Of a stretch of 64,000 bases of DNA, positions 1 to 64,000 are shown piece after piece. Position 1 is the stretch's first letter, and every line of letters begins with the position of its first letter. The stretch is from Gemmatimonas phototrophica (GTDB taxonomy: Bacteria; Gemmatimonadota; Gemmatimonadetes; Gemmatimonadales; Gemmatimonadaceae): NCBI GenBank assembly GCA_945869195.1, contig CAMBNV010000009.1:1-64000 (forward strand), in the 5' to 3' direction. The notes under the pieces are model-generated. The model was not told the DNA's origin. It did no database searches and saw only the letters and a list, made by a program, of their open reading frames with translations. The translations under genes and the position numbers were made by a program.

Positions 1-31
1 AGGGGCGGGAGCGCGATGCGCTCCCGCCCCT
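1..31 (-). terminator. Perfect 14-bp inverted repeat with 3-nt loop; likely terminator stem for the minus-strand ORF ending at 55
   Basis: AGGGGCGGGAGCGC-GAT-GCGCTCCCGCCCCT; any T-tract would lie outside the window. Confidence 0.5.
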
Positions 32-54
32 CTCTGCATTCGATCGCCTGAAGC

Positions 55-200
55 TTACTGCTGGAAGATCGCGAACCCGAAGAAGCAGGGATTGTCGCCG
101 CACTCGGCCATGGTCACCTTGACCCGCAACTGGCCCGAAGACTTCGGAGTGAAGCTCACAACCGGCGCGTCATCGTCGGCAATATCCGTCGCGATCACAT
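55..200 (-). pseudogene. 3' end of an unidentified minus-strand gene (fragment or rearranged)
   Basis: C-terminus APVVSFTPKSSGQLRVKVTMAECGDNPCFFGFAIFQQ looks protein-like; upstream part of the same frame is antisense to a fasciclin-like fragment. Confidence 0.35.
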
Positions 201-210
201 CGCTGCGGTC

Positions 211-462
211 GAGACGCTCCCCAACCCTGAGAATCTCTCCCGGCTCAAGGTGATCTTTGAGCAGCACGTCACCACGTCGGCGTTGGAGCTCGACGACTTC
301 GAGGATGGTCAGTCCGTGGGAATGGTTGACGGGACCCGTGAGACCTTCACGCGCCGTGGGAGTGCCGCCTTCTTGGGCGGCGCGAAGATCATCGGGTCGG
401 TGCGCGCGTCGAACGGCTGGGTACACCTGGTCGACGGAGTGCTGGTCCCGCCTGCGACGTAG
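211..462 (+). pseudogene. Fasciclin-domain C-terminal fragment, 5'-truncated
   Basis: Reads ETLPNPENLSRLKVIFEQHV...GGAKIIGSVRASNGWVHLVDGVLVPPAT; the ASNGxxHxxDxVLxP ending is typical of fasciclin (FAS1) domains. Confidence 0.45.
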
Positions 463-513
463 GCGGGACGGTGCTGCGGACGACGATCAGGCTCCGTCTT
501 ACCGGCGCTGGCC

Positions 514-2016
514 TTAGCCGTTGCCCTTGATACCCTGCTCGCGGGATTCCCGGGCCGTGACCGAGTTCCCAGGAATCCCCTGCACGCGGCCTCGGCAACT
601 TCCGGCTCCGCACTGGCAGTCGAAGGCCTCGCTCGCAGCGTCGAGCAGTTCGTGGTAGTCGAGCGTGAGCTCCTCGCCCGTCACGATGTCGCGTCGGGCG
701 ACTACGTCGAGGCCGTCGTAGCGTGTGTTCGCGTCACAGGAATGGTTCTGCGGTGCCCACGAGTCGGGATCCTCGTCCCAGATCGCGTACACCTGATCGC
801 TAATCGGAACAGCATAGTGCCGAAAGAGCTCGCGATCAGGTCCGCTCCAGTTGGCGTCCACGTGGCGTCGGGTCACGAGCCGCAGCGCGCGGCCCTCGCC
901 GCGGAAAACCGTCTCGCCAAGCACGATCGAACGAGTGGCGACGATCCCGTACCCCGCAATGGAGTTGCCGCGCATCTCGAACGAGCGGAGCCCACGTTCG
1001 TGCCGCGCGATCCCTTCGGCGATGATCCGTTGGAGGAATCCGGACTGTCCGATCCCGTCGAGCTTGAGGATGTGATCCGCTGAGCCCTCGGCCCCCTCCG
1101 GATAGAACACGGAGCAGGTGAAGTTCACCTCGAGGAAATGGATCTTTTCGGTAGCGTCCATGCGGAAGTCCATCCGCGCGTAGCCCACGCCGCCAAACCC
1201 CGCAAAGAGCCGTTCGGCCGCGTCGCGCAGACGCGCCACGAGCGGTTGATCACGCACACGGACGTTCGCTTCGGGGTGAAGCTCACTCGTTTTGAGCGCG
1301 TAGCTCTTATACCGAAAGCCCGGCGGAAAGAGATACTCGATCGGCGCGAGCGCAGTCCCCCGGCCCTTCCCTGAGACGTCGCCAACGACGAGCACCGTGA
1401 ACTCCCGGCCGTCCACATACTCCTCGACCAGCAGCTCGGGGTACTCCTCGGCGAGGCGCAGCGCCTGCGCACGGAGTGCCGCAGCGTCGGCGACCACAGC
1501 GTGCTCATCGACACCGAGGCTGTCGCCGGCCTTCACGGGCTTCACAAAGAGCGGATACCGGAGGTGTCCGGTAGCGCGCCGCAGTCCGGCATCGATCAGC
1601 ACCTCAGTGGCTGCCGCCCCCGCGGCCGTCGCACCACGCACGATCGCACCCGCGTCGACCACGGCATGCATCGGCGTCGCGACACCCACCGTATGTGCGA
1701 CGTACTTCATCAGCGGCTTCGACGGGTCGTAGAGCACCGGCGTGGGGCCCGTGTACGGCAGGCGGAGCGCCTCGAGCGAGTGGATGACGTCAATCGACGG
1801 GACATCCCACTCGAGATAGCCCTCGCAGAGGTTCACGAAGACGTCAAAGCCCTGCACCGAGAGGCGTTTGAGCTGGCGGTACGTGGAAAGCTTGTTGAGC
1901 GCCTCGTGATGCACCTCGTGCCCAAGCAGGAGCGGGGCGAGGTCACGGGTGGGATCGTAGTGGCGGTAATCCACACCGGACGCCGAGTAATCCGGCTGGA
2001 GAACACAGACCTTCAT
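514..2016 (-). CDS. ATP-grasp (D-Ala-D-Ala ligase-like) ligase fused to C-terminal SET domain
   Basis: ATP-grasp part (YPLFVKPVKAGDSLG, LLVEEYVDGREFTV, FLEVNFTCS); SET part with NHSCDAN, GEELTLDY and post-SET cysteines CQCGAGSC. Confidence 0.85.
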   Translation of the reverse strand: MKVCVLQPDYSASGVDYRHYDPTRDLAPLLLGHEVHHEALNKLSTYRQLKRLSVQGFDVFVNLCEGYLEWDVPSIDVIHSLEALRLPYTGPTPVLYDPSKPLMKYVAHTVGVATPMHAVVDAGAIVRGATAAGAAATEVLIDAGLRRATGHLRYPLFVKPVKAGDSLGVDEHAVVADAAALRAQALRLAEEYPELLVEEYVDGREFTVLVVGDVSGKGRGTALAPIEYLFPPGFRYKSYALKTSELHPEANVRVRDQPLVARLRDAAERLFAGFGGVGYARMDFRMDATEKIHFLEVNFTCSVFYPEGAEGSADHILKLDGIGQSGFLQRIIAEGIARHERGLRSFEMRGNSIAGYGIVATRSIVLGETVFRGEGRALRLVTRRHVDANWSGPDRELFRHYAVPISDQVYAIWDEDPDSWAPQNHSCDANTRYDGLDVVARRDIVTGEELTLDYHELLDAASEAFDCQCGAGSCRGRVQGIPGNSVTARESREQGIKGNG

Positions 2017-3221
2017 CGCGCGACAGCGCGACGGCTGCGGGCAAGCCGCGGGCGCGAAACGCCAGGTTCGGCAGAGACGTCGATGATCTCTCCGATGGCG
2101 CTCGCGAAGCTGGTGCGGGCGAACTTAAGAATCGCGCCGATCGACGTGTACGCCTCGTCCTCGGAGATACCGCACTGCGCGTTGACCTCCAGCACCTGGA
2201 GCTCGCCGGTCTCGGAGTCCTCTCGGAGATCGACGCGTCCATACCCGCGCCCGCCCACGGCCTCGTAGGCAGCCCAACTGATGTCCATCACACGTTTGGC
2301 GGTTGCCTTTGACACCTTGCGGTAGTTCCAAAGGTCGGCGTCATCCTCGAGCGGATCCTCGGTCTCGTACAGCCCCCAGAGGCGGTCGAACGAGAGGAAA
2401 CGCTCGGTGGGTGGAAGCGCCTCATTGAAGAGCCGTTCGACCGGCGGGTAGATCGTCGCGCGCGCCTGATTGTCGTACGACCCCACGATAAAGGTCGTGT
2501 ACTCGGGCCCAGCCAGGAAGCGCTCGACGAAAACACCGCCGCCCACGAGATCCCAGCCGTGATAGCCCTTGTTCAGCCGCTTGAGTGCGGCCCGTAGCGC
2601 CTGCGGTGACTGCACCACGCTTTTCGTCGTAATCCCAAGACTGCCCGCCGAGACGGCGGGCTTGAGAATGAGCGGCGTACCGAGCCGTTTGATGATGTCG
2701 TTGATCCCACTGCCATCGCGCGGAATGACCTCCCAGGGCGAGGTCGGGACGCCGGCACGATCAAACGCCTCCTTCATCACAATCTTCGAGGTCGTGACGT
2801 CGTAGAAGCGTTCGTCGGCACCCGTGTAGCGCAGGCCGTGTTCTTTGATGCACCGGATTACACTGAGGCCAGGCGAGCCATTGATCTCGTCGCCGTCGCA
2901 GAGATTCAGGACAATCGGCTCGTGGCCGACAGAGTCGCGGACGATCGCACTCAGTACGTCCCGGTGATTCGCGAGCGTGACCGGCTGCCAGCGCCAGGCA
3001 AATCCCAGCGCGGCAAACGCACGCTCGTACTCGGCTCGACTCTGCTCAAAGTCGGAGTACCAGGCGATGTCAGCATCGGCGGTCTCGACGACAGGCACTA
3101 GGACCCACACCAAGAAGGGGGAGTCCGAAAGGGCGCGAAGCGCGAGCGGTGCCGCGGTCACCGGGTCGGCATCAATGACATATAGATGGCGGATAGAAAC
3201 CGTTTCGGACTCACAATGCAA
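2013..3221 (-). CDS. ATP-grasp ligase, D-Ala-D-Ala ligase-like
   Basis: LILKPAVSAGSLGI, VFVERFLAGPEYTTF, RVDLRED...VLEVNAQCG; 4-nt overlap with the downstream ATP-grasp-SET gene; TTG start uncertain. Confidence 0.8.
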   Translation of the reverse strand: MHCESETVSIRHLYVIDADPVTAAPLALRALSDSPFLVWVLVPVVETADADIAWYSDFEQSRAEYERAFAALGFAWRWQPVTLANHRDVLSAIVRDSVGHEPIVLNLCDGDEINGSPGLSVIRCIKEHGLRYTGADERFYDVTTSKIVMKEAFDRAGVPTSPWEVIPRDGSGINDIIKRLGTPLILKPAVSAGSLGITTKSVVQSPQALRAALKRLNKGYHGWDLVGGGVFVERFLAGPEYTTFIVGSYDNQARATIYPPVERLFNEALPPTERFLSFDRLWGLYETEDPLEDDADLWNYRKVSKATAKRVMDISWAAYEAVGGRGYGRVDLREDSETGELQVLEVNAQCGISEDEAYTSIGAILKFARTSFASAIGEIIDVSAEPGVSRPRLARSRRAVAR

Positions 3222-3326
3222 TAGGCAACTCAGAGCTCACCTTCACCACGACGGCGATCAACAACGCCCTCGTCTCTGGTCACCCGCCGTGATCACACGC
3301 GGCGGCGTGAACAGGGCGGCATGGGG

Positions 3327-6300
3327 TCACCGGGGAGACGGTGCGTGCGGCGCCCGAAGCCGGGCGATGAGCGTGTCCACGTTGTCAGCAGGCGCGACCG
3401 GCGCATCCTCGCCTGCTGGCAGCACGAGGAGTTCAAAGCGGCAGTCACTGGCGCCCGTGATCGCGCGCGCCGCCTGGGTATAGACCGCCGCCTGCACCCG
3501 GTACCGCTTCGCGAGCGTCGTCACGGGCGTGGCACTCGTCTTGAGGTCGAGGATCTGTACCACCTCGCCGTCGCGCGCGATCAGGTCAAAGGCGCCACTC
3601 ACCGCAGTGCCGTCGGTCCGGAGCTGCACGAACGCGAGCTCTCGTGCAGCGCCGGGCCGCGTCACGAGAGTGCGCCAGGCCGGTGCGGCAGCCGCAGCGG
3701 TCACCCGTCGCATCAGAAACGCGCGATACTCCCTCCCCGCGTCGCTCTCGGCGTCGGGGGCGTCGTCGTCCCAACGCGCGATCGCCTGCTCGAGGAGCAG
3801 GTCCGGGTCGACGAGATCCTCATCGACCTCCACCTGCTCGAGCACCGAGTGTACCACCTGTCCTGCGATGATCGTGCGACCGCGCCGGCCGCCGCTCTGG
3901 CCCACCAGTGCGGGGTCAAACCGCGTCACATACGTACGGCGCCACTCGGCTGGGTCGCGCGCGAATGCCATGAGCTGTGTCGCCGAGAGACGGACCGCGC
4001 CGGACGGAACCGCGATCGATCGCGGCGGCAGTGTGAGCATCGGCTCCGTCGCACGGCGTGCCGGGGCATCGACCGACGCCGCCGGGAGCGTCCGCACCTG
4101 CGCCTGATACTCCACGCCCGCGTCGCTCCGGTACCCGATCGCCGCCTCGTCGCCCAGCCCGGGCAGTAGCCTGCGAATACGCGCCGCCGGCGAATCGGTC
4201 TTACCGAGGTCGCCCAGTGGGATTCCACTCAGGATGAGGAGCTCCTTGGCACGGGTCGTCGCCACATACCAGAGCCGCAGCAGCTCAGCGTCACTCTCCA
4301 GCAGCTCCTGGGCCTTCACCGCCTCGTGCACCGGGTCCTTGCCGTCCGTCTCCTCGTCATCGGCGTCCGCCTGCTTGATGGCGAAGCCGTCGCGGCTCAT
4401 GAGGAACGTCTCCTTGGGCCCGTTGCGCTGGCGCACGAGGTCGGCCCAGATCACAACCGGCCACTCGAGTCCCTTGGCACCATGGATTGAGGTGATCGTG
4501 ACGACATCGCCAGCCTCGGAGTAGAGCCGCTCAGGCGCGACCTTCTCCTCGCGCTCGCGTGAGAGCTCAACCTCCCGCAAAAACTCACCCAACGAGAGCT
4601 CGGGCGCGGCGCCGGCAAGGCGGATCAGCTTGCGCAGATTGGCCGTGCCCTGCGCACCCTCCTCGCCCAACGCGACGGCGGCCCCGTACCCGGACTCTTC
4701 GAGTAGGCGCTGCAGCAGCTCATGCGCCGGGTGGCGGTCGCGCAGCGGCACAAAACGCGCAAGAAGCGCAGCGGCCTGATCGAGCAGGGCGGGCTCCAGC
4801 GCGACCTTCCCCAGCGCCTGGGCATACGACCCTGTGCCGCGCGCCCGCGCCAGTCCGAGCAGGGTGTCGTCGCGCACGCCAACGAATGGACTACGTAACA
4901 GTCCGACCATCGCGACGTCGTCCGCCGGGTCGCGAATCGCCCGCAGCGCGAGGAGGGTGTCGAGCACCTCGCGCGCCTCCCAGAAGCCTTCACTGCGCTG
5001 CACGTACACCGGCACCCCGGCGGCCCGCAGGACGTTGGCGTACCGGTCGACGTCGGTCCAACTCGAGAGAAGCAGAGCGATCTCGCGCCAGCCGCGGCCC
5101 TCGCCGTGCAACGCGAGCACTCGCGCCGCGAGACCGACCGCCTCGCGTTCACGCACCTCGTTGGCAGACCGCGCCTTCCCCTTCTCGTCCGGCGGCACGA
5201 CCAGGAGCTCGACCGCACGGTCTCTCCCCTCCGTTGACAGCGGCGCATGGAGCGACTTGTAATCCACCTCGAACGGCAGTCGCCCCGCCGCTGGGTCTAC
5301 CGGTTTGTCGAGCTGCGTGCCGACCACGGCGTCGACGAAGCCGAGGATCGCCGCGCTGCTTCGAAAATTTTCAGTGAGCACAACCACGGTGCCCGCTCCG
5401 GCCTCGAAGCGCGCGTGCATCCCATTCCAGACCGTGACGTCCGCCCGCCGAAACCGATAGATGCTCTGCTTCGGATCGCCCACGAGGATGAGTCGCGAAG
5501 GCTCAGGGTCGTTGTCGCCTGGAAGTCCGCCCAGCCGTTCGGCGATGTCGCGCTGGATTGGGTCGACATCCTGAAACTCGTCCACGACCAGCAGGCGAAT
5601 CCGTCGCTGCACCGCCCGCCGCACATCGCGCGCCTCGAGCAGGTCGCGTGTGGCGACAATCATTCGATCAAAATCGAGCTCGCCGCGACGGTCAAGTTCC
5701 TGCGCGTGCCACGCGTTCAGGCGTTGTGCGAGCGTGAGGAGTGCGCGCTCATGGGGACGCAGCGCCTCGGCATGCACGGCCCATCGCGCCAGGCGACCGG
5801 TGTCCTCAGCGCAGTCGAGCAGCCATTGCGTGATCTGCTGGAGTCGTCGCCCAGCGAGTAGCGCCTCGAGCCCCTCGACGTCGCCCCGCTCGAGCGCCTG
5901 GTGCAACAGGGCGCGCGCGCTGTCCGCTCGGCGGCGCATCGCTTCGCCGTCGGTGAGTGTGCGGCGTGCGGGCCTCGTACCGGCGCGCAGCGCGAAGTCG
6001 CGCAGCAGATCGCCGCAAAATCCATGGATCGTGCCAATGTGCGCCGCATCCACCTCGGCGGCGAGGTCGCGATGGCCGGCGGCGCGGAGGGCCGCGCGCA
6101 GCTTTCGCTTGAGATCGGCCGCGGCCTGGTTGGTGAAGGTGACCGCGGCGATCTGCTCAAACGTCAGCCGTGTCGCCACCGGCGCGACGGGGCCTCCGTC
6201 AGCGCTCACCTCAACGCCGAGCTGATGGCAGAGCAGCTGCACGACTGTCGTGGTCTTGCCGGTGCCAGCCCCGGCATCGACCAGCAGGTGTCCCGACGCT

Positions 6301-6341
6301 TCCACCACGCCGCGCTGCGCGGCCCTCAGGGGTCTATTCAT
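3327..6341 (-). CDS. addA: UvrD/RecB-family ATP-dependent helicase-nuclease, AddA-like
   Basis: Walker A AGAGTGKTTTVVQ, VVDEFQDVDPIQRD, GDPKQSIYRFRRAD, C-terminal nuclease motif GAFDLIARDG...ILDLKTS. Confidence 0.85.
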   Translation of the reverse strand: MNRPLRAAQRGVVEASGHLLVDAGAGTGKTTTVVQLLCHQLGVEVSADGGPVAPVATRLTFEQIAAVTFTNQAAADLKRKLRAALRAAGHRDLAAEVDAAHIGTIHGFCGDLLRDFALRAGTRPARRTLTDGEAMRRRADSARALLHQALERGDVEGLEALLAGRRLQQITQWLLDCAEDTGRLARWAVHAEALRPHERALLTLAQRLNAWHAQELDRRGELDFDRMIVATRDLLEARDVRRAVQRRIRLLVVDEFQDVDPIQRDIAERLGGLPGDNDPEPSRLILVGDPKQSIYRFRRADVTVWNGMHARFEAGAGTVVVLTENFRSSAAILGFVDAVVGTQLDKPVDPAAGRLPFEVDYKSLHAPLSTEGRDRAVELLVVPPDEKGKARSANEVREREAVGLAARVLALHGEGRGWREIALLLSSWTDVDRYANVLRAAGVPVYVQRSEGFWEAREVLDTLLALRAIRDPADDVAMVGLLRSPFVGVRDDTLLGLARARGTGSYAQALGKVALEPALLDQAAALLARFVPLRDRHPAHELLQRLLEESGYGAAVALGEEGAQGTANLRKLIRLAGAAPELSLGEFLREVELSREREEKVAPERLYSEAGDVVTITSIHGAKGLEWPVVIWADLVRQRNGPKETFLMSRDGFAIKQADADDEETDGKDPVHEAVKAQELLESDAELLRLWYVATTRAKELLILSGIPLGDLGKTDSPAARIRRLLPGLGDEAAIGYRSDAGVEYQAQVRTLPAASVDAPARRATEPMLTLPPRSIAVPSGAVRLSATQLMAFARDPAEWRRTYVTRFDPALVGQSGGRRGRTIIAGQVVHSVLEQVEVDEDLVDPDLLLEQAIARWDDDAPDAESDAGREYRAFLMRRVTAAAAAPAWRTLVTRPGAARELAFVQLRTDGTAVSGAFDLIARDGEVVQILDLKTSATPVTTLAKRYRVQAAVYTQAARAITGASDCRFELLVLPAGEDAPVAPADNVDTLIARLRAPHAPSPR

Positions 6342-9300
6342 CTGACGGTCACCGGTCCGCCGGGAATCCGACAGATGTCGCGCGCCGGGCAGTAGGGCGA
6401 GCAGCCCGCACTCGGCGTGGGCGCGGCGGGGAGTTCACCACGGCGCAGTTGCAGGATCTTCTGCCCCGCGGCGGCGAGCGCCGCCGCGAGACGCCCTTCG
6501 GCGTCAGCGGCGCTCTGCACCTCACCCTTCTTCACGGGCGCGAGCACCAACTGGTGGTACTCCTTGGGCGAACGAATCGTCCGATACTCCATGCGCGCGA
6601 GTCGGTCGGTCGGCCTGAGTGCGCGCAGTGCTGCCGCGTAGAGCGGCACCTGCAGCACAATACCGTCGGCCCAGCCCTTGGAGCTGCCTCCCGCCGGGGT
6701 TGAATACTTCGAGCTCTTGTAGTCGATCGCCGCGACGTAGCGCCCCGCCTCAGCCACGCTCGCATCGGCGCCCTCAATGCCTCGATCGACGCGATCGATC
6801 TTGCCTCGCAGGAGGAACGGGACGCCCCCGCCGTCGAGTCGCACCTTTTTAAAGGCAACCTCCCCCTCGACCGCTCCGGTGCGGATGTTTTTCGACGACG
6901 CCGTGTTGGACTTCCATGATTTTTCGTTCCACCCGATCTCAAACATGAGATAGCCCGTGAGATCACGCGCGAGTTCGGCGCGCGCCGTTCTGCGCGTGGC
7001 CACGGGCCCGAGCCAGGCGCCACTCTGCTCCATGGCGAGCCAGGCCTGCTCAAGAGCCTCGGTGAGGAGCGCCTGCGCGCGCGCCTCGTCGGCGTGCCGC
7101 AAAAAGACCGGCGAGCCAATCTCCCTAAGTGCCGCGGCGAAAAAACGATCGAGCGCGTCATGCACGATTGCGCCGCGGGTCGTTGGCTCCATGAGGTCGT
7201 CAGCGTCGGTGCGGGTCTCGAGCCCGAGCTGTCGCGCCGCGAACCAGTGCCACCGGCACTTGGCCGCCTCCTCGAGTTGCGTCGCCGACCATTCGTACGA
7301 CTCCCCGTATCGCTGCGCGAGCTCCGCCACGAGCGCGGCGTCCTCAATCGCACCATTCCACGGGTTGGGCCGCCGGGTACGGTCACGCTCGCGTGCCGCC
7401 GACTGGCGCGCACGTGCGAGCGCCGCGGCCGATCGCACCACTGGAAAGCCGGGCACGAGCTGCTCGTGCGTCGCGACGACGGTCAGTACCCCGCGGGCGC
7501 GCAGTGTCTGGTCGAGATCATCGTTCTCGGCCAGCCCCTCCTGCCGTGCAATAACCGCGATCGCTTCGTCCACGAAGGTCGAACGCGAGACCTCGCGCCC
7601 GTCGGCATCCATCGCGGGCCAGCTGAGCGTGAGCGTCGCGCGCGCGCCAGCACAGAGCACTCGAAAGAGTTCGCGTTCGCGACTGCGCCAGGCGTCAACA
7701 GGGTCGAGTGCGAGTCCAGCGCCGGCAAGGAGGCGCCGCTCCGCCGGATCGAACAGCGGGCCAGGCGTCGGACGACGTGGAAACGCGCCCGCCGAAAGTC
7801 CCACCACGAACAGATGCGCGACGCTGCGCCATCCACCGGCGAGCGCCTCGGTAACCACCACCCCAAAGTCGGTCGCTGGCGGCGTGATGAGATCCTGGCG
7901 GAGCATGAGCGCAAAGCGGTTGGCAAAGTCGGCAGCCAGGAGCGGCGGCGATGGGGTGCTGAACGTCGCCGTCGCGGTACGCCAGGCCGTGGCGAGCGTG
8001 ACAATCTCATCCCGCGCGCCAAGGTCGGCGTTCCATACCTCCCAGTCCGCGCACGGCTCCACCAGCCGCGCTGCGATGCCCCACTCGCCGGCGGCGAGTG
8101 TCTCGGAGACCCAGGCGTACCAGCCCCCAAGCTCGCGCGCGACCGAGAGCTCGTGGAGGCGCGGTGAGAGCTCATCCCAGGCCGCGACCGTGGCACGCAC
8201 CCGCTCGAGCGGTGGGAGCGGCGTGCGCCGCTCCTCCTGCTCCTCGGCATTACGCGCGCGCTTCTCGCAGCGCTCCTGCAATGCGGCGAGCCCCGTGCGC
8301 CAACCCTCGAGCGATCCGATCGCGCTCGCGTAGCCTACCTGGTTCACGACGCGCGGATCGAGGCCCGTACGCAGCAGCGGCTGCTCAGCCAACTCGGCGA
8401 TACTATGCCGCGACCACTGTTCGGCGGCGGCTTGGAGGATCGCCGCAATCGCGCGGCCTGGTGCGGTCTGGCTCAGTGCCGTCCGGCGACGCGCGGTCAC
8501 GGGCACACCCAGCCGACCAAGGGCGGCGGCCATCGCGTCGACCGTCGGGCGCGCCTCACGCGCGATCACCGCAATGGTGCGCGCCTCCACTCCGGCGTCG
8601 AGCAGCGCGCGCACGCGCACCGCGACCTGCTCCAACTCGCGCGCGGTGTCTGGTGCCTCGAGCAGCTGCAGGGTAGGACCCGCACTGGCCGTGCCTTCGG
8701 TGAAGAGCGCGGCCGCGAACGACAGCGCCGCGTCGCGCGCGGCGTCGACGCAACGCGCGCCATCGATCTCGATCGCCGACGAGGCGAGAATGTCCACGCG
8801 GTCCACGGCCGCGCTCTCGGCCAGTGCCCGGAGCAACGGACGCCACCCACCCCGCAGGTCGGCGAGTCCGATAATCCGGATTTCGCGGCGGCCGCCGAGC
8901 CGCTCACCGAAGGCCGCGCCCGCCGCGTCAATCGCCTTCGCGAGGCGCACCTTGGCGTCGCGCCCATCCACGCGGCCCGAGCGAGCCAGCGTTGCCACCC
9001 ACTCCTCGTACACGCGACTCAACACCGCCGCGCGCGCGCGACCGAGATCATCGCGTGCCGTCGACGCGAGCGCCGCTGCGAACTCGGTCGGCCTGATCCC
9101 TTCACTCATCAGCTCGCCAAGGAGTCGATCAACCGCCGGCACCCAGGACTCATGGCCCGCCGCGCCGCCGAAGAGTGCGCCGGCCGTGGAGCTGGCCTCG
9201 GCACCGAGCAGCGCCGAGACCAGCGCTTCGCGTTCGGCGTCGCTCAGCGGCCGCGGTTGCTCTGCCGCGCCCCAGAGCGACTCCATCTCATTGAACAGGC

Positions 9301-9511
9301 AGACCGGCGCGCCAAACCAACCGGCCACCCCTCGTGATCCCGCGAGCCGCAGCAGGTCGTCGCGGAGCCCACCCTGCCGCAGCACCACCCAGGCCGCGAG
9401 CGTCGGCCAGGGCGCCTCCACACTCGCCGGAGCGAGTGGGAAGAGTCCATCGACGGCGCGCTCGAGCAGCGCGCCGGGATCGAGGATCGTGGTGACCTGC
9501 AGCGTGGCCAT
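6338..9511 (-). CDS. addB: PD-(D/E)XK nuclease of AddB type
   Basis: GKIDRVD...AAIDYKSS nuclease motif, C-terminal CSPYCPARDIC cysteine cluster, 4-nt overlap with addA. Confidence 0.8.
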   Translation of the reverse strand: MATLQVTTILDPGALLERAVDGLFPLAPASVEAPWPTLAAWVVLRQGGLRDDLLRLAGSRGVAGWFGAPVCLFNEMESLWGAAEQPRPLSDAEREALVSALLGAEASSTAGALFGGAAGHESWVPAVDRLLGELMSEGIRPTEFAAALASTARDDLGRARAAVLSRVYEEWVATLARSGRVDGRDAKVRLAKAIDAAGAAFGERLGGRREIRIIGLADLRGGWRPLLRALAESAAVDRVDILASSAIEIDGARCVDAARDAALSFAAALFTEGTASAGPTLQLLEAPDTARELEQVAVRVRALLDAGVEARTIAVIAREARPTVDAMAAALGRLGVPVTARRRTALSQTAPGRAIAAILQAAAEQWSRHSIAELAEQPLLRTGLDPRVVNQVGYASAIGSLEGWRTGLAALQERCEKRARNAEEQEERRTPLPPLERVRATVAAWDELSPRLHELSVARELGGWYAWVSETLAAGEWGIAARLVEPCADWEVWNADLGARDEIVTLATAWRTATATFSTPSPPLLAADFANRFALMLRQDLITPPATDFGVVVTEALAGGWRSVAHLFVVGLSAGAFPRRPTPGPLFDPAERRLLAGAGLALDPVDAWRSRERELFRVLCAGARATLTLSWPAMDADGREVSRSTFVDEAIAVIARQEGLAENDDLDQTLRARGVLTVVATHEQLVPGFPVVRSAAALARARQSAARERDRTRRPNPWNGAIEDAALVAELAQRYGESYEWSATQLEEAAKCRWHWFAARQLGLETRTDADDLMEPTTRGAIVHDALDRFFAAALREIGSPVFLRHADEARAQALLTEALEQAWLAMEQSGAWLGPVATRRTARAELARDLTGYLMFEIGWNEKSWKSNTASSKNIRTGAVEGEVAFKKVRLDGGGVPFLLRGKIDRVDRGIEGADASVAEAGRYVAAIDYKSSKYSTPAGGSSKGWADGIVLQVPLYAAALRALRPTDRLARMEYRTIRSPKEYHQLVLAPVKKGEVQSAADAEGRLAAALAAAGQKILQLRRGELPAAPTPSAGCSPYCPARDICRIPGGPVTVR

Positions 9512-9540
9512 CGTGGGACTCGTTCCTCAGTACGGCGTGA

Positions 9541-10962
9541 TCAGACCGTCACCCGCCCGACGTCAATCCGAATCTCCCGCCACCGGCCGCTCTTGAACCG
9601 CTGCACCGAGAGCAGCGCCCGCATCATGTGCCCAGCCAAGATCGCCATCCAGACGTCGGTCGGCTGTAGCGGCCGACTCAGCTGGATCACCGTCAGCATC
9701 CCAATCGGGATCGCGACCTGCGACACCAGCGTGATAAAGAGTGGTGCTTTCGTGTCGCCGGTACCGGTGAGCCCGCCAGAGTAGGTGAGTGCCGTCGTGA
9801 TGAAGAGCCCCGAGACGCTCAGCCACCCCAGTAGCTGTGTGCCGAGCGCGAGCACGATCGGATCTTCCATGCCAAAGAGCCCAAGCAAGAAGCGCGGGAT
9901 CGTGAGGAAGAGCAGGCCGATCGTCAGGGCGATCCCCAGCCCCATGCGCGAGGCGATCTGCACTGTCCGCTCCACCCGCTCCGGCTTTCCGGCCCCGAGG
10001 TTCTGGCCTGCCACCGCCGCGGTTGCACCCATCAATCCGACGCTCGTCCAGGTGATGAACGAGAAGAGCTCCGAATAGCCCACCGCGAATGCCGCCTGCG
10101 CCTGCGCACTGTTCTCGAGTGAACCGATGTAGCGCAGCAGCAGCACGCCCGCGACATTCATCGCGATTCCCTGAATTCCCGCCGGCAGTCCAAACCGGAA
10201 CAGCTGTTTGATGATCGTCCAGTCCCAGCGCCAGTCCATCTCGCGTTCCCAATGAATCACGAGATGGCCCGAGAGCAACCGCCAAAATCCGTACGCACTC
10301 ACGATCAGACCCGCGAGGACTGTCCCGAGTGCCGCTCCCATCACGCCCATCGCCGGGATGGGGCCCAGGCCACGAATGAAGATGATGTTGAAGCAGACAT
10401 TGAGCAGCGTCATCGCGACGCCCAACCGAAGGCCGGTGCGTGCATCGCCGGCCGACCGCAGCGCGCCGCCGAGCATGAACATCAGCATCATCCCCACGCC
10501 GCCCACGAACATCGTACGCAGGTAGGGCAGCGCCTCGACCTGCACCGAGGGCGCCGCGTTCACGAGATCAAGCAGCATGGGTGACAGGAGCCAGCCGACC
10601 GGTGCCATCACGCAGAGCGCGAGCACGATTGTCGCGAGGAATGCCTGGTAGACCGTGCGATTCACCGCCGCGGCGTCGTTCGCGCCAGCGAAGCGCGCGA
10701 CGAGCACGCCCATCCCGGTGTAGATCGACATCACGAACACAATCACGACCAGAAAGATCTGGAACGCGACGCCCACGGCCGCATTGCCCGAGAAGCCTAC
10801 GAAGCGGCCGACCATCGCATGGTCGATCACCCCCTGCATCCCGCCAATCACGTTCTGCAGGACCGAGGGCCAGGCGATCATCCAGACCGCGCTAATGATC
10901 GGCCCTTCGACGATGGAACGGTCGAAGGTCGTGCTTTTCGGAGCGGAGGATGCGGTGGCCAT
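9541..10962 (-). CDS. MATE family efflux transporter
   Basis: Two-fold MATE topology; IAWPSVLQNVIGGMQGVIDHAMVGRF..., AGQNLGAGKPERVERTV; internal ATG (MATASSAPKST) preferred to the long ORF start. Confidence 0.85.
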   Translation of the reverse strand: MATASSAPKSTTFDRSIVEGPIISAVWMIAWPSVLQNVIGGMQGVIDHAMVGRFVGFSGNAAVGVAFQIFLVVIVFVMSIYTGMGVLVARFAGANDAAAVNRTVYQAFLATIVLALCVMAPVGWLLSPMLLDLVNAAPSVQVEALPYLRTMFVGGVGMMLMFMLGGALRSAGDARTGLRLGVAMTLLNVCFNIIFIRGLGPIPAMGVMGAALGTVLAGLIVSAYGFWRLLSGHLVIHWEREMDWRWDWTIIKQLFRFGLPAGIQGIAMNVAGVLLLRYIGSLENSAQAQAAFAVGYSELFSFITWTSVGLMGATAAVAGQNLGAGKPERVERTVQIASRMGLGIALTIGLLFLTIPRFLLGLFGMEDPIVLALGTQLLGWLSVSGLFITTALTYSGGLTGTGDTKAPLFITLVSQVAIPIGMLTVIQLSRPLQPTDVWMAILAGHMMRALLSVQRFKSGRWREIRIDVGRVTV

Positions 10963-11051
10963 TGCACTCAATGATTGCCCCCCGCGCGGCGGGCGACAAG
11001 CGAGCGTCGCCTCGATCGGCGAATCCAATTCTACAGCTCCCCCGCCGCCGC

Positions 11052-12338
11052 TCAGACGCCGCGCTTCTCCTCGGGGTGCAATCGCCCCAGCGTCCTCAGC
11101 GTCGGGATCAGCCACGCGACCAGGGCGACCACGCCGAGCGTCGCCACGCCACCAATCACCACACTGCGCGCCGTGCCCCAGAGCCGCGCCGTGAGTCCCG
11201 ACTCGAACATCCCAATCTCGTTCGACGACCCAATGAATATCTGGTTCACCGAACTCACCCGCCCCAACAACGCCTCAGGGGTGCGCGACTGCAGCAGCGT
11301 GCTGCGGATCACCACGCTCACCATGTCGAACATTCCGCTCGCAATCAGGAGCCCGATCGAGAGGTAAAAGCTCGTCGAGAGCCCAAAGAGCACCATGCAC
11401 AGACCAAAGCCCGCGACCGACCAGAGTAGCACCGGTCCGGTGCGGTTCCACCCCCGCCCGCGCGCGACTAGCACGCTCATGATCACGGCTCCGATCGCTG
11501 GCGAGGCGCGCAGCACCCCAAGGCCGGTCGGCCCCACATGCAGGATCTCTGCGGCGAAGATCGGCAGCAGCGCCACCGCGCCGCCAAAGAAGACCGAGAA
11601 GAGGTCAAGGGTGAGCGCGCCCAGGAGCACCGGCTCGCCAAACACAAACGCGATGCCCCCCTTCACCGATTCATACACCCCCTCGTGCGTCGGCTCGCGT
11701 ACCGGCGAGCGATGCACAATCGAGATCGCGACCGCGACCGCGAACACCATCAGCGCCACATCGACCGCATACGCCAACGGCGCGCCACCAATCGCGTAGA
11801 GCACCCCGCCGAGCGCCGGCCCGATCACGGCCGCCAGCTGCCAGGCGCCACTGCGCCAGGTGATCGCGTTGGCAAAGAGGGCGCGTGGAATGAGCTCGGC
11901 CGAGAGCGCCTGCCGCGCCGGCTGCAAAAACGCGCGCGCGACGCCGCTTAGCACAATCACCGAGTAGATCGCCACCAGCCGCGTGCGCGAGAGCAGCGCG
12001 ACGCCCATCGAGCCAGCGCCCGCCAAGAACCAGAGCGCCACGCTGCACCCGACCAGTACCCAGAGCGCCGCAATCGCGATCCGGCGCCGGTCATACCGGT
12101 CGGCCACATGTCCCGCATAGAGCGCCATGCTGATCGCCGGCAACGCCTCGGCCAGCCCGATCATCCCGAGCGCGAGCGGGTCCTTGGTGAGGTCGTAGAT
12201 CTGCCACCCCACCACCGTGCCCTGAATCTGAATCGCCATCGTGAAGGCGAATAGACAGACGACGTACCGCGCGAACTTGGGGTGCCTGAGTGCCGCGTAC
12301 GAGTCCCGCGGCCCCGTGGCGGCGTCAGACTCAGCCAT
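11052..12338 (-). CDS. MFS transporter (EntS-like exporter)
   Basis: YVVCLFAFTMAIQIQGTVVGWQIYDLTKDPLALGMIGLAEALP...GHVADRYDRRRI. Confidence 0.8.
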   Translation of the reverse strand: MAESDAATGPRDSYAALRHPKFARYVVCLFAFTMAIQIQGTVVGWQIYDLTKDPLALGMIGLAEALPAISMALYAGHVADRYDRRRIAIAALWVLVGCSVALWFLAGAGSMGVALLSRTRLVAIYSVIVLSGVARAFLQPARQALSAELIPRALFANAITWRSGAWQLAAVIGPALGGVLYAIGGAPLAYAVDVALMVFAVAVAISIVHRSPVREPTHEGVYESVKGGIAFVFGEPVLLGALTLDLFSVFFGGAVALLPIFAAEILHVGPTGLGVLRASPAIGAVIMSVLVARGRGWNRTGPVLLWSVAGFGLCMVLFGLSTSFYLSIGLLIASGMFDMVSVVIRSTLLQSRTPEALLGRVSSVNQIFIGSSNEIGMFESGLTARLWGTARSVVIGGVATLGVVALVAWLIPTLRTLGRLHPEEKRGV

Positions 12339-13815
12339 GGCGACCCGACGCCGCCGCGAGCAGCGCCGCCGTCTCCTCTGCGAGTTGCCGCACGCAGCGC
12401 TCCATCACCGCGCGACGCGTGCGGAAGCCCAGGACGCAGACGCGCCCGAGGTATCGGTCGCCGACCATCGCGCCAGTGAGCATCACATCACCTCGGCGCG
12501 TGACGCACTCCATCAGCGACTGCGTTGCCGCATTCTGCTGCTCGAGCGTCTCTATCCCACGGCCCGCGACATGAAATGCAAAGAGGGAGAGGTGCGGGAG
12601 CGCATCGATGACGATGCCAGGAATCTGCGCGACCTGTTCCGCCGCCCAGACCGCCAGCTCACGCTTTTCGGCGATTGCCGCTCGGTACTTCGCGGCACCG
12701 AAGAGCTTGACCGTGAGCCAGACGCGCAACCCAGGAAAGCCGCGCGAGAGATCGGGCCCATACTGCGCCGGATCGTAGAACTCGTCCTGATTCTCTGGCA
12801 AGTACCCCGCCGTCGACGAGTGCAACGCCCGCAACGCGGCACCGTCGCGCACCAGCAGCGCGCCGGTGCCGTAGGGGAGAAACATCCCCTTGTGCGGGTC
12901 GAGTGTGAGCGAGTCGGCACGTGACAGTCCCTCGAGCAGCGGTCGTAACTCCGGCACCATATGGAAGAAGGCGCCGTACGCGCCGTCGATATGATGCCAG
13001 AGCTTCTCGCGCGCGGCCAAGTCGGCCACAGCGTTGAGCGGATCGACCGCGCCAGTGTTGGTCGTGCCCGCCGACGAGAAGACCATGAACGGTCGCAGCC
13101 CCGCCGCCCGGTCAGCCGCGATCGCCCGCTCCAGGTCGTCAACGCGCAGGCGATAGTCCCTGTCCACCGCAACCGTGCGTACACGGTCGTGCGCGATTCC
13201 CGCCAACTTTGCCGCCTTCACGATGCAGTGATGCGCCTGCGACGATACATACAGCGTCCCCGAGCGAATCTCCGTGCCCAGGTGCAACTCCCGCGCGCAG
13301 GCGATCGCGTTGAATATCGCCATTGAGCCGCCGGCCGTGAACAGTCCGCGCGTCGTTGCCGGGAACTGCATCCAATCGCGCAGCCACTCGAGCACATTTG
13401 CCTCGAGCTGCACGAGCGCCGGCGCCGCCTGCCAGATGCCGGTGTAGCGGTTGGTCGTGTCGGCAATAAAGTCGGCCAACGCCGCCGGATAGATCCCGCC
13501 CCCCGGGATATACGCGAGATAGCCCGCCCCAATCGTCGTGAATGAGCGCGGGACCAATTCGTCAAACAGGTGGTCCAACAGCGGCTCGAGCGCGCTCCCC
13601 TGCTCCGGTACCGGCTCGCGCATCGCGCGGCAGAATGCTGCGATGTCGCCTAAATCGCCGCGGCTCGGCTGTTCACTCAGCGACGCGAGATGCGCTACCG
13701 AGCGCGCGACCACCGCCTCGCCCATCGCGCGCATCTCGGCGGGCGATAGCGCGAGGTCCGCGAGGTCCGTGGGGTCCGCGAGGTTCGCGAGCTCCTGCTC
13801 CCTCTGCATACTCAT
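12331..13815 (-). CDS. PLP-dependent decarboxylase (aromatic-L-amino-acid decarboxylase family)
   Basis: ADSLTLDPHKGMFLPYGTGALLVRD lysine motif, HIDGAYGAFF; overlaps the downstream MFS gene by 8 nt. Confidence 0.85.
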   Translation of the reverse strand: MSMQREQELANLADPTDLADLALSPAEMRAMGEAVVARSVAHLASLSEQPSRGDLGDIAAFCRAMREPVPEQGSALEPLLDHLFDELVPRSFTTIGAGYLAYIPGGGIYPAALADFIADTTNRYTGIWQAAPALVQLEANVLEWLRDWMQFPATTRGLFTAGGSMAIFNAIACARELHLGTEIRSGTLYVSSQAHHCIVKAAKLAGIAHDRVRTVAVDRDYRLRVDDLERAIAADRAAGLRPFMVFSSAGTTNTGAVDPLNAVADLAAREKLWHHIDGAYGAFFHMVPELRPLLEGLSRADSLTLDPHKGMFLPYGTGALLVRDGAALRALHSSTAGYLPENQDEFYDPAQYGPDLSRGFPGLRVWLTVKLFGAAKYRAAIAEKRELAVWAAEQVAQIPGIVIDALPHLSLFAFHVAGRGIETLEQQNAATQSLMECVTRRGDVMLTGAMVGDRYLGRVCVLGFRTRRAVMERCVRQLAEETAALLAAASGRHG

Positions 13816-13831
13816 CCTCGGTCGCGTGCGA

Positions 13832-15568
13832 TCACTGCACGCATTGGCCGCGCGGATCAGGCTTTGGCTTGTCGACCACAATCCGGTGATCGAGGTTGGC
13901 CACCGTCATTGCCGACTCCATCACCAGCAGGCTCACCGAGCGCACCCTCGCATAGTCGATGTACTGCGGCTCGTCGGTCACCTGGTGGTAGTCGGCATGG
14001 CCGCCGGTCGTCATGAACGTCACCGGGATCCCCCAGCGCGCGTACATGTAGTGGTCCGAGCGGCAATAGATATTCTGCGGGTGTCCGTTGGTATCGATTC
14101 CGTAGTCGAAGGTGAAGCCGAGCTGCTTGTCCTTATTCACCTTTTCAATCAGGTCGCCGAGCTCGGTCGAGAGACGACGTGACCCCACGAGCTGCAGATA
14201 GCCGGCGCCTCCATGGAGCGTGCCACCGTCCATCGCGCTCCCGGTGATGTCGGTCGCCGCACCGCGGCCCACCATATCCATGTTGAGCTGCGCGACGATC
14301 GAGTCGCGTGGCACCGACGGGTTCTCGGTGAAGTGGTCCGCACCCCAGAGCCCCGCCTCTTCGCCCGAATGCCAGACGAAGATCACCGACCGCTTCGGCT
14401 TCACGCGCGCCGCCGCCATCGCTTCGGCCACTTCGAGCACCGCCACCGTCCCCGAGCCATCATCGTCGGCGCCGTTGAAGATCGAGTCGAGTCGCGCGCC
14501 ACCATGCACTGCGCGCAGCGAATCGGTCAGTGCACGCACCTGCACCAGCTGCTCCGGCGTCGGTTCGGTCGGGGCATTGTCCGCGCCCTGCGGCCGCACA
14601 ATCTGCATGAACGCCTTCACCGAGTCATGGTCGACCGCACGCCGGGAGAATCCGACATGGTCGTTGTGCGCACCGACGGCGACGTACTGGCCTCGGAGCT
14701 TTGGGTCCGAGCCTTCAAGGATCGCGACCACGTTGCGTCCCAATGGGCGGGGGGTATCGATAAACCGCACGTCGCTGCTGACGCGCCGGCCCGTCATCCC
14801 CTTCGTCGCGTTGTCTACCGACATTCCGAGCATCGCGTCCGCCACGCGGCGCGTGATGCCAAGCAGAATGGGCGCCTCGATGGTGCGCACGAAGGTCGTG
14901 GTGGGTGGGGAGACCGCGTTACGGACCGCGTTGGGCGAGAGCGCCTCGGCGCCGACCGCCACCACAATCGCGCCCTGCAGCGAGGCGACGTACGCCTGGT
15001 AGCCATTCGACGCAACGAACTTGATCTGGTCAAAGCCCGGGCCGAACTGCGCCGGGCTCAGGAGCACGATCTTCCCACGCACCGCCGCATTAGCGAGGAT
15101 GTTCATGGTGTCGAGCGCCATCCCACCGTAAATCACTTCGACGTTCTGGAGCTGCTGCGGCCGCGTGCTGGCACGGGCGAGAAAGTCGCGCCCCGCGACG
15201 AACGTCTGCCCATCAATCGTGAGTGTCGACGTCGTGTCGAGCGCACGGAGCATCAGCGGCAGCTCCTGAAAGAAGGTGCCGTTGTCGCCGCCGGGCTTGA
15301 GCCCCAGGCGGCGCACTTCGCGTTCGATGTAAGCCGTGGCGCGCACATTGTACTCGGTCCCCACCTGACGCCCCATGAGCGAGTCGTCGGCGTAGACGTA
15401 GAGCCGCGTCATGAGGTCCTCTCTCGTGATCGGTGCCTTGGTCGGCGGGCCCGAGTACTTGAGCGGAAGCGACTTGGTCGCTTGCGCCGAAAGCAGCACG
15501 GGGAGCGCAGCAACGAGTACGACGGCGACTACCCGCGCGAAGCTGCGCAGGATCGGGGCGGGGGTCAT
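13832..15568 (-). CDS. Secreted M28 family peptidase
   Basis: N-terminal signal-like segment; GAHNDHVG, GADDDGSGTVAVLEVAEA, WHSGEEAGLWGA. Confidence 0.85.
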   Translation of the reverse strand: MTPAPILRSFARVVAVVLVAALPVLLSAQATKSLPLKYSGPPTKAPITREDLMTRLYVYADDSLMGRQVGTEYNVRATAYIEREVRRLGLKPGGDNGTFFQELPLMLRALDTTSTLTIDGQTFVAGRDFLARASTRPQQLQNVEVIYGGMALDTMNILANAAVRGKIVLLSPAQFGPGFDQIKFVASNGYQAYVASLQGAIVVAVGAEALSPNAVRNAVSPPTTTFVRTIEAPILLGITRRVADAMLGMSVDNATKGMTGRRVSSDVRFIDTPRPLGRNVVAILEGSDPKLRGQYVAVGAHNDHVGFSRRAVDHDSVKAFMQIVRPQGADNAPTEPTPEQLVQVRALTDSLRAVHGGARLDSIFNGADDDGSGTVAVLEVAEAMAAARVKPKRSVIFVWHSGEEAGLWGADHFTENPSVPRDSIVAQLNMDMVGRGAATDITGSAMDGGTLHGGAGYLQLVGSRRLSTELGDLIEKVNKDKQLGFTFDYGIDTNGHPQNIYCRSDHYMYARWGIPVTFMTTGGHADYHQVTDEPQYIDYARVRSVSLLVMESAMTVANLDHRIVVDKPKPDPRGQCVQ

Positions 15569-15706
15569 CAGTAAGCTCTTGGTTGAGTGATTGCTGGTGA
15601 ACGATACTGGGTTCCGCAGTCATCTGGTGTCCCTGCTTTTGACACTCTAGCTTGTGGCACCGTATCTGCTCTGGTGCTCGTCGCGTCATCCCCGCGTCAG
15701 GTCTAT

Positions 15707-17026
15707 ATGCGCCTCCGACTTCCCCACCCGCTCGTCCTTCTGCTCGCCGGCGTCGGAGTCGCAGCACTCCTCACCTGGATCCTCCCTGCCGGCGCGTACG
15801 ACCGCCGCCTCGATCAGGCCAGTGGACGCGAGCTCGTGGTGGCTGGCACCTACAAGCAGATCGAGGCCGCACCGGTCGGGATCATGGCCGCCGTCCTCGC
15901 CGTGCCACGCGGGATTGTCGCCGGCGCCGACGTCATTCTCACCGTGTTGCTGGTCGGCGGCGCCTTCGCGCTCCTCGACTCGACCGGCGCGCTCGCGCGA
16001 CTCGTGGGCTCCCTCGTCGGCCGCACACGACGACCCCGCCTCGTACTGATCGCCATCTGCCTGATCTTCGCCACGCTGGGCGCGCTCGAGAATATGCAGG
16101 AAGAACTCGTCGCGCTTATTCCGGTCCTGCTCCTGCTGAGCCGCGGCCTGGGGTTTGGGGCGGTCACCGCGGTGAGCATGAGTGTTGGCGCCTGCGCCGT
16201 CGGCGCCGCCTTTGGGCCCACCAATCCGTTCCAGACCGGTATTGCACTGCGATTCGCCGAGCTGCCGCCGCTGAGCCAACCAGCGCTCCGCTTCGGACTC
16301 TTCCTTGTCGCCGTCGCGGTCTGGATTGGCTGGACCCTCGCGATGACCTCCCACGACGATGTCCACCCCGAGGTTACGCCCCCCGCCACCGAGCCCGCGA
16401 CCGGTCGCGACCTCCTGCTCTTCGCGATCGTGCTCCTGCCGTTCATCCCGTACGTGATCGGCGTCATGCGCTACGACTTTGGCTTTAACGAACTCTCCGC
16501 GCTCTTTCTTGTGAGCGGGTTCGCCGTTGGGATGGTCGCGGGACGCGGGCTCTCGCAGACCGCGGCCGACTTTCTCAAGGCGATGGAGACGATGCTCGCC
16601 GCCTCGCTCTTTATTGGCGTCGCGCGCGCCATCAGTGTGGTGCTCACCGACGGCCGCGTGATCGACACGATCGTCCACGGTCTCGCCGCCCCGCTAGACA
16701 ACGTGCCCGGCGTTGCCTCGGCGGTGCTCATGATCCCTATTCAGGCGCTCATGCACATTCCCGTCCCCTCGGTGAGCGGCCAGGCCGTGCTCACCATGCC
16801 GATCATGGCACCGCTCGCCGATCTGCTCGGCATTTCGCGCGACGCGGCGGTCATTGCCTACCAGACCGGTGCGGGCCTCATGGACATGATCACCCCCACG
16901 AGCGGCGCGCTGCTGGCCATCCTGCTCGGCGCGAAGCTCGACTTCGGGCGATGGCTCCGGTTTGCGATTCCCGGCGGGCTGTTGGTGGCGCTCGTGGGTG
17001 TTGCGGGGATTGTGCTCGCGGGGTGA
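15707..17026 (+). CDS. YfcC/DcuC-like membrane carrier
   Basis: HPLVLLLAGVGVAALLTWILPAGAYDR...; multiple TM; VPSVSGQAVLTMPIMAPLADLLGISRDAAVIAYQTGAGLMDMITPTSG; internal ATG preferred. Confidence 0.75.
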   Translation: MRLRLPHPLVLLLAGVGVAALLTWILPAGAYDRRLDQASGRELVVAGTYKQIEAAPVGIMAAVLAVPRGIVAGADVILTVLLVGGAFALLDSTGALARLVGSLVGRTRRPRLVLIAICLIFATLGALENMQEELVALIPVLLLLSRGLGFGAVTAVSMSVGACAVGAAFGPTNPFQTGIALRFAELPPLSQPALRFGLFLVAVAVWIGWTLAMTSHDDVHPEVTPPATEPATGRDLLLFAIVLLPFIPYVIGVMRYDFGFNELSALFLVSGFAVGMVAGRGLSQTAADFLKAMETMLAASLFIGVARAISVVLTDGRVIDTIVHGLAAPLDNVPGVASAVLMIPIQALMHIPVPSVSGQAVLTMPIMAPLADLLGISRDAAVIAYQTGAGLMDMITPTSGALLAILLGAKLDFGRWLRFAIPGGLLVALVGVAGIVLAG

Positions 17027-17030
17027 ACTC

Positions 17031-17054
17031 CTCCCGTCGTCGTGACGACGGGAG
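17031..17054 (+). terminator. Perfect 11-bp stem-loop directly after the YfcC-like stop codon
   Basis: CTCCCGTCGTC-GT-GACGACGGGAG; no T-tract. Confidence 0.45.
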
Positions 17055-17246
17055 ACCCACCCCCCCCCACAAATCAGAACGCGATCTGTTGCCCCTGCCG
17101 GCAGCTCGCCGCGTCCGGCTCTCCGAGTTCTCCGGCACGCCGGACCACCAGCGACGCGTCTAGAGTAAAGAGCTTCCACCGGACCGTCGAGTTGGTCGGT
17201 AGCGCCGCCGCGGCCAGGTCCTGAATGGGCACGTCGCCCGGCCACC

Positions 17247-17890
17247 CATGCGTTCGACGCGAGCGCGGTGCACCCCGAGCGCTACAAGCTCGTCGAGCGG
17301 ATGGCCAAGGAGATCGGCTCAGGCGTAGCCGAGCTCGTCGGCAACAGCGCGCTCGTGGACTCGATTGTCGTTGCGAACTACCTGAGAGACGAGGTCGCGG
17401 CGACGAGGTCGGCCTGCCAACGCTGCGCGACATCATAGCCGAGTTGAAGAAGGCGGGCCGCGACCCGCGCGCCGCCTTTGAGCCGCCGGCCTTCAGAGAT
17501 GACCTGCAGAAGCCGAGCGATCTCATGCCGGGGATGGTGCTCGAGGGGGTGGTGACGAACATCGTCACGTTTGGCGCCTTTGGAGATGTGGGCGTGCATC
17601 AGGATGGACTCGTGCACCTGAGTCAGATGGCGGACCGCTACATTCGCGATCCTAACGAGGCGGTGAAGGTCGGGCAGACGGTGAAGGTCACCGTGCAGAG
17701 CGTTGATCGCGCGCGCGGGCGGATTGCGCTGAGCATGAAGAGCGAGCCGGGGGCGAGTGGAGGGAGTGCAAGCAGGCCGAGTGCGGGCAGGCCCACCACG
17801 GGCAAACCCAGTGCGGGCAAGCCGGTCGCGGTAACGCTGTTCGAGCCGAGGAAGGGTGCCGTTGCGCCCAACGGCATTCGCTTTACATAG
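17247..17890 (+). pseudogene. Tex (transcription accessory protein) C-terminal fragment, frameshifted
   Basis: HAFDASAVHPERYKLVERMAKEIGSGVAELVGN...YLRDEV in one frame continues as VGLPTLRDIIAELKKAGRDPR...S1 domain in another; the frame change coincides with a 14-nt duplication. Confidence 0.75.
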
Positions 17891-18023
17891 GGTCCGGCAT
17901 CTCGATACTCGCGCCCGAGGACTTGTCGGCCTCGCGAAGCGGGAATCTCGCCTGCACGTTGCCAACGATTGCCTCGGCGCGCTGCTCCACGTGTCCTCTT
18001 CCCCGTGAGGTCAGCCGAGTCGC

Positions 18024-19250
18024 TTACTCCTCGGCGTTGGCGGCAGCAATCAACTCCGCCGGCAGGCTCTTGGTCGCCTTCGCGCCGAGCTCCTTGAGCA
18101 GCTCCGCCTGCCGGACCAGGTTCCCCGGTCCCGCGCTGAGCTTCTTTCGCGCATCATCGTACACCGCACGGGCATCATCGAGCGTCGTCCCGACCTTCGC
18201 CATGTCCGCCACGAATCCGACGAACTTGTCGTACAGCCGCCCGCCCCGCTCGGCGATCTCCTGCGCATTCCGCGACTGTGCCTCCTGGCGCCAGACGTGC
18301 GCGATCGTGCGCACCACGAAGAGGAGGGTGCTCGGGCTGACGAGCAGCACATTCTTGTCCCACGCGAACTGAAAGAGATCCCGGTCTGCTGTCAGCGCCG
18401 CCATGAACGCTCCCTCCAGCGGCATGAACATCACCACGAAGTCGAGCGACTCCACCCCATACAGCGCCTGGTAGTTCTTCTCGCTCAGCCCCTTGATGTG
18501 CTGCCGCACCGCCACGAGATGTGCCTTGAGAAACGCGCCCCTGGTCTCGTCGTCGGTCGCGCTCGCATACTCGCTGTATGCCGTGACCGTCACCTTTGAG
18601 TCCACCACCATCTGCCGGCTCTGCGGCAGATGCAACACCACATCGGGGATCACCCGGTTGCCGGCGGCGTCTTCGCGCTGGGCCTGCCGCGTGTAGTGCG
18701 TCCCTTCCATGAGGCCAGCACTGTCGAGTACGCGATCCAGGAGCAGCTCACCCCAGTCGCCCTGCGCCTTCGAGTCGCCCTTGAGCGCGCGCGTGAGATT
18801 CGTCGTCTCATTCCGCAACGTGCCGTTCAGCTCCGACAGCGCCCGCACCTGTTCGGCAAGCGCGCTCCGGTCTTTCGCATCGCTCAGGTGGATCTCCTCC
18901 ACCTTCTGCCGAAACCCCGTCAACTCGCCCTGGAACGGTGACAGTAGCGTGGTCAGGCTCGACTGATTGAGCTCCATGAACTTTTTACTCTTCTCGTCCA
19001 TGATGTCCGCCGCGACCAACCGGAACTGATTCGTCAGGTCGTCGCGTGCGCCCTGCAGCACCGCGAGCTTCTCCGCGCCCTGCGCACGCTCGGCTTTGAG
19101 CGCGGCCTGCGTGGCCGCGAGTTCGGCTGTATGCGCGATCTCGACGCCGCGCGCCCGGTAGGCGGCAACGAAGTAGCCGAGCGTGGCGGCGATTGCTGCC
19201 ACCACGAGGAGGAGGACCGTGTCGGGATTCATCCTAGTAACCTGCTGCAA
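18024..19250 (-). CDS. rmuC: DNA recombination protein RmuC
   Basis: GDWGELLLDRVLDSAGL, VVDSKVTVTAYSEY, DFVVMFMPLEGAFMAAL. Confidence 0.9.
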   Translation of the reverse strand: MQQVTRMNPDTVLLLVVAAIAATLGYFVAAYRARGVEIAHTAELAATQAALKAERAQGAEKLAVLQGARDDLTNQFRLVAADIMDEKSKKFMELNQSSLTTLLSPFQGELTGFRQKVEEIHLSDAKDRSALAEQVRALSELNGTLRNETTNLTRALKGDSKAQGDWGELLLDRVLDSAGLMEGTHYTRQAQREDAAGNRVIPDVVLHLPQSRQMVVDSKVTVTAYSEYASATDDETRGAFLKAHLVAVRQHIKGLSEKNYQALYGVESLDFVVMFMPLEGAFMAALTADRDLFQFAWDKNVLLVSPSTLLFVVRTIAHVWRQEAQSRNAQEIAERGGRLYDKFVGFVADMAKVGTTLDDARAVYDDARKKLSAGPGNLVRQAELLKELGAKATKSLPAELIAAANAEE

Positions 19251-19334
19251 GGCACTGGCCGGCGGCTACGGGTGGGTGCGAGCGGCGTGGCCTTCAGCGT
19301 TGTGCCGACGTGACGCCAATAGATTTCCCTCACC

Positions 19335-19751
19335 ATGCCCCACGACCCGCTGCACGAACTCCGCCACCACACCTACGTCATGATCCGCCCCTCTCCGGTC
19401 GCGGGGATCGGCGTCTTCGCCCTGCGCCCCATCCCCAAGGGCTGCCGCGACATCTTCACCCCGCCCGCCGGCGGCGCCGACGGCTACGTCGCCGTCCCTC
19501 GCCACGAGATCGACGCGCTACCCGAGCACGCGCGCCTTCTCGTCGAGACCTACTGCCTCTATGACCACGCGCATTACCACCTTCCCGAGGACGGATTCAA
19601 GAAGATGGACCTCGTCCACTTTCTGAATCACTCCGAGACACCCAACGTGCGGTCCGTTGACGATGGGGCCTGGTTCGAGGCGCTCGTCGACATCGAATCG
19701 GGGGCGGAGCTCTTTGTCGATTACGGCACGCTCGTCGAGGAGGAGACGTAA
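19335..19751 (+). CDS. Small SET-domain protein
   Basis: SPVAGIGVFALRPIPKG...FLNHSETPNV...FVDYGTL. Confidence 0.8.
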   Translation: MPHDPLHELRHHTYVMIRPSPVAGIGVFALRPIPKGCRDIFTPPAGGADGYVAVPRHEIDALPEHARLLVETYCLYDHAHYHLPEDGFKKMDLVHFLNHSETPNVRSVDDGAWFEALVDIESGAELFVDYGTLVEEET

Positions 19752-19753
19752 AC

Positions 19754-20440
19754 TCAGTAATCGAGCCGCATCCCCACCGCACTCCCCACCCCGCGCCGCC
19801 CTCGTACCGCATCAATCGTCGACCCCATAACCGACGTGGCATTGCCAAAGCAGCCGTGCGTCGCCCTGATCGCCCGCCTGCCATTGCACACACTCCGCTC
19901 CCTGAGCGGCACCGACCTGAGTCCCTTCCCCTTCCGCCTTACGGAACGCGACCCACTCCGCGAACTCCGCCGCCGCGCTGCGGCACCAGGGATCGTCCTG
20001 CTCGGTCAACTTCACCGACTGCTCGAACGCGTGCTCCACCCCGAGGAAGGGTGTCTTGTGCGCCTCTTCGCAGGCGCGACGCACGAGGTGGAGCAGCGAC
20101 TTTCGGTAGGAGCCCACCGCGTCGTCACGCTCATTCTCCTCCGAGAGGTAGTCCGTCGTCCACCTATGTGCCGCGAGAGTGCCAGCCTCGATCGCCGGCA
20201 GGTAGTGGTCGAGTGTGAAGCGCAGCGTGCAGGCCGGTGCGTAGAGCCGGAGCGACGCAGCCCCGAGTCCCACAGCAGTGAATCGGCGCAGCATCCCCCG
20301 AGCCGGTCGGAGCGGGCGTCGAACGCGCGACGCACACCGCCGAGGGTGATGATGGGACGAGGCATTGGCGCTCCTGGTCGGGTGCAGCGACAACTGACGT
20401 GCCCACACGGTAGAGTGGCATTTCTCGGAGCGCAATATTG
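19754..20440 (-). pseudogene. Decayed gene of uncertain family (possibly caspase/hydrolase-like)
   Basis: HYLPAIEAGTLAAHRWTTDYLSEENERDDAVGSYRKSLLHLVRRACEEAHKTPFLG is protein-like, but the plausible C-terminus (ATHGCFGNATSVMGSTIDAVRG...GMRLDY stop) lies in another frame. Confidence 0.4.
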
Positions 20441-20473
20441 GCACCTCGGCCGCGGAGACGTATCTTCGCGGTC

Positions 20474-21958
20474 ATGAACAACCTTCTCCGCACCGCCTAC
20501 TGCCTCGCGATCGCCACCACCGTCGCCGCACAAGAGCCAATCGACCAGGCCACGCTGGCCCGCATCCGCGACGAAGGCCTGAACCGCTCGCAAGTGGGCG
20601 CGACCTTCAACCACCTCACCAACGTCATCGGGGCGCGGCTCACCGGGTCGGCCCCGTTCAAGCAGGCCGCGGACTGGTCCGCAGCGCAGCTCCGCACCAA
20701 CGGGCTCAAGAACGTCCACCTCGAGAGCTGGCCTTTTGGCCGTGGGTGGGCGCTCAAGCGTTTCGTCTTCGAGATGGTGGAGCCACGCTACGTGCCGCTC
20801 GTGGGCTACCCCGAAGGATGGACGCCCTCGACCAAGGGCGAACTCTTGGGCGCACCGGTCTTCATTGGTAACCTCGCCGACTCGAGCGCCGTGCGGGCGC
20901 AGGCCGCGCGACTCCGGGGCGCGATCGTGCTCGCCACCGAGCCGCAGCAGGCGTTCATCGTCAAGGACCGGATCGAGCCGAGCCTCAGCGAGACGCCCGT
21001 CCCGATTGGTGCGCCGCCCTTCATTAATGCGCGCAGCCCAATGCCCACGCGGGCCCTCGGCACGATGCTCTCAGAGCTTGGAGCGGGTGTGGTGCTTCGG
21101 CCCTCGCAGGGTCAGCATGGCACGATGTTCGTTCTTGGCAATCGCGCCACGCCAAGCACCGCTGTGCCCACGGTGATCGTCCAGGCTGAGCAGTACAACA
21201 TGATCGTCAACGCGATGCAGGCCGGCACGCCCGTCAAGCTCCGCGTCGGCGTACAGGCCGAGTATCAGACGGCCGACACCAACGGCTACAACGTCATCGC
21301 CGAGATTCCCGGCACCGATCCCACACTGAGCTCTGAGATCGTGCTCGTTGGCGCGCATCTCGACTCCTGGCACTCAGCCACGGGCGCCACCGACAACGCC
21401 GATGCGGCCGCGTCGCTGATCGAAGCGATGCGCATTTTGCAGACTCTCAACCTCAAGCCGCGCCGCACCATCCGGATGGCGCTCTGGGGCGGTGAGGAGC
21501 AGGGACTCCTCGGGTCAAAGGCGTACGCGCAGGCGCATTTCGCCGCGCCTGCAAACGGGGGTGCCGCACGCGAGAAGCTCTCGCTCTATCTGAACAGCGA
21601 TCCGGGCAGTGGTCCTATCTATGGGTGGTACATGGAGGAGAATGCGCCGGCCAAGTCGCTTTTTGACGCCTGGCTCGCCCCACTCCAGGACCTCGGCATG
21701 CGGCGCAACGTCATGAGCAAGATCGGCAACACCGACCACCTTTCATTCCTTGGGCTCGGCGCTCCGTCGTTCAACTCGCTGCAGGACTATGTGGAGTACG
21801 ACGTGCGCGAGCACCACACCAACGCCGACTTCGCCGACCGCGTGAGCGTCCCCGACCTCAAGCAGAATGCGATCGTGCTCGCCACCTTTGCCTGGTTGGC
21901 GGCGACGCGAGAGCAGAAGGTGCCGGGCCCGGTAACGAGCGCGGCACCGGTACCCTAG
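20474..21958 (+). CDS. Secreted M28 family peptidase
   Basis: LVGAHLDSWHSATGATDNADAAASLIEA, WGGEEQGLLGS, NTDHLSFLGLGAP. Confidence 0.85.
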   Translation: MNNLLRTAYCLAIATTVAAQEPIDQATLARIRDEGLNRSQVGATFNHLTNVIGARLTGSAPFKQAADWSAAQLRTNGLKNVHLESWPFGRGWALKRFVFEMVEPRYVPLVGYPEGWTPSTKGELLGAPVFIGNLADSSAVRAQAARLRGAIVLATEPQQAFIVKDRIEPSLSETPVPIGAPPFINARSPMPTRALGTMLSELGAGVVLRPSQGQHGTMFVLGNRATPSTAVPTVIVQAEQYNMIVNAMQAGTPVKLRVGVQAEYQTADTNGYNVIAEIPGTDPTLSSEIVLVGAHLDSWHSATGATDNADAAASLIEAMRILQTLNLKPRRTIRMALWGGEEQGLLGSKAYAQAHFAAPANGGAAREKLSLYLNSDPGSGPIYGWYMEENAPAKSLFDAWLAPLQDLGMRRNVMSKIGNTDHLSFLGLGAPSFNSLQDYVEYDVREHHTNADFADRVSVPDLKQNAIVLATFAWLAATREQKVPGPVTSAAPVP

Positions 21959-21970
21959 CGCCGGTCGCGG

Positions 21971-23257
21971 TCAGGGCACGAACCGCGGCGCCACCGGTTT
22001 TACTCCGTCTCCGAAGGTCGTCGCCAACAGGAGCGTGAGCTTGGTCCCCTGCAACGCACTGGGCCAATGCGCCCACTCGGTCAGGGTGTGTTGGTCGCCG
22101 CCCTGCGAGCGACCGATCGCGATGCTCGGGATCCCCATCACCACGCCGATGTTGGCGTCGGTGCTCCCGGTCGCGAGCGCCTCGGCCGCGCCGGGCATGC
22201 CGAAGTCGACGTTCAACTGTTTTTGGATGTCGATCGCGGTCTGCACGAGCGGGTGGGCACGTGCCGGCGCAAGCATCCGCTCGGTGCCGCCAGCGCCGTT
22301 CTTCTGCTCTGCCTCCACCACGAGCAGCACCTTCTCCCGCGTGGCGGCCTCCTGCGCGATCCGCGTGATCATGCGGTCGAGCGAATCGAGCAGCACCGGA
22401 TCGGGGGAGCGGAGGTCGACCGTGAAGAAGAGGTCCTGCGGAATGCCGTTGAAGATCTCGCCACCATGCACCTGGCCCACGTTGATGACCGCGCCATTGG
22501 GGAGCGGTGCCGGCTGGAGCTTGTAGATCCGCTGCACGGCGTCGGCCATCGCGAGCACCGGCGTGGGCTGCCCGCGGGAGCGTAGCGTGTGTGAGCCCGC
22601 CGACTTGAAGCGATAGCGCGTCCAATAGATGCCGAGCGCGCCGTAGCTCACCGCGCCGAGTCCGCCGTCCATGGCGATGAGCAGGTCGGGTTTGGGATTG
22701 TGCGCGAGCCAATACGCCATGCCGCGCAGTCCAAGTTCTTCCTGCACCGTGCCGACGAAGACGAGGTCGCCCTTGGTGACGATCTTCGCGGCGTTGAGCG
22801 CGCGAATGCTCGCCAGCATATTCGCGACCGAGGAGCTGTTGTCAAAGATTCCGGGCGCATGTAGCGTGTCGCCGGCACGGCGTACTGTGGTGTTGGTCGC
22901 GAGCGAGTGGACGATGTCCATGTGCGCCGCGAAGACGATGGTCGGGCCACCGCCGGTGCCTGTACGCACGCCGGTGACGTTACCAATAGAGTCGCTGCTC
23001 ACGCGAAGGCCCGCCTTTTCCATCTCGGCGCGCAGATACGCGGCGCGCTGCTGCTCGTGCCCCGACTTGCCGGGCATCTGCGCAATCCGGATCCACTCGT
23101 CCACCTGTTTGGGAAAGCCGCGCTCGAGGTGATCGAGAGCGGCTCTGACGTCGGGCCGGTTTAAGTAGGCGGGGTCCCAGGCGGTGGGGTGCTGCTGCTG
23201 GGCGGTGAGCGGGGCGACGGTCAGGGCCGCGAGAACGATGAGTTGAATAGGGCGCAT
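21971..23257 (-). CDS. Secreted M20 family metallopeptidase
   Basis: Signal-like N-terminus; FAAHMDIVHS, GTVQEELGLRG, dimerisation-domain-like GEIFNGIPQDLFFTVDLRS. Confidence 0.85.
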   Translation of the reverse strand: MRPIQLIVLAALTVAPLTAQQQHPTAWDPAYLNRPDVRAALDHLERGFPKQVDEWIRIAQMPGKSGHEQQRAAYLRAEMEKAGLRVSSDSIGNVTGVRTGTGGGPTIVFAAHMDIVHSLATNTTVRRAGDTLHAPGIFDNSSSVANMLASIRALNAAKIVTKGDLVFVGTVQEELGLRGMAYWLAHNPKPDLLIAMDGGLGAVSYGALGIYWTRYRFKSAGSHTLRSRGQPTPVLAMADAVQRIYKLQPAPLPNGAVINVGQVHGGEIFNGIPQDLFFTVDLRSPDPVLLDSLDRMITRIAQEAATREKVLLVVEAEQKNGAGGTERMLAPARAHPLVQTAIDIQKQLNVDFGMPGAAEALATGSTDANIGVVMGIPSIAIGRSQGGDQHTLTEWAHWPSALQGTKLTLLLATTFGDGVKPVAPRFVP

Positions 23258-23383
23258 TGGCGAAATCTGTGCCTGGTGGTGCGCGGCGCACAACGTGGTG
23301 ATCCCTCTGCCAAAGCACTGCTCCTGGAGATGGCTGACGTGTTCGCGCTCCCTGAACGGTCAGCACTGCGCCGTCCGACGGAC

Positions 23384-23449
23384 GTGATTCATCGTTCGGA
23401 CCCAGGCAGTCAATACCGAGCGCTCGCCGGTCTGGGAGCGGTCCGCTGA
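23384..23449 (+). mobile_element. Possible IS3-family transposase fossil
   Basis: VIHRSDPGSQYRALAGLGAV resembles the IS3 DDE-region signature VIHHSDRGSQYTSLAF. Confidence 0.35.
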
Positions 23450-23569
23450 GTCGACGGGACGAGAGTCGCCCGGTCGACAGTTTTTCGTCTCCCCAGCGAA
23501 GCCGCCGCGGCTTACGTTGTACCAGTGTTGATCATTCCGCTGTCCACCCTCAGTGCGTGGAGATCCACC

Positions 23570-26500
23570 ATGAGCGACCTGTCCCACCGGGCTCCGGCCC
23601 TCGCCGCCGCGCTCCTCGCGGCCGTCGCGATGCCAGTTCAGGCCCAGATCCCCGTCGCGACCGAGTTCGACGCGTTGCATTTCCGCTCGATCGGTCCCGC
23701 TACGATGTCCGGCCGCGTGGCCGACATCACCGTCTACGAGAAGAATCCCGCGCTCTACTACGTGGGCACCGCCCATGGCGGCGTCTGGAAGACCACCTCG
23801 AACGGCGCGACCTGGATCCCGCTGCTGCAGCATGACGGGCTCATGTCGATCGGCGACGTCGAGCTGTCGCAGACCAACCCCAACCTCGTCTGGGTCGGCA
23901 CCGGCGAGGCGAACAACCGCCAGTCCACTGGCTGGGGCGAAGGCGTCTACAAGACCACCGACGGGGGCGCGACCTTCACGCACATGGGGCTGCGCGACAC
24001 CAAACATATCAACCGCATCGTCATCAACCCCGCCAATAACGACATCGTCTACGTCGCGGCGACCGGCCCGCTCTATGGCCCCGGCGGCGGACGCGGCGTC
24101 TACAAGACCACCGACGGGGGCAGAACCTGGCGTCTCGTGCTCAAGGGTGACGACGACACCGGCGCCAATGATCTCGTGATCTCGCCCAGCGATCCGAACG
24201 TCCTCTACGCCTCCATGTATCAGCGTCGCCGCTCCAACTGCTGCATGAACGGCGGCGGCCCGGGCAGCGGGATCTTCAAGTCGGTTGACGGTGGCGAGAG
24301 CTGGAACCGGCTCGGCGGCGGTCTCCCCACCGGATCACTCGGTCGCATTGGCATGGACATCTTCCGCGGCGACGCGGCGGTCCTCTACGCCAGTATCGAA
24401 GCGCCCAGCGCGGTGCCGCTCGATTCCGGCAAGACCGGTCTCTGGCGCACCGACGACGCCGGCACCACCTGGCGCAAAGTCAACAGCGCCAATCCACGCC
24501 CGATGTACTTCTCGCAGGTGCGCGTCGACCCCACCAATGCTGACCGCGTCTACATGGGCGGCGTCGGCATGCAGATGACCATCGACGGCGGCAAGACGAT
24601 CGAGACCGACGCCGCGCGCGCCACGCACGACGACATGCACGCCATCTGGATCAATCCCGCCAACCCGGAGCATCTCCTCACCGGGAATGACGGCGGCCTC
24701 GCGGTCTCGTACGACATGTCCAAGACCTGGACCTTCATCCCCAATCTCCCCGTCGGCCTGTTCTATCATGTGGGCTTCGACATGGAGATGCCGTTCAACG
24801 TCTGCGGCGGCATGCAGGACAACTACAACTGGTGCGGCCCGAGCGCGTCGCGGCATGGCGCCGGCATCTACAACTACGACTGGTTCCAGATCCAGGGGGG
24901 CGACGGCTTTGTGGCCATCCCTGACCCGCGTGATTCGCGGTGGGTCTACACCGAGTCGCAGGACGGCAACCTGATCCGCCGCAACGTCGTCACCGGCGAA
25001 TCACGTAGCATCCGCCCCAACCCGACCAACGTCTCGCCGGCGCCGGCGCCGGGCGATCCGGCCTATCGCTTTCATTGGGACACGCCGCTCCTCCACGGCA
25101 CACAGCCTGGCGTGCTCCTCGTCGCGGCCAATAAGGTGTTCCGCTCCACCGACCGCGGCGATTCGTGGGCCGTGATCTCCCCCGACCTCACGCGCAACGG
25201 CAATCGCAACGACTCCACGATGTTCGGCGTCAAGAACACCGCGATCACCATTGCCCGGAACGATGGCATTCAGGTCTGGCCGGCGATCGTTTCCTTGGCC
25301 GAGTCGCCCAAACAGGCGGGCCTGATCTGGGCCGGGACTGATGACGGCGTGGTGCAGGTCACGCGCGACAGTGGGGCCACCTGGACCGACGTGACGAGCC
25401 GCCTCGCCGGCTTCCCGGGCGGTGCATTCGTCTCTGAAGTGGTCCCCTCGCGCTTCGATGTCGGGACCGCGTATGTGACGGTCGACGATCACCGTCAGAA
25501 CAACTACGGCGCCTACGTCTGGATGACGACCGACTTCGGCGCGACCTTCCGCCGCATTGACGGGAGTCTCACCGGCGAGGTCGTACACACGCTCACCGAA
25601 GACACACGCAACGCCGAGGTGCTCTACGTCGGCACCGAGTCGGGCATCTTCCTCACGATCGACCGTGGGGCCACCTGGCGCCGCCTGCGCGCCAACTTCC
25701 CCACCGTCCGCGTGGACGAAATCACCATCCACCCGCGCGACAACGCGATGCTCGTCGCGTCGCACGGCCGCGCGATCTGGGTGCTCGACCATCTCGAGCC
25801 CATCCAGGAGTACGCCGCGGCGCAGGCCGCCACCGTACAGCTCTTTTCCGTGCCGACTGCGCTGCAGTGGAAGTCGATGGACAACCGCAACGACGAGTTC
25901 TGGGGACACCAGACCTTTATTGGCGAGAACCCGCCCACCGAGGCGGTGATCTCCTTCCACGTGAAGACGCCGCCGCAGGCACTGTTGCTGCGCATCTCGA
26001 GCGGCACGCGCCTGATCCGTGAGATCGCCGTTCCGGCGACCAAGAACCGCGCTGGCATTCAGAGTGTCTGCTGGGACCAGCGTGTCGCCGCGATCGTCGG
26101 CGCGCCGGCCGCTGGTGGTGGTGGTGGGGGTGGTGGTGGTGGTGGCGCTCAGGGTGCCAATCGCCCGCCCGCCGTACCGGGCACTCCGGCGCCGATGCCC
26201 GACGCCGGCTACAAGCCGCTCAACCCCTGCGCCGTCGCTGCGCCCGGGGCCGGTGGTCCCGGTGGTGGTGGTGGCTTCGGTGGTGGTGGTGGCGGGAACG
26301 CGGGCCCCTACGCGGCGCCCGGCGACTACATGGTCGCGCTCGTTGCCGACGGCGCTGTCGTCGACAGCAAGCCTATGCGCATCGTGATGGACCCTGAGGT
26401 CGAGAAGCACTTCTCGGGCAAGCCGCGTCTGGCCTACGACAAGCTCGTGAACGCACTGCATCTGGTACAGCAGCGCGGCCAGAACTTCGCCACGCGCCTC

Positions 26501-26929
26501 ACCGCGCTCGCGGCGCAGATTGCGATTGTGGAGTCGAAGATCGACTCCCTGGGGAGTGCCACGCCGAAGATGAAGACCGATTTCACCGAGTTCAAGACGC
26601 AGTTCAACGACGTCCGCACGAAGTTTGGTGTGCAGCCGGGCCGTCTTGCCGGTGCCGCGGCCCCGAGCGCTCCGAGCGGCCCGGGAGGCGGTGCGGGTCC
26701 AGGAGGACAGGGCGCTGCGGCGCCCAACAATGCACTCGCCCGCGTTGGTCAGGTGAAGGGCCTACTGCTCGGCGTCTGGGAGGAGCCGAGTGCGTCGAGT
26801 GTGCGTCAGGCCGCCGACGCCACGAAACTGCTTGATGAGGCGATCAAGCAGGCCGACACAATGCTCGGACGGGTGAATCGGATAAACTCCACCCTCAAGA
26901 AGTCGGGGCTCGCGATCACACTGCCGTAG
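23570..26929 (+). CDS. Secreted BNR/sortilin-like (VPS10-type) beta-propeller protein
   Basis: Repeated GVYKTTDGGxTW / GIFKSVDGGESW / ATWTDVTS Asp-box motifs; signal-like N-terminus; Gly-rich linkers. Confidence 0.85.
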   Translation: MSDLSHRAPALAAALLAAVAMPVQAQIPVATEFDALHFRSIGPATMSGRVADITVYEKNPALYYVGTAHGGVWKTTSNGATWIPLLQHDGLMSIGDVELSQTNPNLVWVGTGEANNRQSTGWGEGVYKTTDGGATFTHMGLRDTKHINRIVINPANNDIVYVAATGPLYGPGGGRGVYKTTDGGRTWRLVLKGDDDTGANDLVISPSDPNVLYASMYQRRRSNCCMNGGGPGSGIFKSVDGGESWNRLGGGLPTGSLGRIGMDIFRGDAAVLYASIEAPSAVPLDSGKTGLWRTDDAGTTWRKVNSANPRPMYFSQVRVDPTNADRVYMGGVGMQMTIDGGKTIETDAARATHDDMHAIWINPANPEHLLTGNDGGLAVSYDMSKTWTFIPNLPVGLFYHVGFDMEMPFNVCGGMQDNYNWCGPSASRHGAGIYNYDWFQIQGGDGFVAIPDPRDSRWVYTESQDGNLIRRNVVTGESRSIRPNPTNVSPAPAPGDPAYRFHWDTPLLHGTQPGVLLVAANKVFRSTDRGDSWAVISPDLTRNGNRNDSTMFGVKNTAITIARNDGIQVWPAIVSLAESPKQAGLIWAGTDDGVVQVTRDSGATWTDVTSRLAGFPGGAFVSEVVPSRFDVGTAYVTVDDHRQNNYGAYVWMTTDFGATFRRIDGSLTGEVVHTLTEDTRNAEVLYVGTESGIFLTIDRGATWRRLRANFPTVRVDEITIHPRDNAMLVASHGRAIWVLDHLEPIQEYAAAQAATVQLFSVPTALQWKSMDNRNDEFWGHQTFIGENPPTEAVISFHVKTPPQALLLRISSGTRLIREIAVPATKNRAGIQSVCWDQRVAAIVGAPAAGGGGGGGGGGGAQGANRPPAVPGTPAPMPDAGYKPLNPCAVAAPGAGGPGGGGGFGGGGGGNAGPYAAPGDYMVALVADGAVVDSKPMRIVMDPEVEKHFSGKPRLAYDKLVNALHLVQQRGQNFATRLTALAAQIAIVESKIDSLGSATPKMKTDFTEFKTQFNDVRTKFGVQPGRLAGAAAPSAPSGPGGGAGPGGQGAAAPNNALARVGQVKGLLLGVWEEPSASSVRQAADATKLLDEAIKQADTMLGRVNRINSTLKKSGLAITLP

Positions 26930-26950
26930 TTAGCTTTCGCCATACGGCGA

Positions 26951-26988
26951 GAGGGCGCGTCCGACCTGGGCGCGCCCTCGTTCTTTTT
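26951..26988 (+). terminator. Rho-independent terminator
   Basis: GAGGGCGCG...CGCGCCCTC followed by GTTCTTTTT. Confidence 0.8.
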
Positions 26989-27001
26989 CAGGAGTCTTCT
27001 C

Positions 27002-27394
27002 ATGCGGCACCTCCGTTCCCTTCGCTCCACCGCGCTCGCGCTCGTGGCGCTCGCGTTCATCTCCGCCGCCGCGCTGGCCGCCATGACGGTGCACAACCTC
27101 ACCGGCACCTGGGACTTTGAAGTGGCCACGGAAAACGGGGTCGGTACCCCCGTTCTTCGATTTCAGCAGGCCGGCGACAAGCTCACCGGCACCTACGAGT
27201 CGCGCATGTTTGGCGTGCGCGCCCTGACCGGCACCGTGAAGGGCGATTCCCTGACCTTTGCACTCGCCGCCAGCGGTGAGTCGACGGTCGTCCTCACCTT
27301 CTCTGGCAAAATCCTCGACGCCGACCGCGTCGAAGGGACTGTGGATTTTGGCGGGATGGGCGGTGCGACGTTCAACGGCACGCGAAAGAAGTAG
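27002..27394 (+). CDS. Small secreted protein of unknown function
   Basis: Signal-like N-terminus; beta-rich LTGTWDFEVATENG...LTGTYESRMFG... Confidence 0.65.
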   Translation: MRHLRSLRSTALALVALAFISAAALAAMTVHNLTGTWDFEVATENGVGTPVLRFQQAGDKLTGTYESRMFGVRALTGTVKGDSLTFALAASGESTVVLTFSGKILDADRVEGTVDFGGMGGATFNGTRKK

Positions 27395-27413
27395 CGCGAG
27401 CACGGCGTAGCCC

Positions 27414-27932
27414 TCAGCGGACCCGCTCCAGGCGGACGACGAACACCATCACCGAGTTGGCCGGGACCCTATTCACCGCTTTGGTGCCGTACGCGTAGCG
27501 CGACGGCACCACGATCTGCCGTGTCCCTCCGGTACGCATTCCGCGCATCCCGAGGTCCCACCCGCGGATCACGACCCCATCGCCGACCTTGAAGAGCAGC
27601 GGCGGCCCACCCGGCGCGGTGCGATCAACCTCGGTGCCGTTCGCGAGGGAGGCGATATAGCGCACATACACCTCGCGCCCCGCGGCCACCCGTACCCCCG
27701 TGCCCTCTTCGATGTCGCGATAGTAGACCCCCGTGGGCAGCCGCGTCATCGCGAGCAGTACCACGTTGAGCTCCGCCGCGAAGACGGTCCGCTCCACCTC
27801 CCCCTGGGTCACGGTGAGCGCGGGATCGACCGGGAACGGCGCTTCGGCCGCCGGGATCACGCCCCCACAGGCGCTAAGCCACAGCGCCGCACTCACCACG
27901 AGGACGCGGACCGGATCATTCCCCCGAGACGC
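27414..27932 (-). CDS. FKBP-type peptidyl-prolyl isomerase
   Basis: GTGVRVAAGREVYVRYIASLANGTEVDRT...VIRGWDLGMRGMRTGGTRQIVVPSRYAYGTKAV. Confidence 0.8.
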   Translation of the reverse strand, partial: ASRGNDPVRVLVVSAALWLSACGGVIPAAEAPFPVDPALTVTQGEVERTVFAAELNVVLLAMTRLPTGVYYRDIEEGTGVRVAAGREVYVRYIASLANGTEVDRTAPGGPPLLFKVGDGVVIRGWDLGMRGMRTGGTRQIVVPSRYAYGTKAVNRVPANSVMVFVVRLERVR

Positions 27933-27955
27933 GCTCCGCATTTCGCTCACGGCGC

Positions 27956-29317
27956 TCAGTACTTCGCCAAGTACTGCTCCAGCTCCCACGCCGAAACCTG
28001 CGAGATATACGCGCGCCACTCCTCACGTTTGGCCGCAAGAAAGTGCTCGCACACATGTTTACCGAGGGCCTCCTGAATCTCCGTGTCCTTCTCGAGCTCG
28101 TCGCACGCTTCGTTGAGATCGCGCGGCAGGTCATCGATCCGCAGCCGACGACGCTCGCGAAAGCTCATCTCCCAGATATTCTCGTTCACCGGTTCGCGAC
28201 TCGTCGCCTCGGTGGCAATCCCGTCGAGCCCTGCCGCCAGCATCACCGCGAGCGCGAGGTACGGATTGGCGGCCGGATCGGGTGAGCGTAACTCGAGACG
28301 TGTTCCTGTACCGCGCCGGGCCGGCACCCGCACCAGGGGCGACCGGTTGCGCATCGACCAGGCCACATTCACCGGGGCCTCGTAGCCCGGCACGAGCCGT
28401 TTATACGAGTTCACCAACGGGTTCGTGATGGCGGTCATCCCGCGCGCATGCTTGAGCAGTCCGCCCAGATAGTGATGCGCGACCGTTGAGAGCTGATACT
28501 CGCCCTTCGCGTCGAAGAACGCGTTCTCACCGTTCTTGAACAGCGACTGGTGCGTGTGCATCCCGCTCCCGTTCTGCCCAAAAATTGGCTTGGGCATGAA
28601 CGACGCCAGGAGTCCGAACTGCTGCGCCACATGCTTCACCACAAATCGAAAGGTCGCGATGTTGTCGGCCGTGGTGAGCGCGTCGGCGTAGCGAAAGTCG
28701 ATCTCGTGCTGCCCATGCGCGACTTCATGGTGGGCGGCCTCCACTTCGAATCCCATCTGCTCGAGTGTCGCCACAATCGCGCGCCGAGCCTCCTCACCGC
28801 GGTCCATCGGAGCGAGATCGAAATAGCCGCCCACATCGTGGGTCGTCGTCGATGCCGTACCATCCGCCGCCGGCTTGAACAGAAAAAACTCGGCCTCCAT
28901 GCCGGCGTTCATCACGTACCCCTCCTCCGCCGCCCGCGCGACCTGGCGCTTGAGCACCTGGCGCGGATCGCCAGGAAAGGGCACACCCTCGGGGGAGGTG
29001 ACGTCGCAGATCACGCGGGCCACGCGCGAGGTGGGATCGCCCCAAGGAAATATTCTGAACGTCGAGAGATCCGGCATCAGCAGCATGTCCGACTCCTCCA
29101 CGCGCACAAACCCTTCGATCGACGAGCCGTCAAAGAGGATGTCGCCCGAGAGCGCCTTCTGGAACTGCGACGCCGGCACCTCGACGTTCTTGTTGACGCC
29201 AAGAATGTCCGTGAACTGCAGGCGCAGAAAGCGCACCTCGTGCGCCTGCGCAAGGTCGAGGATCTCCTGCGCGCTCGCGCCGCTCAGGTCGGAGGGAATC
29301 GGTCGGGGTGCGGTCAT
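27956..29317 (-). CDS. glnA: Type I glutamine synthetase
   Basis: GDILFDGSSIEGFVRVEESDM, GMEAEFFLF, NGSGMHTHQSLF, RSPDPAANPYLALAVMLAAGLDGI. Confidence 0.92.
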   Translation of the reverse strand: MTAPRPIPSDLSGASAQEILDLAQAHEVRFLRLQFTDILGVNKNVEVPASQFQKALSGDILFDGSSIEGFVRVEESDMLLMPDLSTFRIFPWGDPTSRVARVICDVTSPEGVPFPGDPRQVLKRQVARAAEEGYVMNAGMEAEFFLFKPAADGTASTTTHDVGGYFDLAPMDRGEEARRAIVATLEQMGFEVEAAHHEVAHGQHEIDFRYADALTTADNIATFRFVVKHVAQQFGLLASFMPKPIFGQNGSGMHTHQSLFKNGENAFFDAKGEYQLSTVAHHYLGGLLKHARGMTAITNPLVNSYKRLVPGYEAPVNVAWSMRNRSPLVRVPARRGTGTRLELRSPDPAANPYLALAVMLAAGLDGIATEATSREPVNENIWEMSFRERRRLRIDDLPRDLNEACDELEKDTEIQEALGKHVCEHFLAAKREEWRAYISQVSAWELEQYLAKY

Positions 29318-29430
29318 CGTGCACGCAATATCGACAACGCGAGGCCCCGCGCGCCATTGGGCGCCGCGCCAATCCGCTCACCGCGGCGCTGGGGCGCACA
29401 GGCCGGGGGCCGCGATTAGCTTTGACTGCG

Positions 29431-30150
29431 ATGACGCATAGCAAATACTGCACGACCTGCGGCGCTGAGATTCGCGCCACGTCGAAGTTCTGCCAACGCT
29501 GCGGCACCCCCACCGATGGCCGCGCGCGCACGCCGGCCGGCGGCCCGCTGCTGACCAAGCCACAGACCGTGCTGCCGTGGATCGTCGCCGGCATTGCGCT
29601 CCTCAGCCTCCTCGCGTTCATCGGCGGCCAGAACTTCCGCCGGTCACCGTCCGCGGCCCCGAGCGCAATCGCCACCACCGGGGCGCCCACGCAGGGCCGC
29701 GCCCCCGACATCAGTCAGATGAGTCCCGAGGAGCGCGCCGACCGGCTCTTTCAGCGCGTCATGGAGTACGTCACGGCCGGCAAGAGTGACAGCGTCCAGT
29801 TCTTCGCGCCCATGGCCATCCAGAGTCAGCTCGCGCTGGCGCCGCTTGACGCGCACCGCCGCTACGATGTCGGTCTGCTCGGGCTGATCTCCGGTGACCC
29901 CGCGATGGGCCGCGCACAGGCCGACACCATTCTCGCCGCAAACTCGGATCATCTCCTGGGTCTTATCCTCGCGATGCGTACCGCCGCGATGCAGCGCGAC
30001 ACGGTCGCACGCGACCGGTTCGCCGGCCAACTCCTGCGCGTCATCGATCGCGAGCGCGCCAAGCAACGCGCCGAGTATGTCGATCACGACCCCGATATCA
30101 CAGCGGGCCTCCGTGAAGCAGCCAATCCGAGCGCCCCGGCGATTCGCTGA
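29431..30150 (+). CDS. Zinc-ribbon plus TM protein of unknown function
   Basis: N-terminal CTTCGAEIRATSKFCQRCG, one TM (VLPWIVAGIALLSLLAFIGG), helical C-terminus. Confidence 0.7.
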   Translation: MTHSKYCTTCGAEIRATSKFCQRCGTPTDGRARTPAGGPLLTKPQTVLPWIVAGIALLSLLAFIGGQNFRRSPSAAPSAIATTGAPTQGRAPDISQMSPEERADRLFQRVMEYVTAGKSDSVQFFAPMAIQSQLALAPLDAHRRYDVGLLGLISGDPAMGRAQADTILAANSDHLLGLILAMRTAAMQRDTVARDRFAGQLLRVIDRERAKQRAEYVDHDPDITAGLREAANPSAPAIR

Positions 30151-30695
30151 ACTGCCGTCCGAGCGGTGCGGCGGCGCCGGCCTGAATGGTTCGCCCGTCT
30201 ATCATAGCCACAAAAAGAGCAAAAAAATTCATCATTTTAGCGTCATTATAAAGACATCATAAAGTCAGTTTAGTGTTTTTGCCGTCGTTGGTATTGCGGT
30301 GCATCCTCTGCGACCGCCCCGCCTGTCGTCCCCGCCCTGCCTTTGCATCCTCGCCCCCGCCGACGCGTTTTGCGCTCTGACGGCGCCGCGCGCCTGGCGC
30401 CAACCCCGGGCGCCTGGCGACGCGGTTACTTTCCCCCAGGAACGCTCTGGGGCCCAACTCGATCCAGCGGTCTTCGCGGCACTCCAGGCGGTCGTCAGTA
30501 GGCGCATCACACTTCTCCTCGAAAAACGGGCAACCCGCACCCACGGGATTTGGGCCGCTCAGTACCTCGCGACGCCGGCGACCGATCTCCTGGCGCTCGC
30601 GAACCGATTGGAGAGCAACACCGCTTGACTAGATGAGTCAGCTAGTGTATTCAGCGTCGACAGCGCACTGCGCACAAAAATGACAGGAGATTTTC

Positions 30696-31433
30696 ATGCT
30701 GCTTGACGAAACGATGTCTGACCGTCTCTTCTCGGATCGCGATGAGGAATCCGATGATACTGGATATGGTGGTGGGGGGGGCGGACGAGGCGGGAGCAGT
30801 GGCGGATCCTCGTACGAGGGAGATGAAGACGAGGACGGCGGCTGGGCCACGAACAAGGATCAGTCAGACTCCCTCTGGGATTCGACCGACGAGTCGGACG
30901 ATGACGAGGAGGAGGGGGGCGTCACGCCCCCCGCCCCAGTCACCGACGATGAGGACGAGGAAGAATCGTTCGAACCGGTGATCCGGCGGCGTGGGCGCAA
31001 GCCCGCAGAGAAGGTGCGAGTGCCGAGCATCTTCGAGACCGGGGAATCCGAGATTCCGGCGGCGCTCGCAGCCGCCCCCACGAAGGCTGTGCCCGCCGCG
31101 AAGGCTGTGCCCCCCACGAAGGCCGTGCCCCCCGCGAAGGCCGTGCCGGTTAAGCCTGTGAGGGCGGCGCCTGCGAAGGCGCCTGCAAAGCCGGCAGCGA
31201 AAACAGCGCCAGCCAAGCCCGCGACGAAGAAGCCCGTCCCCACGGTCGTGAAGAAGGTCGTGAAGAAGGTCGTGAAGAAGGTCGTGAAGAAGGTCGCGAA
31301 GAAGGTCGCGAAGAAGGTCGTCAAGAAGGTCGTCAAGAAGGTCGCGAAGAAGGTCGTGAAGAAGGTCGTGAAGAAGGTCGTGAAAAAGGCGCCTGCTAAA
31401 AAAGGGGGCAAGAAACCAGCGGGGAAAAAGTAG
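30696..31433 (+). CDS. Acidic/Gly N-terminus plus histone H1-like lysine-rich repeat C-terminus
   Basis: DEDEDGG/DESDDDEEEGG acidic stretches, KAVPxx repeats, then 12 VVKK/VAKK units and KAPAKKGGKKPAGKK; RBS aggag upstream. Confidence 0.75.
   Translation: MLLDETMSDRLFSDRDEESDDTGYGGGGGGRGGSSGGSSYEGDEDEDGGWATNKDQSDSLWDSTDESDDDEEEGGVTPPAPVTDDEDEEESFEPVIRRRGRKPAEKVRVPSIFETGESEIPAALAAAPTKAVPAAKAVPPTKAVPPAKAVPVKPVRAAPAKAPAKPAAKTAPAKPATKKPVPTVVKKVVKKVVKKVVKKVAKKVAKKVVKKVVKKVAKKVVKKVVKKVVKKAPAKKGGKKPAGKK
31245..31388 (+). repeat. 12 tandem 12-nt units encoding VVKK/VAKK
   Basis: gtcgtgaagaag and variants gtcgcgaagaag, gtcgtcaagaag. Confidence 0.95.
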
Positions 31434-31472
31434 TCGGCAGTAGCCGTCTCCTCGGCGCGACCCGAAGCTCCC

Positions 31473-31506
31473 GGCCCGGCAACGCACTTGCGCTGCCGGG
31501 CCTTTG
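31473..31506 (+). terminator. Stem-loop terminator of the lysine-rich gene
   Basis: GGCCCGGCA-acgcacttgcgc-TGCCGGGCC-TTT. Confidence 0.7.
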
Positions 31507-31589
31507 CGTTCGCACGCGATTTGCCTACGGATCGCATTTTGGCGCGCGCGCCTATCCGGCGCCGCGCACACACGCTATTTTTTCCTGAG

Positions 31590-32135
31590 ATGTCGGACTC
31601 ACCCCTTGCCCTTCTGCGTGCTCATTCCCGGCACGCGCCCTGGAACGCACGCGGACTCGCCGCACACGCGACCGCGCTCGTCGATGCGGCAGGCATGCGC
31701 CCCACCAACTCCTCGGCGCGTGCCACGCCGAGTGCGCGCGCTATTCGGTTCTACGTGGCCAACGGCCTCCTCGACCACCCGGAGGGCACCGGCACGGCCG
31801 CCACGTACCATTACCGGCATCTGCTCCAACTTCTCGCCATTAAGATTCGGCAGCGCGAAGGCCAAACGCTCGACATCATCAAGGGCGAGCTCGCCGACCT
31901 GCATGGCGATCAGCTCGAGGCGCGCGTGGCGACGGCGCTCGCCCCAGCGCTCTCCAGCGGTGCTGATCTCCAGGTGCGCTATGACGACGACGCCCCTGCC
32001 CTCTGGCGCCGCCTCACGGTCGCCGACGGCATCGAACTGCACGTTCGCAAGGATCGCGCCGCCGCCCACGATTCAGCGCTGATCGCGATCCGGGAAGCGG
32101 TCCGTGCCGCGCTCGGGCGCGGGGACTTTCCGTAA
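31590..32135 (+). CDS. MerR-like HTH regulator
   Basis: TPSARAIRFYVANGLLDHPEGTGTAATYHYRHLLQLLAIKIRQREGQTLDIIKG. Confidence 0.65.
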   Translation: MSDSPLALLRAHSRHAPWNARGLAAHATALVDAAGMRPTNSSARATPSARAIRFYVANGLLDHPEGTGTAATYHYRHLLQLLAIKIRQREGQTLDIIKGELADLHGDQLEARVATALAPALSSGADLQVRYDDDAPALWRRLTVADGIELHVRKDRAAAHDSALIAIREAVRAALGRGDFP

Positions 32136-32177
32136 CGGGCCTCTTGCCCGGTTTCACGAGCGGACCGACATTTCCGG

Positions 32178-33017
32178 TTGATGTCTTCAGCCTCTCGCCG
32201 GCGGCCCCCGTCTCGCACCGTCCTGCTCGACCGTGCGCTCGAGGCACTGCCACTCTTTCGGCTCTCTGATAGCTCGGAAGACTCCGTCGCAGCCTTCACC
32301 ACCGACTCCGGTGGCCGCTGGCGCGTGCTTCCGGCCCCAGACGACCGACTCCCGGGCACGTTTGATCAGGATGTCTACGTCGAGCTCATGCGACGCTACC
32401 ACGAAGCTGAACAGCCGGCCGACGGGGCGATCACATTCACCTTGCACGCCTTCCTGCGTTCCATGGGACGCCGCGTCGACGGCCGCACCTACGAGCAGTT
32501 GCGCGGAGCTCTGGGGCGGCTCGAGCGCACAGTGCTCGAGAGTGACGGAGCCTGGCTCGACGCACGGGCAACGCGTCCGGCATCCACCCGTTTCACGCTC
32601 CTCTCGGCGGTGGCGATCGACCGTCGGCGACTCACCGATCGCGAACAGCTCGCGCTCTTCCCGGCGCTCGCGTCCAACGAGCCTGGCGAGGCGCGCATCG
32701 TCGTCGCCGCTCCCGTGCGCGCGAACATCGCCGCTGGGCACACCAGTACGCTCGTCGCGCCGACCTACTTTCAGCTTTCTTCCCCCGTCGCACGGCGCCT
32801 GTACCGTCTCCTCGCCGCGTTTCGCGGCGACTCCAAAGAGTTGGTGCGACTCCCGCTCGAGCGGCTCGCTGAGATGTTACCGTTGAGCCAGCGCTATCCG
32901 TCGCACCTGCAGCGGGTGTTGCAGCCCGCGCACGAGATGCTGATTGCGGCAGGCCTCGTCCGGCGCGCTGACTTTGTGCACGAAAGCCGCGTCTGGACGG
33001 CGGAGTATCAGCGCTGA
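32178..33017 (+). CDS. RPA-type replication initiator protein A-like
   Basis: LPLFRLSD...FDQDVYVELMRRYHE...FTLHAFLRSMGRRVDGRTYEQLRGALGRLERTVLES...YFQLSSPVARRLYRLLAAFRGDS. Confidence 0.65.
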   Translation: MMSSASRRRPPSRTVLLDRALEALPLFRLSDSSEDSVAAFTTDSGGRWRVLPAPDDRLPGTFDQDVYVELMRRYHEAEQPADGAITFTLHAFLRSMGRRVDGRTYEQLRGALGRLERTVLESDGAWLDARATRPASTRFTLLSAVAIDRRRLTDREQLALFPALASNEPGEARIVVAAPVRANIAAGHTSTLVAPTYFQLSSPVARRLYRLLAAFRGDSKELVRLPLERLAEMLPLSQRYPSHLQRVLQPAHEMLIAAGLVRRADFVHESRVWTAEYQR

Positions 33018-33089
33018 CCCCTCACGGCTGGTCTCTGGGGTACAGCTCCCTTACTTTCCCTAGTAGAGTCCCCACTGAGGTCACGAAGA

Positions 33090-34688
33090 ATGTCCCGGTC
33101 CCGCACACTTGCCATTGCTGCTCTTGTCACCATTCCCCTGGTGGCCGGCGCCTTCGTGGTCCAAGAGCGCGCCGCACTGAATGGTGCGCGTCTCTTCGAC
33201 CAGGTCATGTCGATCGTCACAGATCGCTTTGTCGACTCGATCGGGACCGGCGCCCTCTACGAGCGGGCGGCGCGCGGACTCGTTGGCGAACTCAAGGATC
33301 CCTACTCCGAGCTCTACACGCCCAAGGACCTCGAGGCGTTCAACCAGACCACCGGCGGGTTCTACGGCGGCATCGGCATGCTGATCGAGGATCAGCAGGG
33401 CACGATTATGATCTCGAAGGTCTACCCCAACACACCCGCCGAAGAAGCCGGCATCCGTGAGGGGGACCAGATCGTCGGCATCGACACCGCGAGCACGCGA
33501 GGGTGGAAGGTCGCCCAGGTCTCCACCGGCCTAAAGGGCGCGCCAGGCACCCGGGTGAAAGCGCGTTTCGCTCGCTTAGGCGTCGACGCGCCCTTCGAGG
33601 TCGAGTTCACGCGCCGTACCATCCGGATTCCCGCAATCCCCTACGCGCTTATGCTCGAGGGAAAGACCGCCTATATCCCTCTGCAGCAGTTCAACGAGAC
33701 CACCTCCAAAGAGTTCGCCGATAATCTCCGCCGGCTACAGGGCGAAGGCGCCACCGGGCTGGTGATCGACCTGCGCCGCAACACCGGCGGCTTCCTCGAC
33801 CAGGCGCTCGAGCTCACGAATTTTTTCCTGCCGCGCGGGAGCGAACTCGCCACCGTCCGCGGTCGTGGGGATCCCGACCAGCGGTACGTCGCCGAAACCG
33901 ATCCGCTGGCGCCAACCATCCCGATCGTCATCCTGACCGACGGCTACACCGCCTCTGCCTCCGAGATCGTCGCCGGGGCGCTGCAAGACCATGACCGCGC
34001 CCTCGTGCTCGGCACGACCTCCTTCGGCAAGGGCCTCGTCCAGTCGGTCTACCGACTCGACGGCGGCTACGCCATTAAGCTCACTACCGGCAAGTGGTTC
34101 ACGCCGAGCGGTCGCACGATCCAGAAAGAACGCATCCTCGACCAGGGCGGAAATCTCATCGAGGTCCACCCCGACTCACTCGAGACGGCGGCTGATCGCG
34201 CCAAACGCCCGGTCTTCAAGTCCGACGGGGGGCGCATCGTCTACGGTGGTGGCGCCATTACGCCCGACGTCATCGTCCCGTACGACACACTCTCCACAGC
34301 CGAGCAGAAGCTCGCCCGTGCCCTCGTGCCGCGCTCGCAGGACGTTTACATCACGCTCGACGAGTACGCCTTCGGGCTCAAGGGTGCGATCACCGCAGAT
34401 TTCAAGGTGACGCCCACGATGCGGGATGAGTTCTTCAAGCGCCTCGTCGCGCGCGGCGTCACCGTCGAGCGCGCCGAGTGGTCGGCGGGGAGCCGGTACA
34501 TCGACCGCCTCCTCAGCGACCGGATCGCGCGGCGCGCCTTCGGCGACTCCACCTGGAAGCGTCGCGACGTCGCCGACGACGTGCAGCTCACACGCGCGCT
34601 CGACCTGCTCCGCCGCGGACGCACCACGCGCGAACTCATCGCCCTCGCCGGCAATGGCCCGGCCGCCGCTCCGGCGCGACGCGACTGA
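33090..34688 (+). CDS. C-terminal processing peptidase, S41 family (PDZ-containing)
   Basis: GGIGMLIEDQQGTIMISKVYPNTPAEEAGIREGDQI; LTDGYTASASEIVAGALQDHDRALVLGTTSFGKGLVQ. Confidence 0.92.
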   Translation: MSRSRTLAIAALVTIPLVAGAFVVQERAALNGARLFDQVMSIVTDRFVDSIGTGALYERAARGLVGELKDPYSELYTPKDLEAFNQTTGGFYGGIGMLIEDQQGTIMISKVYPNTPAEEAGIREGDQIVGIDTASTRGWKVAQVSTGLKGAPGTRVKARFARLGVDAPFEVEFTRRTIRIPAIPYALMLEGKTAYIPLQQFNETTSKEFADNLRRLQGEGATGLVIDLRRNTGGFLDQALELTNFFLPRGSELATVRGRGDPDQRYVAETDPLAPTIPIVILTDGYTASASEIVAGALQDHDRALVLGTTSFGKGLVQSVYRLDGGYAIKLTTGKWFTPSGRTIQKERILDQGGNLIEVHPDSLETAADRAKRPVFKSDGGRIVYGGGAITPDVIVPYDTLSTAEQKLARALVPRSQDVYITLDEYAFGLKGAITADFKVTPTMRDEFFKRLVARGVTVERAEWSAGSRYIDRLLSDRIARRAFGDSTWKRRDVADDVQLTRALDLLRRGRTTRELIALAGNGPAAAPARRD

Positions 34689-34719
34689 TTCACCGCTCCA
34701 CCTTCTCTCAACCCTCTCA

Positions 34720-35787
34720 ATGCCCAAGCTTTTCTTAATGGTCGCCGCGCTCCTCAGCGCGGTGGCTTGCGAGCGACCCTCGTCCGCCCCTGTTGTCATC
34801 GTACCGGCCCATCCCGGCGAGTCCCGTCTCCAGAACATCCGTCAGCTCACCTTTGGCGGCGAGAACGCCGAGGCGTACTGGAGCGGCGACGGCCGATGGA
34901 TCACCTTCCAGTCCACGCGTGATGGCCGCACCTGCGACCAGCAGTACATCATGCGCGCCGACGGCTCCGACCTCAACCGTCTCTCTGACGGCCGAGGCAA
35001 GACCACCTGCGGCTGGTTTCTCCCGGGCTCTGATCGGCTTTTCTTCTCGTCGACCACCGCGCACGACGATGCCTGCCCCGTCCGCCCCGATCCGTCGAGC
35101 GGCTATGTCTGGCCGCTCGATCGCTACGACCTCTACACCGTGAATCGCGACGGCACCGGCCAGACGCGCCTCACCAACTATGACGTCTACACCGCCGAAG
35201 CCGTCCTCTCTCCCGACGGCAGGTCGATCGTCTTTACCTCGCTCAAGGGCGGCGACCTCGACATCTACACGATGAACGTCGACGGCACCAACGTCCGACA
35301 ACTGACCACCACGGTGGGCTACGACGGCGGCCCGTGGTGGTCGCCCGACGGCAAGCAGATCGTGTATCGCGCCAATCATCCGCAGGACGCCGAGGCAATC
35401 CAGCAGTATCGGGATCTGCTCGACCAGCGACTGGTGAAGCCGAGCAAGGTTGAGCTCTACGTCATGAATGCCGATGGCTCCGGCCAGCGGCAGGTGACCG
35501 CGCTTGGCGGCGCTAACTTCGGGCCCTCGTGGAGCCCTGACGGTACGCAGATCATCTTCTCGTCCAACTTCATCGCTCCACGCAGCGGCAACTTCGAGCT
35601 CTATCTCGTCGACGCCCTCGCGTCGATGGCGACCGCCGACCAGCTCGAGCGGATCACGACTAGCGACGTCTTCGACGGCTTCGCGATGTTCAGTCCGGAC
35701 GGGAAGCAGTTGATGTGGGCATCCAACCGCCACGCCAAGACCACGGGCGAGACCAACCTGTTCGTCGCCGACTTTAGCTGGGAGTAA
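34720..35787 (+). CDS. TolB-like beta-propeller lipoprotein
   Basis: Lipoprotein-like N-terminus LLSAVACER; WSPDGKQIVY, SPDGRSIVFTS, FSPDGKQLMWASN repeats. Confidence 0.8.
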   Translation: MPKLFLMVAALLSAVACERPSSAPVVIVPAHPGESRLQNIRQLTFGGENAEAYWSGDGRWITFQSTRDGRTCDQQYIMRADGSDLNRLSDGRGKTTCGWFLPGSDRLFFSSTTAHDDACPVRPDPSSGYVWPLDRYDLYTVNRDGTGQTRLTNYDVYTAEAVLSPDGRSIVFTSLKGGDLDIYTMNVDGTNVRQLTTTVGYDGGPWWSPDGKQIVYRANHPQDAEAIQQYRDLLDQRLVKPSKVELYVMNADGSGQRQVTALGGANFGPSWSPDGTQIIFSSNFIAPRSGNFELYLVDALASMATADQLERITTSDVFDGFAMFSPDGKQLMWASNRHAKTTGETNLFVADFSWE

Positions 35788-35853
35788 TCGCGGCCACGCC
35801 GGCGCACGCGTCACGAAGATTCCGCCCCCCACGGCGCCTCGCGCCGGAGTCCC

Positions 35854-36831
35854 ATGGCCCCACTCGACATTCCCTGCCTCGCCCTCGGCGACCGAGTGCA
35901 ACACGAACTCCTCGTGCGCGAGCGCGACGACCGGGTCACCAAGTCCGGGGATCCCTACGTTGTGCTCAAGCTCGGCAACGCCTCTGGGGTGCTCGGGGTG
36001 AATATCTGGAAGGAACACGTCCCCCAGATCGAGGGGGTGCGGCCAGGCCAGGTCGTCCAGGTGATTGGGACGATCGAGCTGTACAAGGGAGCAAAGCAGC
36101 TCAAGATCACCGTGCCTCCGCGCGTCGTCGCGCAGGGCGCCGCAAATCCGGACGAGTTTCTTCCGCGTATCGCCCTGAGCGTCGACGAGCTCTGGACGCG
36201 CGTCGATGCCTGGCGCGCCGAGATGAAAGGGTCGCTGCGCCGCGCGGTCGATCTCTTCTTTGCCGACGACGCTTTTCGCGAACAGTTTGCCCGGACTCCT
36301 GGGGCGACGCGGGGACATCACGCCCTCATCGGCGGCCTCCTCCTCCACAGTTGCGAAGTCGCCAACATCGCGCGCGAGTCGGTGCGCACTATGCGCGGGA
36401 ACGTCGCCCTCGTCACCGCCGGTGCGCTCCTGCACGACATCGGCAAAGTCGAATCGTACACCGTGGAGCTCTCGGGTTTCGCCTACACGCAGGCCGGTCA
36501 TCTCTTGGGCCACATCGTCCTTGGCTCACTCATGCTCGACCGGCGCATGCGCACCCTGCCAGCGGAGACGCTGAGTGAATCCCAGCGCCTCGAGTTGCAC
36601 CACTTCATTCAGTCGCATCACGGCATTCCCGAATACGGCGCCGCGGTCCGCCCCATGACACTCGAAGCCGAGATCCTGCACTTCGCTGACCAGTCCTCGG
36701 CCAAGGGCAATGATTTCAGTGAGGCGGTGCACGACGCCGAGCTCTTCCCGAGCGACGACCTTGAGTTCTCCGCCAAGCGCAGCTGGCGGCTCGACCGCCG
36801 GGTCTGGAGACGCACCCACAGCTGGGAGTGA
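35854..36831 (+). CDS. OB-fold plus HD-domain 3'-5' exoribonuclease, YhaM-like
   Basis: N-terminal OB fold; GHHALIGGLLLHSCEVANIA, ALLHDIGKVESY. Confidence 0.85.
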   Translation: MAPLDIPCLALGDRVQHELLVRERDDRVTKSGDPYVVLKLGNASGVLGVNIWKEHVPQIEGVRPGQVVQVIGTIELYKGAKQLKITVPPRVVAQGAANPDEFLPRIALSVDELWTRVDAWRAEMKGSLRRAVDLFFADDAFREQFARTPGATRGHHALIGGLLLHSCEVANIARESVRTMRGNVALVTAGALLHDIGKVESYTVELSGFAYTQAGHLLGHIVLGSLMLDRRMRTLPAETLSESQRLELHHFIQSHHGIPEYGAAVRPMTLEAEILHFADQSSAKGNDFSEAVHDAELFPSDDLEFSAKRSWRLDRRVWRRTHSWE

Positions 36832-36869
36832 CTGATGCCGCCGCCCGTTGACGGTGTAGTTTTCTTGCC

Positions 36870-38393
36870 ATGACGACGATCCGCCAAGACGATTTCATCC
36901 AGTCCATCGCCGACGCGCTCCAGCACATCTCGTACTTTCATCCGCTCGACTACATCCACGCGCTCGCGGACGCGTACGAGAAGGAGCAGAGCCCGGCCGC
37001 CAAGGACGCGATCGCGCAGATCCTCACCAACTCGCGCATGTGCGCCGAGGGGCATCGCCCGATCTGTCAGGACACCGGCATCGTCGTGGTCTTTCTCAAG
37101 GTCGGGATGAACGTCCGCTGGGACGCGACGATGTCGGTGCAGGAGATGGTCAACGCGGGGGTGCGCCGCGCCTATCTCCTCCCAGAAAACGTCCTGCGCC
37201 CCTCGATTGTCTCCGACCCAGCCTTCACGCGGCAGAACACGCGTGACAACACGCCGGCGGTCGTGCACTGTGAGATCGTTCCGGGCGATACCGTCGACGT
37301 AAAGCTCGCGGCAAAGGGGGGCGGCTCCGAGAACAAGAGCAAGTTCGCCATGCTCAATCCCAGCGACTCGATCGTCGACTGGGTCATGAAGACCGTCCCG
37401 ACCATGGGGGCCGGCTGGTGCCCGCCCGGCATGCTCGGCATCGGCATCGGCGGCACGGCAGAGAAGGCGATGCTCCTGGCGAAGGAGTCGCTCATGGAGC
37501 ACATCGATATGACCCAGCTCAAGCAGCGTGGGCCACAGAGCAAGATCGAGGAACTCCGCATTGAGCTGCACGACAAGATCAACGCCCTTGGGATCGGCGC
37601 GCAGGGACTCGGCGGTCTCTCGACCGTGCTCGACGTCAAGATCTTTGACTTCCCCACGCACGCCGCATCAAAGCCGATCGCGATGATCCCCAACTGCGCG
37701 GCCACACGCCACGCGCACTTCACGCTCGACGGCTCTGGCGCGGCGACACTTCCCATCCCGAAACTCTCCGACTGGCCCGACGTCACCTGGAAGCCCGACG
37801 TCAACGCCAAGCAGGTGCATCTCAATGCCCTCACCGCCGCAGAAGTCGCCACCTGGAACGCCGGCGACCGGCTGCTCCTCACCGGTAAACTCCTCACCGG
37901 CCGCGACGCCGCGCATAAGCGCATCGCCGACCTTTACGCGAGTGGTGAGGGACTGCCGGCGGAGGTCGACTTCACCAATCGCGTGATCTACTACGTCGGC
38001 CCGGTCAATCCGGTGCGCGACGAAGCAGTCGGACCCGCCGGCCCGACGACCGCGACCCGTATGGACAAGTTCACCGAGATGATGCTCGAGAAAACGGGGC
38101 TGCTCGCGATGATCGGCAAGGCGGAGCGCGGTCCCACTGGCCTCGAAGCGATTCGCAAGCACAAGGCCGCCTATCTCATGGCCGTCGGCGGTGCCGCGTA
38201 CCTCGTCTCTAAAGCGATCCGGGCCTCGCGTGTCGTCGCGTTTGCCGAACTCGGTATGGAAGCGATCTATGAGTTCGACGTCGAGGAGATGCCCGTCACG
38301 GTGGCGGTGGACTCCGCCGGCAACAACGTGCACGAGACCGGCCCCCGAGAGTGGAAGGAAAGGATTCGGTCTCTCCCCGTCCTCGAGGGGTAG
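36870..38393 (+). CDS. Class I fumarate hydratase
   Basis: EGHRPICQDTGIVVVFLKVG, KGGGSENKSKFAMLNPSDSIVDWVMKTVPTMGAGWCPPGMLGIGIGGTAEKAM. Confidence 0.92.
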   Translation: MTTIRQDDFIQSIADALQHISYFHPLDYIHALADAYEKEQSPAAKDAIAQILTNSRMCAEGHRPICQDTGIVVVFLKVGMNVRWDATMSVQEMVNAGVRRAYLLPENVLRPSIVSDPAFTRQNTRDNTPAVVHCEIVPGDTVDVKLAAKGGGSENKSKFAMLNPSDSIVDWVMKTVPTMGAGWCPPGMLGIGIGGTAEKAMLLAKESLMEHIDMTQLKQRGPQSKIEELRIELHDKINALGIGAQGLGGLSTVLDVKIFDFPTHAASKPIAMIPNCAATRHAHFTLDGSGAATLPIPKLSDWPDVTWKPDVNAKQVHLNALTAAEVATWNAGDRLLLTGKLLTGRDAAHKRIADLYASGEGLPAEVDFTNRVIYYVGPVNPVRDEAVGPAGPTTATRMDKFTEMMLEKTGLLAMIGKAERGPTGLEAIRKHKAAYLMAVGGAAYLVSKAIRASRVVAFAELGMEAIYEFDVEEMPVTVAVDSAGNNVHETGPREWKERIRSLPVLEG

Positions 38394-38596
38394 CCGCAGC
38401 TCCGTGCCGCGCGCCTGAGGGGCCGCGCAGTCCGTCCACAGACCTCAGTCGCCTTTCAGGGCACTGTATGATTTATTGACAGCATGGTAGGTGAGTCTGA
38501 GACCGCGGTGACGGGGTTCAGGGTCCCCGTTCTCCGGGTAGACCGCGTTGCCTGCTTTCCGCCGCCTCCTCACATCATTCTTCCTGTCTGCCGCCT

Positions 38597-38621
38597 CGGT
38601 AACGCACGAGTGCGTTTGCCG
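38597..38621. repeat. Stem-loop in intergenic region
   Basis: CGG-T-AACGCAC-GA-GTGCGTT-TG-CCG. Confidence 0.5.
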
Positions 38622-38667
38622 GAACCATTTGCCAATAAATGAGTTACGACGGATTGTTATGACTTTT

Positions 38668-38696
38668 TTGACACTGAAATAAGAAGCCCTACAACT
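38668..38696 (+). promoter_or_regulatory. Sigma70-like promoter
   Basis: TTGACA, 16 nt, TACAAC. Confidence 0.5.
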
Positions 38697-38798
38697 TCCC
38701 GCAGCACTTTGATTTACCCCACTCTCTGTTAGTTTTGAGTCGTGGGCGCGCCATTCGCCGTGAATTGCCGCCGCTTATTGAACTCAGACGGAGATCGG

Positions 38799-39008
38799 AT
38801 GCGGAAACCACGACCCAATTCGTATAACCCTGCCCAGGCACTGAATCTCATCTCGAGCGATCGAGCCGGAGACAATCTCAGCTGCCCATCATGCTCGGGG
38901 TCGATTGACCGCGACCCTGGCAACGCCCCGCCGCCGCCACGCTCCCACGTCACACTCACCTGCACCGGCTGCGGCCGCATCGCCCGATATATCTCCGGCG
39001 CCGCGTAA
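38799..39008 (+). CDS. Small zinc-ribbon protein
   Basis: CPSCSG...CTGCG; MRKPRPNSYNPAQALNLISSDRAGDNLSCPSC. Confidence 0.55.
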   Translation: MRKPRPNSYNPAQALNLISSDRAGDNLSCPSCSGSIDRDPGNAPPPPRSHVTLTCTGCGRIARYISGAA

Positions 39009-39047
39009 CCACGTACCGTCCGACACCCCTTTGGGAGTATTACCGCA

Positions 39048-39167
39048 ATGGCACGCACCAAAGGCACTGTGAAGTGGTTCAAGTCGCTCGTCGAAGGCGA
39101 CGCTGTTGAGTTCGATGTCGTCGACGGCCCGAAGGGCCCCCAGGCCGCGGACGTCTCGAAGGCCTGA
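39048..39167 (+). pseudogene. 39-codon cold-shock-like ORF with in-frame loss of the RNP1/RNP2 core
   Basis: [39 protein letters not shown], compared with the intact CspA-like protein at 57177-57386. Confidence 0.8.
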
Positions 39168-39189
39168 GTTTGCCGCCGTAGGCCGTTCA

Positions 39190-39225
39190 ACGAAGCCCCC
39201 GGCCCCCCCGGGGGCTTCGTCGTTT
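39190..39225 (+). terminator. Strong 13-bp stem terminator
   Basis: ACGAAGCCCCCGG...CCGGGGGCTTCGT-CGTTT. Confidence 0.8.
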
Positions 39226-39261
39226 CTTGCGCTCGCCACCCCCGCAGTGATACTACCGGGG

Positions 39262-41571
39262 ATGATTCTTCCGCTGCTCCTCGCGCTGGCGCAGGACACC
39301 GTCCCGGCCGCGCCGCGCGACACCGCACCCATCGCGGCGCTCGAACGCTTCATCGTCGCCCAGCTGTCGCAACACCGAATCCCGGGACTGGCGATCGCCG
39401 TCGTCGATGGCGATCGCATCGTCTGGGCCAAAGGGTTCGGCCGCATCGACCCGGCAGACTCTACGCGCGCCGTCACCGCCCAGACACCATTCCGCGTGGC
39501 GTCCGTGTCGAAACTCTTCACGGACATCGGCGTCATGCAGCGCGTCGAACGGGGTCGTTTTCATCTCGACTCCGCCGTCTCGCGCTATGCGCCAGACTTC
39601 GCGCCCCAGCGCGGCGGCGCACGAATGCCAACACTCCGCGAACTCCTTCGGCACCAGAGTGGAATGGTGCGCGAGCCGCCCAGTGGCCACTACTTCGATC
39701 CGACGGGCCCCACATTGGCCGCGACCGTTGCCTCGCTCAACCGCACCGCGCTCGTGTACCCTCCGGGCACGGTCACCAAGTATTCGAATGCCGCCATCGC
39801 TCTCGCGGGCCGGCTCCTCGAGCTCGAGAGCGGACTTTCATTCGCCGACGTGATGCAACGCGATGTGCTCGCTCCCTCGGGCATGACCGGCGCTTCGTTC
39901 GCACCAGACCCCACGCATCTCGCGCGTCGCGCGCGCGGCACGATGTGGACACTCGACGGTCGCACGTTCGCAGCGCCGACCTTTCCGCTCGGTCTCGGGC
40001 CCGCCGCTGAGCTGTCCGCATCGATGCTCGACCTCGCCCAGTTTCTGCGCATGCTCTTCGCCGGCGGGGTCGGTCCCGGCGGGCGCGTGCTTGAGGAAGA
40101 AACGTTGCGGGCCATGTGGGGAGAGGGGGCCGGTGCGGCCCGTGGGCTCTTCGGGCTCGGCTTCGCGCTCGGCGAGCTCGACGGGGTGCGCCGCATCGGT
40201 CATGGCGGCTGGCACTACGGTTTCGCCACCGAACTCGCGGCGCTTCCCGACGAACGGCTCGGCGTTGCGGTCTCTGTCACCGTCGACGGCAGTAACGCCG
40301 TCACCTCGCGCATTGCCGACGAAGCGCTGCGCCTCCTCCGGGCCGCACGGGCCGGACGGCCACTGCACACGCCGCTCACGACCAGCGTCATTACCCGAGA
40401 ACGGCGGCGCGAAATCGAAGGCACCTACCGCGGTCGCACGCGCACTGTCGTTCTCGAAGATCGCCTTGGCGACCTCTGGCTCGACGATCTGCGCGGGGCG
40501 ATGCCCACGCTGCTGCGCGCCGTCGACGACTCGACGCTCATCGCGGATGGGCGACTGCACTTCGGAGCGCGCGTCATCGTCGGGCGGGCGCTCGAGGGAG
40601 GTCGCACGATTTTCTACGCGAACGACACGCTCCGGCTCGTTCCCGATATTCGCCCGGCGGCCCCTCCGGCGCACTGGCAGCCCCTCCTCGGCGAGTACGG
40701 CTGGGACCACAACGTGCTCTACCTCCTCGAGCGCGACGGCCGGCTCTTCGCGCTGATCGAGTGGGTTGGGCTCTATCCGCTCACCGAGGTCGACCGCGAC
40801 CACCTGCGCTTTCCCGCGCACGGTCTGTACGCCGGCGAAACCCTCCGCATCGAGCGCAATCCTAGCGGACGCGTCGACGCGCTCGATCTGGGCGGTATCC
40901 GCTTCGCTCGCCGCGCGATCGCCCCCGACGACGGCATCACCTTCCGCATCACGCCAGAGCGTCCCATTGCGGCGCTGCGGCGTGAGGCGCTGGCCGCCAC
41001 CCCGCCGATTCAGTCGGCCGAGCTCGTGGCCGGCGCACTGGTCGATCTCACCAGGGGCGATCCGCGTATCCGACTCGAGGTGCGGTACGCGAGCACGGAC
41101 AACTTCATGGGCTCAGTCATGTACGACCGGGCCCAGGCGCGGATGCAGCGTCCCGCCGCCGAGGCGCTCGCGCGGGTGCAGCGCGCGCTGGCCGCCGAGG
41201 GCTTCGGGCTTCTCGTGCATGATGCCTACCGGCCCTGGTACGTGACGAAAATGTTCTGGGACGCCACCCCCGACTCACTGCGCCTCTTCGTCGCGGACCC
41301 CGCGAACGGCTCACGCCACAATCGCGGGGCCGCGGTCGACCTCTCCCTGTACGATCTGGCGACCGGTGCCGCGGTGGCCATGGTCAGTGGCTACGACGAG
41401 TTCTCCCCGCGTGCCTATCCGTTCTATCCCGGGGGAACGTCCGAACAACGGTGGCTCCGCGGGCGACTCCGATTAGCGATGGAGCGCGAGGGGTTCACCG
41501 TCTACGATGCGGAGTGGTGGCACTTCGATCACGCCAGTTGGCCGCGCTGGGCCGTTGGCAACGTCCGCTGA
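39262..41571 (+). CDS. Serine hydrolase (class C beta-lactamase-like) fused to VanX-type M15D D-Ala-D-Ala dipeptidase
   Basis: FRVASVSKLF (SxxK), YSNAAIALAG, GHGGWHYGF; C-terminal FGLLVHDAYRPWYVTKMFWD, SRHNRGAAVDLSLYD, EWWHFDH. Confidence 0.85.
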   Translation: MILPLLLALAQDTVPAAPRDTAPIAALERFIVAQLSQHRIPGLAIAVVDGDRIVWAKGFGRIDPADSTRAVTAQTPFRVASVSKLFTDIGVMQRVERGRFHLDSAVSRYAPDFAPQRGGARMPTLRELLRHQSGMVREPPSGHYFDPTGPTLAATVASLNRTALVYPPGTVTKYSNAAIALAGRLLELESGLSFADVMQRDVLAPSGMTGASFAPDPTHLARRARGTMWTLDGRTFAAPTFPLGLGPAAELSASMLDLAQFLRMLFAGGVGPGGRVLEEETLRAMWGEGAGAARGLFGLGFALGELDGVRRIGHGGWHYGFATELAALPDERLGVAVSVTVDGSNAVTSRIADEALRLLRAARAGRPLHTPLTTSVITRERRREIEGTYRGRTRTVVLEDRLGDLWLDDLRGAMPTLLRAVDDSTLIADGRLHFGARVIVGRALEGGRTIFYANDTLRLVPDIRPAAPPAHWQPLLGEYGWDHNVLYLLERDGRLFALIEWVGLYPLTEVDRDHLRFPAHGLYAGETLRIERNPSGRVDALDLGGIRFARRAIAPDDGITFRITPERPIAALRREALAATPPIQSAELVAGALVDLTRGDPRIRLEVRYASTDNFMGSVMYDRAQARMQRPAAEALARVQRALAAEGFGLLVHDAYRPWYVTKMFWDATPDSLRLFVADPANGSRHNRGAAVDLSLYDLATGAAVAMVSGYDEFSPRAYPFYPGGTSEQRWLRGRLRLAMEREGFTVYDAEWWHFDHASWPRWAVGNVR

Positions 41572-41809
41572 GACATCGCCGAGCGCCAGTGCGTCAATTA
41601 GAGCGTCCAGGTAGGCCAGCACCGGTACTCCATTATTGCCGTGAGCTGCACGGAGCAACTCATACATCCTTCTCGGCGGCGGAGGGTTCCCCCCAACGCG
41701 CGTCAGCGGTTCGCTGAAGAGTGAACTAGTGGTGGCAAAAGCCCTCCCCCACCCCGCATCGAGCCCGGTGGACAGCCGTCACGGCTCGCGCACACAACTT
41801 TGACTCCCG

Positions 41810-42496
41810 CTATCTGAGCAGCTCGAATCGGACCGAGCGTTTCACGCCGCGCCGTTTGCGCGGGGCGTATCGGAAGAGCTGGGCAGGGCGTCCACGTCCC
41901 TCGGAGCGCCACGAGTCGGTCGCCTCCACGAGGGAGGCACTCTCTAGCGCGCGGCGAAAACTCGCCTTGTGCAGCCCACGGCCCAGGAGCAGCTCATAGA
42001 CCCGCTGGAGCTCCGAGAGGGTGAACTCGGCCGCCAGCATCCGAAACGCGATCGGGGCGATGTCCATGCGGTCGCGAAGCACCAGCACCGCCGCCGTAAC
42101 CATCGCCTGCTGGCGGGGAGCGAGCCCTTCGAGATCAGTCACCGCGGCCCACATCATCCCGACCGGCGGCCGGGTGCCCTCCGGAAGCACCGCCACAAAG
42201 CTCACCGAAAGCGCGGCGCCAGACGGATGACCGCGCCCCTCGTTTGAGGCGCCCACCTGGGCGATCCAGGCCGGGGCCCGCCCGCACCGTTCGCGCGCGA
42301 AGCGTACCGAGGCCACCTCGAGCGCCGACGCCGGATTGAGGACCATCCAAGGCAACGTCGTCGCGGTGCCGCGCGCGCCAGGCTGCACGAGCACGACCAG
42401 CTGACGGCCGGCGGCAGCGCAGCAGACGAGATCGAGTGAACTGGTGGCCGGCCCGCGCAGGGCGCGGGCGGCGGAGGGGCGGGGGCGCTCTGCCAT
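41810..42496 (-). CDS. NrtR-like regulator (NUDIX-related domain plus winged helix)
   Basis: C-terminal wHTH PIAFRMLAAEFTLSELQRVYELLLGRGLHKASFRRAL; upstream NUDIX-like region LPEGTRPP. Confidence 0.65.
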   Translation of the reverse strand: MAERPRPSAARALRGPATSSLDLVCCAAAGRQLVVLVQPGARGTATTLPWMVLNPASALEVASVRFARERCGRAPAWIAQVGASNEGRGHPSGAALSVSFVAVLPEGTRPPVGMMWAAVTDLEGLAPRQQAMVTAAVLVLRDRMDIAPIAFRMLAAEFTLSELQRVYELLLGRGLHKASFRRALESASLVEATDSWRSEGRGRPAQLFRYAPRKRRGVKRSVRFELLR

Positions 42497-42506
42497 CAGG
42501 AGCGCA

Positions 42507-42535
42507 ATTAGTATCGTGTTGCTACTTACTGTCAA
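42507..42535 (-). promoter_or_regulatory. Sigma70-like promoter of the NrtR-like gene
   Basis: On minus strand TTGACA, 17 nt, ACTAAT; AGTA...TACT inverted repeat lies between and over the boxes. Confidence 0.6.
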
Positions 42536-42552
42536 GCCGGGCGCACGCACGG

Positions 42553-42840
42553 TCAGTGCGCGATCGTCCCCTGCTTCGACGTGTCGACCTCGTCGAGCTG
42601 ACCGCCGCGGAACAGGAACGCGTCCATATTGCGCGTGAGGAACTGGCGCGCCGTGGGGTCCATGACGTTGAGACCGTAGTGGTTGATCAGCATCGTCTGC
42701 TGCTTGAGCCACAGCTGCCAGCAGTCCGGGCAGGTGCCCTCGAGCACCCGTGCGCCGATCGCGCCAGGAAATGGCGACCGCGCAAAACCTTCCTTCGACG
42801 CATCGCACTTCTGGCACCTGATCGCCGCCATCGCCGTCAC
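42553..42840 (-). CDS. YggX-like Fe(2+)-trafficking / oxidative damage protection protein
   Basis: RCQKCDASKEGFARSPFPGAIGARVLEGTCPDCWQLWLKQQTMLINHYGLNVMDPTARQFL. Confidence 0.85.
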   Translation of the reverse strand: MTAMAAIRCQKCDASKEGFARSPFPGAIGARVLEGTCPDCWQLWLKQQTMLINHYGLNVMDPTARQFLTRNMDAFLFRGGQLDEVDTSKQGTIAH

Positions 42841-42867
42841 CCTTGAACTGTCGCGTGAATGTGCAAT

Positions 42868-43770
42868 CTAACTCCGCTCCGGCGACGCCGCAGGTGCCGC
42901 AGGATAGCGAGCCTGGAGCCACTCCACCGTCGTCGCGGCCAGCGCCTCCCAGCCGATGTCGACAGTGAGCACATGACCGGCCCCGCGCGTCCAGAGGATT
43001 GTCCGGTCCTGGCTCCCCAGGCGGGCGAAGGCGTGCGTCGACTGCTCGCGCGGCAACCGATTGTCGTCCTCCGACTGGAACACGAGCGTTGGTGCGTGCA
43101 CGAACCCCAGCCGCACCGCGACCCCTCGGGCCACGAACTCGAGCGCTTCAAGCGACCGGCGCGTCGAGCAGCCGTAGGCGATCATCCGTCGTTGCGCGTC
43201 GGGGTCCCGAATCGATCGGCTCCCGCCGCCGCTCAGGTATTTGGTGAAGAGCCCCCAGAGTCGCGCGGTGCTGACCGCGACCTGCATCGGCGCGGGCACG
43301 AAGAGCATCGGCGCAAAGAGCACCACGCCGGCCGCATCACTCTCCGCCGCGAGCCAGCACGCGACCGCGCCGCCCATCGACAACCCACCGACCACGACCG
43401 TCGCGTGCGCCTGGCATAGGGCCTCGTACTCGTCGCGGGTTTGCGCGAGTAGTTGTTCTGCCGTCCACTCATCGAACGCCTCGAGCGACCGTCCATGACC
43501 GATGAGGAGCGGCAGCCGTACCGTCCACCCAGCGGCGTGCAGTACGCGGGCGAGCGGGAGCAGCGACTGCGGCGTGTCGTTGTAGCCGTGGAGCAGCAGG
43601 ATCGCACGACCCCCCTCGGTGACCAGCGTGCGCGACTCCGCGCCAATCACGATGCCGTCCTGGTGAGCCGGGAATCGACGGCGCCAGCGCTGCTCGCGCC
43701 GTCGCGCGAGGAGCGCGCGTTGGACCGGTGCGCCGGCACCAAACAGGAAGAGCCAGAACGCGCTCGTCAC
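42868..43770 (-). CDS. Alpha/beta hydrolase (serine lipase/esterase-like)
   Basis: AILLLHGYNDTPQSLLPLARVL, VVGGLSMGGAVACWLA, C-terminal GAGHVLTVD; GTG start inferred. Confidence 0.75.
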   Translation of the reverse strand: MTSAFWLFLFGAGAPVQRALLARRREQRWRRRFPAHQDGIVIGAESRTLVTEGGRAILLLHGYNDTPQSLLPLARVLHAAGWTVRLPLLIGHGRSLEAFDEWTAEQLLAQTRDEYEALCQAHATVVVGGLSMGGAVACWLAAESDAAGVVLFAPMLFVPAPMQVAVSTARLWGLFTKYLSGGGSRSIRDPDAQRRMIAYGCSTRRSLEALEFVARGVAVRLGFVHAPTLVFQSEDDNRLPREQSTHAFARLGSQDRTILWTRGAGHVLTVDIGWEALAATTVEWLQARYPAAPAASPERS

Positions 43771-43771
43771 G

Positions 43772-44899
43772 TCAGTATCGCGGAACGCTCGGGTCGACCT
43801 CGACACTCCAGCGGTCGATACCACCCTCGAGATTGCGCACCCGCCTGACTCCGACCGTGCGCAGATACTCGACGACCATCGCACTACGCAGCCCGTGGTG
43901 ACAGAAGACCACATACTCGGCGTCGCGCGGCAGCGTCCCCTGGTGGGCCGGCATCGTCTGCATCGGGATCAGCTCCGCCAGGTCGAGTGAGGCGACCGCA
44001 TGCTCCCACGGTTCGCGCACATCGATCACCCGCACCGGGTCGCCGCGCGCGAGGCGCGCCGCGAGTTGCCGCGGGGTGGTCGGGGTCGGGTCGGCGGCGA
44101 CTCCCCCGCCGCAGAAGGCCACGTAGTCCGTGAGCAGTTCGCGCGCCGCGCGGGTGCCGCACCAGACGCAGGTGGCATCGCGTTCAACGAGCACTTCCTC
44201 GAAACGCATGCCAAGCGCGTCGACCACCAGCAGTCGCCCCACCAGGGGCGCACCAATCCCGAGCAGGAGCTTGAGCGCTTCCGTGGCCTGCATCGTCCCG
44301 AGGAGTCCCGGCAGCACACCGAGTACGCCACCCTCCGCGCAGTTCGGCACACTCCCGGCGGGCGGCGGCGTGGGATGCAGGCAGCGGTAGCAGGGGCCCG
44401 ACGGTGCACCAAACACCGACAGTTGGCCCTCGAACCGGTGCACGCTCGCATGGACGTACGTCTTCCCCTCCAGCACACAGGCATCGTTCACGAGATAGCG
44501 CGTCGCGAACGTGTCAGTGCCGTCGAGGATCACATCGTAGTCCGCGATGATCGCACGCGCGTTCTCGCGCGTCAGCGCCATCGTCCAGGTGTCGACGCGC
44601 ACCGACGGATTCAGTGCCTCAATCCGGGCGCGCGCCGACTCTACCTTGGGCGCGCCGATCGTCGTGGTGTCGTGGATGACCTGCCGCTGCAGGTTGTGCA
44701 CCGCGACGGTGTCGTGGTCGAGAATGCCCAAGCGCCCGACGCCCGCCGCGGCGAGATAGAGCGCGGCGGGCGAGCCGAGGCCGCCGAGACCGATGATCAG
44801 CGCCGACGACGCGCGGAGCCGTTCCTGCCCGACCACGCCGACCTGCGGAAGCACAAGATGGCGCGCGTAGCGTTGCAGTTCGTCGGGAGAGAGCGGCAT
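43772..44899 (-). CDS. moeB: MoeB/ThiF-type adenylyltransferase with C-terminal rhodanese domain
   Basis: GLGGLGSPAALYLAAAGVGRLGILDHDTVAVHNLQRQVIH; CYRCLHP; rhodanese VIDVREPWEHAVA...VVFCHHGLRSAMVVEYL. Confidence 0.9.
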   Translation of the reverse strand: MPLSPDELQRYARHLVLPQVGVVGQERLRASSALIIGLGGLGSPAALYLAAAGVGRLGILDHDTVAVHNLQRQVIHDTTTIGAPKVESARARIEALNPSVRVDTWTMALTRENARAIIADYDVILDGTDTFATRYLVNDACVLEGKTYVHASVHRFEGQLSVFGAPSGPCYRCLHPTPPPAGSVPNCAEGGVLGVLPGLLGTMQATEALKLLLGIGAPLVGRLLVVDALGMRFEEVLVERDATCVWCGTRAARELLTDYVAFCGGGVAADPTPTTPRQLAARLARGDPVRVIDVREPWEHAVASLDLAELIPMQTMPAHQGTLPRDAEYVVFCHHGLRSAMVVEYLRTVGVRRVRNLEGGIDRWSVEVDPSVPRY

Positions 44900-44913
44900 T
44901 GGGAAAATATACG

Positions 44914-44954
44914 CGAGGGGGCATCGTCGGCCGTGGCCGTGCGATGCCCCCTCG
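44914..44954 (-). terminator. Perfect 13-bp stem terminator for the 45028-47175 gene
   Basis: CGAGGGGGCATCG-15 nt-CGATGCCCCCTCG, followed on the minus strand by GCGTATATTTT. Confidence 0.7.
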
Positions 44955-45027
44955 TTACGGGAGTGGTCCCGGAACCACCCCCGCCCTCATGTCAGACGCA
45001 CGAGCCATCCGTAGAGGTACGTCGAGC

Positions 45028-47175
45028 TCACTGTTGCTGCACCGCCCTGCGCGCGGCATCGAGGGCCGCCGTGGCCGCATCGAACCGTTGGACCAAGTCG
45101 GCGAGTTCCCGCCCAAAGAGCGCGGGGTCGCCATAGCGGATGGCTTCGTTCACCGACGGGAATACCATGGTGCTGTATCCGTTATCGACGTCCGCTACGT
45201 ATATGAGATTCCTATACCACGGCCTCGAGCGCAAGCCCTCTGCGCGAGTCATCGCACGTTCGACTTGGAGGAGCGCCCGATTGGTCGTGGCCTGACGCGC
45301 AGTGGAGAGTCCCGCCGCAAGGGCCTCATCGCGTGCAGACGCGAACGCGGCGGCCGCGCGTTCCATGCGCTCGATCGCCGAGGCAAGTGGTGCGCTCGAG
45401 CCGGCCCAGCCCTTGGCTTTGAGGTTCTGATCGATTGGCGCGAGATAGCGTCGCATGGTGCGCGCGAACTCGGCGTAGTCGTAGGGGAGTATGTCGGCGT
45501 TCGCGAGCCGCATCATCATCGCGGTGCCGACGCGCGCCGCCGCCGCATGATAGCGGTAGCCTGGATCACCAAAGCGCTCCATGAACGTGTAGGAGTCGTA
45601 GTTCGAGTGATAAATCCCATTCCCACCGCCGAAGCCCCAGTCACTGTGCGGGATCCCGAGATGATTGTAGAAGCCCGCGAAGTCGGAGCCGCCGCCCGGA
45701 TCGCCCATCGACGGCTCGTCGTCGGCCGGGACGCCACTCTGTTTGCGCCAGACGTCATAGACGCTGCCGAGGCCGCTCGGGTCCGGCACTGACCGGGTTA
45801 CGTCGCGGAGCACCCCGCGCAGCGTTGGCGATCCGCCGCCACCAAAGTTCGGACCGCTCGCGCTTCCATCCTGGTTCAGGTACGCCACGCCGCCGCGTGC
45901 GAGCCGGAGCGAATCGTCCTCGACATACTCGGTCGAGCCAACCAGTCCCCACTCCTCGGCATCCCACGTCGCGAAGACCAGCGTCCGGCGCGGACGCCAC
46001 CCCGACTTCATCTGCTCGGCGACCGCGCGCGCGGCCTCGACCACGCTGACAGTGCCCGAGACGTTGTCCACCGCGCCAGGACTCCAGGCATCGCGATGTC
46101 CTCCAATCATGATGATCTCATCCGGAAAGTCGGTCCCCCGGATAGTCCCGAAGGTGTCCCAGATCGACTTGATCGCCGCCGTCGCGGAGTCGCTCCACAC
46201 CTTCACACGCGCGCGCACGGGGCCTGGCCCCACATGGTACCGGAACGCGAGGCCACCCTGCCAACCACGCGGGATGTTCGTGCCGCGCACCTCCTTCAGG
46301 AGTTCCACCGCGTTGCCGTACGAGAGCGGCAGCACCGGAATGCGCGGCACCGGCATCTGCTCGATCGGGATCCGCGGCGCATTCGCGGTGGACGGGTACC
46401 CCGGCGTGCTCGGGTCGCCAGCGCCATTCATCACGCTCCCCCGCTGCACGCCACGGTCGTTGCGAAAGGGGCCCTCGGGATAGACGTCGCCCTGCACATA
46501 GCCGTCGTCAGCCGGGTCGCTGTACATCAGCAACGCCAGCGCACCGTGCTGCTCCGCCTCGCGCGCCTTGATGCCACGAAAACTCCTGCCGTAGCGCGCA
46601 ATCGCGATCTTACCCCGCACCGAAACGCCGAGCGAGTCGAGCTGCGCATAGTCCTCGACGAGCCCGTAGTTGACATACACCACCTCGGCCGTCACGTCCC
46701 CCGTTCCGCTGTAGCCGTTCACCGTCGGGTACTCCGGATGCGCGAGCGTCGTCGGATCCTCTGCGATCTCGCCTTCGCGAAGTTCCAGTGCTTTCGGGTT
46801 CGGAAAAATCCGCCACACCCCGTAGTCGATGGTGTGGGGCAACCAGACCCGGTATTCGCGGACCTCGGTTTCGATACCCGCCTGTTTGAGTGCGTTGATC
46901 ACGAGATCACGCGTGCGCGCCTGCGCGGGGGTCCCCGCGATATGTGGGCGATCGGCGAGTGCGCGCGCGAGCGCGCCGATGCGCACCGAGTCAGCCCGCC
47001 TCATCGCCGCGGCCTCCGCCGCGCGTTGCGAGGCCGCGCGCGCCGGCGTGTATCCGATGAGCGGTTGCGCGGTGAGGGGCGAGGTGAGTGGTGCGGTGAG
47101 CGCTGCGATAGTCAACGCTAGCAGCCGCACGGCGAGGCGGACGACGCCGAGGAGTGGAGGACGAGTGGAGGGCAA
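45028..47175 (-). CDS. Secreted M28-family carboxypeptidase (glutamate carboxypeptidase II-like)
   Basis: GGHRDAWSPGAVDNVSGTVSVVEAARA, TWDAEEWGLVGSTEY, SDFAGFYNHLGIPHSDWGFGG, dimerisation-like C-terminus. Confidence 0.88.
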   Translation of the reverse strand: MPSTRPPLLGVVRLAVRLLALTIAALTAPLTSPLTAQPLIGYTPARAASQRAAEAAAMRRADSVRIGALARALADRPHIAGTPAQARTRDLVINALKQAGIETEVREYRVWLPHTIDYGVWRIFPNPKALELREGEIAEDPTTLAHPEYPTVNGYSGTGDVTAEVVYVNYGLVEDYAQLDSLGVSVRGKIAIARYGRSFRGIKAREAEQHGALALLMYSDPADDGYVQGDVYPEGPFRNDRGVQRGSVMNGAGDPSTPGYPSTANAPRIPIEQMPVPRIPVLPLSYGNAVELLKEVRGTNIPRGWQGGLAFRYHVGPGPVRARVKVWSDSATAAIKSIWDTFGTIRGTDFPDEIIMIGGHRDAWSPGAVDNVSGTVSVVEAARAVAEQMKSGWRPRRTLVFATWDAEEWGLVGSTEYVEDDSLRLARGGVAYLNQDGSASGPNFGGGGSPTLRGVLRDVTRSVPDPSGLGSVYDVWRKQSGVPADDEPSMGDPGGGSDFAGFYNHLGIPHSDWGFGGGNGIYHSNYDSYTFMERFGDPGYRYHAAAARVGTAMMMRLANADILPYDYAEFARTMRRYLAPIDQNLKAKGWAGSSAPLASAIERMERAAAAFASARDEALAAGLSTARQATTNRALLQVERAMTRAEGLRSRPWYRNLIYVADVDNGYSTMVFPSVNEAIRYGDPALFGRELADLVQRFDAATAALDAARRAVQQQ

Positions 47176-47201
47176 CGTGGACCGAGTGAGTGGTGATCGT
47201 G

Positions 47202-48116
47202 CTATTGGTCGAACCCGTGTGCTGCGCGTCCCGGTGCCCCATCATAGTCCTGTGTGGTCTTATAGCGCTCATGCCGGCCATCGCCCGCCGTGGGCTTTGC
47301 GCGGTTCCGCAGCGCGTCCATCTCCCCTGCACGCAACGCAGTGAAGCCCGCCGCCGCCTTCAGCGTCTTCTTGAGCACGGCGCTCGTCTCGCACCCCACG
47401 AGGACTGATGATACGGGAAGCGACCAGGCGTAGCGCAGCGCCTCTTCGGGCTTGATGAGTCGTCCCGCCGGGATCGCACCACCGGCCATCGGCTTCGTGC
47501 CGATCACCGCGGCACCGCGGCGGATGATCTCCGGGAGGAGCTGTTTCTCGAATGAACGAAAGGTCGCATCGAACGGATTGAGTGGCATGCAGGCGAAGTC
47601 CCAGGCAAAGCCGCGCGCGAGCAGCTTGAGCGCGATGTGCGGGGACTTTTCGGCGTGGAACCCGATGCGGCGCACCCGACCCTGCTCGCGCGCCTCCTGT
47701 GCCGCGTCAAGCGCGCCACTGTCGTACATCCAGTCGGGATCATTGTCATAGATCACCTCATGGAACGACCAGAACTCGACCTGCTCTGTCTTGAGGTGGC
47801 GGAGCGTCGCCTCGAACTGCTGCATCGCAGTCTTGTAATCGCGGCGGTGCGCACAACACTGCCAGAGCAGCTGGACACGCTCGCGGTAGCCATCGCGCAG
47901 GGCGAGTCCGACCCATCGCTCGACCTGCCCATCGCCGTATTCCGGTGCGATTTCGAGCAGCGTCACGCCGCCGTCGATTGCAGTGCGCACGAGTGTGATC
48001 ACCTCCTGCTGACCTGCCTCAGCGAGCCGGCGCGTGCCGAGACCGAGGATGCTGGTTGCACCGCCGGAGCGGCCGACGGATCGATGTTCGAGCGGGGTCT
48101 GTGGCTTGGGTATCAC
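47202..48116 (-). CDS. Aldo/keto reductase
   Basis: TAIDGGVTLLEIAPEYGDGQVERWVG, VEFWSFHEV, RRIGFHAEKSPHIAL; GTG start inferred. Confidence 0.75.
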   Translation of the reverse strand: MIPKPQTPLEHRSVGRSGGATSILGLGTRRLAEAGQQEVITLVRTAIDGGVTLLEIAPEYGDGQVERWVGLALRDGYRERVQLLWQCCAHRRDYKTAMQQFEATLRHLKTEQVEFWSFHEVIYDNDPDWMYDSGALDAAQEAREQGRVRRIGFHAEKSPHIALKLLARGFAWDFACMPLNPFDATFRSFEKQLLPEIIRRGAAVIGTKPMAGGAIPAGRLIKPEEALRYAWSLPVSSVLVGCETSAVLKKTLKAAAGFTALRAGEMDALRNRAKPTAGDGRHERYKTTQDYDGAPGRAAHGFDQ

Positions 48117-48273
48117 GGGGCGGCAGTGTCCGGGATTATGGTCGTTGTCTGGCGCGCAGCGGGGTACGTTGACGTCGGTTCGCCGTTCGCACCAGAGGGG
48201 CGCGGGGGAAGATCGCGCCTTGACTGCCCTCCTCAGGCAGGGCAAACTGCGGTTTCCCCTCACCGTGCTCCTC

Positions 48274-51200
48274 ATGCGCCGCGCACTCGCTTCCCTGCTC
48301 CTCGTCCTGGCCCCGTCACTCGGGGTCGCCCAGCCCCGCAACGTACCGCGACCCGACTCCACGCTCCGGGACTATGCGGCGATGACGTGGCGCAACATCG
48401 GACCATCACGGGGCGGACGGAGCGTGGCGGTCTCCGGCATCGCGGGTCAGCCGCTCACCTACTTCGCTGGCTATACCGGCGGCGGCCTCTGGCGCACCGA
48501 CGACGCCGGCCTCAACTGGCGCAACATCTCCGACGGCCAGTTCCGCACGAGTTCGATTGGCGCGATCGCCGTCGCCCCGTCGGACGCCAACGTGATCTAT
48601 GTGGGCAGCGGTGAGCACGCCATCCGCGGGCAGTCCTCCACCTACGGCGACGGGGTGTACAAGAGCACCGATCAGGGGCGTACCTGGGCCAACGTGGGAC
48701 TGTCGGCCACCCGACAGATCTCGTCGGTCCGCGTGCATCCGGCAGATCCGAACGTGGTGTATGTCGCGGCCCAGGGAGATCGCTGGAAAGGCACCGCCGA
48801 ACGCGGCATCTACCGTTCACGCGACGGAGGCACCAGTTGGACGCTCGTGCTCAAAGGCGAGAATGCGTTCAGCGGCGCCAGCGAGCTCTCGATGGATGCG
48901 ACCAACCCGCGCATCCTCTACGCCGCCTTCTGGGACCACCAACGCACCCCCTGGTACATACGGAGTGGCGGCGCGGGAAGCGGCATCTGGAAGACGATTG
49001 ACGGGGGCGACACCTGGACCCGCCTCACGCAGGGTCTCCCCGCGCTCATGGGCAAGATCGGCGTCGCGGTCTCGCCCGCCAACCCCGATCGCGTCTTCGC
49101 GATCGTCGAGGCCGAAAAGGGTGGCCTCTATCGGTCCGACGACGCTGGAAAAACCTGGCGCCTCCTCTCGGGCGACCGCCTCATTCAGACGCGGTCGTGG
49201 TACTACATGAATGTCATCGCCGACCCCGCCAATGCCGACGTCGTCTGGGTCATGAACGCGCCGGTCATGCGGTCGATCGACGGTGGAGCCACCTTCAGCG
49301 TCGTCAGCGCGACCCATGGCGACAATCACGCGCTCTGGATCGACCCCCTCGACGCGCGTCGCCTCATCAATGGGAACGACGGCGGCGCGTCGGTGTCGCT
49401 CGACGGCGGCAAGAGTTGGAGCTCCCAGGAGAACCAGCCGACTGCCCAGTTCTATCATGTGACCGTCGACGATGATTTTCCCTACAAGCTCTACAGCGGC
49501 CAGCAGGACAACTCGTCGGTCGTGATTCGGAGCCGCGGCAACGACGGCGCGATCGGCGTGCGCGATTGGTGGAACGGCGCCGGCTGCGAGAGCGCGAACA
49601 TCGGCGTGAGCGCCGCCAATCCGCGCTACGTCTACGGCGGGTGCTATCAGGGGTTGATTGACGAACTCGACCAGGAGACGACCCTCGCGCGCGACATCAT
49701 GCCCTGGCCGGCGATGAACCTCACCGAGCGCACCGACAGTACGCGCTATCGCTTCAACTGGACCGCACCGATCCTCGTCTCGCAGCACGACGCGAACGTG
49801 ATCTACCATGGCGGCAATGTTCTGTTTCGCACCACCGACCGCGGCACCACCTGGAAACCCATCTCACCTGATCTCACGCGCGACGATCCGGCGCGCCAGG
49901 GCTGGGGTGGGGGCCCAATCACCAATGAGGGCGCCGGCGGTGAAGTGTACGGCACCATCATCGTGATCCGTGAATCGAAGCACGACCCCCGGACGATCTA
50001 CATCGGAACGGACGACGGGCTGCTGCAGCTCACGCGCGACGGCGGCGCCACCTGGACCAACGTCACGCCGCCAGCGGCCGGCGATGGACTTGTGAACGAG
50101 ATTGAGGTCTCTCCTTTCGACTCAGCGACCGTCTGGATCGCCTTTCGCAAGGACCGCCTCGGCGACCCGACGCCGCACCTCTTCCGCTCCACCGACTTTG
50201 GACGCACCTGGACGCGCCACGTCGATGGCCTCCGCGACAGCGAGCCCGTGCGGGTTGTGCGTGAGGACCCCGAACGACGCGGCCTCCTCTACGCTGGCAC
50301 CGAAACCGGCGCCTGGTTCTCCGTCGACGGTGGCGCGCGCTGGCAGGCGCTCACCGGAATGCCGGTCACGCCGGTGACCGACCTCGAGGTGCGCCATGGT
50401 GACCTCATTGCGTCCACCGAAGGCCGCGCGTTCTGGATTCTCGACGACCTCTCTCCGCTGCGTCAGTACTCCGCTGACATCGCACGGTCCGCGGCGCACC
50501 TCTTCACTCCGCGCACGGCGCTGCTCCTCCCTGGTGGTGGTGGTGGTGGTGGCGGCGCCAGTCGCGTCGGCCGCAATCCGCCGTCCGGGGCGACCGTGCA
50601 GTTCCGCCTCGCCGCCGCGCCAGACTCGACGGCCCGCGTCACACTCGAGTTCCTCGACGCCCGCGGCGCGGTCATCCGGACGTATTCCAACCGCACCGGG
50701 ACCGGCGCCGCTCGGCTCACCCTACGCGCGGGTCTCAATAGCTTCTCCTGGGATTTGCGACGTGAGGCACCCACCTCGCTGCAGGGCGTCGTGCTCTTCG
50801 GAGCGCCCTCGGGGGGTGGCGCGCGCGTGCTCCCAGGACGCTATCAGGTGCGACTCACGGCGAGCGGCAGCGCCCAGACGCAGGCCTTCGACGTGCGACA
50901 GGACCCGCGCCTCGATCCGATCCCGGCGGCCGTTGTCGCCGAGCGTGATGCGATCGCCAACCTGCTCGTGACCCGCATCGGCGAGATCCACGACGCCGTC
51001 GTCCGCGTGCGCGACCTCAAGACGCAGGTAACCGGCATCGTCACGCGAACGGCGAATGTGCCGTTGGCCGACTCCATCTCGGCCGAGGGGAAGAAGCTCA
51101 CTGCCACGGCGGAGAAGCTCGACCCGCGAATGACGACCAAGGCGGGCAATGGACAAGACATCATCAACTTTGCCAACGGCATCAACGGGCAGTTCGGTTT

Positions 51201-51405
51201 CCTGCTCGGTCAGCTCGAGGGAAACCCGGGCCTTACCACGCCCATTCGCGAACGGCTCGCTGAGTTGGAGCTCGCGTGGAATACGTTGCGCGCCGAGGTC
51301 ACGGTCTTTGAGACCATCGACGTCGAACGCTTCAACAAGCTCCTCGAGCGTGCGAACGTTCCGGGACTCATCACGCCGAAGCCCAAGCCGACGGTGGTGA
51401 TGTAG
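48274..51405 (+). CDS. Secreted BNR/sortilin-like (VPS10-type) protein, paralogue of 23570-26929
   Basis: GGLWRTDDAGLNW, GVYKSTDQGRTWANVG, GIYRSRDGGTSWTLVLKG; poly-Gly linker. Confidence 0.85.
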   Translation: MRRALASLLLVLAPSLGVAQPRNVPRPDSTLRDYAAMTWRNIGPSRGGRSVAVSGIAGQPLTYFAGYTGGGLWRTDDAGLNWRNISDGQFRTSSIGAIAVAPSDANVIYVGSGEHAIRGQSSTYGDGVYKSTDQGRTWANVGLSATRQISSVRVHPADPNVVYVAAQGDRWKGTAERGIYRSRDGGTSWTLVLKGENAFSGASELSMDATNPRILYAAFWDHQRTPWYIRSGGAGSGIWKTIDGGDTWTRLTQGLPALMGKIGVAVSPANPDRVFAIVEAEKGGLYRSDDAGKTWRLLSGDRLIQTRSWYYMNVIADPANADVVWVMNAPVMRSIDGGATFSVVSATHGDNHALWIDPLDARRLINGNDGGASVSLDGGKSWSSQENQPTAQFYHVTVDDDFPYKLYSGQQDNSSVVIRSRGNDGAIGVRDWWNGAGCESANIGVSAANPRYVYGGCYQGLIDELDQETTLARDIMPWPAMNLTERTDSTRYRFNWTAPILVSQHDANVIYHGGNVLFRTTDRGTTWKPISPDLTRDDPARQGWGGGPITNEGAGGEVYGTIIVIRESKHDPRTIYIGTDDGLLQLTRDGGATWTNVTPPAAGDGLVNEIEVSPFDSATVWIAFRKDRLGDPTPHLFRSTDFGRTWTRHVDGLRDSEPVRVVREDPERRGLLYAGTETGAWFSVDGGARWQALTGMPVTPVTDLEVRHGDLIASTEGRAFWILDDLSPLRQYSADIARSAAHLFTPRTALLLPGGGGGGGGASRVGRNPPSGATVQFRLAAAPDSTARVTLEFLDARGAVIRTYSNRTGTGAARLTLRAGLNSFSWDLRREAPTSLQGVVLFGAPSGGGARVLPGRYQVRLTASGSAQTQAFDVRQDPRLDPIPAAVVAERDAIANLLVTRIGEIHDAVVRVRDLKTQVTGIVTRTANVPLADSISAEGKKLTATAEKLDPRMTTKAGNGQDIINFANGINGQFGFLLGQLEGNPGLTTPIRERLAELELAWNTLRAEVTVFETIDVERFNKLLERANVPGLITPKPKPTVVM

Positions 51406-51442
51406 GGCGCGCCGTATTCTGGCTCGCCAGGGCGGCGACCGA

Positions 51443-52654
51443 CTACCCGATCGCCGCCTCGAGCTGCTCGACGCCGAGCTTGAGATCCGCGCGCGTCATC
51501 ACGAGCGGCGGTAAGAGGCGGAGGGTGTGGTCGCCAGCCGAGATAATTATCAGGCCAAGGTCCAGCGCGCGCGCGACCACGTCTTTCGCCGGATCCGTCA
51601 GGTCGATTCCCCACATAAAGCCGCGGCCGCGCACCGCACGCACCTTGGGCGACCGCTTCTTGATGGCGAGGAGTTGCGTGCCGAGCCACTTCCCCTCGCT
51701 GGCCACATGCGCGAGCAGCTTGGGGTCATTGATGCGATCGAACACATGGTTAGCCAGATGCGCAACGAGCGGCCCGCCACCGAAGGTGGTCCCGTGGTCA
51801 CCGGGCTGCATCGCGGCGGCAACGCGTTGCGTGAGCAAGACGGCGCCCATGGGCAGGCCATTCGCCATCGGCTTCGCGAGCGTGAGCAGGTCAGGCGTGA
51901 TGCCAAACTGCTCGTACGCGAAGAAGGTGCCGGTGCGTCCGTACCCGCACTGAACTTCATCAAGGATAAGCAGAACATTCCGCTCGGACGTCAGCGCGCG
52001 GAGTTCGCGGACAAAGCCCGTGTCGAGCACGCGCACGCCCCCCTCGCCCTGCACCGGCTCAAGGATGACCGCGCAGGTGGTCTCGGCGCTGATGACGCGC
52101 GCGAGCTCGGTCAGATCTCGCTCATGGATATGGATCCCCCCAGCCAGCGGGCGGAACGGATTGCGGTACTGCGGGCGGTCGGTCGCCGCGACGGTACCGA
52201 AGAGGCGTCCATGGAACGCGCCGCGCAGCGAGACGATCTCGTGCTTTGCGAGACCGCCTTCGGCCCTGCCCCACTTCCGCGCCATCTTGAACGCCCCTTC
52301 GTTCGCTTCTGCTCCCGAGTTGCAGAAGAACACCTGGTCCGCGAACGACGCCGCCACGAGCTTGTCGGCGAGTCGCTCGCCTGGTGTGGTGCGAAACAGG
52401 TTCGACACATGTATGAGCCCGGTGTCGAGCGCCTCGAGCATCGCCTGCCGCACGCCGGCGTCGTTGTAGCCAAGGGCGTTCACGGCGATCCCGGCTGCGA
52501 AGTCGAGCCAGCCCCGCCCCGCCGCGTCATACAGGCGCACGCCGTCGGCGCGCACCAGTTCCATCGGAGCGCGGCGATAGAGGCCGAGGAGCGCCTCGGG
52601 GACGGTGGGCGTGGCGACGGTGGGCGTGGCGACGGTGAGCGTGGCAACGGTCAT
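51443..52654 (-). CDS. argD: Acetylornithine aminotransferase
   Basis: FCNSGAEANEGAFKMARKWG, LILDEVQCGYGRTGTFFAYE, LAKPMANGLPMGAVL; within an arg cluster. Confidence 0.9.
   Translation of the reverse strand: MTVATLTVATPTVATPTVPEALLGLYRRAPMELVRADGVRLYDAAGRGWLDFAAGIAVNALGYNDAGVRQAMLEALDTGLIHVSNLFRTTPGERLADKLVAASFADQVFFCNSGAEANEGAFKMARKWGRAEGGLAKHEIVSLRGAFHGRLFGTVAATDRPQYRNPFRPLAGGIHIHERDLTELARVISAETTCAVILEPVQGEGGVRVLDTGFVRELRALTSERNVLLILDEVQCGYGRTGTFFAYEQFGITPDLLTLAKPMANGLPMGAVLLTQRVAAAMQPGDHGTTFGGGPLVAHLANHVFDRINDPKLLAHVASEGKWLGTQLLAIKKRSPKVRAVRGRGFMWGIDLTDPAKDVVARALDLGLIIISAGDHTLRLLPPLVMTRADLKLGVEQLEAAIG
52600..52652 (-). repeat. Three tandem 15-nt units at the argD N-terminus
   Basis: gacggtgggcgtggc repeated (third unit gacggtgagcgtggc), encoding VATLTVATPTVATPTV. 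Confidence 0.85.
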
Positions 52655-53487
52655 GCGCGTTCCCTGCTGCTGGGGGTGGACGAGACAACGAGAGTGCCGA
52701 CCGAGAGATCGGTGATCCCGTCGAGGCCGGCGATGCGGACGCGACCCACGCCGCGCCGGAGGGCCTGACTCGCGGCGTCGAGCTTCGCGCGCATCCCGCC
52801 CTGCACGATGCCGCGGGTGGTGAGTGCGTCGATTGCCACCGCGTCGATACTCGGAAGCACGACACCGTCTGTGAGCACGCCCGCGACGTCGGCGACGAAG
52901 ACGAGTTCGTCCGCGCCGAGCGCGGCGGCGATCGACGTCGCGGCGTCGTCGCCGTTCACGTTGAGCCCTGCGCCCGTCGTCGCGTCGCGGTCCCGCGCGA
53001 GTGGTGAGATCACCGGCACCCAATCGCTGTTGAGTAGATCGGTGAGGAGCGTCGCGTCTGTGATGACGTCGCCGCCCACCTGCCCGAAGGTCACGTCCGT
53101 GACGCGAGCCGTCAGCAGCCCGCCGTCCTCTCCACTAATCCCCACCGCGCGCACGCCCGTGCTGAGGAGCTGTGCGACCAGGCGCTTATTCACCGTGCCC
53201 GAGAGCACCATCCGCACGGCGTCCAGGTCGGCCGTGCTCGTGACGCGACGCCCATTCACGAAGACCGGCTCGACGCCCATCCGTCGCTGCAGTGCACTCA
53301 CTTCGTCGCCGCCGCCGTGTACGACGACCAGCCGCACACCCGTTGCCGCGACGGCCTGGGAGAGGCGCGTCGGCAATGAGGCGTCGCTCTGCGCGCGGCC
53401 ACCAATTTTCACGACACGCAGCCGCACCGGCGCTCCTGGGTGGGCCGCGGGAGGCTGCGCATCCGGCGGACTGCCCGTGTGCGTCAC
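52651..53487 (-). CDS. argB: Acetylglutamate kinase
   Basis: VVKIGGRAQ, VVVHGGGDEVS, NVNGDDAATSIAAALGADELVFVADVAGVL; 4-nt overlap with argD. Confidence 0.88.
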   Translation of the reverse strand: MTHTGSPPDAQPPAAHPGAPVRLRVVKIGGRAQSDASLPTRLSQAVAATGVRLVVVHGGGDEVSALQRRMGVEPVFVNGRRVTSTADLDAVRMVLSGTVNKRLVAQLLSTGVRAVGISGEDGGLLTARVTDVTFGQVGGDVITDATLLTDLLNSDWVPVISPLARDRDATTGAGLNVNGDDAATSIAAALGADELVFVADVAGVLTDGVVLPSIDAVAIDALTTRGIVQGGMRAKLDAASQALRRGVGRVRIAGLDGITDLSVGTLVVSSTPSSRERA

Positions 53488-54449
53488 GCGGGAAGTCCGG
53501 TCGCTTCAGGGAGACCGAGCATGAGGTTCGCGTTCTGGAGCGCCTGGCCGGCCGCGCCTTTCATGAGATTATCGATCGCACTGAAGAGCTGAATCGTGGG
53601 CGTGCGTACGCCGCCCACCTGTCGGACGGCGATCCGCACGACGTTGCGGTGCGTCACCTGTCGGAGTTCCGGCAACGCCTGTTCAATCTCGATGAAGCGC
53701 TCGCCGGCGTAGCGCGTCCGCCAGGGGTCGAGCAGGTCCGTCAGTGGCCGGGCTAACGGGACGGTGATCGTGGAGAGGATTCCTCGCGCGACCGGGAGCA
53801 GGTGTGGGGTGAAGAGGAGGTCGACGTCGGCGCCATATTCCGTGGTCAGCGCGCGCATTTCATTCAGGTGACGATGCGCGTTTTCGACGCCGTACGCCCG
53901 AAAGTTCTCGGTGACTTCGCCGAAGAGCAGATCGAGTCGTGGCGAGAGTCCCGCCCCCGTGACGCCGCTCGCCGCAGAAATATTCACCTGCGCTCCCGAC
54001 GCGATCAGTCCCTGCTCGAAGAGTGGCGCGAGCGCGAGCAGCGCTGAGGTCGGATAGCAGCCGGGATTCGCCACGCACTCCGCGGAGCGGATCTGTTCGC
54101 GGCGGAGTTCGGTGAGACCATACGGAATGCCGTCGCTCGCGCCGTTACCAATACGGAGATCGGCCGAGAGGTCGACCACGCGTACGCCGGCAGCCCGTGC
54201 ACGGGCGACCCACTCCGCGCTCGTGCCATGCGGTAACGCCGAGAACACCAGGGCGGCCGCGTCAAGCCTGACCTCGTTGGTCCCGACGAAGGTCACGCGA
54301 CCGCCACGCGGCAACTCGACCGTCTCGCCGCGCTGCGAGTTCGCCGTCGCGAACGCGAGCGACAGTCCGTCGTGCCGCTGAATGAGTGAACAGAGCTCGC
54401 GTCCTGCATAGCCCGAGGCGCCAAGCACCCCAACTGGTATTTTATGCAC
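53484..54449 (-). CDS. argC: N-acetyl-gamma-glutamyl-phosphate reductase
   Basis: VGVLGASGYAGRELCSLIQRH, ANPGCYPTSALLALAPL; 4-nt overlap with argB; GTG start. Confidence 0.92.
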   Translation of the reverse strand: MHKIPVGVLGASGYAGRELCSLIQRHDGLSLAFATANSQRGETVELPRGGRVTFVGTNEVRLDAAALVFSALPHGTSAEWVARARAAGVRVVDLSADLRIGNGASDGIPYGLTELRREQIRSAECVANPGCYPTSALLALAPLFEQGLIASGAQVNISAASGVTGAGLSPRLDLLFGEVTENFRAYGVENAHRHLNEMRALTTEYGADVDLLFTPHLLPVARGILSTITVPLARPLTDLLDPWRTRYAGERFIEIEQALPELRQVTHRNVVRIAVRQVGGVRTPTIQLFSAIDNLMKGAAGQALQNANLMLGLPEATGLPA

Positions 54450-54461
54450 TGTAGGTGCATA
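54443..54461. promoter_or_regulatory. ArgR-box-like palindrome at argC
   Basis: TATGCAC-TGTAG-GTGCATA, perfect 7-bp arms. Confidence 0.65.
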
Positions 54462-54487
54462 CTAATGCCATCTCTCCCACCAGACAA
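54459..54487 (-). promoter_or_regulatory. Sigma70-like promoter of argC
   Basis: On minus strand TTGTCT, 17 nt, TAGTAT. Confidence 0.5.
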
Positions 54488-54542
54488 GCTCCTTACCATT
54501 GCCGGAGGGTCGTGCTAGACTGCGACCAACGGAGGCAGCTCA

Positions 54543-55010
54543 GTGACCGCGAACAAGCGCGACCGGCAGCAGGCGATTTTGGAGCTGATTGGCACCCGAG
54601 AGATCGGGAGCCAGGAGGAGCTGCGCCAGCTGCTACTGAAAGGCGGGTGGGACGTCACGCAGTCGACGCTCTCGCGTGACCTACGGGACCTGCGTATCGC
54701 GCGCATTCCGACCGACGATGGACTCCGGTACGTGGTGAACGAGGGGGCGGAAGAGAGTGCGCGAGCGCCGCTCTCCGCTCTCCTGCCCCAGCTGCTGGTG
54801 CGATTGGATAGCGTGAGTCATATGATCGTACTCAAGACGGTGAGTGGCGGAGCGCAGACGATCGCGCATGCCCTCGACCGTGAGGCGAGCGCCGACATCG
54901 TCGGCACGATCGCCGGCGACGACACCATCCTGATGATCTGCCGCAGCGATCACGCCCGTGAACGGATCGCGCGTCGCCTCGCTTCTCTCGGAATTCGTTC
55001 CGGTTTGTGA
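54543..55010 (+). CDS. argR: Arginine repressor ArgR
   Basis: RQQAILELIGTREIGSQEELRQLLLKGGWDVTQSTLSRDLRDLRIARIP; C-terminal GTIAGDDTILMICRS; RBS ggagg. Confidence 0.92.
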   Translation: MTANKRDRQQAILELIGTREIGSQEELRQLLLKGGWDVTQSTLSRDLRDLRIARIPTDDGLRYVVNEGAEESARAPLSALLPQLLVRLDSVSHMIVLKTVSGGAQTIAHALDREASADIVGTIAGDDTILMICRSDHARERIARRLASLGIRSGL

Positions 55011-55021
55011 TCCCTGTATTT

Positions 55022-55037
55022 TCGCATAGTTATGCGA
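55022..55037. promoter_or_regulatory. ArgR-box-like palindrome upstream of argH
   Basis: TCGCATA-GT-TATGCGA. Confidence 0.55.
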
Positions 55038-55107
55038 GTTCTCTGCCCCTCAGCGCGATTCCCTGCTGCTCGGTCAGTGACGGACTCGCGTCCTCGAGGA
55101 TTCGCCA

Positions 55108-56487
55108 ATGAGTGGGACCGAACACAAGCTGTGGGGTGGCCGTTTTGCCGGGGGCCCTGCCCCAGCGCTCGTCGCTGTCAATCGATCGATCACGACCGAT
55201 CTGCGACTCTGGCCCTTTGACATCCAACTCTCCCAGGCCTGGGCCCGCGGCCTCGTGAGCGCGGGCGTACTTACGGCGCCCGAGGCGGAGGCGGTCGTGG
55301 CGGGGCTTGATCGCGTCGCTGGTCGTATCGCAGCAGGCGAAGCGCCCATGGCCTCCGATGAGGATGTGCACACCTTCGTCGACCGCCTGCTCCATGTAGA
55401 GGCCGGCGAGCCCGCCAGTCGGCTGCACACCGGCCGGAGCCGCAACGACCAGGTCGCCACGGGCACTCGTCTCTGGGCCATGGACGCCTGTGATCGCGTC
55501 ACCCTGATGGTCCGGGAGGTACAGGGCGCGTTGGTGGCGCAGGCCGAGTTGCATGTGGAGGCGCTGATGCCCGCCTATACCCACCTGCAACGCGCGCAGC
55601 CCGTCTCCGTCTGCCACTGGCTGCTCTCGCACTTTTGGCCGTTGGAGCGCGATCTCGCGCGCCTCGCCGCGGCGCGTGCCGGAGCCGCAGTGCTTCCGCT
55701 TGGCTCAGGTGCGATTGCCGGCTCGGCTTTTCCTGTGCCGCGCGAACAGCTGCGCGAGGTCCTGGGGTTTCAGTCGATCTCACCTAACTCGATTGACGCT
55801 GTGGGCGATCGCGACTTCGTCGCCGAGGTGCTCTTTGCACTCTCGCTCTTAGGGGCGCACCTCTCCCGGATCGGAGAGGATCTGATTCTGTTCGGTTCCA
55901 GTGAGTTTGGCTTCGTCCGGTTTGGCGATGCCTTCTCCACCGGCTCGTCGATGATGCCGCAGAAGCGCAATCCCGACGCGCTGGAACTCGCGCGTGGGTC
56001 CGGTGCCAGGCTGCTCGGAGATCTGACGGCATTACTCGCGACACTCAAGGGGCTACCGAGCGGCTACAACAAGGACCTGCAAGAGGACAAACGCTCCCTC
56101 TTCGGGGCCGTCGATGCCGTGACGCTGCTCCTTCCCGCGGTCGCCGGTTCCATCGCAACACTCACGTTCGATCGCGCACGAATGCGGGCGGCCGTGACGA
56201 GTGCGATGATGGCGACCGACCTCGCGGACTATCTTGTGCGCAAGCGCGTGACCTTCCGGGACTCACATGGGGCCGTGGGACGCTTGGTGCGTGAAGCCGA
56301 AGAAAAGGGCATCGAGATGACCGCACTGTCGTTCGAGAGCTACGCGAAAGCCCATCCCGCCTTTGATCGCGACGTGTACGCCGAACTGGACCCCGAAAGC
56401 TCCCTGAGGCACCGAGAGCTCCCAGGAGGAACCGGTCTGATGGCCGTTCGCGAGCAGCTGCGAGTCGCCGCCGCGTTGCTTCAATAG
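55108..56487 (+). CDS. argH: Argininosuccinate lyase
   Basis: LWGGRFAGGPAPALVAVNRSI, TGRSRNDQVATGTRLW, GSSMMPQKRNPDALELARG. Confidence 0.95.
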   Translation: MSGTEHKLWGGRFAGGPAPALVAVNRSITTDLRLWPFDIQLSQAWARGLVSAGVLTAPEAEAVVAGLDRVAGRIAAGEAPMASDEDVHTFVDRLLHVEAGEPASRLHTGRSRNDQVATGTRLWAMDACDRVTLMVREVQGALVAQAELHVEALMPAYTHLQRAQPVSVCHWLLSHFWPLERDLARLAAARAGAAVLPLGSGAIAGSAFPVPREQLREVLGFQSISPNSIDAVGDRDFVAEVLFALSLLGAHLSRIGEDLILFGSSEFGFVRFGDAFSTGSSMMPQKRNPDALELARGSGARLLGDLTALLATLKGLPSGYNKDLQEDKRSLFGAVDAVTLLLPAVAGSIATLTFDRARMRAAVTSAMMATDLADYLVRKRVTFRDSHGAVGRLVREAEEKGIEMTALSFESYAKAHPAFDRDVYAELDPESSLRHRELPGGTGLMAVREQLRVAAALLQ

Positions 56488-56539
56488 CGCGACAGATTCT
56501 TCTGGTAGCTGTGTAAATTGTTCTATTACATGAAGTTAG

Positions 56540-56565
56540 TAATATACTAATATTTTAGTATATTA
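56540..56565. repeat. AT-only 11-bp inverted repeat
   Basis: TAATATACTAA-TATT-TTAGTATATTA, followed by T-rich sequence. Confidence 0.85.
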
Positions 56566-56663
56566 AACTTTTTTGTTTTTCTAAAACCGATCAATTGTTT
56601 TTGCTGCTTTGTGTGTTTCTGCCAGAAACCGAGTATGTGTTTGTTGAGACAACTTTTCTATGG

Positions 56664-56695
56664 TATTGACAGTCAATAACTTAACTTGTTATCAT
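56664..56695 (+). promoter_or_regulatory. Sigma70-like promoter with embedded palindromes
   Basis: TTGACA, 18 nt, TATCAT; TATTGAC-A-GTCAATA spans the -35 and ATAAC-7-GTTAT spans to the -10. Confidence 0.65.
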
Positions 56696-56722
56696 TAAAT
56701 ATTCTTGTACTAAGGAATATTT

Positions 56723-57097
56723 ATGAGAGCAGTAACAACAGCGACAGCAGCAGTCGCTCTTGGAATGCGCAGGAAGGCACTCGATAACCTTCTCGGCCGC
56801 ATTGACCTTCCAGCGGTCACTCCAGGCCGCCAGGGGGTGGAACGCCGCATTCCAGTGGCGCTGCTTCCCGAGTTGTTTCTGACAGCGGAACTTGTCGGTG
56901 AACTCAGTATTTCGGTTCGTTCTGCTTTCGCGCTCGCGCGACGCTTGGGGCAGGGAATGGCTCCGATCGGACCGTTCCTTCAGGTCATGGTAGACACCGC
57001 GGCGATTCAGCGGGAGATAGATCGGCGGCTCGAAGTCGCGATCGAGACGGTCGTGCGTCGTCCAAGGGGGCGCCCACGGATGTCACCGGGGCCGTGA
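56723..57097 (+). CDS. Small HTH-like DNA-binding protein of unknown family
   Basis: TATAAVALGMRRKALDNLLGRIDLPAVTPGRQGVERRIPVALLPELFLTAELV; AAGGA RBS; basic C-terminal tail RRPRGRPR. Confidence 0.6.
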   Translation: MRAVTTATAAVALGMRRKALDNLLGRIDLPAVTPGRQGVERRIPVALLPELFLTAELVGELSISVRSAFALARRLGQGMAPIGPFLQVMVDTAAIQREIDRRLEVAIETVVRRPRGRPRMSPGP

Positions 57098-57126
57098 TTC
57101 TGTTCGCTTGCGAGGGGGATGCAAAA

Positions 57127-57157
57127 GGCGCCCGGAGCAGAAGCTCCGGGCGCCTTT
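57127..57157. terminator. Bidirectional terminator, perfect 12-bp stem
   Basis: AAAA-GGCGCCCGGAGC-AGAA-GCTCCGGGCGCC-TTT between convergent genes. Confidence 0.85.
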
Positions 57158-57176
57158 CGATCGTGCACGGCGTGGC

Positions 57177-57386
57177 TTACGAAACCTTCGAGACGTTCTC
57201 AGCAGCGGGGCCCTTGGCTCCCTGCACGATGTCGAACTCGACGGCATCGCCCTCTGCGAGTGACTTGAAACCGGAACCCTGGATCGCGCTGTAATGCACG
57301 AAGCAATCCTTGGTGCCGTTGTCCGGGGTGATGAACCCGAAGCCCTTCGCATCGTTGAACCACTTCACCTTGCCGGTCGTACGCAT
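57177..57386 (-). CDS. Cold-shock protein, CspA family
   Basis: [51 protein letters not shown]. Confidence 0.95.
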
Positions 57387-57597
57387 TCCCTACTCCTGAT
57401 TTGGTGATTGTTGCCGGGAGCGGAACACGCCGACCCTGCACAATCGAGATCACGGGACGAAATAGATCCCCCGTGCTAGACCATCCACTCAGAGAGTCCG
57501 AGGGACGGAGGGAACGTATGGTGGTTTTAGCGAGTGCGCAACCCCCCACCTCGCCTACCTCGTCTTTTCGCCGCCCGGAGAGGGCCGGCCCCTCGAC

Positions 57598-58065
57598 TCA
57601 GGGAAGAGGCCGGGTGGCGTCCGCTCCAACTACCCGGTACGAGACGACGAAGTACGGGGTGTCGCCTAGGCAGCTTGTCGGCAGCCCTCGGTGCTCGTCG
57701 TACTGGACGGCCACGCGCCCCGCCCCCATATCGCGCTCCAGGGCGCTCGCGAGGGAGTCGTTCCGGATAGTGAAGGTGAATATCTGAGGCGAGACGCCCG
57801 GGGCGGTCGCCATCGCGAGCTCGCCCTCCCAGGTTTTACAGACCCAGCCCTTCCTCGAGAGCTTTTGGACGTAGCCAGTCCGTGTCCCGCTCGAGTAGGC
57901 GTAGCTCATGGCCGCGGCCGACCAGAGCAGAAGCCCCGATAGAGGCAGGCCGAACAGGGTAAGGATCATGAGCTTCCCCCAATGTCGCCGAGCAAAGCCC
58001 GGCCGACGATCTTGGGCGCTCGTGGGTTCGGCGTTCGGCGCGCGCGGGGGGTCGTTTTGGGCCAT
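57598..58065 (-). CDS. Single-pass membrane protein of unknown function
   Basis: One TM then conserved-looking LSRKGWVCKTWEGELAM. Confidence 0.6.
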   Translation of the reverse strand: MAQNDPPRAPNAEPTSAQDRRPGFARRHWGKLMILTLFGLPLSGLLLWSAAAMSYAYSSGTRTGYVQKLSRKGWVCKTWEGELAMATAPGVSPQIFTFTIRNDSLASALERDMGAGRVAVQYDEHRGLPTSCLGDTPYFVVSYRVVGADATRPLP

Positions 58066-58220
58066 AACAGTGCTCTCTTGGTCGGGAGGAATCGGCGGAA
58101 GGATAGTAAGTTGTTCAGGGCAGGGTGGGGTAGGGTAGGGAGTGGGCGTGCACCACCGACCCATCCCCAACTCTCCGACTGCCTGTTCTGCCGACGTATT
58201 CACCTCATGCCCTAACGTCC

Positions 58221-59450
58221 GTGCCGCCCTTCAAGCCCCGCCGCACCTCCGTCACTGCCAGTGTGGGTGGCGTGCTGGTGGGTTCGACCCAACCGGTCGT
58301 CGTCCAGTCGATGACGAATACCGACACCGCCGACGCCGATGCGACGGCGATGCAGGTGGCCGCGCTCGCGAAAGCCGGATCGCAACTCGTGCGGATCACC
58401 GTGAACAACGACGCGGCGGCGGCGGCCGTGCCGGAACTCGCCGCGCGCCTAGCCGACATGGGTGTCACCGTGCCGATCATCGGTGACTTCCACTACAACG
58501 GACATCTGCTGCTCCGGAAGTATCCGAAGGCGGCGGCACTACTCGCCAAGTATCGGATCAATCCTGGTAACGTCGGAACCAAGCGGCGCGACGACAACTT
58601 CCGCACGATTGTCGAGGTGGCGGTCGAATACCAGAAGCCGGTGCGGATCGGTGTGAACTGGGGATCGCTCGATCAGGACCTGCTCACCCAGTTGATGGAC
58701 AAGAACGCGGCGCGCGCGGACCCCGTCGATGCGAAAGAGGTCTACTTCGAGGCGATGCTGGAGTCGGCGCTGCGCTCCGCAGCGCTCGCCGAAGAGTCCG
58801 GCCTGCGACACGACCAGATCCTCATCTCCGCGAAGATTTCGCAGGTGCAGGATCTCGTCACCGTGTATCGCCGTCTCGCGGCGCGTTGCGATTACCCGTT
58901 GCACCTCGGGCTGACAGAGGCGGGACTCGGCACCAAGGGTGTCGTCGCCACCACGGCGGCGCTCGCCATCCTGCTGAGCGAGGGGATTGGCGACACGATC
59001 CGCGTGTCGCTCACGCCGCGCCCCGGCGGAGATCGCACCGAGGAGGTCGTGGTGGCGCAGCAGATCCTACAGTCCCTGGAGCTGCGCTCCTTCACGCCAC
59101 AGGTCACGGCCTGTCCGGGATGCGGGCGCACCACCTCGACGTTTTTCCAGCAGATGGCCGAAGATATTCAGAACTACCTTCGCGAGCAGATGCCCCTGTG
59201 GAAGGATTCACATCCCGGCGTCGAGGAGATGAAGGTCGCCGTGATGGGCTGTGTGGTGAATGGTCCGGGCGAGTCGAAACATGCGAATCTCGGCATCTCC
59301 CTCCCCGGCACGTTCGAGGATCCGAAGGCGCCGGTCTATGTGGACGGCAAGCTCCGCGTCACGCTCAAGGGTGACCATATCGTGGCCGAGTTCTTGGAGA
59401 TCCTCAACGAGTATGTCGCGCGCACCTATCCGGCGGTCGAGCGGGTCTGA
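58221..59450 (+). CDS. ispG: 4-hydroxy-3-methylbut-2-enyl diphosphate synthase
   Basis: [66 protein letters not shown]. Confidence 0.95.
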
Positions 59451-59489
59451 CGGCGGCCGTGTCCGCAGAGGACGCGGCGAGGCGGTGCG

Positions 59490-60086
59490 TTAGACCGACG
59501 CGAGCCGGTCGACGAGATACGTCAGCTCGCTCATGATCGGGGCGTCGAACCCCACGGCCTTCAGGCGGTCACAGACGCCGCGATGCCAGACGAGTGTCCT
59601 GTCGCGCCCACCGTGGAATCGGCCCCAGACCGAGTCGGCATCGATCGTGCGGCCCAGGTCGGCGAGGATCGTGCCCGCGTGGTGGACCTTGTCGGCCGCA
59701 CAGACCCAACGCGCGAGCTCTCCCGCGTCGACGAGGCGTGCGAGGTAGTCGGCGCGCGCCTCGTCGCGGGAGAACTCGACGCCGTCGTCGTCGAGCCGGC
59801 GCTTGGTCACGGCCAGGACCGCGCCCAGCACCTCTGCTCCGAACTTCGACCCGATTCGTTCCTCGAGCGCGTCGCGCGACCACCCGTTGCGAACGCAGTC
59901 CTCGATCACGTCATGGAGAATTCCAGCGACCACCGCGTCCTCGACGCACCCGTAGCGCGTGAGGATGATCGCGACATTCGCGGGCTGCGTGAGATAGGGC
60001 AACCGCGTGCCCTTCCGCACCTGGCGGTCATGGTGCTTCGCGGCGAAGGCGAAGGCGTGGTTGATACGGTCGGAGTAGCCTGTCAT
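59490..60086 (-). CDS. HD-domain (p)ppGpp hydrolase-like protein
   Basis: INHAFAFAAKHHDRQVRKGTRLPYLTQPANVAIIL...AGILHDVIEDC. Confidence 0.8.
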   Translation of the reverse strand: MTGYSDRINHAFAFAAKHHDRQVRKGTRLPYLTQPANVAIILTRYGCVEDAVVAGILHDVIEDCVRNGWSRDALEERIGSKFGAEVLGAVLAVTKRRLDDDGVEFSRDEARADYLARLVDAGELARWVCAADKVHHAGTILADLGRTIDADSVWGRFHGGRDRTLVWHRGVCDRLKAVGFDAPIMSELTYLVDRLASV

Positions 60087-60137
60087 AGCGTGCGTGGGAG
60101 AAACATAGCCGTGCGAGGCCGCCAAAGCATGAACACA

Positions 60138-60581
60138 CTACCGGACGATCGCCGACGCCAGTTGGAGATGGAACAGTGTCAGCGCGCACCCCTGGATGAC
60201 CACGCCAGCCCCTGCGCCAATCAGTCCGAGACGACGCTCCAACCTCCATCCGACGACGACCAGCGTCACGCCCACGGCGATGGAGCTGAGATCGAGCCCG
60301 ATGTTGAGCCAGACGAATCGGTCGAGTGACACCGCACCGGCGAGATCGCGCAGCTGGAGTCCCCGGCGCATCCCCGTCGCGACGACCAACTCGATCAGCC
60401 CCCACGCGACCGACTGAATCGCGAATTGCGTGAGTAGCGTGGAGCCAAATCGCCGCACCCGGACCAGCGCGATCATCGCCGTACCAACACCGACGGAGAG
60501 CGCCGCCCAGACGAGGAGCTTGAGCACGTGCAGTCGCTCTACATCGAGTAGCGTATCGGCCCACTGTCCCTGTACGAGCAT
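60138..60581 (-). CDS. Four-TM membrane protein of unknown function
   Basis: Hydrophobic segments LLVWAALSVGVGTAMIALV, FAIQSVAWGLIELVV, ALTLFHLQL. Confidence 0.6.
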   Translation of the reverse strand: MLVQGQWADTLLDVERLHVLKLLVWAALSVGVGTAMIALVRVRRFGSTLLTQFAIQSVAWGLIELVVATGMRRGLQLRDLAGAVSLDRFVWLNIGLDLSSIAVGVTLVVVGWRLERRLGLIGAGAGVVIQGCALTLFHLQLASAIVR

Positions 60582-60583
60582 GC

Positions 60584-62392
60584 TTAGGTGCTCTTGCGGT
60601 GGTGGTTGGGTTGATCAGAGGCCGGCGGCGCGGCGGCGAACGAGCCGCCGGATAGATGATTCCGGCGCTGGGAGAGCAGGGCCGCCAACTCCGCCCGCGA
60701 CGGCAGTTCGGGTGGGGCGGTATCCCAGAGCACCAGACCCTGAATGCGCTGGTTGGCCGCACGTAGGAGGGCTAGCTCGCGTTCGAGATCGGCGACCGGC
60801 GTCGATCCCGCGGCGACGGTGAGGATCACGGGCGCCGCTTCCACAAGCAACGCAGCGAAGTCGACGCGGTCTGGCGGCGCCACGACAATGATCAACTCGA
60901 AACTGCCTCCCAATCGAACGAACGACGCCCTCAGCTCCTCCAACGCGGCGCCCGAGGGGTGGTCTGTTCGGTCCGTTCCCGCCGGCAAGAGCGTAATGGC
61001 CAGACCGTCGCGCGATCCGATGGGTCGCGCCACCTCCCGCCAGGTGAACGCGGCGGCGAGCGCGTCGCTCACACCCGGCGCTGACGGCTCACGAAAGGTG
61101 CGCGAGAGGGGAATGTTCTTGACATCAAGGTCCACCACGAGCGTCTGCCGATGGTCCGCCGCGGCCGCGATCGCAAGGCGCGCGGCCGTCGCGGCCACGA
61201 TCACCGGATCGGTTCCGGTGACGATCGCGCTGCGCGCGCGCGTCCCGGTCGCGGTAAGGCCTAGGTACAGAATCCGGAACGGATCGATGCCGCTCGGATG
61301 GAATCGGGCCGGGCCGCTGAGCATCGCTTCGCGAATGGTCGCGAGCACCGGCGCGCGGGCGACTCGTTCGGCCTCACGCGCGTCGGCCAGCGCTGGCGCG
61401 TTGATCTCCCGGCTCAGCGCGACTGCGAAGCGGATAAGCAGCCCAAGCACGAGGAGCGAAGCCATGGCGATCGCCGGCGAGACGCGGCCGAGTACGGGGC
61501 CGCGACTGCCTCGGTCATTCGCCATCTGTTGCGCAATCGCACGCGTCGTGAGCGAGTCGTGCGTTCGCTGCGCACTCGCCTGTGAGTCCTGCGCCGCGCG
61601 CAACCCCGCACTCGTGGCGATCGTGGGGGGCGTGGGGGGCGCGAGCGTCGGTGGGGCGGTGCCGGGTGCCGCCTCGGCGCCCAACATCGGCTCCGCAACC
61701 GAGGCTCCGGGGGTCGCGCGTGCTTCGAGTTCGCTCCGCCGATTCTCGGCGATGGCGACGATCGTGTTCCCCGCGCGGTCGATGAGCGCCTGGAGTCCCT
61801 GGCGGCTCGCGACCGTCTCGGCGTCGACAGCGACCGACCGCGCGCGCGCGTCATAGGAGCGCAGCGAGTTCACGAGACCGCGCATCCGTGGGCCCCTGCT
61901 CAAGGCCGGACTCTCCGACAGCGCGATCCACGCGGCGACGGTGTGCTCACGTCGCGCCCGAGCGATCCGCGCTGAAAGGTCAACCACCGCGGGGGAGAGG
62001 TCTTGGCGCGTCGTGGCACCAATCGCGGTGGCGGGCCCCGGCGCGCGACTCTGCGAAGGTGCGGCTTGAGGGGCAGGCGCCTGGAGGCGGGCCCTCCGGT
62101 GCACTGAATCCGCGACGCTCACGGCGACGCCGGCCTCCCGCAGACGCTGCGCGCTCCGCAACGTATCGGCGGCCAACTGACGGCTCGACGCGCGGCTGGC
62201 TGACTCCGGGTCGCCGCCGAAGAGGGAGACCCCGAGGGCGAGCAGCGTGAGCGTGCCCAACGAGAGGCCCCACGCCTTGATGAATCGGGCCGACCGTCGC
62301 GCCGCGAGCGCCGCGCGGGCAGCAAGCCACTCATGTCCGCGGGCCCGACGAGGTCGGGGAGTCCACGGGGGGCCGCTTGGTGGGGTCGTCAT
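60584..62392 (-). CDS. Polysaccharide co-polymerase / BY-kinase-like protein with degenerate P-loop
   Basis: Two TM segments flank a periplasmic-like region; cytoplasmic domain AIVTGTDPVIVAATAARLAIA...TLVVDLDVKNIPLSRTF...FELIIVVAPPD. Confidence 0.6.
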   Translation of the reverse strand: MTTPPSGPPWTPRPRRARGHEWLAARAALAARRSARFIKAWGLSLGTLTLLALGVSLFGGDPESASRASSRQLAADTLRSAQRLREAGVAVSVADSVHRRARLQAPAPQAAPSQSRAPGPATAIGATTRQDLSPAVVDLSARIARARREHTVAAWIALSESPALSRGPRMRGLVNSLRSYDARARSVAVDAETVASRQGLQALIDRAGNTIVAIAENRRSELEARATPGASVAEPMLGAEAAPGTAPPTLAPPTPPTIATSAGLRAAQDSQASAQRTHDSLTTRAIAQQMANDRGSRGPVLGRVSPAIAMASLLVLGLLIRFAVALSREINAPALADAREAERVARAPVLATIREAMLSGPARFHPSGIDPFRILYLGLTATGTRARSAIVTGTDPVIVAATAARLAIAAAADHRQTLVVDLDVKNIPLSRTFREPSAPGVSDALAAAFTWREVARPIGSRDGLAITLLPAGTDRTDHPSGAALEELRASFVRLGGSFELIIVVAPPDRVDFAALLVEAAPVILTVAAGSTPVADLERELALLRAANQRIQGLVLWDTAPPELPSRAELAALLSQRRNHLSGGSFAAAPPASDQPNHHRKST

Positions 62393-62503
62393 TCGACTGA
62401 AGTATCGCCTGCCGTCGTCCTGAGTGCGAAGCGGGCGGCGAGGAATGCTCCTCGCCGCCCGATCGATCGTCCGTGCCTGCGCGCGGGCGCCCGCGCGGGA
62501 GGG

Positions 62504-63001
62504 CTACTGGACGGTGACTACGCCCTTCATCCCCATCGCGAGGTGCGGCGTGCAGTTGAACGGATACGAACCAGCCGGGATCTTCGCGAACGAGATCGTG
62601 ATGTTCTCGCCGGCGGTCATGTACATGAGCGAGCTCAGCTCGGCCATCCGCTGGGAGCCGAAGTTCGCGTCGAGCTGCGACTTCGCGTCGGCGGCGAGCG
62701 CCGCGCCGTCGAACGCGACGTTGTGCGGGCCGCCCGAGACGAACACGAACTTCACGGCATCGCCGGTCTTGATCGTCAGGTTGGCCGGCTCGAAGCGATA
62801 GCCCTTCTCGTCACCGACCATCTTGATTTCGTGCGTGGTGCCGGTGGCCGGCGCCAACACTGCAGCGCCGGCAGCAGCGGGCGCCGCGGCAGCGGTTTCG
62901 GTCGTCGGAGCCGGAGCCGACTCGCCGGCCGGCTGGGACTCACCACCGCAGGCGGCGAACACGAACACGCTCATGACGAGCGCAAGACCCTTGATCTGCA
63001 T
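62504..63001 (-). CDS. Plastocyanin/azurin-like cupredoxin lipoprotein
   Basis: Lipobox-like FAACGG; PHNVAFDG, YPFNCTPHLAMGMKGVVTV copper ligands. Confidence 0.88.
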   Translation of the reverse strand: MQIKGLALVMSVFVFAACGGESQPAGESAPAPTTETAAAAPAAAGAAVLAPATGTTHEIKMVGDEKGYRFEPANLTIKTGDAVKFVFVSGGPHNVAFDGAALAADAKSQLDANFGSQRMAELSSLMYMTAGENITISFAKIPAGSYPFNCTPHLAMGMKGVVTVQ

Positions 63002-63224
63002 TCCGAAAAGCCTCCTGGCCGAACAGATAGTTTGTGGGATGTATTCGCGGGTTTTCCCGCTGCATGTGAAAATATTCACAAGTGGGCGGGAATGCAAATT
63101 CTTACCACTTGGATCCAGGGGCTCCGGTGAGGAGTTCGGTTGACCACCTACGTGGCCCTGTCGACCCGAGCCCGCGCCGACCAACTTTGCGCAGTCAGAC
63201 GCGCCCCCACCACGGAGCCCTCGA

Positions 63225-64000
63225 ATGCACCGCCCCCCCACGCGTTTCCGCTTCGCCCTCGCGACGGCCGCCACGCTCACGGCTTTCGCTCTCTTCACGC
63301 ACGCGCACGCCCTCGCCGCCCAGCCCCGCATCAGCATCACCCGCTCCGGCGCCATTCCCGCCCCCCTCGACGGCCGTCTCCTCCTCTACCTCTCCACCGA
63401 CACCACCGGCACCCCGCGCTCGCAGGTGAACGACGGCGCCGGCACCGCCCAGGTGTTCGGCATCGACGTCACGAGCTGGCGCGCCGGCACCCCGCAGACC
63501 GTCGACGCCACGGCATTCGGCTACCCGGTGCAGTCGCTGCGGGAGCTCAAGCCCGGGCGGTATCGCATCCAGGCGCTCCTCAACCGATACGAGCGCTTCA
63601 CCCGCTCCGACGGGCACACGGTGCTGCTGCCGCCCGACCGCGGGGAAGGCCAGCAGATGAACGCCAAGCCCGGCAATCTCTTCTCCAAGCCCGTGACCGT
63701 CACCGTCGCGGCGAACGCGCGACTGCAGCTCGAGCTCACCGAGGAGATCCCCGCGCTCCCCGACCCGGCGACCCAGCAGACCAAGTACGTGAAGTACGTG
63801 CGCATCCGTTCCGAGCGGCTGAGCAAGTTCTGGGGCACCGACTTCTTCCTCGCCGCCTGGGTGCTGCTCCCCGAGGGCTTCGACTCGCACCCCGACGCGC
63901 GCTACCCGCTCGTCGTGAATCAGGGGCACTTTCCCGCCACGCTCAGCGGCTGGCGCGAGACGCCGCCCGACCCCGACCTCAAGCCCGACTACTCCGCGCG
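63225..64000 (+). CDS. Secreted esterase/hydrolase-like protein, 3' incomplete at window edge
   Basis: MHRPPTRFRFALATAATLTAFALFTHAHALAAQPRISITRSGAIPAPLDGRLLLYLS... continues to the window end; absent from the ORF track because no stop is reached. Confidence 0.75.
   Translation, partial: MHRPPTRFRFALATAATLTAFALFTHAHALAAQPRISITRSGAIPAPLDGRLLLYLSTDTTGTPRSQVNDGAGTAQVFGIDVTSWRAGTPQTVDATAFGYPVQSLRELKPGRYRIQALLNRYERFTRSDGHTVLLPPDRGEGQQMNAKPGNLFSKPVTVTVAANARLQLELTEEIPALPDPATQQTKYVKYVRIRSERLSKFWGTDFFLAAWVLLPEGFDSHPDARYPLVVNQGHFPATLSGWRETPPDPDLKPDYSA

Follow-up and report, generated by a model that had tools for sequence, protein, structure and literature searches.

Two adjacent genes at the start of the window, by which we mean the whole analysed stretch of 64,000 nucleotides from Gemmatimonas phototrophica, probably form the core of a small-molecule pathway (we put this at roughly 60%) in which a methylated di- or tripeptide-like metabolite would be made and then exported. 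One gene encodes an ATP-grasp ligase and the other a second such ligase fused to a SET domain, a fold studied almost entirely in protein-lysine methyltransferases. The two genes, here called c1 and c0, lie as follows:

514 to 2016, minus strand: c0, fused ligase-methyltransferase of 500 aa, with an ATP-grasp domain at about residues 1-342 and SET and post-SET regions at about residues 345-480 (Pfam PF07478 and PF00856, alignments, AlphaFold model, Foldseek).
2013 to 3161, minus strand: c1, partner ATP-grasp ligase of about 382 aa from a GTG start placed by comparison with relatives (Pfam PF07478, model, Foldseek).

The c1 open reading frame reaches TTG 3221 (2013-3221, minus strand, 402 aa), and the start was placed at GTG 3161 because the closest c1 relatives begin there; the latter is probably the start used. 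Both frames share the ATGA at the end of c1 and the start of c0, as originally described, and the examined loci of the window's genus retain a 4-nt overlap (ATGA, GTGA or TTGA). The start of the window is also a contig end, so little sequence lies downstream of position 514. On the minus strand, positions 1-480 encode the C-terminal part of a member of a small secreted-protein family (c6), whose genes follow the pair downstream in sister genomes; the plus strand carries the apparent end of a fasciclin-type gene, judged by eye.

Both proteins belong to the ATP-grasp carboxylate-amine ligase superfamily by domain score, Mg/ATP residues and fold. The Dala_Dala_lig_C domain is found in c0 (E 1.7e-16) and c1 (E 1.3e-14) with 60.8 and 54.7 bits, above a gathering score of 24, and the positions corresponding to the ATP and Mg ligands of D-alanine–D-alanine ligase (Ddl; K/R/D/E/N) are invariant across 30 relatives of c0 and 32 of c1. 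AlphaFold models of the fusion (pLDDT 88, pTM 0.82) and of c1 (pLDDT 84.6, pTM 0.85) find their best PDB matches among Ddl structures (8evy and others; E 5e-18 and 2e-20, respectively). All 50 Foldseek matches listed for the c0 model are of Ddl type, and the SET assignment draws instead on Pfam, on motifs and on the sequence similarity to BurB and MLL1. The C-terminal region of c0 scores above the gathering threshold of PF00856 (34.4 vs 22.4 bits, E 3.2e-8) and has the hallmarks of the SET family, namely GxG, NHSC, the pocket tyrosine within EELTLDY and the post-SET zinc cysteines (CxCG...C). Across 30 aligned relatives N424, H425, C427, C467, C469 and C474 do not vary, and conservation of Y454 is at least 95%. 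As judged from these residues, the ligase and methyltransferase sites of the pair look intact, and the feared loss of the SET fold or of the ATP-grasp Mg/ATP ligands was not seen: motifs and ligands are conserved, and the ATP-grasp fold is Ddl-like. Compared with the nearest relative (L067), third codon positions have diverged about 3-4 times as much as positions 1 and 2 in c0 and c1 alike, a pattern consistent with purifying selection. A second SET protein of 138 aa is encoded in the window at 19335-19751 on the plus strand (Pfam SET 4.5e-10); it lacks post-SET cysteines and is not close to the free SET protein c2 described below.

The best PDB and Pfam matches of the pair being Ddl, a role as cell-wall or resistance ligases of Ddl/Van type has to be weighed. 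The resemblance lies in the overall fold and the Mg/ATP residues. However, identity to Ddl is only about 20%, the pair carries NLC[ED]G in place of the Ddl N-terminal motif, and c0 has a fused SET domain. NCBIfam Ddl scores of 55-72 bits (c0 55.5/61.6, c1 56.2/71.7) fall far under cut-offs near 245 (TIGR01205, 245.65 bits; PRK01372, 243 bits), whereas a true Ddl encoded elsewhere in the same genome reaches 281/327 bits. In a phylogenetic tree c0, c1 and solo fusions (see below) group together (SH-aLRT 99), separate from Ddl and other ligases, and within this clade c0 and the solo fusions are sisters (97); this was a quick tree in which long branches meet, so its deeper joins are tentative. Re-inspection also bore out that no mur or van gene adjoins the pair. 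On these grounds a Ddl/Van role was rejected as extremely improbable, in line with the original prediction that an ordinary Ddl role is unlikely.

A scan of genome contigs gave 277 relatives. The 80 that were kept come mostly from Bacteroidota, Chitinophagaceae above all, and otherwise from Gemmatimonadota; among the hosts in culture are Ferruginibacter paludis, Lacibacter luteus, L. cauensis and Sediminibacterium. The neighbourhood survey proposed at the outset found c1 beside c0 on the same strand in 80/80. Three apparent absences of c1 (L077, L080 and L084) were rejected as artefacts, traced to gene calling, the edge of a contig or a pair of inserted genes; all three loci have c1. Just the c1 end is visible in L077, at the contig edge. 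Two genes separate c1 from c0 in L080; these (L080:5437-7037) encode a DNA methyltransferase and a 205-aa protein, likely a restriction-modification pair, and c1 and c0 are both unbroken. With active sites that look intact, no ordinary Ddl among the two proteins and the pair conserved as a unit, the original prediction withstands the objections foreseen for it. Among sampled genomes the fusion occurs in 31/298 Gemmatimonadota and in 60/200 of the Chitinophagaceae, the family of Lacibacter, and no plasmid-borne copy was found at E 1e-20. Eight sampled genomes from other families of the class carry a solo ligase-SET protein, about 36-41% identical and forming a divergent clade, and c1, c2 and c3 were not found in the stretches read around it. 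The fused protein can thus apparently work without c1, which was probably gained or lost later. The system originally described is real as a pair, but it is larger than described, and the fusion also occurs alone in other families.

The larger extent was seen in the 48 Bacteroidota loci that extend 3.5 kb or more to either side of the pair. Two further genes recur there in tight spacing: c2, a free-standing SET protein of about 165 aa (46/48), and c3, an ABC_membrane_3 protein (PF13748) of about 300 aa and of the transmembrane-domain-only ABC transporter type (35/48), whose length leaves no room for an additional ATPase domain. The order is c2-c1-c0-c3 in 32 loci, c2-c1-c0 in 13, c1-c0-c3 in two and c1-c0-c3-c2 in one; the last arrangement is also found in some Gemmatimonadaceae (L114, L116). 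In one locus (L146:6261-7931) c2 is fused to the N-terminus of c1 in a single open frame, giving a SET-ligase followed by a ligase-SET, an order that argues for functional coupling.

ATP-grasp ligases that share an operon with a transporter and a modifying enzyme also resemble the clusters of ribosomally synthesized peptides (RiPPs), and a graspetide-like system acting on a precursor peptide was considered. The ligases, however, are Ddl-like, gaps between the genes are short, and of 451 candidate small open reading frames near the pair none is conserved in more than four loci. As a conserved precursor gene beside the ligase was not found, the system was not assigned to the graspetides, and such an origin of the product is very unlikely.

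To our knowledge, BurB is the one clear example of a SET methyltransferase acting on a small molecule. It is a methionine S-methyltransferase (PDB 9l4t) that binds free Met by way of main-chain atoms and, through proximity and desolvation, converts it into S-methylmethionine (PMC12542666). Among solved SET structures BurB is the best match of the c2 profile (E 3.4e-23), ahead of histone methyltransferases (1.4e-10), and the two share YxSTE, HSC, CxCG...C and the loop length to the zinc cysteines, so that c2 is of BurB type by nearest solved relative and motifs. BurB itself is free-standing, belongs to the malleicyprol/DMSP pathway and has no known ligase partner. One specific form of the metabolite reading follows this likeness, with the SET proteins making S-methylmethionine and the ligases coupling it into a peptide or osmolyte; a PLP decarboxylase near the pair in three sister loci, and upstream in the window, would suit it. 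Yet the grouping of c2 with BurB in the SET tree is weak (81 UFBoot/46 SH-aLRT, with only a BurB fragment included), conservation of the decarboxylase does not extend beyond the genus and, because BurB grips Met through main-chain atoms, residues give no readout of substrate. This sulfonium version is accordingly an improbable one.

The SET domain of c0 is no nearer to BurB than to histone methyltransferases: it matches BurB (2.3e-11) and MLL1, a histone methyltransferase type (2.8e-11), equally well, and YxSTE is absent from it. With the SET domains of the solo fusions it forms a supported clade (97/94), consistent with a single fusion event. Its equal distance from MLL1 leaves room for a protein-lysine substrate, and the ligases might, like RimK or TTLL enzymes, add amino acids to a protein on which the SET domain then methylates lysine, the classical SET substrate. 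A eukaryotic precedent joins a SET-like domain to an ATP-grasp-type ligase, as in c0: TTLL12, which has lost key residues and in which no activity was found in vitro (PMC3520985). Its SET-like domain is N-terminal, the reverse of c0, and its ligase is of TTL and not Ddl type, so the two fusions would be of independent origin. Against modification of a protein, both ligases of the pair are Ddl-like, not RimK/TTL-like, no substrate gene is conserved nearby, and the operon includes a transporter and a BurB-like SET protein; this alternative seems unlikely. The original prediction had offered either an N-methylated lysine-containing peptide or a ligated tag on a protein. For the tag no evidence was found. 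A methylated peptide is favoured by the exporter-like partner, the BurB-like c2 and the lack of a conserved protein substrate or precursor nearby, but methylation at lysine nitrogen did not gain support, the nearest characterized SET enzyme acting on Met sulfur (PMC12542666).

Within the genus of the window, 15/17 genomes have the pair or at least part of it, in a different setting. No c2 is linked to it there, and a linked ABC_membrane_3 partner was rejected, PF13748 being absent genome-wide. Unlinked BurB/c2-like SET genes occur among housekeeping genes in 10 of the 17 genomes. The features concerned are:

9541 to 11115 of the window, minus strand: MATE-family transporter, a candidate exporter putatively associated with the pair (Pfam PF01554, neighbourhood comparison).
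11052 to 12338 of the window, minus strand: MFS transporter, putatively associated but perhaps in plain synteny (Pfam PF05977/PF07690, neighbourhood comparison).
C2:239062-239433 (L048:6820-7479): unlinked c2-like SET gene of the window's own genome.

A MATE or MFS gene lies upstream of the pair at nine loci of the genus: MATE directly upstream in five sister genomes, MFS adjoining the pair or one gene away in four others. Upstream in the window itself, past two AddAB-like genes, come MATE, MFS and the PLP decarboxylase. These transporters may replace c3 as exporter in this genus, although synteny may explain their position. An M14 carboxypeptidase beside the pair in 11 loci of the genus was set aside as convergent and rare outside it. 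Separately, the same family has Ddl-like ATP-grasp genes without SET domains close to a thyX-like gene (L042, L043, L060, L063), arranged as tandem pairs in all of these loci but L043. L043 and L063 also have a KamA-type lysine aminomutase nearby, and L063 a GNAT gene. These loci possibly encode a beta-lysine peptide pathway.

A small-molecule pathway, as proposed above, is the best fit to ATP-grasp ligases, SET domains and a transporter encoded together with neither a precursor peptide nor a conserved protein target. ATP-grasp enzymes use ATP to convert a carboxylate into an acyl phosphate, which an amine attacks, and SET domains transfer a methyl group from SAM to a side-chain nucleophile. 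We infer that c1 and then c0 would each activate a carboxylate in this manner and couple it with an amine, so that a compound resembling a di- or tripeptide results, and that the SET domain of c0 would methylate a side chain of the substrate or product, with lysine N, methionine S and histidine N as candidate atoms. The BurB-like c2 would act in the same pathway in Bacteroidota. Export would putatively fall to c3, which lacks an ATPase domain, or perhaps to MATE or MFS in the window's genus. A scheme with two ligases does not hold universally, since the eight solo fusions occur without c1 and the window's genus is without linked c2 or c3.

Secondary-metabolism operons with ATP-grasp peptide ligases offer a parallel in combining one or two ligases with modifying enzymes and transporters, but their partner enzymes are different, and the accessible part of that account makes no mention of SET domains (PMC2922099). 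Within the open-access literature searched, a scope outside which the subscription-only 2009 amidoligase survey of Iyer et al. falls, no description of a ligase-SET system was found, and TTLL12 was the only relevant case of ATP-grasp and SET together. We see about even odds that Chitinophagaceae and Gemmatimonadota make an undescribed class of natural products or osmolytes, peptide-like molecules built by two ligases and SET-methylated as free amino acids or short peptides. If the proposed pathway is correct, the conserved ligase-SET operon would reveal SET enzymes as regularly used by bacteria to assemble small molecules, with the fold which marks chromatin in eukaryotes working here on free amino acids or short peptides. 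The pathway would be open to assay in cultured strains of Lacibacter, Sediminibacterium and Ferruginibacter, and would bear on the roles that SET domains have in bacteria besides those in chromatin.
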